Below, piece by piece: positions 1 through 64,000 of a stretch of 64,000 nt of DNA. Source of the stretch: Amphiura filiformis (lineage: Eukaryota > Echinodermata > Ophiuroidea > Amphilepidida > Amphiuridae); contig NC_092639.1 of assembly GCF_039555335.1 (NCBI RefSeq), positions 34,504,353 to 34,568,352 on the forward strand. The letters are read 5' to 3'. The notes below the pieces were generated by a model. That model was given only the letters and a program-made list of their open reading frames with translations. It had not been told where the DNA came from and made no database searches. Within the stretch, counting starts at the first letter, position 1. Each line of letters starts with the position of its first letter. The position numbers were made by a program, and so were the translations under genes.

Positions 1-2035
1 TACTGCACACATCCCATTTGAATATGTTGGACATATAAATATTTAATAATTGTAAAATCTTTTAAGCACAGTGCAATCAACTAAAGAGAAAAATAACTAC
101 CCATCTGGATGTGTTTCAGAAAGTATTCCTTCAATTGAAAATATTTTTTTTTTTTTTTCATCAGCACACTCATAGCATCAAAGATACCGATTTCATACCT
201 GCAGTTAACTTCACGCTTGAATAAGCACATTAAAAAATGAAAGACTTCATCATAAATTCAAAAGTTACAAAAAGTTAATAATGAGTATTTCGGCCACGTT
301 GTCGGATAACGTCACTGTACACTGTGAGCCTAACAATAAGGTGCCTTTCCTGTCCTTGGATATTCCACAAAATTAGCCCATAAGCTATGTGCATGTGAAC
401 CCGGCATGTGAAGTGAAACAAAAAGGTAGTCTTGCCAAGTAAAAGGATGCTCATTTTCTCTCCATTCACTTGCCATTACTCATGCATCAGAACACCTGTG
501 AGATTAGAACCACTGGGTATGAATAGGCTATGTGTCTGTAGATGATTGATGCGTATAAAATAGTTTCAATTGAAGAAATGCTTTTTGAAACAAATCGAAA
601 GGGATAGTTATTTTTGTTTTACTCTTTATGCTTTCATCTCATCATGAGCACGTATGCCACCAAAGTTGACAGTTTTTTCACCTTATAAAAAATGACAGCA
701 TCAAAATATTAGTAATTTTTCCCAAAAAATGAGTCACGAAAGTTACATGGCAAATTGTACAAATCACTTGATACGGTACTGTAGCAATAATGTTAAATAT
801 GAGACTGGTACTGTTTCACCGACAAACTATTTGAAACTGCCACCATATTTGTGTCTCCCACATTGCATTGCGGTGACCTCGAACACGCTCAGAGGTCAAC
901 CATCTGTGTCGGAATCGGATTTAGAATAGCGCTATTGGTCGCCACTATTAACAGCCAAGATAACGGATAAGTGACAACAAAAAAGGTTGGCCTTTTTATT
1001 TCCATGTGCATTTAGGGGGCTATCATTTTCTTTGAAAGGGGGTCCTAAATATAGGGGGTCATAAATTTTTGGGAAGAAAAATAGGGGGGGGGGGGCATAA
1101 AAGTTTTGCTATACATAAATTATTGCTATACAAATAAAACTGTCACAATTTTGCTATGCAAAATTCTGACACTAAATTATGCCCTGGCTATTAACAGGCC
1201 CATAAAAATTGATAGGTTACTTTATTTAGCAGTGTGGATGCAGGTGATACTATGAATGAATTATAATAATTAATAAATTATAATTAAGTTCCACAGGTGC
1301 TATATCAGTCAGCATTTATTGCATAGGTGCTCTGTATTTAAGCCAAACAATAGACTCTATTATTTTAACAAACTGTGCAAAATTTCGCACTATATTTAGC
1401 AATTGATTTTTTTAGCAAATTTGATCAATTCAAGGAAATGAGTAATAGAAATTCACCTGCAAAAACACATTTCATACTACTGTTGTATAACTGTGGAGTA
1501 TTTTACATAAAACAGTAGTGAACTCAAGTTGCTCGGTCAAGTTGCACAGAAGGTCAGTCAGGCGTGCTACATATTATATATCTATGCATTTTGTATGCTA
1601 TTTCTTGTGTAAATAATACCAAAATCCAAATAAAATTGTTGTAATATTGCAATTACTCTCTTTTTAGCCACTTAAATCTTCATAACATAAACAAGTTAAT
1701 ATTTGGACTGGACTGCAACAGAAACAATAATTTTCAATGATTTATGCTTGGATGATTTATGCAGTTTTTCTTCAATACAGAGAACCATTTATCTGAAGTG
1801 GGTGAAAATAAAAATTGGACTATATTCCTGATGCCCTATTGTATAATTTGTTTAATATCAGCATCGGTTCATATCATTTTGTGACCTGTCACATACATGT
1901 AACCCAGAGACCATATCACATGATATTTTTGGCAGTAACAGTCCTGACTGAAGCACTCTTGAAGCACATGATATAAACACCACTGTGATATAAATTAACA
2001 ATACTGATGAAAGCAATAAATTGACTCCCCTACAT
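1..2035. other. Non-coding stretch, no gene seen
   Basis: AT-rich sequence without a convincing exon. The longest open frame (66 codons, 729-929, plus strand) has no flanking splice signals or familiar motif and is probably chance. A poly-T run lies near 146-160. A G-rich patch at about 1,015-1,100 resembles the G-rich sequence near 51,975-52,265, so it is likely a fragment of a dispersed repeat. Confidence 0.6.
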
Positions 2036-2048
2036 GTAGGCCTATAGC

Positions 2049-2839
2049 CATGCTCAGACGTAGGGTATTTAACTCAAGTAAAGGGTATTTACCTCGAGTA
2101 AAGTGCTCAGTCGGGGTAAACTCGTGATAAATGTCGAGTTTGTGCCCGTCTGGACAGTAGTCGGGGCAGCTTATCCCGACCTTAACCCGACTGATTTACC
2201 TCTGAAAAAAGTCAGAGGTAAATCCTTAACCCGACCGGAGCAGTCGAGGTTGATGCCTGTGTGGATCGCACTAGAGGTAACAGTCGAGGTAAACATCTGC
2301 AGATTTGACCTCACTACAAATTAACCATCGGCGTTCATTCAGTTCTTGCTCTAAACTGCTTTACATGAATCAAGGCGTGCGTTTTTTTCTTCGCTAAAGA
2401 GTGTAGGCCTATGACCCTGCAAATACATGTTATACAAAACTTTTTAATAGCATTTAAATGTTGGGTTATATAAAGATCATGATGAATACGTTTTTAAAAC
2501 ATTATATTTGGGCAAACATTTTGGTAAAATATTTTGTCAACAGTTAAATCAAATTCTTTTAGAATGTTTTGCATCACGTTTTCCATTTTCCGTTGCAAAT
2601 TTTACTCGAATGAAATTGGTTTACAATCGGACTGCATATTTACTTTTAGAACATGCGCGCTACTTCCGGAAATTATCCCTGGGTACAAAATGGTCGTGGT
2701 AAATTCACGTCAGCCAGTCGTGTTAAAAGGTCGGGGTAAGCTACTTATGGACAATCAGTCGAGTTAGCGAAAATATTTGTGGTATTTTATCACGGGTTGT
2801 AAAAATTTTAACTCGAGTAAATTCGGGTCTGAACGTGCC
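2049..2839. mobile_element. Non-autonomous DNA element with imperfect terminal inverted repeats
   Basis: The left end (TGCTCAGAC followed by TTTAACTCAAGTAAA) and the right end (TTAACTCGAGTAAA followed by GTCTGAACGTGCC) are imperfect inverted copies. The interior repeats short GTCGAGGTAAA/GTCGGGGTAA motifs in both orientations, as subterminal repeats of non-autonomous transposons do. No transposase frame is visible. A fragment of another MITE family lies inside (2,434-2,573). I cannot place the superfamily. Confidence 0.45.
2434..2573. mobile_element. Internal fragment of the CAGCAAACAC MITE family
   Basis: This stretch shares the block ATGTYGGGTTATATAAAG, followed by GGCAAACATTTTGG-like and TTTTGTCAACA-like words, with the interior of the two complete MITEs at 25,970-26,662 and 37,511-38,199. 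The terminal inverted repeats are absent, so it is a decayed or nested fragment. Confidence 0.55.
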
Positions 2840-2845
2840 TTATAT

Positions 2846-3418
2846 CAATCATTCGGGAGAGGGGAGATCCAGGAGTGCTGGAGTGATTTCTTGGCAATTT
2901 TAATTTTGCCACTCAGAAGGTTGGCGACTTTGGGCTCCCCCGGGGGCTCCCCCAGATTGACCAATATATTCATATTTGCCATAAAAAAAAATTGGAAGGA
3001 GCGAAGCAAGCTGGAAAATTTGTGTGAGCGCCGCACCCTTTCAAAAAAATGGATCCACCCACCGCTGTGCATATTCATTCACACATCCATTTCTTTCACA
3101 CAAACCCAATTCTCATCAATCAATGAACAGAATTATTCTGATACCAAACGACAGTCCACAAAGTGAAAGCAAAATGATAGTAGGCCTGTTTAATTGCTCC
3201 TGGTAATTGCTATAACAGATGACCTTGGGGATTGAAGCTCATTGCCAAAGCTATTGATAGCATGCAGAAGCAATTAAACTATACTAGTTCTATGAATATA
3301 AATAATAATAATATATATGTAAATTATGCCACGTGCGTGCTTGTAATGAAGAGTATTTAATCATTATTTTTCCGATTTCCCAGCTTTCACTGGCTCATAA
3401 AAATACTAAAATAGTACA
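2846..3418. other. Non-coding stretch, no gene seen
   Basis: Overlapping open frames on both strands (129 codons plus, 77 codons minus) lie here, but neither shows a motif, splice sites or consistent composition. Treated as chance frames. Confidence 0.5.
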
Positions 3419-3426
3419 TTACCCGG

Positions 3427-3598
3427 CAGTGGCTCATAGTCATCCTGTTGGGAGGGCACCAACCATTATTTGGGGGTGCACCAGATCTGATGGGGGGGGG
3501 GGGGTGGGAGCAAGCCATTTTTCTGCAATTTCCTTTTAGATTTTCTAAATTTCCAAGCAATTGGGGGGTGCATGTGCCCCCATGCCCCTATGCCACTG
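3427..3598. mobile_element. 172-bp hAT-like MITE with perfect 8-bp target duplication
   Basis: The element begins CAGTGGCTCATAG and ends CTATGCCACTG, an inverted pair starting CAGTGGC. It is bounded by the identical octamer TTACCCGG at 3,419-3,426 and 3,599-3,606. An 8-bp duplication and CAGTG-type ends fit the hAT superfamily. The interior is G-rich with no coding capacity, so it would need a transposase in trans. Confidence 0.8.
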
Positions 3599-3606
3599 TT
3601 ACCCGG

Positions 3607-4077
3607 CTTTCTACAAAAGGCCGCTGCTGATTGCATCGTCAAATTTCAAATAAATTATTCTTATCATTTTGTTCCCCACATTCCACCTCACCCCCTCCCC
3701 CTCCAATAAATAACGAAGGGGGAAGAGTAAGATTACATAGGAAATCTGTTCAGATGGGGAAAAAACAAAATCTTCTGAATCTGAGGGAGAAATGTCCCTC
3801 AGACTCCCTCCCTGCCACAGAATGACCACCATGAAATATATTAGAGTGCTCCCCTCCCCCGGGTCCCCTCCTCCGCCCATCTCTTCAGGCTGGAAAATGA
3901 GCAAAATTTCCCTCTAAATTCCCAAATTTCCCTGGATTTCACACATTTTCCATGCCTGCATCCCCTTAATATTCAAACCCCTGCAAATTCCAATTGTAGT
4001 ATCCGAAGTGGAACACAGAAGGAAGCCATATTTTCACTATTTCAGGCAATAAACGAGACCCCTGAGTGATTGTTTTA
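3607..4077. other. Non-coding stretch, C-rich patches
   Basis: C-rich patches near 3,690-3,710 and 3,840-3,890; no exon or RNA gene recognised. Confidence 0.5.
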
Positions 4078-4312
4078 CAGGCTGTATCAAAAAATGATTA
4101 GTACCCATCAATTTTGATGTTTATTGAAAAGCCTGCCTCTTCCAAATGCAACACATTGGATACTCTTGAAATATCCAGAATGTATCTAGTTAAATGACTT
4201 GTTATACAATCTACAAATTATTTGGATCTTATGTTGAATTTTGATGTGTCAGACTGGTCGACTATCAATGAAAACTGATGGGTACGGGTACCAATCATTT
4301 TGATACAGCCTG
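4078..4312. mobile_element. 235-bp TA-flanked MITE (Tc1/mariner-like)
   Basis: Terminal inverted repeats CAGGCTGTATCAAAA and TTTTGATACAGCCTG, continued by TGATT and GTACCCATCA with one-base differences. A TA dinucleotide sits on each side (4,076-4,077 and 4,313-4,314), as expected for Tc1/mariner-type insertion. No open frame, so non-autonomous. Confidence 0.75.
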
Positions 4313-4882
4313 TACTGGGGTGAAGGGATAGGGCCCATAGCAGACATATATATCTCTATTACATTGCACATTCCATATTGCCTAAACAGCAAAGTTCAAT
4401 GTTAAAACCTGTAGGATGATTTTGTGGCTTTTATACTTTTAATAGCAGTACATAGGTTGCTATAAGTATACTGTAAAACTGGGTGAATATGGACAGGGGT
4501 GCATGAACAGGGACAAAAAAGTTTTTTCACATCAATTATAACAATTTCTGCTGAACCACCTGATGATTTGCTTTTCCAACTATTACAACAATTGAACATG
4601 CGATTATTTCCGCTTGAATGCTTGAATGGATTGTATGAAAAAACTCTAGTCCAAGGTTGCTCAGACTGATATTCTCCAAATTTTTTGGACTTTCGATATA
4701 TCAGGTCTGACGAGATCTATACACGTGCATGAAAATTCAGGGTTTTTGGCGCCAACACTACCAGTACTGCACTTGATATTGTCTATGACTTTATCGTTCA
4801 ATATAAATCTACAAATTTATGTAAAATCCTAAAGTATAATATTCTAAACTGCATTCCGCATATTATTTGGCACATTTTTGGC

Positions 4883-5018
4883 ATAACCCAAAACCTAACA
4901 CTTATCTTAACCTTAACCTAAAATAACCCTTTCCCTAACACTGTAACCCTAATGGTAACCCTACCCTTATCCCAGACCCTAATCCTAAGATAAAATGCCC
5001 TAAATCCTAACTTGAAGC
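4883..5018. repeat. Degenerate telomere-like CCCTAA/CCTAA-rich tract
   Basis: About 135 bp rich in variants of CCCTAA, CCTAAC and TAACCCT in one orientation, interrupted by other bases. It resembles a decayed interstitial telomeric repeat or a CTAACC-rich simple repeat. It is too degenerate to be a functional telomere. Confidence 0.55.
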
Positions 5019-5306
5019 CTTTTTGGACTACAAAAGATCCTTCAGTCTAAGGGGCTATTCCCATCATTGCATTTATGTGTACCGGTACTATAGGGTGATT
5101 GGGATGCCCCCCAAAAAAAAACTGAAGTTTTAATATTACAGGACACATTTTCATTTTGTGTATTTTATTGCAAAAAACACAATTATATCACTTTTGAATG
5201 AATTAAGTTTAGAGGTTGCTACCCAGCTATTATTCTCCCCTATTTAAATCCATTGTATACAACTACAATGTGGTTTTGGTATCAATTTTTTGCTGCCATG
5301 AGCATG

Positions 5307-5405
5307 AAAGCCCTACCTGCTATAGCTGCCCTATAGACATTTGACCATTTCTGCATACTATATTGTACACAAATGACATCTGGCAGCTATAGCAGGTAGG
5401 GCTTT
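5307..5405. mobile_element. Short foldback element (about 100 bp)
   Basis: The arms AGCCCTACCTGCTATAGCTG and CAGCTATAGCAGGTAGGGCT are exact inverted copies around a short spacer. A related copy with the same layout lies at 50,257-50,391 (arms reading CAATAGCTGCC and GGCAGCTATTG), which shows a dispersed family rather than a local hairpin. Confidence 0.65.
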
Positions 5406-6499
5406 ATTGCACTATAAAACCCTTGGTATGTTGAAAAGGAATGTTGGCATTTTACATGCTTTCTTGATTTTTTTTACAAAGGTTAAAATACCCAAAGTCA
5501 AGACCTATTGTACATTTTGAAAATTATCAAAAGAGAAAATCTCTACAATAGTAGAAGCAACTCGGTTCATTAACGAAACTACTTTTTAACACCAAATCAC
5601 AACTGGCACCAACATAGCGGATTTAATAATAGTTGATTGCACACCCGGGAGCCACATCATAAATTTTTGATGGGTATATATATGTTCCCCTGAATTTTGA
5701 AGTTGTGGGTCTTTTGGAGCTGATGGCGTACTAGTAAAAGGGGGTCTTTTGGAGCTACGAACATATAAAAGGAGATCATTTGGAGCTTTGAACAGTCAAA
5801 AACAGTCAAAACAGGGGGCTTTCCAGGGGAGCATACCAGTATGGTCATTTGTTAAGTGCAACCCCCCCCCCGAGTTGCACAACTCATTTTGGGCTATATA
5901 AGTTACTATTTAAAAAACAACAAACTTGGATGAAAAAATTCAACAACCTGAAATAATTCATAAATAAAAGTCCAAGTAAAGTATTTTATAGACCACATAA
6001 TTAATTTTTTGGTTCTCATCCCCTCCAGTCTCAATTTCTGGGATTAGTGGGACTATTTTTATTAAAGATTTTTCATAACTTAAGGTTTATACTTTGGGTG
6101 ATTTAGAAAATATCTTTAAACACATTGATCATGCATGCCTAAATACAATTCTAAGACAAGAGTGGTAAATGCTGCAAAAGAGCTGCAAACTTAATACTTA
6201 TGTAATAATTTAATTTACCACCTTCATATCGTGTCAACCTTGAAACTCTGTCTTTGCATCAATTCAAAACAACTTTTTTAGACAAGCAAAGTGAATATCT
6301 ATCAGGGGAGTTAAAATCAATCAATTTTGTGCAAAATTGCTGCAGGCGCAAAAAGTGGAAATTTTCATAATTTGGGGGTTTTACTGGGGGAAACGGGGGG
6401 GGGGGGGGGGGTTTTTTTTTCTGGGCCTTTCCCCAACCACCTGGCACTGACACTTGTTCCATGGTGTGGTCCAAGCTGGTAGTTCAGTATGGGCGTTGA
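5406..6499. repeat. Dispersed repeat copy (about 5,968-6,296) in otherwise non-coding DNA
   Basis: The part from about 5,968 to 6,296 recurs in shortened form at 18,322-18,558, and its left portion (GTCCAAGTAAAGTATTTTAT) recurs at about 8,939-9,001. A pure G run near 6,398-6,410 precedes a T run. No gene seen. The repeat has no recognisable ends. Confidence 0.6.
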
Positions 6500-6818
6500 C
6501 CGGGGGTCACTCCCATTGTGGCCTGTACACCATCCGCGATAATGAAAACGCGCGTAAAAGGGTCAAGTTTTTTATGGGTAGGCACGATCGCTGCGTCGCG
6601 TTTAGGGTGTCAAAAACATGAAAAATTGGAAAAAAGGGTAGCAAAATTGCAATTTCTAAATATGCGGAAATGAAATTTAGGGTATGAAGTTTGATGTTAG
6701 GAATGAAATCCTTGTTTAGGGTATCGTTTTAGCCAAGGGTTAAATCCATGTTTAGGGTGCTTTTCAAAAGTTGATTATCGCGGATGGTGTACAGGCCACA
6801 ATGGGAGTGACCCCCTGG
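6500..6818. mobile_element. 319-bp long-TIR MITE with 9-bp target duplication (Mutator-like?)
   Basis: About 40-bp inverted ends, each containing GTCACTCCCATTGTGGCC and TGTACACCATCCGCGAT, flanked by the same nonamer GGGCGTTGA at 6,491-6,499 and 6,819-6,827. Long inverted repeats with a 9-bp duplication fit a Mutator-like non-autonomous element, although other superfamilies are possible. A second copy sits in a TPCN2 intron at about 60,746-60,969. Confidence 0.75.
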
Positions 6819-6827
6819 GGGCGTTGA

Positions 6828-7307
6828 TGGGGTTAGACCCCACATCACATTCCACAAATAAGTGAAAAATTACCTCCAACCCACTCAAATGAAACTCCAT
6901 TTCACCCCAGAAAATTTTCCCTCTTTCAAATGTTTGACCATCCCAATTGCAATTCAGTGACAATTTGACAGACACCCACTCCCATGCATGATTATAGGCC
7001 ACACCTGCATTGCAGAGCTTTTATACGGAGGCTTTTATTTGGGGGCTACTGTTAGTAGGGGGGCTACTGTTAGTAGTAGGTCTACTACTAGTGACTATAG
7101 TTGCAGATGACTGTGTGGGGTCACTGGGGTGTGTGTAGAGGGTGTGTAGGCCTGCGCTCATAAAACCCTTGACCCCGCCGACACCATTTTGGTTATAATG
7201 ATAAATTATGTGACATCGAGGCCTAGTTGTAGTAGTGTATCGATATGAAGCTATATGAATACACAGATCCTGATGAATATGAGTATGGTTTAAAATGAGT
7301 GACTTAC
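6828..7307. other. Start of SLC5 intron 1, no exon seen
   Basis: On the minus strand this region follows the SLC5-like exon donor, so it should be the beginning of its first intron. It contains imperfect short repeats of GGGGGCTACTGTTAGTAG near 7,040-7,080 and no acceptor-linked transporter exon that I can recognise. The intron seems to run on to beyond the left edge. Confidence 0.45.
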
Positions 7308-7430
7308 CGCCAGTCCCACTCCAATAACGAAGACAAAATACAGAGCTAAAATCACGAAATCCCATGCCTCCATTTCTGCATCAGCTGGAGGTGATTCCGT
7401 AGTCATAGGATTCATTGTTGTAGTCGCCAT
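7308..7430 (-). CDS. First coding exon of an SLC5/SGLT-like sodium-coupled solute transporter (partial gene)
   Basis: Reading leftwards from ATG at 7,430, 41 codons run to a strong donor (GTAAGT, 7,302-7,307), ending in phase 0. The peptide starts MATTTMNPMTTES, a polar acidic N-terminus, then AWDFVILALYFVFVIGVGLA, a hydrophobic first membrane segment. The pattern D-x-V-x-x-x-x-YF-x-FVI-x-VG-L matches the first helix of SGLT-type SLC5 proteins (sodium/glucose and sodium/myo-inositol cotransporters), which import sugars or other organic solutes with sodium across the plasma membrane. In vertebrate SGLT genes the first exon also ends just after this helix (family knowledge). No further exons are recognisable down to base 1, so the rest of the gene lies off the left edge. 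The substrate cannot be told from one helix; an unrelated membrane protein is the alternative. Confidence 0.6.
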
Positions 7431-7925
7431 TGCTGCAGCATAAATTGAATAACATCAACAGGCTATAAGAACATCAAGATTATTTTCGATCTAGTGTAAA
7501 CACCCGGAGTAAACACAGAGTTGTAAACCAGTATGGGTGTAAACAGAAATACAAGCACTGTAATGTATTTGGCACATATATATAAAGTACACAGTGGAAT
7601 TTTCCACTGACTACTTGCTGGCACCAAACCAAATATTATTGGTGTTTTCCCGGGGATGTTTTAAAACACCAATCCACCGTGGCGCCCTGCAGTGGCGCCC
7701 GATAGGGCACCACGGCACCGAAGTCATCCATCGAAGGATCTACCATCGAAAGTAGGGGGCGGGTGCATGCATACTGTCCCAGGTGGGCGTGTCGTGTTAT
7801 GTTTTGATTTGCAGTCAGTGCCATTTAAAAAAATCCCTTTAAAAATGGATGTACCGGCAAAAGATGAATTACAATGAGTAAACTCAGATTTATTTTAAAA
7901 TAAATAAATAGGCCTATATGGTTAT
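7431..7925 (-). promoter_or_regulatory. Presumed 5' region of the SLC5-like gene
   Basis: This lies upstream of the minus-strand ATG at 7,430. A TATATATAAAG-like AT stretch at about 7,575-7,587 could act as a core element in either direction, but no firm promoter motif is present. Inverted GGCGCC-rich words lie at 7,681-7,720. No other gene is seen here. Confidence 0.25.
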
Positions 7926-8575
7926 GAAGGTTATGGAGTGGGGTCAAACATCTTGAGTAAAGTATCGATTTGATGCGATTTTCTCAAAATCGGTCACTTT
8001 CAAGTTCCCAAATTCTGAATCATAGGCGTAGATCCCCCCAATATTTTTCGAGGGGGGATGGTCCATACAATCATCCCCCAATGTTGACACCTGAATATGG
8101 GTTTCTGACCAAATCAACCTCATATTTGTCCATTTTATCCCCAAAAGCGCAAAAATAAATATATGGTAAAAAATAATTTTTAAGTGTACATGTAGGGGCC
8201 TGAAGGTTATGGAGTGGGGTCAAACATTTTGAGTAAAGTATCGATTTGATGCGATTTTCTCAAAATCGGTCACTTTCAAGTTCCCAAATTCTGAATCATA
8301 GGCGTAGATCCCCCCAATATTTTTCGAGGGGGGATGGTCCATACAATCATCCCCCAATGTTGACACCTGAATATGGGTTTCTGACCAAATTAACCTCATA
8401 TTTGTCCATTTTATCCCCAAAAGCGCAAAAATAAATATATGGTAAAAAATAATTTTTAAGTGTACCGGTACATGTAGGGGCCTGAAGGTTATGGAGTGGG
8501 GTCAAACATTTTAATATGGGTTTCTGACCAAATTAACCTCATATTTGTCCATTTTATCCCCAAAAGCGCAAATTT
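7926..8575. repeat. Tandem duplication, 276/282-bp unit, two full copies plus a partial third
   Basis: Units start with GAAGGTTATGGAGTGGGGTC at 7,926, 8,202 and 8,484. The first two are almost identical over 276 bp; the second is extended by a small CCGGTA insertion, and the third has lost most of its middle. Identical 66-codon minus-strand frames in the first two units are a by-product of the duplication and not evidence of a gene. Confidence 0.85.
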
Positions 8576-8689
8576 TTGCACGGTTCGCGCGCATTTGTTC
8601 AACTTTTGCACCATATTTAATCAATTTAGATTCAAAATAGCAAAGTTTTTCACGCGCTTCGCGCGCATTTGTACCATAAACTTATTCTG

Positions 8690-9021
8690 TCGCCAAAAGG
8701 TGCTACATTCACTATACTTCAAGATTTTTTTCCAACCCCATTCCCCCCCCATGTCAACAAAAAGAAATATACGCCACTCTGAATTTCGGAAGCAAATTCG
8801 TTAGCGATTTTGCCCAATTGTACCCGTTTGAAGATAATTCATTTGAAATGAGCCATATTGACCATCACCACCAACTTCATCAATAATGTGGTATTTTGTT
8901 CCTCTGAAGTGGCGGCCGGGCGCGCGCGGCCTCATAGTCCAAGTAAAGTCCAAGTAAAGTATTTTATGGACCAAATTCATTTTTGGTTCTCATCCCCTCC
9001 ACAGTTAGGACGCGGGACTAC
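8690..9021. repeat. Dispersed repeat shared with 18,300-18,835
   Basis: Begins AAAGGTGCTACATTCACTAT and continues to ATAATGTGG, a stretch repeated at about 18,640-18,833. It then has the CCAAGTAAAGTATTTTAT block shared with 5,968 onward. Its right end, ACAGTTAGGACGCGGGACTA, appears in inverted orientation at 18,300-18,320. Probably fragments of one element family whose segments are rearranged between copies. Confidence 0.6.
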
Positions 9022-9104
9022 CGATTGTTATTGTTCTGCAAGGCTCACTCAGTCATTTAATAAGGCAATACAAACGATCGAATTTGGTATTCAAATGAAC
9101 AAAA

Positions 9105-9430
9105 TTTTGAGTTGCACCTTTTTAGTGTAAACATTTTTTCTCGGCCAAATGAAAAGCAATAATTTTCATTTTTTCAGTAAATGTCAGGAAAAACTGTAAT
9201 GCTTGATACTGTATTTTTTTCAAATCTTAGTCGTGAAATTCAGTCATTTAGTGTAAGATTTTCGATTTTGATAGGCTTCAACTCTGCCCGCGAGCCTTTT
9301 TTTGGATCAATCTTTTAGCTTTTCAAAGTAATATACCGGTAGTTCACTAAAGAAGGATTTTTCCCAACTTTCTAACGCACATCACCGTGAGCGATATATC
9401 ATAGTTTTGTCAGAATTTCCGTTTTGATTC
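9105..9430. repeat. Left arm of a long diverged inverted repeat
   Basis: This arm is an imperfect reverse complement of about 10,570-10,905. Shared words include AGCAATA, TTTTTCAGTAA, TTAGTGT, and TAGTTTTGTCAGAATTTCCG near the inner end. The arms are visibly diverged and contain small indels, so this is an old inversion-duplicated segment or foldback element. No coding frame follows the homology. Confidence 0.6.
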
Positions 9431-10569
9431 CATAATTTTTGACTACTAGCTGAAAAATTCTCAAAGTGTTGCCAGAACTTCAATATAGCAAAGAAATTAC
9501 CTAGTGTTTCAATTGTCAAGATGACTGGGTATAGTGCCTTTTGTTTGTGTTTGTTTGAAATTGCTTAAACCCACCGAAAGTCATAATGAAGCAGCCAAAA
9601 CAATACAAGGTTAAACATGGAAGTTTATAACAACCTATTATAATGACCTAAAGGAAAAATCATTTATGGCAACAATGAGCCTTGCATTGTAAGTCATGGT
9701 TAAAATGTGTTGAGTACCCACCCCACCCCCATAGGCCTACATAACTTACATACCGGTACCTTATAATATTTATATAGCACGGCTATAGCTATAGCACGGA
9801 ATAGGCTATAGCCTACATTTAGAAAGTAGGTCCTATACACCAATCCGACTAAGCCATTACTACGGTGTCCCCGACCCTGCCTGCATGTAAAACTGCGGTG
9901 TCCCAAAGTCGGGGGTTCTATCATTTACTTGTTAGTGTGCTATACAGAATTGTACACAACAGTGATTTTCAATACACGATCATGAATTCATTCAACAAGT
10001 CAAATCTCCCGCACTGGTACAACTGTGGTACCGTCAATAGAGGGCCAAATACAGTAAACGCTTCTCGGATTGGTGTATAGCGCTAAATTATGACAAATAG
10101 GCCTACACAAACCCGAACGCAAGTCTGAAGGGTGTAATGAAAATGCCAACCCGCGATGGGGGGGGGGGTCATTCAAAATTCACCTGGAGATAGGAGGGAC
10201 AGAACATTAAAATCCCCTATAATACCACGCGAATTTTTCTAGGTTTGGACAGTGGATTTTTCCAAGGACCTCATCCTAGGTAAATAAACAAACAAACAAA
10301 CAGACAAAATGGTTTTCATAATCATGGAATCCATAGCCCCTATAAATTGAAATTGCAGGCTATCACGGGAGCAAATTTTCACAATTCACCTCATTTACCA
10401 GAATTGGGGATTTGGGCTACCAAATCGCTGGTCAGGCAATCCTGGTTTTCAATGGAAAAGGGACCTGGTTGACAACAATTGAAATATCGATTATTTCTGC
10501 TGGTTGTTCTCGAGATAAAGTACTGATTTGACATTTTCGGAGCATGAAGGGAAAAAGGGTAAAATAAAA
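9431..10569. other. Spacer between inverted arms, no gene seen
   Basis: Non-coding. Contains a CTATAG/GCTATA-rich patch at 9,772-9,812, a CAAACAAA simple repeat near 10,286-10,300, and a G run near 10,158. Short open frames on both strands show no motif. Confidence 0.5.
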
Positions 10570-10905
10570 ACGGAAATTCTGACAAAACTATAATATATAG
10601 ACCCACACGATGTGCTTTACAGAGGTGGGAAATATCTTTCTTTAGCAAACTTTATTAGTTTGAGACGCTAAAAATGAATTCTGTAAAAAGCTCACGGGCG
10701 AACTAAAGGCCTATAAAAATCAAAAATATCACACTAAAAGACAAAATATGATGCTTGAATTTTAACACCAGGATTTTAAAAAAATGTATATCCAAGCACT
10801 ATGTCTTTAACTGACATTACTGAAGAAAAAAAAAAAATATTGCTTTATATTTGACCGAGAAAATAAATTTCATAGCAAAAGGTGTATCTCTGAATTGTGC
10901 TGATT
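10570..10905. repeat. Right arm of the diverged inverted repeat
   Basis: Partner of 9,105-9,430. Its outer end abuts, within about 50 bp, the 172-bp block that is duplicated at 16,492. Confidence 0.6.
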
Positions 10906-10951
10906 TTAACATGTATCGATCGACTTTTAGCGCGACTATGCATTTCTAAAG

Positions 10952-11123
10952 AATGCAGTTTAATTTGTACATATCAAATGAAACACAAAATTATCCCTGC
11001 AGCTGAAATGGGATCGCCCTCGTGAGGTCACAATTGGGTGCCTTGTTTGGTCGGTGGCCATTTTGTTTGCTAATGCCATTCTCTGTCAGTTTTTCAGCAA
11101 GAACGGACGCAGAAATTTTTTAT
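10952..11123 (+). repeat. 172-bp duplicated block, promoter-like
   Basis: Near-identical to 16,492-16,663, starting AATGCAGTTTAATTTGTACA and ending CGCAGAAATTTTTTAT. It includes GGTCGGTGGCCATTTTG, resembling the GCCAT core of YY1-type promoter sites, and TCTGTCAGTTTTTCAGCAAG. At this copy it directly precedes the candidate coding exon at 11,138; at the other copy it does not. Promoter function is inference only. Confidence 0.6.
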
Positions 11124-11137
11124 TCAACTATAAGACA

Positions 11138-11251
11138 ATGAATAGGCCGTCACAGCTTACAAAAAAGTGGGTAGTGGTGAATCCAACGGATGTGGATACA
11201 AAACACATCAAGGAAACCTCGAATATGAACAACTGGAAAGAAAAAAAGCAA
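11138..11251 (+). CDS. Candidate first coding exon, unrecognised protein
   Basis: ATG at 11,138 opens 38 codons ending at a donor-like GTAAGC (11,252) in phase 0. The peptide starts MNRPSQLTKKWVVVNPTDVD and is polar and lysine-rich, with no signal peptide or membrane segment. The frame is also open upstream to 11,054, so the start is not fixed. The sequence just before it is the promoter-like duplicated block. I find no downstream acceptor of matching phase: the best acceptor, at 12,797 before a 37-codon open frame, needs a different phase. It may be a real first exon of a gene with distant exons, or chance. Confidence 0.25.
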
Positions 11252-11253
11252 GT

Positions 11254-11879
11254 AAGCTTACAGGTTACAGCACATCACACCACATGAAATGAATTGTGAC
11301 GGTACAATGAACAGTCCGGAGTTGTTTGTATAACTCGATAAAACTTTCGTGGTCGATTGTCTAAACAGTGATCCGAGGAAGTCAGGCATGTATGAGTACT
11401 ATTGATTGGGATTGCCGGACTGGTGGTATGGAATAATTCTAATGTGTTGAAATGTTGGAGGCGAGATCTTAGCGCTATTACATTTGTCAGAAGAGAGACT
11501 ACATTTATCCTATGCTTGTAAGCGGTGGCAACAGCCGATGGCCAAATAGAGTAATTGTATTTTGCGTCAACAGTGAATAAACACGGTGAGAAATTTGCTT
11601 TCAAAATTGTCAAACGTGGTCGTCTACATGTATACATGTATGTACATTATTAATGGTAACATAGACCACTGAATCACGGTAGTATATAGCCGGGGGGTCA
11701 CTGGGTTATCAGGGTTTTTGAACTCATAAATATTTATAAATCATGCAGGTAGTGGAATGGAAAATGCGTGAAATTAAGGGAAAGCAAAGTTTTGAACCAT
11801 TTCTATGTTCATCATAATTATATTAGGCAGTCTGAAGGAACACAATCTGTTTCTGTTCTGGTTTGAAATTGAAAGTGGT
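11254..11879. other. No supported gene
   Basis: A 120-codon minus-strand frame (11,275-11,637) is the longest here, but it lacks flanking splice signals, a domain or low-complexity structure typical of real proteins. Otherwise non-coding sequence. Confidence 0.45.
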
Positions 11880-12460
11880 TCAAAATTTTTTGTTCTGAAT
11901 TGGAAAATCTCTCTTGGTATTTAATAGCCATATGAGTGAAGTTAGCACATGTTATCATCATGGGGTGGACACGTGATGCTTTGTCTTGGTAAAATTATAA
12001 TAGGCCTAGTCATATGAGGGAATTTAATCGTCATTTTCAAAATTTGCATCGCAATCATCATGGCATTGGACACGTGATGCTCACTCTTGGTATATAAAAG
12101 CCATAATTTATGAGTGAATTTAATTGTCAATTTCAATCTTTTGGCAACATGGTTCAAACATTTTGTTCTGAATTGGAAAATCGGTCTTTGTATATAATAA
12201 CCATATGAGTGATTTTAATTTCAATCCGTTTAGCGCAATCATGATGGGCGTAGACACGTGATGCTCTCTCTGGGTAAAGTTATAATAATAGTCATAATAT
12301 GAGTGAATTTCATGGTCAATTTTTCGCAATCATCATCATGGCCGTAAACGCGTGCTTCTCTCTCTTGGTATATAAAAACCATATGAGTGAATTTAATTGT
12401 CAAATTCAATTTTTTTTTAGCGCAAGCATCATGACGTGGACACAGGATGCTCTAATTTTG
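11880..12460. repeat. Tandem repeat of about 95-bp units (five or more diverged copies)
   Basis: Repeated landmarks are ATCATCATGG, GACACGTGATGCTC, CTCTTGGTATATAAAA, CCATATGAGTGAATTTAATT and TTTAGCGCAA at about 11,955, 12,056, 12,239, 12,331 and 12,427. One interval is double length because it contains the TTTTGTTCTGAATTGGAAAAT block also seen at 11,893. Most units carry a CACGTG palindrome (E-box sequence). Confidence 0.75.
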
Positions 12461-13210
12461 GAAGCCATCCGGGTTTCCATTAAAACGAATCACAACAAAA
12501 AAGAAGTAACTTCAACGCTGTCGTCTATGTCGTCTATGAAAAACAAAACGGCCTTTAAAATAAATAGATAAATAAATAAATTTTTAAAAAATAAATAAAA
12601 AATGGATTTAATTATGTGTTTTTTACATTTATTACAAGTTCAATCCAAGGTTGTCGGAGTTCAAATAGATTAATAAAGGAGTTGAATTGGCGAATATATT
12701 GGATGTCATTTATAGACAGGCATGAATTATACACAAAGTAAAATGGCTTTGCTGGCAGAATTTGCTTCTCTTTTTTCTGTCTTTTAATTCACTGCAGGTC
12801 ATGTGGTTACTTCGAGACAGGTGGTAGAAGGAGGACATCTTGCAGGGATCTGCAACAGAAAGTCGTAATTACCATGCCTATGACAGTGGATGGAGTATAT
12901 TTTGAATCGTAACCTGGCTCTATGGGGAGGAACGATCTTTGTTAGAGCACAAGTATGATGGAAACGTAACTTCTCTAATGGTGAAATTTTATTGTGTATA
13001 ACAGCTAACTACATTTAGAGCATGTACAGATAACGAAGAATCTTCATCTACATTAGATACAGTGTATCCTTGAAAGAGAGTATTGTTGCACCTTAATATG
13101 GCGAGGAAGCGAACCAAAATGCAAGTGGTGAACGGGAAGATTATATATTATACAGTTCTTCATGCGAGTAAAAATAGCATAAGCAAAGCTCTGTATGCTA
13201 ACAAGTCCAT
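12461..13210. other. Non-coding; isolated acceptor-like site with short open frame
   Basis: A pyrimidine tract and TTCACTGCAG at about 12,788-12,797 are followed by 37 open codons to a stop, but no matching upstream exon of the right phase was found. A poly-A-rich AATAAATAAATA stretch lies near 12,566-12,600. Nothing else recognised. Confidence 0.4.
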
Positions 13211-13717
13211 GTCAAAAATGCTTCTACGAATGGAGCTGCAATAAAGGATAGAGGAAGATCATTCCATAGTTTGATGGAAATGCTAAAATTTATTTTGTAC
13301 CACTGATTGGGCTTATATTATTCTTGGGCAATATGTCCATGTCAAATAATACAAGAAACAGATGAAGGAAGCGGTGGATGTCAAAAATGCTTCTACGAAT
13401 GGAGCTGCAATAAAGGATAGAGGAAGATCATTCCATAGCTTGATGGAAATGCCAAAATTTATTTTGTACCACTGATTGGGCTTATATTATTCTTGGGCAA
13501 TATGTCCATGTCAAATAATACAAGAAACAGATGAAGGAAGCGGTGGATGTCAAAAATGCTTCTACGAATGGAGCTGCAATAAAGGATAGAGGAAGATCAT
13601 TCCATAGCTGGATGGAAATGCCAAAATTTATTTTGTACCACTGATTGGGCTTATATTATTCTTGGGCAATATGTCCATGTCAAATAATACAAGAAACATA
13701 TGAAGGAAGCGGTTGCA
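13211..13717. repeat. Three tandem copies of a 169-bp unit
   Basis: Units begin GTCAAAAATGCTTCTACGAA at 13,211, 13,380 and 13,549, an exact 169-bp spacing with only a few substitutions between units. The length is in the range of nucleosome-sized satellites. The junctions contain GTCCATGTCAAA variants, which suggests duplication by unequal exchange at that short homology. Confidence 0.9.
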
Positions 13718-14204
13718 GGAAACTGCAGAATTATCTTGGTGTCATCAATGGATCATTTTAGTGATAAAATGTCATACATTAAATGCTGAAGCGATCTGAA
13801 GGCAATTGAAGTAAGTGGATTTATCTCGGAGTAGCTAATTAACCAAACTCGTTGCTGCATGAATTATCTTTTAGGTGTCATAGCACATCAGACAACTTGA
13901 CTTTTGCCAGTTGGAGAAATAACGGCAAACTTTTGCTAGTTGGAAAAAGAACCCCAAATTCTATGGGGTAGAATTCAAATTGAAGTGAAATATTGCTCAT
14001 CATATCAAACTTTTATAGATGTTCATATTAATAAAACAAGGGAAATGTGTGTATTTGCAGATAGGGTGCGCAGGTGCAGAGTCCGAATAAAACTTATTTA
14101 CTAGGGGAAAAGTTATTCATCAAGTAAATTATTGCAAATTGGCAATGCTTTCAATCAAATTACCTTTTACACTATACTTTTTGTCACCTAACTATTCTCC
14201 GACA
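13718..14204. other. No gene seen
   Basis: AT-rich sequence without recognisable exon, RNA or element ends. Confidence 0.5.
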
Positions 14205-15300
14205 CAGGTTGGGGGTAGTCTGTTAACATAGGCAGAAGGAAATGCATATAATATATTACCTATTGTTAATGGCTAGTCGAGCGGTTATTACCAAATTTTT
14301 CTGTATCTATCAAACAAAGACTGGATCTTCATTATCATCAAGTTAAGCATGTGTGTGATTAAATGTGGTAATAATTGTATCTATCAAACAAAGAGAATAA
14401 TTTGTCATTAATTGAATTACAGTTTCATCTATTATGGCATACTTATAATTTCACCGCCTCGTAAGTTTCGCTTATAGACTGTAGGTAGTTACTATCAGAG
14501 GCATAAGGATATGCATATAACATATTACATATAGTTAATGGCTACATTGAGTAGAGGATTATTATGAAATTATCAAAACAAATTCATGGTAAATGATTTC
14601 TTATTCGTATCTATCAAACGAAGTCCAGAACTCTTGTACATTATTATTATGTTTTCATGGTTTTAGTATAGTAAGGTGTGTATATGAGTTCTATCATGCG
14701 TAATTTTTATGTATACTATTTTGTTCAGCATGTAGGCCCTATTTTTTATTTTTTATTTAGTGGGTGTATTTTAATATTCTGTGCAGCGCCGCGCTTTGAG
14801 GATGTTTTTTACATCGTGGGGCGCTTTATAAATCCCATGTATTATTATTAAATTGCAGTTAAATTAATTCACGGATAGACCGGGGTAGTCATTTAAAGAA
14901 GCAAAAAGAATTTCATATAACATAATTAATGTACATTGCTATAAGAGTGTTATCAAGTTTGGTAAAACAAATGGTTTTCTTTTTGTACCTATCAAACAGA
15001 GAACAATTCTTCATTATTATTAACTTTGGTAAATCAAAGTTATGATTTTAAACGTACTGTAGGACAGATTCGTTCACCATGTATGGCAAATTGACCTTAT
15101 AGTTTCATTTATCGGTAAATTGGTCGCTAAAACATTTGTCCTAGTTGGTATGTACAAATAGGCTATGTGTAGTCCGAAACAGACGGAAATTCATAGATTA
15201 TAGTAATGTTTTTCGGTATGTCAGTGTTTTAAATAGGTTATCACCTAGTTGTTACTCCTGAAGCAGAAGGAAATTCACAATTTTTACAATGGTAACTCGT
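14205..15300. repeat. Strongly diverged tandem repeat, unit about 250-390 bp
   Basis: The landmarks AGAAGGAAATGCATATAA, ATATTACCTATTGTTAATGG and CTATCAAACAAAGA recur in decayed form near 14,230, 14,500, 14,890, 15,190 and 15,260. The units are uneven because of insertions, one of which is the LINE-tail-like sequence at 14,757-14,868. Confidence 0.5.
14757..14868 (+). mobile_element. L2/CR1-like LINE or SINE 3' tail
   Basis: Contains GCAGCGCCGCGCTTTGAGGA, then CGTGGGGCGCTTTATAAATC and a short ATTATTATTA tail. This stem-loop-like pattern (GCGCTTTGAG ... GCGCTTTATAAAT ... ATT repeats) is the familiar 3' tail shared by L2/CR1-type LINEs and their SINEs in many animals. Only the tail is present, as in 5'-truncated insertions. 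Confidence 0.55.
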
Positions 15301-15839
15301 TAATAAGTAATAGTAGGCCTATTAAGCTACTATAACACTCATTCATGATAATTGACAGTGGTCAAAAGATGAGAAGTAGACACTCACTCGACAGTAGCAT
15401 AATTATCTCATCGCACATGTTCAGAAGGAAGGAAATTCAAATAATTCAAAACAATCCTTGCGAAGTTATAATAGTCAGTGGGTTTTGTTGTTTTCTTTTC
15501 GGGGTTTTCTCGTACGTGGCTGTACCAGATGGCCAAAACAAAGCATTGGCAGGCATTCTTTTCCACTAGTACTGCATAAGAATGCTCACTAGGTAGGACT
15601 GTTGATCCAATCAGTCAAGTTAAATCCTAAACCTTTTAGCACCAACATTCGTCACCACCAACAATGGCAGGTTTATAAGTTGGGACAAACTATTTTAAGA
15701 ACACTATAAGGGAGATCATAAACAAGGAAGGGAAAGACAGCCAAGAGCTCGCCTTATTGGTAAAGCATAAAAATCTCGAGGGGGGGCGGGGGGGGCGGTG
15801 TGGCAATTTCCTTGCATGTGATGACAAGGAACTTGGGTT
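15301..15839. other. No gene seen
   Basis: Contains a 74-codon open frame (15,345-15,569) with no supporting splice sites and a GGGGGG-rich patch at 15,780-15,798. Nothing recognisable. Confidence 0.45.
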
Positions 15840-16494
15840 GCAGTTTTTGGATCATTTTTCTAAAATGATCGATTTAATGTACAGAATTATACATGTACTA
15901 CATTAATAAATTCGATTTAGTAGTTCCAATATCCGGAGGTATCTATCTACTGGGTATTTGGCATGGGTATATTTACCGATGTCCACTATGTAATCTGAAT
16001 ATGAATATAATAGGAAAATGAGAAAGGTATCAGCCATTTAATTTCTTTTGACGCGCTAGATGACTGCCTAGCGAATTCATGTAAGTCCGCGGCATTTTAT
16101 ATTCTCTCCATTGGTATTATGGAGCTTTTTATTTCCTCCTCCGAGGAGATGATCGTGTAGAGGATTGCCTAGCGAAATATTTGTCCATTGGTATATGGAG
16201 CTTTTCCTCCTCGATAAGGAGTTGATCGCTAGATGAGTGCCTAGCAAAATAGTTCCCAGTGTGTTAAGGGGCACTCTTGGGTTATAGGCGCAACAAGCTT
16301 CCCAGTAATTGTTGGGAGGCTCGGTCGAGTATTTACTCCGTTCGAAAAAGTTGTCCAGAAATCATTATTATTTGGCTGATTCAGGAATTTTCTAAAAACA
16401 TTGCTTGAATAAATTATGCGTTCTTTCTGAATGGCTGACCAGAGGCCCAAATTTTGGTGTAAGTGTTTTCGTCATTTCAGTGTCTGGGGATAAT
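15840..16494. repeat. 655-bp duplicated block, copy 1
   Basis: Near-identical to 17,643-18,297 (offset 1,803 bp), from GCAGTTTTTGGATCATTTTT to CAGTGTCTGGGGATAA. It contains internal short repeats: GCTAGATGA(C/G)TGCCTAGCRAA occurs at about 16,056 and 16,228 with a related GTGTAGAGGATTGCCTAGCG at 16,153, each near CCATTGGTATATGGAGCTTTT-like words. No inverted ends were recognised. The few differences suggest a recent duplication. Confidence 0.85.
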
Positions 16495-16663
16495 GCAGTT
16501 TAATTTGTACATATCAAATGAAACACAAAATTATCCCTGCAGCTGAAATGGGATCGCCCTCGTGAGGTCACAATTGGGTGCCTTGTTTGGTCGGTGGCCA
16601 TTTTGTTTGCTAATGCCATTCTCTGTCAGTTTTTCAGCAAGAACGGACGCAGAAATTTTTTAT
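16492..16663. repeat. Second copy of the 172-bp promoter-like block
   Basis: Copy of 10,952-11,123, joined directly to the right end of the 655-bp block. The downstream sequence is unrelated to that at 11,124, so the duplicated unit ends exactly with CGCAGAAATTTTTTAT. Confidence 0.8.
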
Positions 16664-17642
16664 CCCACCCACCACTCCCCATATGTAATATTTGATATCT
16701 GTTTAAAATTGATTTCGAGAGTTTGATAGTGGGTCATAAAATTTGAGTCTCGCAGTAGTGAGACAAGTACATATAAAGTGTCGGTCTTCAAATTAAAAGG
16801 TAATTAGGAATGAGATGAAATACGAAGGAGAAATGTAAATATATTCGATTGAGAGTTCTCCGAATTTGAATAATATTCTAATTACATTGAGGTTTGTTGA
16901 GTTACATAGTATTACGACTATTGTATACGGGTGTGAGAGTGTGCGTGAGTATATCACTTTAGGTTCAGTTTCTATCTCAGCACTCAGCAACACATTCTAT
17001 TCTGTTGCGCAGTTGTATTTTTTTTTAAATTCTATTTTGTATAATGGGTTCACTCTAATGTGTCTTCAGAAGCATTAACAAAATCGATACAATTGGTACC
17101 ACTTTCAGTCTTAGGTGGTAATACACTTCAGTCTTAGGTCGAGTAATTTTAATTATAGCAGGACGGGAGGAATTAACACCAGGTTGGCATGGGATAGCTA
17201 GACAGGGGCCAAGTACTATGCCCTCAGATTTTCTTGTTCATCAAAGTATAAATAAAAAATGAAATATTGGGTTCAAGTTTTTATGAGGTTGCGCAGCCGG
17301 CTGGTTATCGCGTTAATTTCTGTTAAAGGCTGCCTTTTGTGTTAGACATGGTATCCTAGTTATGTATTCGAAAAAAAAAAAAATCATAAATGTGCAGAGC
17401 ATGGCACTGTGTTTGCTTGGCGTTGGCAGCGAAAAATAACGGGTTTTGCAATTAACTCCTTCAACATGTTCAAATCGGGTTAATGGTCCACTGTGGTGAA
17501 GAGGCCTCAATCGTAAAATTCAGAGGCTCTTCAAATAATCATAAGTGTGGATCTTGCGGTATTTACTACCAAAGGGAATGAGGGGATCAGAAATAGCTTA
17601 TTCCATGGTACAGGGTACGGATGTTAACAAGTAGTCCTTGTG
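16664..17642. other. No gene seen
   Basis: AT-rich sequence between the two 655-bp blocks, with an A run at 17,371-17,383. Short open frames only. Confidence 0.5.
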
Positions 17643-18297
17643 GCAGTTTTTGGATCATTTTTCTAAAATGATCGATTTAATGTACAGAATTATACATGTA
17701 CTACATTAATAAATTCGATTTAGTAGTTCCAATATCCGGAGGTATCTATCTACTGGGTATTTGGCATGGGTATATTTACCGATGTCCACTATGTAATCTG
17801 AATATGAATATAATAGGAAAATGAGAAAGGTATCAGCCATTTAATTTCTTTTGACGCGCTAGATGACTGCCTAGCGAATTCATGTAAGTCCGCGGCATTT
17901 TATATTCTCTCCATTGGTATTATGGAGCTTTTTATTTCCTCCTCCGAGGAGATGATCGTGTAGAGGATTGCCTAGCGAAATATTTGTCCATTGGTATATG
18001 GAGCTTTTCCTCCTCGATAAGGAGTTGATCGCTAGATGAGTGCCTAGCAAAATAGTTCCCAGTGTGTTAAGGGGAACTCTTGGGTTATAGGCGCAACAAG
18101 CTTCCCAGTAATTGTTGGGAGGCTCGGTCGGGTATTTACTCCGTTCGAAAAAGTTGTCCAGAAATCATTATTATTTGGCTGATTCCAGGAATTTTCTAAA
18201 ACATTGCTTGAATAAATTATGCGTTCTTTCTGAATGGCTGACCAGAGGCCCAAATTTTGGTGTAAGTGTTTTCGTCATTTCAGTGTCTGGGGATAAT
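17643..18297. repeat. 655-bp duplicated block, copy 2
   Basis: Direct copy of 15,840-16,494. After GGGGATAA this copy continues into the rearranged dispersed repeat at 18,298, whereas copy 1 continues into the 172-bp block. The boundary is therefore sharp. Confidence 0.85.
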
Positions 18298-18835
18298 TGG
18301 TAGTCCCGCGTCCTAACTGTCCAGTCTCAATTTCTGGGATTAGTGGGACTATTTTTATTAAAGATTTTTCAAACTTAAGGTTACTTTGGGTATTTAGAAA
18401 ACTTCATACCTTTAAACATGCACATTGATCATTCATGCCTAAATAGCTGCAAAAGAGCTGCAAACTTATGGAATAATTTAATTTACCACCTTCATATCGT
18501 GTCAACCTTGAAACTCTGTCTTTGCATCAATTCAAAACAACTTTTTTAGACAAGCATCATTGCTTCTGAATTATAATCCTTTATTATTTATAGTGTATTT
18601 TTAGATTCCATATATTTTCCAACTTATTCATTTTTTTGTAAAGGTGCTACATTCACTATACTTCAAGATTTTTTTCCAACCCCCCCTGTCAACAAAAAGA
18701 AATCTACCCCACTCCGAATTTCGGAAGCAAATTCGTTAGCGATTTTGCCCAATTGTACCCGTTTGAAGGTAATTCATTTGAACTGAGCCATATTGACCAT
18801 CATTGAAGGACTTCATCAATAATGTGGTCTATACA
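18298..18835. repeat. Composite of dispersed repeat segments
   Basis: Starts with TAGTCCCGCGTCCTAACTGT, the inverse of the end of the 8,690-9,021 copy. It continues with a shortened copy of about 6,026-6,285, then a copy of 8,696-8,893 beginning AAAGGTGCTACATTCACTAT. The segment order differs from the other two copies. Confidence 0.6.
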
Positions 18836-19076
18836 TATTTGTTCCATCGGCCTATGTTATATTTACACGTTTATGATCCTTTCATAGCTCACCAAAATAT
18901 TCACCCCTCCCCGGTTGATGAAGTTCTGTATACGCGCCTGAGTAGCATAGTAATTTGACCGATGAAATAAGTAGTATAGGCATACGTCATCAACACTGAT
19001 CATATCAGCAATAATATACCTTAGATATATTTTATAAACTCTAATATCAGCAGCAAAAAACAGTGTTGATAAAGTA

Positions 19077-19268
19077 ACTTGATCTAATGCTGATATCGGT
19101 GTTAATAAAGTATAGCTATAGGCCTACCTAGAAATGCTGGTATATACTGTTGATGAAGTAGCCATCTACTGCGGATATCAGTAATGATGAAGTACTTATC
19201 TACTGACGATAAAAGAATTGGTGAAGTAGCTATATCTACTGCTGATATCAGTGCTGATGGAGTAGATA
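19077..19268 (-). repeat. Array units in reversed orientation at the left edge
   Basis: Here the units read as reverse complement (TACTGCTGATATCAG, TTGATGAAGTAG) before the array switches to forward orientation at about 19,270. The switch is abrupt, with the two orientations meeting near ATTACATCATC. Confidence 0.8.
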
Positions 19269-19860
19269 TAGCTATTACATCATCAAAACTGATATCAGCA
19301 GCATATAAAGCTACTTCGTCAACACTGATCAAAACTAATATCAGCAGTAGATAGCTACTTCATCAACACTGATAGCAGCAGCAACACTTTTATCAGCAGT
19401 AGATAACTACTTCATCATTACTAATATCAGCAGTAGATGGGTACTTCATCAACACTGATATCAGCAGTACCGTAGATAGCGATTCATCACTGATATGAGT
19501 AGTAGATAGGTAGGCCTACGTCATCAACACCAATATCAACAGTACATGAAGTTACTTCATCTGATAGCTACTTCATCAACACTGATATCAGCAGTAAAAA
19601 CACACCGATGTTAGCATCTATCAATTGCTCAACACTGATATCAGGAGTAGATGACTGCTTCATCAACGCTGATATCAACGGTGGAGCTACGTCATCAACA
19701 CTGATATCAGCAGAAGATAGCTAATTCATCAATACTGATATCAGCAGTAAAAAAAACGTAGATGATCGATTAATCAACACTGATATCAGTAGTAGATAGC
19801 TACTTCATCAACACTGATATCAGCAGTAGATAGTTTCTTCATCAATACTGATATCAGCAG

Positions 19861-21308
19861 TAGATAGTTACTTCATCAATACCAATATCAGCAGTGGATA
19901 GTTACTTCAACAATACCAATATCAGCAGTAGATAGCTACTTCATCAACACCAATATCAGCAGTGGAACGTTACTTCATCAATACCAATATCAGCAGTAGG
20001 TAGATCTTTACTTCATCAATACCAATTTCAGCAATAGAAAGCTACGTCATCAATACCAATATCAGCAGTGGGTGGCTACTTCATCAATTCCAATATAATT
20101 CTGATATCAGTAGAAGATAGCTAATTCATCAATACTGATATCAGCTGTTAAAAAACGCAGATGATCGATTAATCAACACTGATATCAGTAGTAGATAGCT
20201 ACTTCATCAACACTGATATCAGCAGTAGATAGCTACTTCATCAACACCGATATCAGCAGTAGATGGCTACTTCATCAATACCAATATCAGCAGTAGATGG
20301 CTACTTCATCAATACTGATATCAGCAGTAGATGGCTACTTCATCAACACTGATATCAGCAGTAGATAGTTACTTCATCAATACTGATATCAGCAGTAGAT
20401 AGTTACTTCAGCAATACTGATATCAGCAGTAGATGGCTACTTCATCAACACTGATATCAGCAGTAGATAGTTACTTCATCAATACTGATATCAGCAGTAG
20501 ATAGCTACTTCATCAACACTGAACACTGATATCAGAAGTAGATAGTCATGTTACTTCATCAACACTGATATCAGCAGTAGATATCAGCAGTAGATAGCTA
20601 CTTCATCAACACTGATATCAGCAGTAGATAGCTACTTTGCCAATACTGATGTCAGCAGTTAGATAGTTACTTCATCAACACTAATATCGGCAGTAGATCG
20701 TTACTTCATCAACACTGATATCAGCAGTAGATAGTTACTTCATCAATACTGATATCAGCAGTAGATAGTTACTTCATCAATACTGATATCAGCAGTAGAT
20801 AGCTACTTCATCAATACTGATCCAGCTGGCTGTTTCAGTAACACTGATATCAGCAGTAAATATTTACTTCATCCACACCGATATCAACAGTAGATAACTT
20901 CTTCATCAATACCAATATAAGCAGTAGATAGCTACTTCATCCATACCAATATCAGCAGCAGATGGCTACTTCATCAACACCGATATCAGCAGTAGATGCT
21001 TAGTCATCAACACCGATATCAACAGCAGATGGCTACTTCAACAACACTTCATCAACACCGATATCAACAGTAGATGGCTACTTCAACAACACTTATATCA
21101 GTAGTAGATAGCTACTTCATCAACACTGATATCAGCAGTAGATATCTACTTCATCAACACCGATATCAGCAGTAGATGCTTACTTCATCAACACCGATAT
21201 CAACAGTAGATGGCTACTTCAACAACACTGATATCAACAGTAGATAGCTACTTCATCAACACTGATATCAGCAGTAGATAGCTACTTCATCAACACTGAT
21301 ATCAGCAG
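19861..21308. repeat. Higher-order repeat of the array, 1,448-bp unit, copy 1
   Basis: Landmark variants such as GTGGAACGTTACTTC, ATATAATTCTGATATCAG, GCTGTTAAAAAACGCAGATG and TCCAGCTGGCTGTTTCAGTA recur exactly 1,448 bp further on in the next copy. Some internal 34-bp units differ between copies (around 20,180-20,450). Confidence 0.85.
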
Positions 21309-22756
21309 TAGATAGTTACTTCATCAATACCAATATCAGCAGTGGATAGTTACTTCAACAATACCAATATCAGCAGTAGATAGCTACTTCATCAACACCA
21401 ATATCAGCAGTGGAACGTTACTTCATCAATACCAATATCAGCAGTAGGTAGATCTTTACTTCATCAATACCAATTTCAGCAATAGAAAGCTACGTCATCA
21501 ATACCAATATCAGCAGTGGGTGGCTACTTCATCAATTCCAATATAATTCTGATATCAGTAGAAGATAGCTAATTCATCAATACTGATATCAGCTGTTAAA
21601 AAACGCAGATGATCGATTAATCAACACTGATATCAGTAGTAGATAGCTACTTCATCAACACTGATATCAGCAGTAGATAGTTACTTCATCAATACTGATA
21701 TCAGCAGTAGATAGTTACTTCATCAATACTGATATCAGCAGTAGATAGTTACTTCATCAATACTGATATCAGCAGTAGATGGCTACTTCATCAACACTGA
21801 TATCAGCAGTAGATAGTTACTTCATCAATACTGATATCAGCAGTAGATAGTTACTTCATCAATACTGATATCAGCAGTAGATGGCTACTTCATCAACACT
21901 GATATCAGCAGTAGATAGTTACTTCATCAATACTGATATCAGCAGTAGATAGCTACTTCATCAACACTGAACACTGATATCAGAAGTAGATAGTCATGTT
22001 ACTTCATCAACACTGATATCAGCAGTAGATATCAGCAGTAGATAGCTACTTCATCAACACTGATATCAGCAGTAGATAGCTACTTTGCCAATACTGATGT
22101 CAGCAGTTAGATAGTTACTTCATCAACACTAATATCGGCAGTAGATCGTTACTTCATCAACACTGATATCAGCAGTAGATAGTTACTTCATCAATACTGA
22201 TATCAGCAGTAGATAGTTACTTCATCAATACTGATATCAGCAGTAGATAGCTACTTCATCAATACTGATCCAGCTGGCTGTTTCAGTAACACTGATATCA
22301 GCAGTAAATATTTACTTCATCCACACCGATATCAACAGTAGATAACTTCTTCATCAATACCAATATAAGCAGTAGATAGCTACTTCATCCATACCAATAT
22401 CAGCAGCAGATGGCTACTTCATCAACACCGATATCAGCAGTAGATGCTTAGTCATCAACACCGATATCAACAGCAGATGGCTACTTCAACAACACTTCAT
22501 CAACACCGATATCAACAGTAGATGGCTACTTCAACAACACTTATATCAGTAGTAGATAGCTACTTCATCAACACTGATATCAGCAGTAGATATCTACTTC
22601 ATCAACACCGATATCAGCAGTAGATGCTTACTTCATCAACACCGATATCAACAGTAGATGGCTACTTCAACAACACTGATATCAACAGTAGATAGCTACT
22701 TCATCAACACTGATATCAGCAGTAGATAGCTACTTCATCAACACTGATATCAGCAG
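21309..22756. repeat. Higher-order repeat, 1,448-bp unit, copy 2
   Basis: Same landmarks as copy 1 at +1,448 bp. A shortened third copy follows: AGTAGATAGTCATGTTACTT plus the doubled CAGTAGATATCAGCAG and TTTGCCAATACTGATGTCAG landmarks reappear about 971 bp after their place in copy 2. Confidence 0.85.
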
Positions 22757-25189
22757 TAGATAGTTACTTCATCAATACCGATATCAGCAGTAGATAGCTA
22801 CTTCATCAACACTGATATCAGAAGTAGATAGCTACTTCATCAACACTGATATCAGCAGTAGATAACTACTTCATCAACACTGATATCAGCAGTAGATAGT
22901 TACTTCATCAATACTGATATCAGCAGTAGATAGCTACTTCATCAACACTGATATCAGAAGTAGATAGTCATGTTACTTCATCAACACCGATATCAGCAGT
23001 AGATATCAGCAGTAGATAGCTACTTCATCAACACTGATATCAGCAGTAGATAGCTACTTTGCCAATACTGATGTCAGCAGTTAGATAGTTACTTCATCAA
23101 CACTGATAGCAGTAGCGGGTGGCTAATTCATCAATACTGATATCAGCAATGGAGAGCTACTTCATCAACACTAATATCAGCATCAGATAGCTACTTCATC
23201 AACACTGATATCAGCTGTAGATAGCCACTTCATCAATACTGAAAGGAGCAGTAAAAACACTGATGTCAGCAGCAGATGATCAATTATTTAACACTGGTAT
23301 CAGCAGTAAATAGCTACTTCGTCAAAAATCAGCAGTAGATCGTTACTTCATCAACACTGATATCAGCAGTAGATACGGTAGCTACTTCATCAACACTGAT
23401 ATCAGCATTTGATAGTAATGTAACTTCATCAACACTGATGTCAGCAGTAGATGGCTACTTCATCAACACTGATATCACCAGTAGATGGCTACTTCATCAA
23501 CACTGATATCAGCAGTAGATAGTCATGTTACTTCATCAACACTGATATCAGCCTTTGATAGTAATGTAACTTCATCAACACTGATGTCAGCAGTAGATGG
23601 CTAATTCATCTACACTGATATCAGCAGTAGATGGCTACTTCATCAACACTGATATCAGCAGTAGATGGCTACTTCATCGACACTGATATCAGCAGTAGAT
23701 AGTCATGTTACTTCATCAACACTGATATCAGCAGTAGATGGCTACATCATCAACACTGATATCAGCAGTAGATGGCTACTTCATCAACACTGATATCAGC
23801 AGTAGATAGTCATGTTACTTCATCAACACTGATATCAACTCCGATATCAGCAGTAGATGGCTACTTTGTTAATACTGATATCATCTGTAGATCAACACTG
23901 ATATCAGCAGTAGATAGTTACTTCATCAACACTGATATCAGCCGCAGCTGGCTGTTTCATCAACACTGATATCAGCAGTAGATATTTACTTCATTAACAC
24001 CCGTATCAGCAGTAGATAGCTACTTCATCAACACTGATATCAGTTATGGTTAGGTACTTAATCAACACTAGTATCAGCAGGAAAAAAACGCTGATATCAG
24101 CAGCAGATGATCCATTAATCAACACTGATATCTGTAGTAGATGACTATTTCACCAACACTGTTATCAGCAGTACATAGTTTCTTCACCAACACTGTTATC
24201 AGCAGTACATAATTTCTTCATCAACACTGATATCAGCAGTACATAGTTTCTTCATCAATACTGATATCAGCAGTAGATGGGTTCTTCATCGACGCTGATA
24301 TCAGCAGTAGATATCTACTCCATCCACACTGAACTCAGCCTTACTGTCATGTTCTTAAACATCGGACTATTCCATTTAAAAAGCATCCCATTGAGGAATA
24401 TTATAGAATTCCATAACAAAGATAACCATAGATACCATAAATACCAATATCAGCAGTAGATAGTTACTTCAACAATACCAATATCAGCAGTAGCTAGTTG
24501 CTTCATCAATACCAATATAAGCAGTAGATAGTTACTTCATCAATTCCAATATCAGCAGTAGATAGCTACTTCATCAATACCAATATCAGCAGTAGATAGT
24601 TACTTCAACAATACCAATATCAGCAGTAGATAGTTACTTCAACAATACCAATATCAGCAGTAGATACCTTCTCCTTCATATTTTAAATAAAACCTCCCAT
24701 TGAGGAATATTATAGAAGTCCATAACAAAGATAACCTTAGATACCATCAATTCCAATATCAGCAGTAGATAGTTACTTCAACAATACCAATATCAGCAGT
24801 AGATAACTAATTCATCAATACCAATATCAGGCTCGGCAGTAGATGGTCGCTTCATCAATTCCAATATCAGCTGTAGATAGTTGATTCATCAATGCCAATA
24901 TCAGCAGTAGATAGCTAATTCATCAATGCCAATATCAGGCTCGGCAGTAGATGGTCGCTTCATCAATTCCAATATCAGCTGTAGATAGTTGCTTCATCAA
25001 TGCCAATATCAGCAGTAGATAGCTAATTCATCAATGCCAATATCAGGCTCGGCAGTAGATGGTCGCTTCATCAATTCCAATATCAGCTGTAGATAGTTAC
25101 TTTATCAAATCCAATATAAGCAGTAGATAGTTACTTCATCAATTCCAATATCAGCAGTATATAGCCACTTCATCAATACCATTATTATG

Positions 25190-25374
25190 TTTTCAGGGTT
25201 ATTAGGAGTTAAGAAAACCTAATATGATAATATTGGATGGCTTATTTCGCATGATACCATAACATATCGGATTCGTCATACAAATATCGAACTCGCCGTT
25301 GGCTCGTCCGATATTTTTATGACTCATCCGATATGTTATGGTATCATGCTCAGCCATCCAATATTATATCATTA
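25190..25374. mobile_element. Foldback insertion inside the array
   Basis: The arms TAATATGATAATATTGGATG, GCATGATACCATAACATATC and their inverse (GATATGTTATGGTATCATGC, CATCCAATATTATATCATTA) form a hairpin of about 155 bp centred near 25,297. It interrupts an array unit at ACCATTAT/ATTATCAGCAG. No coding capacity. Probably a small non-autonomous inverted-repeat element. Confidence 0.7.
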
Positions 25375-25969
25375 TCAGCAGTATATAGCCACTTCATCAA
25401 TACCATTATCAGCAGTAGATAGTTACTTCATCCATTCCAATATCAGCAGTAGATAGTTATTTCATCAATTCCAATATCAGCAGTAGATAGTTACTTCATC
25501 AATTCCAATATCAGCAGTAGATAGTTACTTCTTCAATTCCAATGTCAGCAGTAGATAGTTGCTTCATCAATTCCAATATCAGCAGTAAATGGCTACTTCA
25601 TCAATACCAATATCAGCAGTAGATTGTTACTTCATCAATTCCAACATCAGCAATAGATAGCTACTCCATCAATACCAATATCAGCAGTAGATAGTTACTT
25701 CAACAATACCATTGTCAGCAGTAGATAGGTGCTACAATAATACCAATAGCAGCAGTAGATTGCTACTTCATCAATACCAATATCAGCAGTAAATAGCTAC
25801 TTCATCAATATCAATATCAGCAGTAGATAGTTACTTCATCGATGCCTATATCAGCAGTAGATAGTTACTTCGTCAATACCAATATCAGCAGTAGATAGTT
25901 ACTTCATCTACTCCAATATCAGCAGTAGATAGCTACTTCGTTAATACCAATATCAGCAGGAAATAACTA

Positions 25970-26662
25970 TTCAGCAAACACAAAAACGTTTTTAAAACGT
26001 TTTAAATAAGTTATATTTTGGGTTTTGGTTTAGGTAAAAACAATTTAATAACATTAAAATGTCGGGTTATATAAAGGTCATGAAATCGTTTTAAAACGCT
26101 TTGTATGAAAACACACTACAACAATATTTTTAAAATGTTTTCGAAAAGTCATTGTAAATTATTTTTGCAAACATTTTTGGCCAAATATTTTGTCAACACT
26201 TAAATAACATTATGTTAAAATATTTGCACCCAACAAACACAGAAATGTTCTTAAAATGTTTTTACAAAAACGTTTTAATAACATTTAAATGTCGGGTTAT
26301 ATAAAGGTCGTGAAAACATTTTAAAAACGTTATTGTAAATATTTTGGGCAAACATTTTTTGCAAAATATTTTTTCAACCCCAAAATAACATTCTGTTTAG
26401 AATGATTTGTACCAAGTTTTCAAAAATGTTTTTGGAATGTTATTAAAACGTTTTTATACCCTTTATATAACCCGCCATTTAAATGTTTTTTATCAAACAT
26501 TTGTTTTTGCTGTGCAGTACATTACCAACAAATGATATTTAATGTCATGAAAACGTTTTATACCATTAATGTACCCTTTATATAACCCGACATTTAAACG
26601 TTTTCTGACAGCCTTTTATAACCTTTTGCGAATTATATCGAAAACGTTTTGTGTTTGCTGGG
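25970..26662. mobile_element. 693-bp TA-flanked MITE in the array, copy A
   Basis: The ends TCAGCAAACACAAAAACGTT and AACGTTTTGTGTTTGCTGGG are inverted repeats, flanked by TA at 25,968-25,969 and 26,663-26,664. Removing the element and one TA restores a normal array unit (AATAACTACTTCATCAATAC). The interior is built of AACGTTTT/AAAACGTT words and repeated GGGTTATATAAAGGT motifs in both orientations, with no transposase. A sister copy lies at 37,511-38,199. Confidence 0.9.
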
Positions 26663-26672
26663 TACTTCATCA

Positions 26673-26710
26673 ATACAAGACAAACAAACAAACAAACAAA
26701 CAAACAAAAC
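26673..26710. repeat. (CAAA)n tract recurring in the array
   Basis: CAAACAAACAAAC runs embedded between array units occur here and again near 28,801-28,826, 29,457-29,473, 30,096-30,111 and 33,578-33,595, each followed by AAATACCAATATCAGCAGT. The constant context marks repeated duplication of larger array segments. Confidence 0.8.
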
Positions 26711-27238
26711 AAATACCAAAAATCAGCAGTAGATAGTTACTTCATCAGTACCAATATCAGCAGTAGATAGTTACTTCATCAATTCCAATATCAGCAGTAG
26801 ATAGTTACTTCATCAATTCCAACATCAGCAGTAGATAGCTTCTTCATCAATACAAATATCAGCAGTGGATAGTTACTTCATCAATGCCAATATCAGCAGT
26901 AGATAGCTACTTCCTCAATACCAATATCAGCAGCAGATAGCTACTTCATCAATACCAATATCCGCAGCAGATAGCTATACTTCATCAATTCTAATTTCAA
27001 CAGTAGATAGTTACTTCATCAATACCAATATCAACAGTATATAGCTAGTTCATTAATACAAATATCAGCAATAGATAGTTACTTCAACAATATCAATATC
27101 AGCTGTAGATAGCTACTTCATCAATACCAATATTAGCAGTAGATAGCTACTTCATCCATACCAATATCAGCAGCCAGCAGATGGCTACTTCATCAGTACC
27201 AATATCAGCAGCAGATACGTTGGATGAACAGGGGCGTA

Positions 27239-27482
27239 GCCAGCTTTCTTGGTGGGGGGGGGGGCAAATAAAATTTCGGGAGCACAGACGAAAAAAATTG
27301 CAGTTGCATCATACAATACATAGAGACTGTATGTCTTCGAGCTTCCCGAAAAAGGCCTTATTGGGATGATGTGCGCGCGTAGCTCGAAAATAAATGGTAT
27401 TTTACACTATTTTCGCCCATTATCCGGCTGACAAGGGCTTTATTGTTACAATGTGCGCTGGCTACGCTACTGGATATGAGTA
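27239..27482. mobile_element. 244-bp MITE with CAGNGGCGTAGCCAG-type ends
   Basis: Begins CAGGGGCGTAGCCAG and ends CTGGCTACGCTACTG, an inverted pair with a few mismatches, with a G run just inside the left end. The homologous array positions near 31,350 and 36,690 lack it and instead have GAAGAACCCATCTAACAG, so this is an insertion, with loss of about 18 bp of target. Ends of this type fit a hAT-like non-autonomous element, but no clean duplication is left. Confidence 0.65.
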
Positions 27483-27840
27483 TTGATGAAATAGTCATCA
27501 GCTGCTAACATTGGTATTTATGACGAAGACATCTACTTTTGATATTGATGAAATTGTTGTCTGCTGATAATGCTGTTGATGAAGTAGTCATCTACTGCAA
27601 ACATTGGTGTTCATGAGGATTTTATCTACTGCTGATATTGGTGTTAATGAAGTAGATCTAATTGCTGACATTGGAACTGATGAAGAACTCATCTACTTCT
27701 GATATTGGTACTGATGAAATAGTCATCTACTGCCGATATTGATGTTGATGAAATAGTAATCTTACGCTGATACTGGTGTTGATGAAGCAGGAATCTGGAC
27801 CTATGACAATGATTTTAATCACCGGGTCCATTGCGATATC
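27483..27840 (-). repeat. Reversed block of array units, copy 1
   Basis: Units read as reverse complement (TGCTGATATTGGTGTTAATG, TGATGAAGTAGTCATCTACT). The homologous reversed blocks at 31,372-31,735 and 36,712-36,995 show that the block belongs to a duplicated module. It is more diverged than the forward array. Confidence 0.8.
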
Positions 27841-30800
27841 CTACTGATGATAATGGTGTGATAATCTATACTTTATCAGTACAAAAACAAAATATATGTC
27901 AGCAAAAGATAACAAATATCAGCAGTAGATACCGTCGCCTTCATATTATAAAAAAAACCTCCCATTGAGGAATATTATAGAATTCCACAAAGATAACCAT
28001 AGATACCATCAATTCCAATATCAGCAGTAGATAGTTACTTCAACAATACCAATATAAGCAGTAGATAGTTACTTCATCAATTCCAATATCAGCAGTAGAT
28101 AGCTACATCATCAATACCAATATCAGCAGTAGATAACTACTTCATCAATACCAATATCAGCAGTAGATAGTTACTTCGACAATACCATTTTCAGCAGTAG
28201 GTAGCTACTTCATCAATACCCAATATCAACAGTAGACAGTTACTTCAACAATACCAATATCAGCAGTATATAGCTACTTCAACAATACCAATATCAGCAG
28301 TAGATTGCTACTTCATCAATACCAATTATCAGCAGTAGATCGTAAATTTATCAATACAATATCAGCAGCAGTGAGCTACTTCATCAATTCCAATATCAGC
28401 AGTAGATAGCTACATCATCAATACCAATATCAGCAGTAGATAACTACTTCATCAATACCAATATCAGCAGTAGGTAGTTACTTCGACAATACCATTTTCA
28501 GCAGTAGGTAGCTACTTCAACAATACCAATATCAGCAGTATATAGCTACTTCAACAATACCAATATCAGCAGTAGATTGCCCACTTCATCAATACCAATT
28601 ATCAGCAGTAGATCGTTACTTTATCAATACAATATCAGCAGCAGTGAGCTACTTCATCAATTCCAATATCAGCAGTAAATAGCTACTTCATCAATATCAA
28701 TATCAGCAGTAGATAGTTACTTCATCGATGTCAATATCAGCAGTAGAGAGTTACTTCGTTAATACTAACATCAGCAGTAAATAGCTACTTCATCGATACA
28801 AAACAAACAAACAAACAAACAAACAAAACAAATACCAATATCAGCAGTAAATGGTTACTTCATCAATACCAATATTAGCAGTAGATAGTTACTTCATCAA
28901 TTCCAGTATCAGCAGTAGAGAGTTACTTCATCAATTCCAACATCAGCAGTAGATAGCTTCTTCATCAATACAAATATCAGCAGTGGATAGTTACTTCATC
29001 AATGCCAATAACAGCCACTAGTAGATAGCTACTTCATCAATGCCAATATCAGCAGTAGATAGTTACTTCATCAATTCCAATATCAGCTGTAGATAGTTAC
29101 TTCATCAATTCCAATATAAGCAGTATATAGTTACTTCATCAATTCCAATATCAGCAGTAGATAGCTACTTCATCAATACCATTGTCAGCAGTTGGTAGCT
29201 ACTTCATCAATACCCAATATCAACAAGAGACAGTTACTTCAACAATACCAATATCAGCAGTATATAGCTACTTCAACAATACCAATATCAGTAGTAGATA
29301 GTTACTTCATCAATACCAATATCAGCAGTAGATAGTTACTTCATCAATATCAATATCAGCAGTAGATATTTACTTTATCGATGTCAATATCAGCAGTAGA
29401 TAGTTACTTCATTAATACCAATATCAGCAGCAAACAGCTACTTCATCAAGTACAGAACAAACAAACAAACAAAACAAATACCAATATCAGCAGTAGATAG
29501 TTACTTCATCAATACCAATATCATCAGTAGATAGCTACTTCATCAATACCAATATCAGCAGCAGATAGTTACTTCATCAATACCAATATCAGCAGTAGAT
29601 AGTTACTTCATCAATACCAATATCATCAGTAGATAGCTACTTCATCAATACCAATATCAGCAGTAGATAGTTACTTCATCAATACCAATATCAGCAGTAG
29701 ATAGTTACTTCATTAATACCAATATCAGCAGTAGATAGTTACTTCATCAATACCAATATCAGCAGTAGATAGTTACTTCATCAATACCAATATCAGCAGT
29801 AGATAGTTACTTCATCAATACCAATATCAGCAGTAGATGGCTACTTCATCAATACCAATATCAGCAGTAGATAGTTACTTCATCAATACCAATATCAGCA
29901 GTAGATAGTTACTTCATCAATACCAATATCAGCAGTAGATAGTTACTTCATCAATACCAATATCAGCAGTAAATAGCTACTTCATCAATATCAATATCAG
30001 CAGTAGATATTTACTTTATCGATGTCAATATCAGCAGTAGATAGTTACTTCATTAATACCAATATCAACAGCAAATAGCTACTTCATCAATACAGAACAA
30101 ACAAACAAACAAATACCAATATCAGCAGTAGATAGTTACTTCATCAATTCCAACATCAGCAGTAGATAGCTTCTTCATCAATACAAATATCAGCAGTGGA
30201 TAATTACTTCAACAATACCAATATCAGCAGTAGATAGCTACTTCATCAATACCAATATCAGCAGTAGAAAGTTACTTCATCAACACCAATATCAGCAGTA
30301 GATAGTTTAATACTTCATCAACACCAATATTAGCAGCAGATAGCTACTTCATCAATTCAATATCAGCAGTAGATCTTTACTGCATCAATACCAATTTCAG
30401 CAATAGATAGCTACGTCACCAATACCAATATCAGCAGTGGGTAGCTACTTCATCAATTCCAATATCAGCAGTAGATAGCTACTTCATCAATACCAATATC
30501 AGCAGCAGATAGTTACTTCAACAATATCAATATCAGCAGTAGATAGCTACTTCATCATTACCAATATCAAAAGTAGATAGTTACTTCATCAATACCAATA
30601 TCAGCAGATGGCTACTTCATCATTACCAATATCAGCAGCAGATATAGCTAACTTCACATATCAGCAGCAGATAGTTACTTCATTAATACAAATATCAACA
30701 GTTGATAGCTAGTTAATCAATTCAAATATCAGCAGTAGCTAGTTACTTCATCAATACCAATATCAGCGGCAGATAACTTCTTCATCAATACCAATATCAG

Positions 30801-31371
30801 CAGCAGATAGCTACTTCATCAATACCAATATCCGCAGCAGATAGCTATACTTCATCAATTCTAATTTCAACAGTAGATAGTTACTTCATCAATACCAATA
30901 TCAACAGTATATAGCTAGTTCATCAATACCAATATCAGCAATAGATAGTTACTTCAACAATATCAATATCAGCTGTAGATAGCTACTTCATCATTACCAA
31001 TATCAGCAGTAGATATAGCTAACTTCACATATCAGCAGCAGATAGTTACTTCATCAATACAAATATCAACAGTAGATAGCTAGTTAATCAATTCCAATAT
31101 CAGCAGTAGCTAGTTACTTCATCAATACCAATATCAGCGGCAGATAACTTCTTCATCAATACCAATATAAGCAGTAGATAGCTACTTCATCCATACCAAT
31201 ATCAGCAGCAGATGGCTACTTCATCAATGCCAATATCAGCAGTAGATGGCTACTTCATCAATACCAATATCAGCAGTACATAACTACTTCATCAATACCA
31301 ATATAAGCAGTATATGGCTACTTCATCAATACCAATATCAGCAGCAGATACGTTGGAAGAAGAACCCATCT

Positions 31372-31735
31372 AACAGTTGATATGAGTATTGATGAAATAG
31401 TCATCTGCTGCTAACATTGGTATTTATGACGAAGATATCTACTATTGATATTGACGAAAATGTTGTCTGCTGATAATGCTGTTGATGAAGTATATTAGTC
31501 ATCTACTGCAAACATTGGTGTTCATGAAGATGTTATCTACTGCTGATATTGGTGTTAATGAAGTAGTCATCGAACTGCTGATATTGGAACTGATGAAGAA
31601 CTCATCTACTTCTGATATTGGCACTGATGAAATAGTCATCTACTGCCGATATTGATGTTGATGAGGAAGTCATCTTTTGCTGATTTTGATGAAATAGTAA
31701 TCTTATGCTGATACGGGTGTTGATGAAGCAGGAAT
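31372..31735 (-). repeat. Reversed block of array units, copy 2
   Basis: Same order of reversed variant units as at 27,483, entered through GCAGATACGTTGGAAGAAGA. It is followed here by unique sequence absent from the copy at 36,712. Confidence 0.8.
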
Positions 31736-32690
31736 CTGACATGATGCAGTCATGTCTACAGTAGAATTCATCTCGACCTTTGCAGGACTTAAACCCCATT
31801 AAAAGCTATTAAACCAAGATAACACTCATTGAAGCAGCTCAACTGATTAAATCAGATCTTCTCTGGTTGTGCACAAGTGTCTGTTTTACATGTGCGACAT
31901 CGCAATAAAGCTGGTATTATAGCTTCAGTTGGGTAACCGATTATAAAGGAAACGAAAGGAAACAATGGTATGTGTACCTTTGTTCACGAAATGAGACAAT
32001 GACCTGCTTTTTGTTAACCAGCATTCTTCAAAATGAGCAACATAATGATTGTTGACTTAACACGGTTTGGAAATAATTTCTTCATATTTTTGGTGTTATC
32101 TGTCGTTTACATATCCTTCCTAAAACACAAAAGTGCGACCCTCTCCAAACATCTAAATTAGCTCAAAATTTAGGACATGTTACAAAACTATATTTTCTAG
32201 AACCTATTTAGAATAGTTTAAATGTAGCTTGTACCGTTTTTTGTGGCATCCTTCAGAACGGAGCGGTCCGTTACCAATATAGCTCAATATTTTCGGTCAA
32301 ATCTCCATTCAATTAACACGGGGAGTTGGCTAGCTATGAGCTAGCTATGCTTTGCCCTCACTCATATTTTACAAAAGTGCGACCATTTCTGAACATCTAA
32401 CCTAGCTGTAATTTTAGGTCATGTTAGAGAAACATATTTGCTAGAAGTTTGGAGAATAAATTAAATATTGGCTGGTTATTTTTCACACAGTGATGTTAAC
32501 TAGGCTAGTGTCCATTCTTCCAACATACATCATTTGTAGAGGTCACGTGTCAATGGTGAGAGCACTGTGTATTGTGTATAGGAAAACAGACAGTAACTGC
32601 AGTATGGACCCATGACAGTGATTTTAATCATCTATTCTACTGATGATAATGGTGTGATAATCTATACTTTATCAGTACAAAAACAAATAT
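31736..32690. other. Unique spacer inside the array with a local duplication
   Basis: Not made of array units. It contains two diverged copies, about 240 bp apart, of a stretch starting ACAAAAGTGCGACC and including TTTAGGNCATGTTA (about 32,128-32,215 and 32,371-32,455). No gene recognised. The right part (from TGACAGTGATTTTAATCA to AAATATGTCAGCAAAAGATA) is shared with 27,806-27,910. The module copy at 36,995 lacks this spacer. Confidence 0.6.
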
Positions 32691-32901
32691 GTCAGCAAAA
32701 GATACCAAATATCAGCAGTAGATACCTTCTCCTTCATCAATATCAGCTGAGCTTCTTTATCAGTACCAATACCAGCTGTAGATGAATACTTGTTGTGGGA
32801 CGCTTTATTCACTAAAATCCGCATTCGATTTCAAAATGAAATTTGAAATAGACAAAAAGTATATTGTATTAATAACACACTTTCTCTCTTAAAACTCATG
32901 G

Positions 32902-32974
32902 GCCTCGTTGGCGCAGTCGGCAGCGCGTCAGTCTCATAATCTGAAGGTCGTGAGTTCGAGCCTAACATGGGGCA
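32902..32974 (+). tRNA. tRNA-Met (CAT), elongator type, copy 1
   Basis: 73 nt folding as a standard cloverleaf: acceptor GCCTCGT with ATGGGGC and discriminator A, D-arm within GCGCAGTCGGCAGCGC, anticodon loop CTCATAA, T-arm GTGAG-TTCGAGC-CTAAC. It matches the conserved animal elongator tRNA-Met. The T stem has one mismatch (G opposite A) and the acceptor a G-T pair, so it may be weakened. No intron. TTTTTT follows within 8 nt as a Pol III terminator. Compared with the copy at 37,200 this one carries two substitutions. Confidence 0.88.
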
Positions 32975-32978
32975 CTGA

Positions 32979-32985
32979 GTTTTTT
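32979..32985 (+). terminator. Pol III T-run after tRNA-Met copy 1
   Basis: TTTTTT directly downstream of the tRNA; the same GAGTTTTTTCTTCCCTACGC context follows all three copies. Confidence 0.7.
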
Positions 32986-34282
32986 CTTCCCTACGCGTCA
33001 GTAACTTTTTTTAAACATTTTTTTTAAATTCTAATCAGAAAACTTCAGAAATATAATTTTTTTTTTTTGCTCATAACTATATATGTCTTTTTTCTGTTTT
33101 CTCAATATCAAAAAATATCAACATTTATAAACAAAGCAACAGGTAGCTATTTTATCAATACCAATATCAGAAGTAGATATTTACTTCATTAAAACCAATA
33201 TCAACACTGAGCAGTAGATAACTACTTCATCAAAACCATTTTAAGCAGTAGATATCTATTTTATCAATACCAATATCAGCAGTAGATAGTTACTTCATCA
33301 ATTCCAACATCAGCAGTATATAGTTACTTCATCAATTCCAATATCAGCAGTAGATAGTTACTTCATCAATACAATATCAGCAGTAGATAGTTACTTTATC
33401 AATACAATATCAGCAGCAGTTAGCTACTTCATCAATTCCAATATCAGCAGTAAATAGCTACTTCATCAATATCAATATCAGCAGTAGATATTTACTTTAT
33501 TGATGTCAATATCAGCAGTAGATAGTTACTTCATTAATACCAATATCAGCAGCAAATAGCTACTTCATCAATACAGAACAAACAAACAAACAAAACAAAT
33601 ACCAATATCAGCAGTAGATAGTTACTTCATCAATACCAATATCAGCAGTAGATAGTTACTTCATCAATTCCAACATCAGCAATATATAGTTACTTCATCA
33701 ATTCCAATATCAGCAGTAGATAGCTTCTTCATCAATACAAATATCAGCAGAGGATAGTTACTTCATCAATGCCAATATCAGCCACCAGTAGATAGCTACT
33801 TCATCAATGCCAATATCAGCAGTAGATAGTTACTTCATCAATTCCAATATCAGCTGTAGATAGTTACTTCATCAATTCCAATATAAGCAGTAGATAGTTA
33901 CTTCATCAATTCCAATATCAGCAGTAGATAGCTACTTCATCAATACCATTGTCAGCAGTAGATAGCTACTTCATCAATACCAATATCAGCAGTAGAAAGT
34001 TACTTCATCAATACCAATATCAGCAGTAGATAGTTACTTCATCAACACCAATATTAGCAGCTGATAGCTACTTCATCAATTTCAATATCAGCAGTAGATC
34101 TTTACTTCATCAATACCAATTTCAGCAATAGATAGCTACGTCATCAATACCAATATCAGCAGTGGGTAGCTACTTCATCAATTCCAATATCAGCAGTAGA
34201 TAGCTACTTCCTCAATACCAATATCAGCAGCAGATAGCTACTTCATCAATACCAATATCCGCAGCAGATAGCTATACTTCAT

Positions 34283-36199
34283 ATTCATGTTCTTCATATT
34301 CATGGTTTATTAAAAGACACGGTAGCAGCTAAAAGCTGAATTGCTGTGAAATTTACAATCATTAAAAAACAACAAAAAGCATGACATAGATTTAAATATC
34401 AGAAAATATCACTTAGACGGGTACTACACCCCTCGATAAACCTGCGTCCACTCTCGCATCCCTCCCAAAAACCAACAACACAGTGGCAACAAGAGTCATG
34501 CACATCACAGGGGCAAGGAATCCAACCACCACACCGGAATCCCAGTGACCCAAGACAAGCGGTCCGTTATTCATGATAAGAAATAAGGTACCGATAGGAT
34601 GAACCCCGTTTCCCATCATATACACTGAACCGCCCGTCCCGAGCCACCGTAACCCCAGTGCAGCAATTGGACCCCCGCCCCAACAACATACACAACCCCC
34701 GCCACCAGTGTGCTACTACTTTCTGAGACAAATGCAAAAATAGTCACAAATCAACCACAGGGGTGCAGTACCCCCTTAAAGTACACAAAATAAACCAAGG
34801 GGCGAAACCTCATCCTGTAACCAGAACCCACAGAAAGAGAGGTCCGCAGCTAAAAGTGCGGTCAACTGGACCCGGGAAAATGGTGGAAAGGAGGTGGTTT
34901 CACCCCAAGGATAAACTTATTCAAATAGTAATGACCAATAAATATGATATTGCACGTGAAGAAATACATTATTCAAAATAAATAACAGTAAAAAGAAGGA
35001 GTCGTGTTGGGGCGAGTCATCATGATCCCAGAGGGGTGAGAGAGAAAGAGATGGAAAAAAGCACCAAACCCCTAATGAGGGCATGACCACTCGCTCCAAA
35101 GCAACTACACCAATAAAACATATCAAAGCATACAAGAAGATCAAAAGTTTAAATACTATTGCACGTATGGAATATATATAAAAGATGTAACACAGGCATT
35201 GTAAACAAAAGCGACACATGGTTAAATTGTTGAAATGCACATCAGGTATGAAAACATCACTATAAAAAAGGTTGGTACATATTGCAGTTAAGAGTTCAGC
35301 AGTCTGGTTAGGTAAGGTATTGCACTATCATAATATCGTTTGGTTTTCCAAGTTTGGGTTGTAAGTTTGTGAGCTCCACGCAAGTTTCTGCCATGGGCAG
35401 AACGCCTATCAGTAGGTAACCAGTCACGGAAGGTTGGGTCTTCAAGTAATTTTTGGCAAAGTCAAGACATATTTGATGCCTTCTTGTAGCCAACGAATCT
35501 AGGGAGCATACTTGGAGTGCATCATGATAAGATATGTATTGTTGACGCAACATGATTCTCAGTGCCCGCTTCTGGACTCTTTCTAAAGCAGCGGATTGAA
35601 CATTTGTGAGACTGCTATGCCACACAGGGACCGAGTACTCTAGCAGTGGTCTGATGAAGCCAACGTAAATGGTGATCAGATCTTGCAGGGGCAAGTTAAA
35701 CCGCTTAAGAGTAGTTAACATGAACAATCTACCTGCAGCACGTTTTATGACACTGTTGATATGAATGTCCCACTTTAAGTCACTGCTGATCTGAACACCC
35801 AATACCTTGACAACATCAACCTCTGCTAATTGCTGATTGCATAATAATAGCGGAGAAGGTGTGACTGGTGATTTAGAAAAACCAACCATCATCGACATGC
35901 ACTTGGTTGCATTGAGTGACATATTATTGCTCTCAGACCATTGGTCAAAGTTATTAAGATGCTCTTGGAGATGACTTCGCTGGTTCAGCCTACATTTCTC
36001 CACTAGTGTGATATCATCTACATATTTCAGTGCAGAAATTTGCTGAACATTGGAGATGGCAGCATCATTGTTTAACACTAAGAATGAACCTGGGCCAACC
36101 AAGGTACCTTGTGGAACACCCCCTTTCAGGGTTCTCCAACTAGAAGTGATAGACTGGTAACGCACACACTGAGACCTATTGCTAAGAAAATCGCACAAC
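34283..36199 (-). mobile_element. 5'-truncated non-LTR retrotransposon (CR1/L2/Jockey-like LINE)
   Basis: A 1.9-kb insertion, on the minus strand, between array units (ATACTTCAT on one side, CATCAATTCTAATTTC on the other; the uninterrupted sequence is seen at 26,970). It holds a reverse transcriptase C-terminal frame (35,308-36,198), then about 1 kb of 3' untranslated sequence ending with AATAAA and a short tandem repeat of ATGAATATGAAG. Short 3' repeats instead of poly-A are typical of CR1/L2-type LINEs. The 5' end is cut off inside the reverse transcriptase, as usual for target-primed insertion. The flanking duplication is at most 3 bp. Confidence 0.85.
35308..36198 (-). CDS. LINE reverse transcriptase, C-terminal half (truncated)
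   Basis: 296 codons open from the truncation point to a stop. The start CDFLSNRSQCVRYQ matches the FL-x-x-R-x-Q-x-V motif of LINE reverse transcriptases, GGVPQGTLVGP (residues about 26-36) is the conserved substrate-binding motif, and YVDD (59-62) carries the two catalytic aspartates. Next comes a long thumb/connection region with WDIHINSVIKRAAGRLFML, YSVPVWHSSL and LERVQKRALRIML, all typical of the CR1/Jockey group. The enzyme would reverse-transcribe its own RNA at a nicked target. The N-terminal palm motifs and endonuclease are missing because of 5' truncation, so it cannot act alone. The frame is uninterrupted over what remains, which suggests a fairly young insertion. Confidence 0.88.
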   Translation of the reverse strand: MCDFLSNRSQCVRYQSITSSWRTLKGGVPQGTLVGPGSFLVLNNDAAISNVQQISALKYVDDITLVEKCRLNQRSHLQEHLNNFDQWSESNNMSLNATKCMSMMVGFSKSPVTPSPLLLCNQQLAEVDVVKVLGVQISSDLKWDIHINSVIKRAAGRLFMLTTLKRFNLPLQDLITIYVGFIRPLLEYSVPVWHSSLTNVQSAALERVQKRALRIMLRQQYISYHDALQVCSLDSLATRRHQICLDFAKNYLKTQPSVTGYLLIGVLPMAETCVELTNLQPKLGKPNDIMIVQYLT

Positions 36200-36711
36200 C
36201 ATCAATTCTAATTTCAACAGTAGATAGTTACTTCATCAATACCAATATCAACAGTATATAGCTAGTTCCTCAATACCAATATCAGCAATAGATAGTTACT
36301 TCAACAATATCAATATCAGCTGTAGATAGCTACTTCATCATTACCAATATCAGCAGTATATATAGCTAACTTCACATATCAGCAGCAGATAGTTACTTCA
36401 TCAATACAAATATCAACAGTAGATAGCTAGTTAATCAATTCCAATATCAGCAGTAGCTAGTTACTTCATCAATACCAATATCAGCGGCAGATAACTTCTT
36501 CATCAATACCAATATAAGCAGTAGATAGCTACTTCATCCATACCAATATCAGCAGCAGATGGCTACTTCATCAATGCCAATATCAGCAGTAGATGGCTAC
36601 TTCATCAATACCAATATCAGCAGTACATAACTACTTCATCAATACCAATATAAGCAGTATATGGCTACTTCATCAATACCAATATCAGCAGCAGATACGT
36701 TGGACGAAGAA

Positions 36712-36995
36712 CCCATCTAACAGCTGATATGAGTATTGATGAAATAGTCATCTGCTGCTAACATTGGTATTTATGACGAAGATATCTACTATTGATATTG
36801 ATGAAATGTTGTCTGCTGATAATGCTGTTGATGAAGTAGTCATCTACTGCAAACATTGGTGTTCATGAAGATGTTATCTACTGCTGATATTGGTGTTAAT
36901 GAAGTAGTCATCGAACTGCTGATATTGGAACTGATGAAGAACTCATCTACTGCCGATATTGATGTTGATGAGGAAGTCATCTTTTGCTGATTGCA
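36712..36995 (-). repeat. Reversed block of array units, copy 3
   Basis: Homologous to 31,372-31,680, including GAAGAACCCATCTAACAG at its edge. It lacks the last part and the unique spacer: the sequence jumps from CATCTTTTGCTGATT to GCAAAAGATAACAAATATCA. Confidence 0.8.
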
Positions 36996-37199
36996 AAAGA
37001 TAACAAATATCAGCAGTAGATACCTTCTCCTTCATCAATATCAGCTGAGCTTCTTTATCAGTACCAATATCAGCTGTAGATGAATACTTGTTGTGGGACG
37101 CTTTATTCACTAAAATCCGCATTCGATTTCAAAATGAAATTTGAAATAGACAAAAAGTATATTGTATTAATAACACACTTTCTCTCTTAAAACTCATGG

Positions 37200-37272
37200 G
37201 CCTCGTTGGCGCAGTCGGCAGCGCGTCAGTCTCATAATCTGAAGGTCGTGAGTTCGAGCCTCACACGGGGCA
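37200..37272 (+). tRNA. tRNA-Met (CAT), elongator type, copy 2
   Basis: The best-preserved of the three copies: all stems pair (acceptor GCCTCGT/ACGGGGC with one T-G pair; T stem GTGAG/CTCAC), with anticodon CAT in CTCATAA. Upstream about 110 bp (from TTGTGGGACGCTTTATTCAC) and downstream about 150 bp are the same as around copy 1, so gene and flanks were duplicated together as part of a module of the 34-bp array. A TTTTTT terminator follows at 37,277. This copy is the most likely to be functional. Confidence 0.93.
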
Positions 37273-37510
37273 CTGAGTTTTTTCTTCCCTACGCGTCAGT
37301 AACTTTTTTAAAACTTTTTTTTCTATTCTAATCAGAAAACTTCAGAAATATAGTTTTTTTTTGCTCATAACTATGTCTTTTTTCTGTTTTCTCAATATCA
37401 AAAAATATCTACATTTATAAACAAAGCAATAGGTAGCTATTTTATCAATACCAATATCAGAAGTAGATATTTACTTCATTAAAACCAATATCAACACTGA
37501 GCAGTAGGTA

Positions 37511-38199
37511 CCCAGCAAACACAAAAACGTTTTAAAAACGTTTTAAATAAGTTATATTGTGGCTTTTGGTTTAGGTAAAAACGTTTTAATAACATTAAAA
37601 TGTCGGGTTATATAAAGGTCATGATAACGTTTTAAAACGTTTTGTATGAAAACACACTACAACAATATTTTTAAATGTTTTCAAAAATGTTATTGTAAAC
37701 TATTTTTGCAAACACTTTTGCCAAATATTGTGTCAATACTTAAATAACATTATGTTAAAATATTTGAACCCAGCAAACAAAGAAATGTTCTTAAAATGTT
37801 TTTTTCAAAACCTTTTAATAACATTTAAATGTCGGTTATATAAAGGTCATGAAAACGTTTTTAAAGCGTTATTGAAAATATTTTGTGCAAACATTTTTCG
37901 CAAAATATTTTTTCAACCCCAAAATAACATTCTGTTTAGAATGTTTTGTATCAAGTTTTCAAGAATATTTTTGGAATGTTATTAAAACGTTTTTATACCC
38001 TTTATATAACCCGACATTTAAACGTTTTCTGTAAAACATTTTTGTTTGCTGAGCAGTAGATTATCAAAAATGTTTTTAAGGTTATGAAAACGTTTTATAC
38101 TCTTAATATATCCTTTATATAACCCGACATTTAAACGTTTTCTGACAACCTTTTATAACCTTTTGCGAATGATGTCGAAAACGTTTTGTGTTTGCTGGG
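37511..38199. mobile_element. 689-bp TA-flanked MITE in the array, copy B
   Basis: The ends CCCAGCAAACACAAAAACGT and ACGTTTTGTGTTTGCTGGG are inverted repeats, with TA at 37,509-37,510 and 38,200-38,201. The paralogous segment at 33,200-33,250 is the empty site (GAGCAGTAGATAACTACTTC, without the element), which directly demonstrates insertion into a TA. Same family as 25,970-26,662. Confidence 0.93.
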
Positions 38200-39274
38200 T
38201 AACTACTTCATCAAAACCATTTTAAGCAGTAGATATCTATTTTATCAATACCAATATCAGCAGTGGATAGTTACTTCATCAATACCAATATCAGCAGTAG
38301 ATAGTTACTTCATCAATACTGATATCAGCAGTAGATACTAGTAGTTACTTTATCAATACTGATATCAGCAGTAGATAGCTACTTCATCAATACCAATATC
38401 AGCAGTAGATAGTTACTTCATCAATACCAATATCAGCAGTAGATAGCTACTTCATCAATACTGATATCAGCAGTAGATAGTTACTTCATCAATATCAATA
38501 TCAGCAGTAGATAGTTACTTCATCAATTCCAATATCAGCAGTAGATAGTTACTTCATCAATACCAATATCAGCAGTAGATAGTTACTTCATCAATACTGA
38601 TATCAGCAGTAGATACTAGTAGTTACTTTATCAATACTGATATCAGCAGTATATAGCTACTTCATCAATACCAATATCAGCAGTAGATAGTTACTTCATC
38701 AATACCAATATCAGCAGTAGATAGCTACTTCATCAATACTGATATCAGCAGTAGATAGTTACTTCATCAATTCCAACATCAGCAGTAGATAGCTTCTTCA
38801 TCAATGCAAATATCAGCAGTGGATAGTTACTTCAACAATACCAATATCAGCAGTAGATAGCTACTTCATCAATACCAATATCAGCAGTAGATAGTTACTT
38901 CATCAATACCAATATCAGCAGTAGATAGTTACTTCATCAATACCAATATCAGCAGTAGATAGTTACTTCATCAATACCAATATCAGCAGTAGATAGTTAC
39001 TTCATCAATACCAATATCAGCAGTAGATAGTTACTTCATCAGTACTGATATCAGCAGTAGATACCAGTAGTTACTTTGTCAATACTGAAATCAGCAGTAG
39101 ATAGGTACTTCATCAATACCAATATCAGCAGTAGATAGCTTCTTCATCAATACAAATATCAGCAGTGGATAGCTACTTCATCAATACCAATATCAGCAGT
39201 AGAAAGTTACTTCATCAATACCAATATCAGCAGTAGATAGTTACTTCATCAATACCAATATCAGCAGTAGATAG

Positions 39275-39915
39275 TGTTACGAGTCGTACTTGACTCAAGG
39301 CCAAAATCACCTTTTACCCGAACTCACACCAATGCACAACACAAATACACTGTTTGATTAAGCTAACATAATCTAAGTCTTTAATTGAAAACAAAGTATG
39401 CTTGGTACATATAACAACAATTACAATAAAATCACACAATGAGTTTTACTCTATAGGTACTTAACCAGCGGTCTTCTTGTTGGTGATTCTAGAGTTCTTG
39501 CAATGTTCTGGACGACTGATGTAATATATCCTTATTCACTTGTCCTGCGAAAATCAGCGAAGTCCATAGTACACTTGCATTTATAAATCCTTGCGTATAA
39601 AATCCTCATACGAAAATGATGATGCTTCCTCCAATCTCCTTTGCGCTGCTATCTCCACAAATATATCTCCTTGCGCTGCTTTCTCCAAAAATGGTGTTTC
39701 TTTCACCAATCACTCTTTTCCAGGGAACAGGTTTCTTTAACACAGCTCCACTGTTTTTTGACAGATGCTTGGCCTTCACAAACCCAGCAAACTCCAGCAA
39801 TTTGACAGAAGAACTTTTAATCCTTTGATGAGGAAGAGCACTTTTGTGTGCTCGCTATCTCCTTCGTTGCTGTATTAAAATTAGCTCAATTATTGGCTAT
39901 ATAAACTGGTTAAAA
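39275..39915. mobile_element. Unclassified insertion directly upstream of tRNA-Met copy 3
   Basis: About 640 bp of non-array sequence begins abruptly after an array unit (CAGTAGATAG, then TGTTACGAG) and stops within 3 bp of the tRNA gene start. It has no inverted ends and only short open frames. The TGTTAC start and a TATATAAAC box near 39,898 are reminiscent of a solo LTR, but no partner LTR, closing CA end or target duplication is clear, so the class is open. The upstream flank found at tRNA copies 1 and 2 is missing here. Confidence 0.4.
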
Positions 39916-39918
39916 TGG

Positions 39919-39991
39919 GCCTCGTTGGCGCAGTCGGCAGCGCGTCAGTCTCATAATCTGAAGGTCGTGAGTTCGAGCATCACACGGGGCA
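39919..39991 (+). tRNA. tRNA-Met (CAT), elongator type, copy 3
   Basis: Same 73-nt gene as copies 1 and 2 except for one base in the T-arm (GAGCATCAC instead of GAGCCTCAC), which breaks the T-stem pair next to the loop and alters the last base of the internal B-box promoter. The 3' flank (GAGTTTTTTCTTCCCTACGC and about 120 bp beyond) matches the other copies, but the 5' flank does not: homology starts at ATGGGCCTCG, just before the gene. It is probably less active or a pseudogene. Confidence 0.85.
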
Positions 39992-41352
39992 CTGAGTTTT
40001 TTCTTCCCTACGCGTCAGTAACTTTTTTTTAAAACATTTTGTTTCTATTCTAATCAGAAAACTTCAGAATTTTTTTTTTGCTCATAACTATGTCTTTTTT
40101 TCTGTCTTCTCAGCAGTAGATAGCTACTTCATCAATACCAATATCAGCAGTAGATAGTTACTTCATCAATACCAATATCAGCAGTAGATAGCTACTTCAT
40201 CAATACTGATATCAGCAGTAGATAGTAACTTCATCAATATCAGCAGTAGATAGTTACTTCATCAATTCCAATATCAGCAGTAGATAGTTATTTCATCAAT
40301 ACCAATATCAGTAGTAGATAGTTACTTCATCAATACCAATATCAGCAGTAGATAGTTACTTCATTAATACCAATATCAGCAGTAGATAGTTACTTCATCA
40401 ATACCAATATCAGCAGTAGATAGTTACTTCATCAATACCAATATCAGCAGTAGATAGTTATTTCATCAATACCAATATCAGCAGTAGATAGTTACTTCAT
40501 CAATACCAATATCAGCAGTAGATAGTTATTTCATCAATACCAATATCAGCAGTAGATAGTTACTTCATCAATACCAATATCAGCAGTAGATAGCTACTTC
40601 ATCAATACCAATATCAGCAGTAGATAGTTACTTCATCAATACCAATATCAGCAGTAGATAGTTATTTCATCAATACCAATATCAGCAGTAGATAGTTACT
40701 TCATCAATACCAATATCAGCAGTAGATAGTTACTTCATCAATACCGTTATCAGCAGTAGATAGCTACTTCATCAACACTGATAGCAGCAGTAAAACCCCG
40801 ATGTCAGCAGCAGACGATCAATTAATCAACAGTTTATTAATCAACAGTAATCAGTAGATGGATACCACATCAACACTGATATCAGTAGTAAATAGCTACT
40901 TCATCAACACTGATATCAGTAGTAGATAGTCTTGTTAATTCATCAGCACTGATATCAGCAGTAGGTGGCCACCTTGTTAATACTGATATCAGCAGTAGAT
41001 ATCTACTTCATCAACACCGATATCAGCAGTAGACAGCTACTTCATCAACACTGATATCAACAGTAGATAGCTGCTTCACCAACACTGATATCAGCAGTAG
41101 ATGGCTATTTCATAAACACTAATATCAGCAGTAGGAGGCTACTTCATTAACACTGATATCAGCAGTAGATAGCTACTTTGCCAATACTGATATCAGAAGT
41201 AGATAGCTACTTCATCAACACTGATATCAGCAGTAGATAGCTACTTCATCAACACTGATGTCAGCAGTAGATAGTTACTTCATCAACACTGATAGCAGTA
41301 GTGGATGGCTACTTCATCAATACTGATATCAGCAATAGATAGCTATTTCATC

Positions 41353-42839
41353 AACACTAATACCAGCAGCAGATAGCTACTTCATCAACACTGATATCAG
41401 CTGTAGATAGCTAGCTACTTCATCAATACTGATAGGAGCAGTAAAAACACTGATGTCAGCAGCAGATGATCAATTAATTAACACTGATATCAGCAGTAGA
41501 TAGCTACTTCATCAACACTGATATCAGCAGTAGATCGCTACTTCATCAACACTGATATCAGCAGTAGATAGTTACTCCACCAATACTGATATCAGCAGTA
41601 GATGGCTACTTCATCAACACTGATATTAGCAGTAAATAGCTACTTCATCAACACTGATATATGTCAGCAGTAGATGGCTACTTCATCACCACTGATATTT
41701 GCAGTAGATAGTTACTTCATCAAAACTGATATCATCAACACTGATATCAGCAGTAGACATTTACTTCATTAACACCGGTATCAGCAGTAGATAGCTTCTT
41801 CATCAACACTGATATCAACAGTAGATAGATATTTCATCAACACTGATATCAGTTATATGGTTAGGTACTTAATCAACACTGGTATCAGCAGGAAAAAAAT
41901 GCTGATGTCAGCAGCAGATGATCCATTAATCAACACTGATATTTTCACCAACACTGTTATCAGCAGTACATCGGTTCTTCATCAACACTGTTAGTGTTAT
42001 CATCAGTAGGCCTACATCGTTTCTTCATCAACACTGATATCAGCAGTACATAGTTACTTTATCAACACTGATATCAGATAGGTACTTCATCAACAATGAT
42101 ACCAGCAGTAGATGGGTTCCTCATCAACGCTGATATCAGCAGTAGATATTTACTTCATCAACACTGATATCAGCAGTAGATAACTACTTCATCAACACTG
42201 ATATCAGCAGTAGATAGTTACTTCATTAACACTGATATCAGCAGTGGATGGCTACTTCATCAACACTGATATGAACAGTAGATGGCTGCTTCATTAACAC
42301 TAATATCAGCAGTAGATATCTACTTCATCAACACCGATATCATCAGTACAGTAGATAGTTACTTCAATACCGATATCAGCAGTAGGCTACTTCATCAACA
42401 TTGATATCAGCAGTAGATAGTTATGTTACTTCATCAACACTGATATCAGAAAGTAGATGGCTAATTCGTCAACACGGATATCAGTAGCAGATAGGTACTT
42501 CATCACTGATAGCAGCAGTAGATATCTACTTCATCAACACTTGTATCAGCAGTAGATAGTTACTTCATCAACACCGATATCAGCTGTAAATAGCTACTTC
42601 ATCAATACTGATATCAGCAGTAGATGGCTACTTCATCAACACTGATATCAGCAGTAGAGGGATACTTCGTCAGATGGCTACTTCATCAATACTGATACAT
42701 AATGAAAAATCATTCTCATATATGCTCACGTTGTACATGACTTCAATTCAACACGGTGATTGAGTCTCCAACATACACTCAGTCAGTAAAAACACTCGTG
42801 TCAGCAGCACTGATATCAGCAGTAGGCAGTTAATTCATC
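41353..42839. repeat. Second higher-order repeat of the array, copy 1 (1,487 bp)
   Basis: Landmarks AACACTAATACCAGCAGCAG, GCTGTAGATAGCTAGCTACT, CTGATACATAATGAAAAATC and CAGTCAGTAAAAACACTCGT are all repeated in the next copy. It includes a non-array insert (about 42,695-42,790) beginning ATACATAATGAAAAATCATT. Confidence 0.85.
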
Positions 42840-44356
42840 AACACTAATACCAGCAGCAGATAGCTACTTCATCAACACTGATATCAGCTGTAGATAGCTA
42901 GCTACTTCATCAATACTGATAGGAGCAGTAAAAACACTGATGTCAGCAGCAGATGATCAATTAATTAACACTGATATCAGCAGTAGATAGCTACTTCATC
43001 AACACTGATATCAGCAGTAGATCGCTACTTCATCAACACTGATATCAGCAGTAGATAGTTACTCCACCAATACTGATATCAGCAGTAGATGGCTACTTCA
43101 TCAACACTGATATTAGCAGTAAATAGCTACTTCATCAACACTGATATATGTCAGCAGTAGATGGCTAATTCATCACCACTGATATCTGCAGTAGATAGTT
43201 ACTTCATCAAAACTGATATCAGCAGCAGCTGGATGTTTCATCAACACTGATATCAGCAGTAGACATTTACTTCATTAACACCGGTATCAGCAGTAGATAG
43301 CTTCTTCATCAACACTGATATCAACAGTAGATAGATATTTCATCAACACTGATATCAGTTATATGGTTAGGTACTTAATCAACACTGGTATCAGCAGGAA
43401 AAAAATGCTGATGTCAGCAGCAGATGATCCATTAATCAACACTGATATTTTCACCAACACTGTTATCAGCAGTACATCGGTTCTTCATCAACACTGTTAG
43501 TGTTATCAGCAGTAGGCCTACATCGTTTCTTCATCAACACTGATATCAGCAGTACATAGTTACTTTATCAACACTGATATCAGATAGGTACTTCATCAAC
43601 AATGATACCAGCAGTAGATGGGTTCTTCATCAACGCTGATATCAGCAGTAGATATTTACTTCATCAACACTGATATCAGCAGTAGATAACTACTTCATCA
43701 ACACTGATATCAGCAGTAGATAGTTACTTCATTAACACTGATATCAGCAGTGGATGGCTACTTCATCAACACTGATATGAACAGTAGATGGCTGCTTCAT
43801 TAACACTAATATCAGCAGTAGATATCTACTTCATCAACACCGATATCATCAGTACAGTAGATAGTTACTTCAATACCGATATCAGCAGTAGGCTACTTCA
43901 TCAACATTGATATCAGCAGTAGATAGTTAGTTATGTTACTTCATCAACACTGATATCAGAAAGTAGATGGCTAATTCGTCAACACGGATATCAGTAGCAG
44001 ATAGGTACTTCATCACTGATAGCAGCAGTAGATAGGCCCTATCTACTTCATCAACACTTGTATCAGCAGTAGATAGTTACTTCATCAACACCGATATCAG
44101 CTGTAAATAGCTACTTCATCAATACTGATATCAGCAGTAGATGGCTACTTCATCAACACTGATATCAGCAGTAGAGGGATACTTCGTCAGATGGCTACTT
44201 CATCAATACTGATACATAATGAAAAATCATTCTCATATATGCTCACGTTGTACATGACTTCAATTCAACACGGTGATTGAGTCTCCAACATACACTCAGT
44301 CAGTAAAAACACTCGTGTCAGCAGCACTGATATCAGCAGTAGGCAGTTAATTCATC
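42840..44356. repeat. Second higher-order repeat, copy 2 (about 1,517 bp)
   Basis: Same order of landmarks as copy 1, displaced by 1,487 bp at its start and 1,517 bp near its end because of small insertions. Near-identity implies recent unequal crossing-over. Confidence 0.85.
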
Positions 44357-44885
44357 AACACTGATATCAGCAATAGATGGCTACTTCATCAACACTGATT
44401 ATCACCAGTAGATTTCTGCTTCGTCAACACTGATAATCAGCAGTAGATGGCTACTTCATCAATACTTATCAGCAGTAGATAGCTACTTCATCAACACTGA
44501 TATCAGCAGTTAATTGCTACTTCGTCAACACTAATATCACCAGTAGATGTCTGCTTTATCAACCCTGATAATCAGCAGTAGATGGCTACTTCATTCACAC
44601 TGATACCAGCAGTAGATATAGCTACTTCATCAACACTAATATCAGCAGTAGATGGCTACTTCGTACGTCAATACTGCTTTCAGCAGTAGGTAGCTACTTC
44701 ATCAATACTGATATCAGCAGAAGATGGTTTCTTCATCAACACTGATATCAGCAGTAGATAGTTACATCAGCAACAGTGATATCAGCAGCAGATAGCTACT
44801 TCATCAACATTGATATCAGCAGTAGATAGCTACTTCATCAACATTGATATCAGCAGTAGATGGCTGCATCATCAATACTGATGAT

Positions 44886-45826
44886 TTTCATGATTTCATC
44901 AAGGTTTGAATGTTCCTGAACGTCTATTGCACAGTTCTTCAAAATTGATACAAAACTTAGGGATCTCGTTGTTTAGCTTCACCTAGCAAAGACAACCATT
45001 GAAAACCTACAGTGTTAGGCCTATAATCTTTATAGAGGGTCATTCTAGAGGAATTAAAAAAAATTGATGGCATCAATAAAAATTATTGGAAACCAGGCCT
45101 GTTGGAAACTACGAATCACTGCTTTGAAGTTTTACCGGTCTCATGTCTTACCCCCCCCCCCCGAAAAAATTCCTGGCGTCGCCACTGCACATAGGCCTAG
45201 TAAAAGTAGCCTAATACTAAAATTTGCTAATTTTATTCACTCTTGTGCGACCCATATACGTTCAATCTTAGCTTATTGATCCATATCGGGGGGGGTCAAA
45301 ATTAACAAATTTTGTGCATTGTCGTATTGCAAACCCGGATTGCAAACTGTGGAAATGTTCGTAATTTTGGGTTTTTACTGGGGGAAACTGGGAGGGGGCA
45401 AGAAGGAAATATGAACTTAACACATTTTTGAATTGTCAAGCTTCATGTGTCACTTATTAAATCGGATAATTCAAGATTTTATAATCGAGTCATTTTGACT
45501 GCACTGTGTCAAAAACCCAGCTCGTTTTGAAGGATTGGGAGCAAGTCTATCACTCAGCTTCACGGACTTCCGCACTTAGGCGGTGTTTATGAAATTGAAT
45601 AAATCAGTAAGCATCTAAATATTCTCAATATCAAAATAACAGCAATTAAATCATTTTTAATGAAACTTAAAATATCACTCATGTATGAAGAATGCTTTCA
45701 TTTGTTATATTTACATAACACTTTGAAATATTTTATTTTTTATTTTATTTTAGGGAAATATTTGAGAAAACGGCCAAGAAACACTCTCACGTGAAAAGGG
45801 AATGAAAACAAACAGCCGAAATTTGC
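44886..45826. other. No gene seen; repeat fragments
   Basis: The sequence leaves the array at about 44,886. Contains a C run at 45,151-45,163 followed by CCTGGCGTCGCCACTG, which looks like the right end of a CAGTGGCG-type MITE whose left end I cannot find. A stretch at 45,290-45,410 resembles the G-rich repeat around 6,330-6,410. Confidence 0.45.
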
Positions 45827-45886
45827 ATGACATGTGAACTTTGTTCTTATTTGTTTTCCAGAAAACTGCCGTTTATCTGTCAGAAT

Positions 45887-46285
45887 ATGGTGGACAGTCG
45901 TGATAACATGGAAACCATGGACACATACCCAGTTTTAAGAGGTAAACCAGGAACTTTTGAGGAATCGATAGATTATTATGATGCGTCTGTCAACGTCATG
46001 AACGTCGACAATGAAGAGGAGGATGAGGATTTTGATCCGAGAGAGCGATCTTTCAACGTGTATGATTGTGGTACGTATTGAACTTGACGTGTCATTCTTT
46101 TGTATTCTCTAGGTCGGACATCCGGGCATGAACCGGCTGACAATAGCACTGGAGTGAAAACAACAATCGCATTCACTGAACTCTGGAGTGTATCACAAGC
46201 TATTTGTGCTATACCTGATCTCATGTACCAATACCTTGTGTATTGGTACATGATTCGGCGGGTATACTTCAGCAATAGCGAATAA
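45887..46285 (+). CDS. Candidate two-exon gene, unrecognised acidic protein (118 residues)
   Basis: ATG at 45,887 opens 61 codons plus one base to a donor GTACGT at 46,071. A pyrimidine-rich acceptor (TTTTGTATTCTCTAG) ends at 46,112, and exon 2 (46,113-46,285) continues in the same phase for 56 codons to TAA. Exon 1 is acidic, with NVDNEEEDEDFDPRE at about 44-57. Exon 2 has a hydrophobic aromatic stretch LMYQYLVYWYMIRR. The implied intron is only 42 bp, very short for a deuterostome, and a perfect 14-bp-arm hairpin (46,223-46,255) lies within exon 2. Exon 1 could instead splice to a more distant exon, since the phase 1 donor is also compatible with 49,612 or 60,602. No family recognised. Confidence 0.3.
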
Positions 46286-47090
46286 GTGGTCGTTTATTAC
46301 TCTTTTCAAAACGTCACATGTACACCAAATACAGCCCCCGAAATGGTCTACTTTTAGCGTGCCTTAACTCCGAAACAGTTTAGTCAAAGTTAAAAATGCG
46401 ATCCCAAACCCTTTACTTACCTTGGACGAATTTGCAGTATTTTCCGCTAGCTCCGTGTTGAAAAATGTCCGGTACTTGCCCGGTACAAACATAGAAATGG
46501 CCACATTTGCTTCAGTCCTGGTATGAATATTTCTTCCGTAATCCAATGTTCCAACGTGGGCATCACGGTGATAGTCTCCTACACAACCAGATTGTGTCGG
46601 CCTGACGCTCGTCGATCCTAAAAGTGAGGACAGCGTGAGCTCTTGCTCTGCGTAAAGTCTGTTCGACAAAGGCAATAAGGATGATTGACAGCGCCGTTCA
46701 TTGGGCGGAGCCATTATATTACGTCATGACAGCAGACAGGTTGCGCTGTTCTCTGACCTTGACTGTTCGTCACGTAGACATACCGTGACCTGGGTACACG
46801 TACAAAGCTGGGGGGGATGCGACTACGGCCGCCATTTTGACACGCGGTATCTACTCTTCAGAAAAATTACTTTTGGTGACGTTTTATATCAAACAATTTT
46901 CGATAACAGATTTCTACTAGGATTGCAATGTTTTATTAATGAAGGTGCATGTAGTTTTGAGGAATAACACGGGATGTTTCGAGTTTTATTTCAACTGGTG
47001 GTGTAGGAAGGTGTGTGAATTCGTGAATGAGGCCGTGGATTGAGGTTTCGTTGTTTCAACGATCCGATAGTAGGATACTGAAACGTGGCT
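46285..47090. repeat. Left arm of an inverted gene duplication
   Basis: Reverse complement, with moderate divergence, of 47,741-48,261 continued at 53,385-53,625. Shared stretches run from the inner TTTCAACGATCCGATAGTAG to the outer GGTGTACATGT. The arm includes the minus-strand coding exon 46,421-46,714 and its upstream region. Confidence 0.8.
46421..46714 (-). CDS. First coding exon of an unrecognised gene (98 codons)
   Basis: ATG at 46,714, read leftwards, opens 98 codons to a strong donor GTAAGTAAAG (46,411-46,420), phase 0. The peptide begins MAPPNERRCQSSLLPLSNRL and later has GDYHRDAHVGTLDYGRN and ISMFVPGKYRTFF. It is polar with no signal peptide or membrane segment. The same exon is partly preserved in the opposite arm at 48,129-48,257 and 53,389-53,479, including the donor site, which supports a real exon at the time of duplication. 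Upstream, TGACGTAA-like and GGGCGG words near the ATG are promoter-like. I find no following exon to the left before the satellite array, so the gene may be truncated. Function unknown. Confidence 0.45.
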
Positions 47091-47740
47091 AAAATGTCTA
47101 ATGACGCCATGTTTACATGAAAACATTAGCTGTTGCGAGGTCAGTGTCGTTGAATTAGTTACCTAAATTCCTTTCAGGATATTCTGATTTCACTTATTTA
47201 TGATGTGTACGAAAATTCACCATATAAACTCAAAAGTGTGAATGCAAGCTGTTATTGCTGACAATAGAAACATTGTTGCAAAGTCATTAAAAACAGGTAT
47301 GTATAACAGACGTACTTTGGCCGAAACGAGATACAGGCCAGTTAGGCAGTCTACTATTTGTGCCAGGTTCGACTCTAGACTATGCAAATGAAAATAATTT
47401 AAAAATGCGATGGATAAGTTGTTTTCACTCCAATGCATGAATGGATGTGACATGTGTGACGTGGCCCCGACCGAGCCGAGAGAATATAACAATTGAGTGT
47501 AACCATGAACGTAGGTATTTATAGTAGGAATTCCAATTGAATGAATGCAGCTTTCAACTAAATCCATCCGACCGTGATCGTATGGCATATTTCAAACTAC
47601 AAGGCGAACGCACGACCTTGGTTGTTGGATACTCGTACCAAGACCGCCTGAAACGATACCAGCGAATGAAGCGTTTCTAGATGATTTCAAGAACACCACC
47701 GCGACCGCGCATGCGTAAGACTAAGACCTTAGCCTACGTC
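47091..47740. other. Spacer of the inverted duplication
   Basis: No gene supported; a 123-codon minus frame lies here without motifs. Part of it (about 47,514-47,640) resembles the window's right end: GGAATTCCAATTGAATGAA is in the same orientation as 63,820, while the GCGAACGCACGACCTTGG part is inverted relative to 63,970-64,000. It is therefore a dispersed repeat. Confidence 0.5.
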
Positions 47741-48261
47741 TCGTATCCTACTATCGGATCGTTGAAATAAGAAAACCTCATCACGAATTCACTCACCTTC
47801 CTACACCACCAGTTGAAATAAAACTCAAACCTTCCCGTGTTATTCCTTAAAACAACATGTAACTTCATTAATAAAAAATTGAAATCCTAGTATGACCCGT
47901 TATCGAAAATTTTGTTTGATAAACATCAACAAAAGGTAAAATTCTCAGGAGCAGAATGCACATGGCAAATGGCGGCTCTAATGCTGGTTTCATACTTTCA
48001 TGTTGCTTGCCGCTGATCGGTATGAGCAGTGCAGCTAAACGGACATGAATAAGGCTTACGATTGGCTGATACGTCATCTCATAAAAAATTAGTCTCAGGT
48101 CAGACTGTATGTGGCTATCACGGGTTTGTTAGGATCGACGAGCGCTTGTTTAGACCCCCGGGGTCAGACCGACACAATCTGGTTGTGTAGTAGACTATCA
48201 TCGTGACGTCCACATTGGAACCCAGTTGAAACCATTGGAGTACGGAAGAAATGTTCATTAA
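47741..48261. repeat. Right arm of the inverted duplication, proximal part
   Basis: Matches the left arm in reverse from CCTACTATCGGATCGTTGAA outward. Homology breaks exactly at TTAA (48,258-48,261), where the 5.1-kb element is inserted, and resumes after TTAA at 53,385. Confidence 0.8.
48129..48257 (+). pseudogene. Duplicate exon fragment interrupted by the TTAA element (first part)
   Basis: Corresponds to the middle of the exon at 46,421-46,714 in reverse orientation (TTAGGATCGACGAGCG, GACCGACACAATCTGGTTGT, CATCGTGACGTCC). The rest of the exon is at 53,389-53,479, 5.1 kb away. Relative to the left copy it has a small insertion (about 48,146-48,161) and no homologous ATG. The interruption and indels mean this duplicate no longer encodes the protein. 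Confidence 0.6.
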
Positions 48262-48422
48262 GGGTATACGATGCACAGCGTAATGTTTCCCATTATTACG
48301 TCTAAATAATCGCCATGGTATTGACTAGAAAAATACGCTAGAGGGGTAGTAATTCGGCATAACTTCGCTAAGACTCGTGATGAATCAGAAGACCGAGCGG
48401 ACCGAACTTACTTGAACTCAAC

Positions 48423-49742
48423 ATGGCTGCGCCCAGTGTCTTCACACACGATAGTTGTTGTCAAAATCAATCGCATTATTTGCCTCGTTTACCGACGTTT
48501 TTGGACAAGTTTGCAATAGGTTTTCAATTCACCATATCAGAGAAGCAAATAATAAGATGGACTAAGGACAAATATTGCCACGGACATCGAATACAGTCAA
48601 TACACGGCGAAAACATGACGAGATTTGTTCCATTGACCAACACGTACTGCACTGCCAGTGTTTGTGTCTGTGTGTACAGCTATTGTTTGTGTACGTGTAC
48701 GAATCTGCAAGGTGGGTTTCTTTTTATATGAGGATTACATTTGTTTTGCAAACTAAAATGACACAACATTAGGGCTGCGCAATAATTATGAGCTTAGGCC
48801 TGTGGGAGGGGGATTTTAGTGAGTCGAAGAGGGATTTTGGCAAGCCGAGAAGGGGGGAGCAATTTTGGCTCACATTCATGGGATACCATGAATGTTTGCC
48901 AAAAATTGCTTGCCCCTCCCCCCTTTCTCGGCTTGTCAAAAATTACTTGCCCCCCTCTTGGCTCATTAAAATGTCTTTCCCCCAAAAAATAATACCCTCC
49001 CACATGCCTTGGGCCTTGGCTCATAATTATTGCACAGCCCTGGCTAATGTTGTGTCCTTTTAGTTTTTTGGGCTGAGAGGGGGTGCAATTTTTGGCGGGC
49101 CAAGTCCAAGAGGGAGGGGGCAAGCAATTTTTGACGGGCTGTTTGGAAATTTTATCCCCCTGGGGGCTCTTAATTATTGCACAGTCCTTAACCATGTGAA
49201 CTGGCATTATAGGATTCTAGGAAAACATGATTTCACTCCATCTGCAAACAATATACTTCTAAGATTTAATTTTAGGATAATTATACCCAGATAATTAAAT
49301 TGCCCGATCTGGAAGGCTTTCTCATTTCAAGATTTAACTAAAAAGTAAACAATAGCATGTCAAATTTATTCGTATTACATCAATTGTCTTTTGTATGCAC
49401 TCGGCCATTTTTCTTCTATTCCGCTACCAACTATCATGAGTACATAGGAATTTTAAATAAACCGTGGCCAGTGTGATTTTCAATTTAAAAAGCGAGTGCA
49501 TCCGAGTTAAAAGAATAAAACTAAAAGCATCACTGTCAGGTAAAAGGCGGTCCACAGTCCTGATAATTTGTAATTAATCATTGGCTATTTTTTTTCTAAT
49601 TCTAATTACAGATGCAGTAGAACAACTGAAGATAATGGCACAATTCTTGAAAGTAAAAAAAGATGATGGTTTGGAAGTGGACAGCTGGCATCTGTTATGT
49701 GTTGCATGTATTCAAAACTCTCCAAACATGCTGCCTAACTGA
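48423..49742 (+). CDS. Two-exon gene inside the TTAA element, unrecognised product (139 residues)
   Basis: Exon 1 (48,423-48,711) starts ATG in a good context (ACATGG), 96 codons plus one base, donor GTGGGT. Exon 2 (49,612-49,742) follows a pyrimidine tract and TTACAG, and continues in the matching phase (GAT codon across the junction) for 42 codons to TGA. The peptide starts MAAPSVFTHDSCCQNQSHYL, has a basic middle (QIIRWTKDKYCHGHR), a Cys/Val-rich low-complexity stretch (about 79-92) and a C-terminus containing EQLKIMAQFLKVKKDDGLEV. No membrane helix or known domain is visible. The start lies 160 bp inside the element's left end. The phase-consistent junction argues for a real gene; the TG-rich stretch before the donor is a caution. 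It could be an element gene or a captured host gene. Confidence 0.5.
48750..49067. mobile_element. Foldback element in the intron of the plus-strand gene
   Basis: The ends AACTAAAATGACACAACATT and GCGCAATAATTATGAGC are mirrored at the right by GCTCATAATTATTGCACAGC and AATGTTGTGTCCTTTTAGTT. Interior arms around CATTCATGGGATACCATGAATG are also inverted. A further partial arm ends at about 49,190 (CTTAATTATTGCACAGTCCT). Confidence 0.7.
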
Positions 49743-50256
49743 AAAAGTCAAGAATTTAATTTTTCGAAGAAAAATCTTACCTGGAGGTTGACTATTTTAT
49801 AAGAACTTAAATACTTGCATAGCGATTTTATGTGGTGCATACACTAACTACATGCATGATGCACTGGTAAATATTTGCTCTAATTATAAAAACAATAAGG
49901 CACTCAACAAGTGACACTCACAATGTGTGATGCCTACAACTGCAATGCAGAATTCCTTATAGACTGTATGTAGCTAGCATAGAATGATTGGAAATGTCCG
50001 ATGAGCAGGAACTTTTATTTGGTTAGCCTCAAGTTCAATAGTGACGTCTTTTCGTGGTTATGCCATACAAACCACCCTTGTATATACATGTGCGCTCTGT
50101 GCAATTAACTTAATGCTTGCAATTCAATACTCCACTGGCCCACCAAAATATACACCGATGTCACTACTGAACTTGAGGTAAACCAATGTATAGCCAAGGT
50201 TTCTGGAGGGGGGGTGATGGGTAAGGTGTACCTTCATTCCAATAATTAAAATTCAA
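49743..50256. other. 3' flank of the element's plus-strand gene, no further gene seen
   Basis: No canonical AATAAA close to the stop codon was noted. AT-rich, non-coding. Confidence 0.4.
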
Positions 50257-50391
50257 GGGGTTTCAGACCAGAAGGCCCCAATTGCAATAGCTGCCCTGTA
50301 GACATTATTTCTGCATTAAGTAGTGTACATATATCTCCAAAATATGACACCTGGCAGCTATTGCAGATAGGGCCTTCTGGTCCTAAACCCT
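50257..50391. mobile_element. Short foldback element, second copy of the 5,307 family
   Basis: The arms GGGTTTCAGACCAGAAGGCC and GGCCTTCTGGTCCTAAACCC enclose CAATAGCTGCCCTGTAGAC and CTGGCAGCTATTGCAG, the latter shared with 5,307-5,405. Confidence 0.65.
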
Positions 50392-51054
50392 TGTCTTGTA
50401 AATGCTTTATGCCTTTATTATTGGCAGACGACACTATTTCTCTCATGAAGATTAGCATTTTGGTTTTGGTGCCCCAGATTTTTGTCATTTTCAAGGCATT
50501 CTTCATCACCTTTTTGTCTTAGTGCCCTTAGTAGTCTTTTGGGAAGACTTGTGTGCAGGCTTCAAATTTCAGGATTTGTTTTTTTTGTGGGGGGCACATT
50601 TTCAAGCCTCCCTCCCAAAAACAAAATTGAAATTCAAGGCCTGCACACATTCCCACATTCCTTCCCAAAATACTAGTGACTGCCAATAGACAAAAAGAAA
50701 TGATCTTTATGTACTTATAAATAATTACTTAAGTTTTTACACCTATTTTTCTGATACATTTAAAAAGACAAGAGTTCATGAAATAAGCATGATGTAGTTT
50801 TGATCACTGTTTATTTTGAGATCTGTAAGAAAGTAAAAAATAAAAAAATAAAAAGCACAATTTGTTTAATGTTTTTTGTGTTTTGCATAAATAAGCAACC
50901 AAACCAAAATAGTTCAACAATGATGGGAATTTTTTACCAGCCTCCAGTGTGATGAAAGATATCCAGTATACTCTCTCAAAATTCCTCAACTTAAAAATCA
51001 ATCAATTGGATTAAAACATTTAAATGAAATTTGTGAATTCTAATCTATTAGAAA

Positions 51055-51200
51055 CATTCAATCTAATTCGATTTTTAATGTTAAAAAAATTGCTTGGATT
51101 GAAATCCAATTCGATTCAATTTAATTTGATTTTAATCCAAGGAGTTAAAAATCAATGTAAGCAATTTTTCATACCTTAAATTAAAATCGAATGAAATTGT
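51055..51200. repeat. AT-rich inverted repeat
   Basis: CTAATTCGATTTTTAATGTT, AAATTGCTTGGATTGAAATC and their inverses (GATTTTAATCC, AATGTAAGCAATTT, AACATT-like words, AAATCGAAT) form an imperfect palindrome. No known family. Confidence 0.45.
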
Positions 51201-51352
51201 ATTCTGTCTAAATTGAATATTTATAATAGATCTGAATAACATTTTACACATTCCATTACACCTAATTTATGAGTCACGACTTTCAATACTAGTATTGTTC
51301 TTCAATTAGCGACATTGAAGTGCGTTTCTGAACTCCGTCATCATTTCAGTCC

Positions 51353-52629
51353 TTATGTTGCATTTGTTTTGACTGCCTTTGCTGCAAAAAGTGACATGAA
51401 ATGGCTCACGAGGCATCCATCAATGATGACTACCAGTTGGTTGTTGCTTGTACAGTAGCTCTCATCTTTTAGCAGGCCTGAAAAAGAAAATATAAATTTA
51501 GACAATTTGTTAGGAAAGAGCTGGGACAGTGGTAAAAATAAAGTGTAAAAAAAAAGTGGTAAATAAAAATTTCAGACACCCCCTTTTTTGCATCAGCCCC
51601 CCCGTTACAAGTGTTTGTGAATGGTCCCTTAGCTGTTCCCTTGTTTACGAAAGTCTTGTTTCGCCACCGAGAATGTTACCCTGAACACCACCCCTGGTGC
51701 GGTCACTCACCAATTTAATTTATTTTTCATTTTCTCCCCGTCGGTGCCGTTCACAAACACTTGGTAACAGGGGACCTGATGCAATTTAATGGGAAAATAG
51801 GGCCCTTTCAGACCTAATATTATTTATTTTCAGAGCTCCGGTAACTAATGTTCTATGAGAAAAATTGAAAAATGAAGGTGATATTTTTGAAGTACCCCCC
51901 CTCCTTCAGAGGGGTAAAAAATTCAGCCCCCTTTTTGCATAGAATTAAATATAGTATTTTGTGAAAGAAAAAAAACCTTTAGGGGTATCATTTTCTCCGG
52001 GTGGTGTGGGACCCGCGGTAGGGGGTCATGAATACCTCTGGTGGGCAGCGTCAAATTTTTTTAAACCCCCTACCACTTTGAGCTACATTTTTATGACCCC
52101 CTGGCCCTCCTCCCTCCCATTTCAGGTCAAAACTCCCAACCTATTTTTATGGCGTAAACAAATTATACCCTTATTTTTGGTCTAAAATTCTATGCCCCCC
52201 CGCCCCCGTATATTCATACCCGGCACTTACCCCCCCCCCCAAAGAAAATGACAGCCCCCTTATAATATCATGGACAATTTCTACTGAAAATTCACCCCAA
52301 ATAAATAGTGGGAAAATTAATGTCTGCTATTTACAAAGAAATTACCCTTCACCATATATCCATCAGCATAAGCAATTAATATTTCACAGTGTTGTAAATA
52401 AGACATGTGGGCTAATTTCACAATTAGCGAAATTCACCATACCGGAAGCTCTGAAATGGTCCCAAAGTCGGTCGAGACATGGCCACTTTGCTGGATCGTG
52501 ACAAAAAGCTACCCTATAAACACAAAATTGTCCAGGACAGTAAAATTTTGTCCAGCCTCTCGGACCAACTGCATTGAAAGCTTCAGTTGTTCGTAATGAA
52601 GAAAAAACTTCAAGACAAATCACATTCAC
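51353..52629 (-). CDS. Spliced minus-strand gene inside the TTAA element, unrecognised product
   Basis: Upstream exon 52,443-52,629: acceptor ACTTAG before 52,629, 62 codons plus one base, donor GTATGG. Last exon 51,353-51,477: good pyrimidine tract and TTTTTCAG acceptor, continuing in phase (GGC across the junction) for 40 codons to TAA. The peptide contains FYCPGQFCVYRVAFCHDPAK, then WPCLDRLWDHFRASG, and ends with NNQLVVIIDGCLVSHFMSLF plus a short basic tail. The closely spaced Cys/His could bind metal, but I recognise no zinc-finger class. A 5' exon with donor GTAAGT at 52,810 is present, but its only ATG (52,835) reaches a stop after four codons and lies out of frame, so the initiator is unknown or the gene is decayed. 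It converges on the plus-strand gene of the element. Confidence 0.45.
51975..52265. repeat. G/C-rich dispersed repeat fragment in the minus gene's intron
   Basis: Opens with GGGGTATCATTTTCTCCGGG and closes with GAAAATGACAGCCCCCTTAT, an inverted pair. It resembles the G-rich fragment at 1,015-1,100. No gene. Confidence 0.5.
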
Positions 52630-52809
52630 CTAAGTTTGTAAGATATTCCCATTTTAAAATCGCATTTTCGTATCAAAATATTGCATACTGGGTCTCAAAA
52701 TCGCACTCCCTAATATCAGACAGTTTTCAATCTTTAAAAAATCAGGAAAAATCCATTTCTTGACCGTTTTTTACAGGGTTTGAAGCATTGAAAAGCTCAG
52801 TTTACTTAC

Positions 52810-52990
52810 CAGCGAGACGGCTACACGGAAACCATGTTGATTCACGCTATGCACTATGGGTAACCAATTTCCGAAAGTAGCCGATCACCGATTTATGAAT
52901 GAAATTGCAATGTTACTAACATTCGCGATGACGTCATTTCGTTACAAGTCACGAGCTACTCGCGCGCTGATTGGATGAATTCGCCGTCGT
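52810..52990 (-). promoter_or_regulatory. Likely promoter and non-coding first exon of the minus-strand element gene
   Basis: A perfect CRE palindrome TGACGTCA at 52,929-52,936 and a CCAAT box (ATTGG on plus at 52,970-52,974) sit just upstream, for the minus strand, of an exon-like stretch ending in a strong donor at 52,809. The layout is that of a housekeeping-type promoter near the element's right end. Transcription is inferred, not shown. Confidence 0.4.
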
Positions 52991-53027
52991 AGTAAATGAT
53001 TTTATATACGGAAACATTACGCTGTGC

Positions 53028-53374
53028 GATGTATTGTTGGTCGAAGCAGCAACAAAAAAATGTAGTTCACAGCATCTTGCGAATGGTAGTGAAAATTGCA
53101 TTGCTCAATTCATAGCGATCGTGTAGAAGAATTCAAATATCACAGATATACTTTTGTAGGTCCTGTGGTTCTTGAGTTGTTGTAAAGAGGGCTGAAACAA
53201 CAACACTTTTGTAAAACGTACATAACTCATTAACAACAATAAATTAAGCAAGTTTTCAAAGAATATGATTTGTAGAATGAACTTTTGCAAAACACCACAA
53301 GTGTTATTTTTCAATAACATATCGCTTTAGATTTAATGAAAATCAATTTTGTGGCTGCTTCGACCAACAATACC
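53028..53374. mobile_element. Nested foldback insertion in the right terminal repeat of the TTAA element
   Basis: The arms TATTGTTGGTCGAAGCAGC (53,032) and GCTGCTTCGACCAACAATA (53,354) are exact inverses, and they split the element's right inverted repeat into its outer 10 bp and inner 18 bp. The interior is AT-rich with no gene. Confidence 0.65.
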
Positions 53375-53384
53375 TCGTATACCC

Positions 53385-53625
53385 TTAACGGGACTGATGC
53401 AATGTGGCCATTTCTATGTTTGTACCGGGCAAGTACCAGGCATTCTTTGACACGGAGACTGCTACAAATTCGTCCAAAGGTAAGCAAAAGGTTGGCGATC
53501 GCATTTTTTTCAACTATGACTAAACTGTTTCAGAGTTGAGGTCCGCTAAAAGTAGACCATTTCGGGGGCTGTATTTAGTGTACATGTCGCATTTTGAACA
53601 ATGAGTGAAAACCGACTTTATTCCC
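53385..53625. repeat. Right arm of the inverted duplication, distal part
   Basis: Continues the homology of the right arm after the TTAA element: AATGTGGCCATTTCTATGTT, the exon end with donor GTAAGC, and GACCATTTCGGGGGCTGTAT. It fades near 53,625. Confidence 0.8.
53389..53479 (+). pseudogene. Duplicate exon fragment, part after the TTAA element
   Basis: Homologous to the end of the exon at 46,421-46,714, including the VPGKY-coding stretch (GTACCGGGCAAGTACC) and the donor (GTAAGC at 53,480). Compared with the left-arm copy it has lost about nine bases after GACACGGAG and carries other small indels; it no longer joins to its 5' half. Confidence 0.55.
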
Positions 53626-55870
53626 TGGTGGATTGTAGAGACGCTGTAGTAGACAGCCGTTCCCTGAGAATGGCTATATATACAAGTAGACATATAGAGT
53701 ACCGGTACTCTATAAGGCCAAAAAGACCAACCCTATTATTGGGCCCGACCCTACACTTTTTTTGTTGAAAAAAAAACCAAAAAAAAAAAAACCGATCGAC
53801 TAACCCCAAAACAAGCAAAACTTCAAAACTTTTTTTTATTTTCCGTCAAAAATATGACGATGTTCCTCTACATGTACATGGTCATGACCATGGCATGGTA
53901 TGCATATGTGACCCGTTCTGACAAAACCAGGAACAAGTCGCATTTTTGACATTTCATGATTTGAATAAAAATGTAAGCACAAAACAATAAGCTTCAAAAT
54001 GATACCAAAATTATATACATAGCATCAATATGGATGATTTTGTAAATGATACCTTTTTTTTTGCAAAATTGCCATTCCGAGTAATGTGCTAATTAGTTTC
54101 CTGCCTTACACAGGATTGAATAGGGATTATCATAGTTCAACTGACAATTATTAATTAAATAAAACCTCTTTTCGCCAGCCCATTCGGGGCTGGTACCTGT
54201 TTCAGGTTTGGGGTCAGTTTACTCAAGAGATTATATTTTAGTGGTATTGGAATGATTTTTTTTTTTACTTTTTGTGGATAAATTTTTTTAAAAATATTTT
54301 AATTCGATTTGTTAGGAAAAGTAAGTATGTTTTGCCGTTTCAACGAGCGAAAACGCAGTGAGTATTACCAAAGTTATGTTTGAACTAATTAATTATGACT
54401 TTAAAAGTTTAAAGGCCTAAATGTAACAATAATAGTTAATATATATAGCATCATATGGTCAGCAGAAGAAAATCTGACATCACCTATGATGTCATATCAG
54501 TGTCCTTGACCGGGGTCCTTACTCCTTGACCACTGAACAGCGTGATATCATGTTGATAACAGATCTATAGAATCAAAATCTTCATCATATCCTCGGATCA
54601 TATCACAGATTCTCAACAATCTGTGATCATATGGACCATATTGATATTGATATTGATGTGAAAGTAGTTATCTATCATATCCTGTGTCGTTTTATGGATA
54701 AAAATGACTCAAAATGTTATTGATGAAATGGTTGCTATCATAAACATCAGTTTTGTCTTTTCAACGGGAAAAATCCGATGCAAAATAAAGTTTTTAGGGC
54801 CTAGCTATAATATGGGCATAATTTATGCATATAGTATTGAACAATGTACCCCATTTGACATGCACTTATAGATAAATAAATTGTCTTACTTTATTAATTT
54901 AATAACTTCTTTATTATAAATAAAATGACACATAACTATTTGATTCATAAAATTACATTCAACAAAATGATTGAAGAGAAAACACACAAGGCACTAGGCA
55001 GACTGTTATAGAATGGAGTATGTAAGATGCCATGTCCATAGCTTCGCAGGGAGTTTCCGACTAGCAATCAACATGATCAGCACATTCAGAAAAACACAGT
55101 TTAAGAGTGAAGATTGTAGTGAGTAACCAGTCCTTTATAAATGTGCTGGCCACTATCTATTATAATATAGTAGGCTTAAACTATACATTGCGAATTAATT
55201 AAGTTATTTTAAAATAAAATGTACATGTAAGTTAACTCAAACCGGCAGTGTATATATCGAAAGCAGTGAAATCGGACATTCCTAAGCGAAGATATTGAGT
55301 TCGTAAGTTCTGGTATTACAAAATTGGAAATTGAGATATCGTGGGTAAAAAGCTGAAAAGACAAAAAAACCAACGACAACAACAACAACAACAACAACAA
55401 AACAAACAGACCAGAACAATTTGGAGTACATGTAATGAATTAAAAGAGTTGACATGAGATTAGGAATTAATGTTTTCTGCTGTTTCAGTGTGCATGTTCT
55501 CATCGTTGATGGTTTGGTGGACTGTCATGTAGATGTAAGCGTGATCCTAAAAATGCCTTTCACATTGACCAAAACTAATTACAAGACCTCTTCTACATTG
55601 AGGCTGGCTTTCCCTTTTAAAGGGAATTTTTATTAGTAAGTAATTTCAAGGATTTGAAAGTCCACTCAGTCCCAAGGTCAAATACCATGAAATTAAGAAT
55701 TCCAAAATTTGATTTTTGTTACGGGAATGTCATTTAATCTGTAAAGGCCTATACATGTAACTCAAAACTTGTCTGGCGACTTGTTCCGGGTTTTGTTGGA
55801 GCTGGTCACATAATATATTATATTAATATGCATGTTTTTCCTAGACTTATGCCTCCTTAACCCTAACCCA
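53626..55870. other. No gene seen
   Basis: AT-rich sequence. Noted: A runs at 53,770-53,790, a small hairpin ATCACAGATT/AATCTGTGAT at 54,605-54,630, and an AACAACAACAAC repeat at 55,375-55,398. Short open frames lack splice context. Confidence 0.5.
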
Positions 55871-55956
55871 ACTAGGTCTCACTAAAGCTCACTATTAAAA
55901 CCACTCTGGGTGCATGCATTCCACATGACTTGATGACGCAATCAGCCCAAGTCATA

Positions 55957-56135
55957 TATACCCAGGGAATCGTTGGCCGGGCCAACGTCACCTGTGTGGC
56001 TACATGCTGGGGATCTTCTGCATGGCATGCGAGGGGTCCCAGGCTCGAATCCCGGGGGTGCCAAGTGACTTTTCTCCTCATTGTCTCTCCTTTTTCGTTT
56101 CTTCTTTCCCTTCCGATAGCAAAAAAACCACGGGT
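55957..56135 (+). mobile_element. Possible tRNA-derived SINE
   Basis: GGCTCGAATCCCGGGGGTGCC (56,040-56,060) looks like a tRNA T-arm with a Pol III B box followed by an acceptor-like 3' end. Upstream GTGTGGCTACATGCTGG could be a degraded A box. The clover is not intact, so a SINE head is likelier than a gene. Inverted telomere-like words (TTAACCCTAACCC at 55,858 and GGGTAGGGTTAGGGTTAA at 56,131) bracket the region. Confidence 0.35.
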
Positions 56136-56529
56136 AGGGTTAGGGTTAAATAGAAGAGTGGACGTCATGATTAGACTGAATTCTTTGTTGTCTACCAACT
56201 GCGTATAAATATTGTGAGTTGCTTGAAAAGTCTAGCCACAAATTCGCTCACCGATAGCTTCACATTCGAGGCTAGAATGACTGCACATCTTCTGTGCATG
56301 AACAACAGGGTTTGAGAGATAAACAACCCAATCTCCTCCATTGATAATGTGTTTAATGAACTGTGCCTGAAACGGATTCCCCGCTAGCTCATCAATACTT
56401 CCCTTGTCTTATGCAAGTGTTCCGAAGATATCAAGACCAAAAAATATGCAAAACACATATTACATGTATGTCGAAAGTGTTTTGTACAAAGTGCAAAGTT
56501 CACTTCTTGAAATACCAGATGACTGGCCA

Positions 56530-57064
56530 GAGTATAGTCCCACCCGTTTTGGGTGAACATTTTTCAAAATTGGGGGTGGGACTATACTCGATTTCAAAAA
56601 AAAAAAAATTTATTTTATTTTTTTTTTAAAGATATTTTTTTTTTCGGCTTTAGAGTGTTCCAGGACCTAGACCTAAATGCTAGGATCATTCATGGTTGAC
56701 CTAAAAAAAAAAAAAAAAAAAAAATTTCAAGATATTTTGTATTTTTAATATGAAAATTGATAATTTGTATTCATGTCATAGTCTATTAATGATTTCAAAA
56801 TGCATTGAATTTGAATGCATTTTGAAATCATTAATAGAGTATGACATGAATACAAATTATCAATTTTCATATTAAAATACAAAATATCTTGAATTTTTTT
56901 TTTTTTTTAGGTCAACCATGAATGATATTTAGCATTTAGGTCTAGGTCCTGGGACACTCCAAAGCCGAAAAAATAAATAACTTAAAATATTTTTTTTTTT
57001 TTTCTAATTTCTGCAATTTTTCAAAATTGGGGGTGGGACTATACTCGAAGGTGGGACTATACTC
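56530..57064. mobile_element. 535-bp near-perfect foldback element
   Basis: The ends GAGTATAGTCCCACC and GGTGGGACTATACTC are inverted. Inside, about 190-bp arms mirror each other around 56,810 (for example ATGAAAATTGATAATTTGTA against TACAAATTATCAATTTTCAT). A 33-bp direct repeat containing AAAATTGGGGGTGGGACTAT lies on both sides of the palindrome (56,559-56,591 and 57,016-57,048). The palindrome would form a very stable hairpin. No coding capacity. Confidence 0.75.
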
Positions 57065-57080
57065 GCGTCAGTACGGTACT

Positions 57081-57191
57081 ATGGCGAGTTGTCAATGTTT
57101 ATCTCCTGAGCTGTTGGAGCATATTATTTTAAAATTACCCACAATGTACATTGATTCCGAGGTTGTGAAAGGGCTTATAGTGCAAAGTTAA
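57081..57191 (+). other. Short open frame with F-box-like start, doubtful
   Basis: ATG at 57,081 opens 36 codons (MASCQCLSPELLEHIILKLP at the start) to TAA. The LSPELLEHIILKLP pattern is reminiscent of the first helix of F-box domains, but the frame is short and there is no convincing donor. It may be chance, or upstream leader of the two-pore channel gene. Confidence 0.15.
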
Positions 57192-58270
57192 TGCTTCAAA
57201 TGTTATTCATGTGCAGTCAGAGTGAGTGGCCGTAGTCTACTGTAGTAGACCATTTAATTTATCATCCCTCTAATCCCTCTGAGCATGGAAACACCACTTA
57301 TCCTGTTCTGAATCTGATCCAACAGCTATAAATCTTCAACTGTACCCGAGAGAATCGCGCCACCCATGAAAAACACCAAGTAGTCACCAGGGGATGTGTT
57401 GTGTTTTTAAAATGCATGGAATGGTATGAATTGTTTATCAAAAAAGGAATGTATAGCAGTCTAGAGTGACCCTGGAATGTCACAAATTACTCATTCAGTT
57501 GTTTTCATTCATTTGGTCACGTGGATAAGCTTATTGCTTGATCATGTGGATAAGCTTATCAGGGTTAACATTTAGTGAGATATTTTCAAAAAGTTTTTAT
57601 TTTTGTGCTTTTACACCATACACTACAGTACACATTCAACTTCATGTGAATTGGAAAGAGACAGCTAAATAGTTACGAGCAGCCATAGGATTTATCTTAA
57701 GGAAACTGCAAATGCAGCAAACTGTTAAACTTGTCGAGTTATGAAAATCATGAAAATTAAGTACCACTTGATTATGTACTTTGTAAAATGAGTAATATAC
57801 AGCTGAAGCTACTTGGCATTTAATAAAAGGAACTGGAAATATTCTTGTCCCAGAATGAACTACATGTCCTTTGAAACTCTTGTACATCTTGGCTTGTACC
57901 ATATTGTGTAAGAGACTGGACAGACAGGAAGACCTACAATTCCCTGATATGACTGGCCAGGAAGATACAATGTATATGTGATCGACCAGTAGTACTGTCA
58001 CTGTGCAGTGTATGTACAATGTACATGTAGAGTGCATAGAAATGAACTTGTTGCAAGTGTAAACACATGGTAAACACTTATATTTTGATTTTGACTGTTG
58101 GATTTTGTTTATGTCAAATCTTTGTGGTGGATTAATGGATTTCCAGTGAATAGAAACTGAACTATTTCATGAATTCAAACTTCAATCAGTTTGAACTTTG
58201 TCTCAAGTGTCAACTGAATTTGAAAACTTTTGATAACTTGACATTATTATTGGCTGTTTTATAAGAGAAA

Positions 58271-63532
<5,262 letters not shown>

Positions 63533-64000
63533 GTAAGTAAGTTCATATTCGTTGATAACAGTATAATTCATTTTTGCAAACTTCTTAAGAATGAATTGAT
63601 GCAATTAGATAGAGGTGTATGTGTCACAAAAGCATTGACACTCACAAAATCCACCTTTCCCCTGTGCACGATTTAGCTAAAAGTCTTCCACAGAAGGAGT
63701 TACTGGGTAGCTTCCATTTGAAATACTCACGCCAGTTGTGGAAGATATATACAGGGGGAGTATTGATTTCAAAATAATTAACCCTAGCCAATTCCATTTG
63801 AAAAATTCCCTATAGTGGGAATTCCAATTGAATGAACACAGCTTTCAATAGCGTGACGATTTTTTTGTACATTGTGTGATGTACGCCAGCGTGTGCGACT
63901 GTGTGTGAGTTACGTGGAAATGAATCCAACCATGCCAACACACTCGTAATTGGTTAGCATTGTATCCAAGGTCGTACGTTCGCATTGTAGTTTGAAATGC
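63533..64000. other. TPCN2 intron 4 start with repeats
   Basis: Contains another CCATTTGAAAT-family inverted repeat (about 63,680-63,830) and, from about 63,815 to the edge, the dispersed repeat also found at 47,514-47,640 (partly inverted). No further exon within the window. Confidence 0.55.

Follow-up and report, generated by a model that had tools for sequence, protein, structure and literature searches.

A TTAA-flanked, probably non-autonomous Kolobok-type element in the first coding intron of the TPC2 locus of Amphiura filiformis or a close relative

The stretch of DNA analysed here (64 kb, hereafter the window) contains an open reading frame at about 62.1-62.3 kb that was similar to two-pore channel protein 2 (TPC2) in a PDB search (E 1.6e-14). 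Against a set of 5.8 billion proteins, a composite query carrying this frame as the positive control returned a single row from 535 candidates, namely the two-pore-channel-2-like protein from Amphiura filiformis, with an identity of 94% and E 9e-29. This protein was mapped back to the window by tblastn, and four pieces were placed collinearly, all on the plus strand:

45887..46069, plus strand: host gene TPC2, residues 1-61, 100% identity with the A. filiformis protein
60598..60729, plus strand: TPC2 residues 61-104 (following host exon), 98% to the A. filiformis protein
62064-62294, plus strand: TPC2 residues 95-169, 82%; overlaps the neighbouring pieces and probably extends past the exon edges
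63413-63544, plus strand: TPC2 residues 165-208, 93%

Three more tblastn rows (E 1.6-8.3), one of them within the element described below, were treated as noise. Because the TPC2 pieces map back in order on the plus strand, the window is taken as the TPC2 locus of A. filiformis or of a very close relative.

The ~26 kb located 5' of TPC2 (19151-44882) are dominated by a 34-bp tandem repeat with interruptions (consensus TCAACACTGATATCAGCAGTAGATAGCTACTTCA); multiples of this unit at 68 and 102 bp also occur. Between or within these satellite arrays are three tRNA-Met genes or tRNA-like copies, all on the plus strand (32902-32975, 37200-37273 and 39919-39992). A retroelement reverse-transcriptase fragment (35308-36201, minus strand; Pfam RVT_1, E 1.5e-10) also lies between satellite arrays.

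A 5123-bp element (48262-53384) occupies part of the 14.5-kb intron between TPC2 residues 1-61 and 61-104, which is the first coding intron. Its ends and foldbacks are as follows:

48258..48261: TTAA target-site copy, left (sequence and empty-site comparison)
53385..53388: TTAA target-site copy, right (sequence and empty-site comparison)
48262..48290, plus strand: left terminal inverted repeat, 29 bp, starting with 5'-GG (inverted-repeat comparison)
53375..53384, minus strand: outer 10 bp of the right terminal inverted repeat, identical to the left (inverted-repeat comparison)
53010..53028, minus strand: inner 19 bp of the right terminal inverted repeat, 18/19 matching (inverted-repeat comparison)
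53027..53377: nested foldback interrupting the right inverted repeat, 351 bp; arms of 31 nt, 94% complementary, with 289 nt between them
48750..49066: foldback within the proposed intron of gene 1 (foldback search)
50246..50401: foldback, with related sequence (70%) at window positions 5306-5414

The preliminary description of this DNA had reported a TTAA duplication and 28-bp inverted ends, one of them split by a foldback. Both observations were confirmed, the former by the two flanking copies together with an empty site, the latter by a match of 28/29 bases with the foldback 53027-53377 set aside; the called arms of this foldback overlap the right inverted repeat by a few bases. The left end of the element is GGGTATACGATGCACAGCGTAATGTTTCC, and the element has GGGTATACGATGCACAGCG ends. 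The outermost 10 bases inside each TTAA form a perfect inverted match, GGGTATACGA, and the termini, 5'-GG...CC-3', are of the 5'-RR..YY-3' type.

Six foldbacks make up 1327 of the 5123 bp (bounds from the foldback searches). No clean target duplication was found around the right-end foldback on inspection by eye. An Rfam search over the element at a relaxed threshold gave 11 matches, all under the family cut-offs: ten were to microRNA hairpin families and fell on three foldbacks, the best with E 1.7e-5 and 37.5 bits where the family cut-off is 130, and the remaining one was to an archaeal sRNA. The simplest reading is that the 5.1 kb arrived as a single unit; the foldbacks may have been added later.

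Among the 406 TTAA sites in the window, two pairs at a spacing of 300-8000 bp carry exact inverted ends of 10 bp, namely the element and 26285-26597. The same test on window shuffles gave a mean of 0.06 pairs, with at least one pair in 11/200. Besides the two ends, no further GGGTATACGA was found in the 64-kb window with one mismatch allowed. Long terminal direct repeats were absent, the first and last 1000 bp sharing same-strand matches of at most 20 bases. A stretch of 24 bases of the left end had no match among viral contigs, as expected for an animal element, and in a literature text search for the 10-base end the 12 papers listed, of 14 found, were unrelated by title. The second TTAA-flanked element, 26285-26597, is located in a satellite array and has 305 bp between its TTAAs and 19-bp exact inverted ends, ATGTCGGGTTATATAAAGG; it resembles a TTAA MITE with ends other than RR..YY.

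The flanks of the 5.1-kb element belong to an inverted duplication within the TPC2 intron, with arms of ~0.8 kb at 46289-47092 and 47729-53616 (element removed). The arms are identical at 664 of 797 aligned bases, in an alignment that extends somewhat past them. One arm provided the reference:

46289..47092, minus strand: inverted, diverged flank copy without the element, empty-site reference (alignment)

When fused over a single TTAA, the flanks align to the inverted copy at 46289-46723. The left arm has no insert and therefore represents the empty site. The earlier suggestion that excision restores an exon was upheld for the DNA, in that homology is regained, but not for coding. In the paralogue frame (MAPPNERR..., 119 codons open, antisense within the TPC2 intron), the target TTAA forms a stop (..GRNVH*RD*) and a second stop follows two codons later; the flank arms also differ by indels of 12, 9 and 1 nt. 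A Pfam search with the paralogue frame found no family at E<=1. The joined flank does not amount to a restored coding exon and provides no evidence for a broken host exon.

Two spliced genes with phase-consistent junctions had been proposed inside the element:

48423..48711, plus strand: gene 1 exon 1, from an ATG; no homologue detected, chance-level score
49612..49742, plus strand: gene 1 exon 2, junction 48711/49612
52443..52629, minus strand: gene 2 exon 1, open frame without ATG (frame listing)
51353..51477, minus strand: gene 2 exon 2, junction 52443/51477

Both frames begin near the element ends and read inward. Across 48711/49612, gene 1 has an ATG-to-stop frame of 139 codons with GT..AG splice sites. 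Across 52443/51477, also a GT..AG junction, one frame of gene 2 is open for 103 codons with no in-frame ATG before the junction; of its other two frames, one has no upstream ATG and the other has an ATG and stops a few codons past the junction.

The models were scored by open length plus splice-site strength of the best two-exon model, using approximate splice weights, and compared with 200 shuffles that kept dinucleotides within 500-bp blocks. Gene 1 scored 29.2, where the shuffles averaged 26.6, and 34/200 shuffles reached this value with an ATG required (55/200 under the ATG-optional rule). Gene 2 scored 29.2 against a shuffle mean of 29.3, a value reached in 98/200 shuffles with the ATG optional. 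Three of six control stretches of the window reached the score of gene 1 with an ATG required, and one of these, 58513-63635, contains TPC2 exons. With thresholds placed at the observed values, shuffles matched gene 1 in 0/300 cases and gene 2 in 1/300; among seven other window stretches, none matched gene 1 and one (53390-58512) matched gene 2. The strong statistical support suggested by 0/300 and 1/300 was rejected because these thresholds had been chosen after the fact, and it is superseded by the threshold-free score.

At relaxed thresholds, the element contains 10 spliced ATG models, compared with shuffle averages of 2.3 and 2.7 and with 0 to 11 in window stretches. Models with a long first exon number 6, where the shuffles average 0.35 and 0.45 and window stretches hold 0 to 8. 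The best ATG model of the element is 49840-48797 on the minus strand, scoring 32.5 (shuffle 95th percentile 31.5, maximum 33.8), and the best ATG-free model is 51563-52498 on the plus strand, scoring 38.6 (95th percentile 33.8, maximum 39.2). One of these top-scoring models crosses the foldback 48797-49072, the other C-rich sequence near 52.1-52.5 kb, and neither is gene 1 or gene 2; the frames holding their long exons matched no Pfam family at E<=0.01. The excess concerns open frames of the element at large and gives genes 1 and 2 no special standing. Of the earlier proposal, the junctions do keep frames open; the scores are at chance and the frame of gene 2 lacks an ATG ahead of its junction. 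Genes 1 and 2 are not distinguishable from chance open frames, or are at most unrecognisable exon remnants of a full-length parent element.

The profile searches that the preliminary description had foreseen for both products returned nothing convincing from Pfam, PDB or the protein set: there was no Pfam match at E<0.1, no PDB match at E<1, and no relative in the 5.8-billion-protein set at E<=0.01, a wider length range included. PUB_1 for gene 2 (Pfam, E 0.2) and beta-2-microglobulin for gene 1 (E 1) were discarded as weak. The protein set is not blind to the organism, because it contains A. filiformis TPC2, a single protein being no proof of the whole proteome. None of the three resources yielded a host parent protein for either model.

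As the preliminary description had noted, a transposase is not visible: none was recognised at Pfam E<=0.01 among 79 stop-to-stop frames, each at least 36 aa long and sharing 60 or more bases with the element. The best sub-threshold rows from these frames fell in three families (E 0.016, 0.017 and 0.04), which may be expected from 79 queries. The DDD/E transposase with a C/DxxH motif of autonomous Kolobok members was likewise not recognised in the 79 frames, searched with general Pfam without a known Kolobok-specific profile. No KolX/P2X7-like protein was matched in the Pfam and PDB searches, which used no KolX sequence as query.

PMC9587614 describes Kolobok transposons as duplicating TTAA and ending in 5'-RR..YY-3', a feature in which they differ from piggyBac. 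The element has both the TTAA duplication and 5'-RR / YY-3' termini. Of the two families named beforehand as candidates, Kolobok fits by target site and GG...CC ends, while piggyBac, which shares the TTAA duplication, is contradicted by the terminal bases (PMC9587614); no transposase was recognised in the element, and a piggyBac-type origin is improbable. Among Kolobok elements, Xenopus T2-MITEs and XKol elements are reported to have a TTAA target and AGG or AG ends (PMC6004289). Non-autonomous Kolobok elements such as T2-MITEs resemble the present element in the TTAA target, terminal inverted repeats, RR ends and lack of a transposase. They differ in that T2-MITEs are short MITEs with AGGRR ends, whereas the element is 5.1 kb long, has GGGTATACGA ends and is a candidate Kolobok by its ends and target. 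KolobokP, reported from three echinoderm classes (sea stars, urchins and sea cucumbers; PMC9587614) and characterised by terminal direct repeats as long as about 450 or 660 bp, shares the TTAA duplication and presumably the Kolobok lineage; it was excluded because the element has no long terminal direct repeats.

The insertion itself is genuine and that of an ordinary TTAA-targeting DNA transposon. In our best explanation, with a probability of about 0.8, the element is a non-autonomous cut-and-paste DNA transposon of Kolobok type. The sequence shows that it entered the first coding intron of TPC2 at a TTAA, that this TTAA was duplicated, and that the element is bounded by inverted repeats with 5'-GG at their start. 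A Kolobok transposase encoded elsewhere in the genome would have recognised these ends and moved the element in trans. The foldback that splits the right terminal repeat probably hinders further movement, and mobility may have been lost. The interior appears non-coding, with several smaller foldbacks. Counting against this explanation are the single copy of the ends in the window, with no autonomous partner found there, and the spliced open frames, which are somewhat richer in the element than in its own shuffles.

That same richness in relaxed spliced models would suit descent by internal deletion from an autonomous Kolobok, with the frames of genes 1 and 2 left over as exon remnants of its transposase and accessory protein. 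This is a special case of the best explanation rather than an exclusive alternative. Both frames begin near the ends and run inward, and several Kolobok lineages encode varied second proteins, such as the KolX (P2X7 ballast-like) protein of the Kol0 lineage, related to the P2X7 tail (PMC9587614). Against it, Pfam, PDB and the protein set gave no convincing match and nothing resembling KolX/P2X7, in queries that included no known Kolobok-specific profile; we regard such a descent as possible but rather doubtful. We consider it very improbable that a Kolobok-type element of brittle stars carries gene 1 as a genuine small spliced gene, encoding an orphan accessory protein or comprising a first exon acquired from the host and driven by the element's own promoter.

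The preliminary description had offered two interpretations of its own. One was the capture of host exons and promoters by a non-autonomous element. In the form of Pack-TIRs, with first exons of host genes taken up, this process is known in animals, mainly from hAT and TcMariner (PMC8277862). Like an animal Pack-TIR, the element has TIR ends around non-transposase sequence, and gene 1 offers both a start codon and GT..AG splice sites. A Pack-TIR carries a captured host gene, whereas no parent gene was identified here among the proteins searched, even though the set contains A. filiformis TPC2, and the gene-model scores are at chance. Non-autonomy is the most likely state of the element, in which no transposase was recognised; capture is unsupported and very unlikely. 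The other was an undescribed type of transposon carrying small spliced genes, here two convergent ones. The frames and GT..AG junctions exist and relaxed spliced models are commoner than in shuffles, but shuffles reach both scores, the gene 2 frame has no ATG ahead of its junction, and one copy is seen in the 64-kb window; we consider this type extremely improbable and its proposal unsupported.

In keeping with the best explanation, repeats of A. filiformis, DNA transposons for the most part, are reported to have been active in a burst 10-15 million years ago (PMC11310086); in a word search, the term 'Kolobok' was absent from the main text of that genome paper. The locus would deserve more weight only if other copies keep the gene 1 frame intact. 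As it stands, one well-delimited TTAA element, with its empty site in the same window, is added to the DNA-transposon load of A. filiformis.
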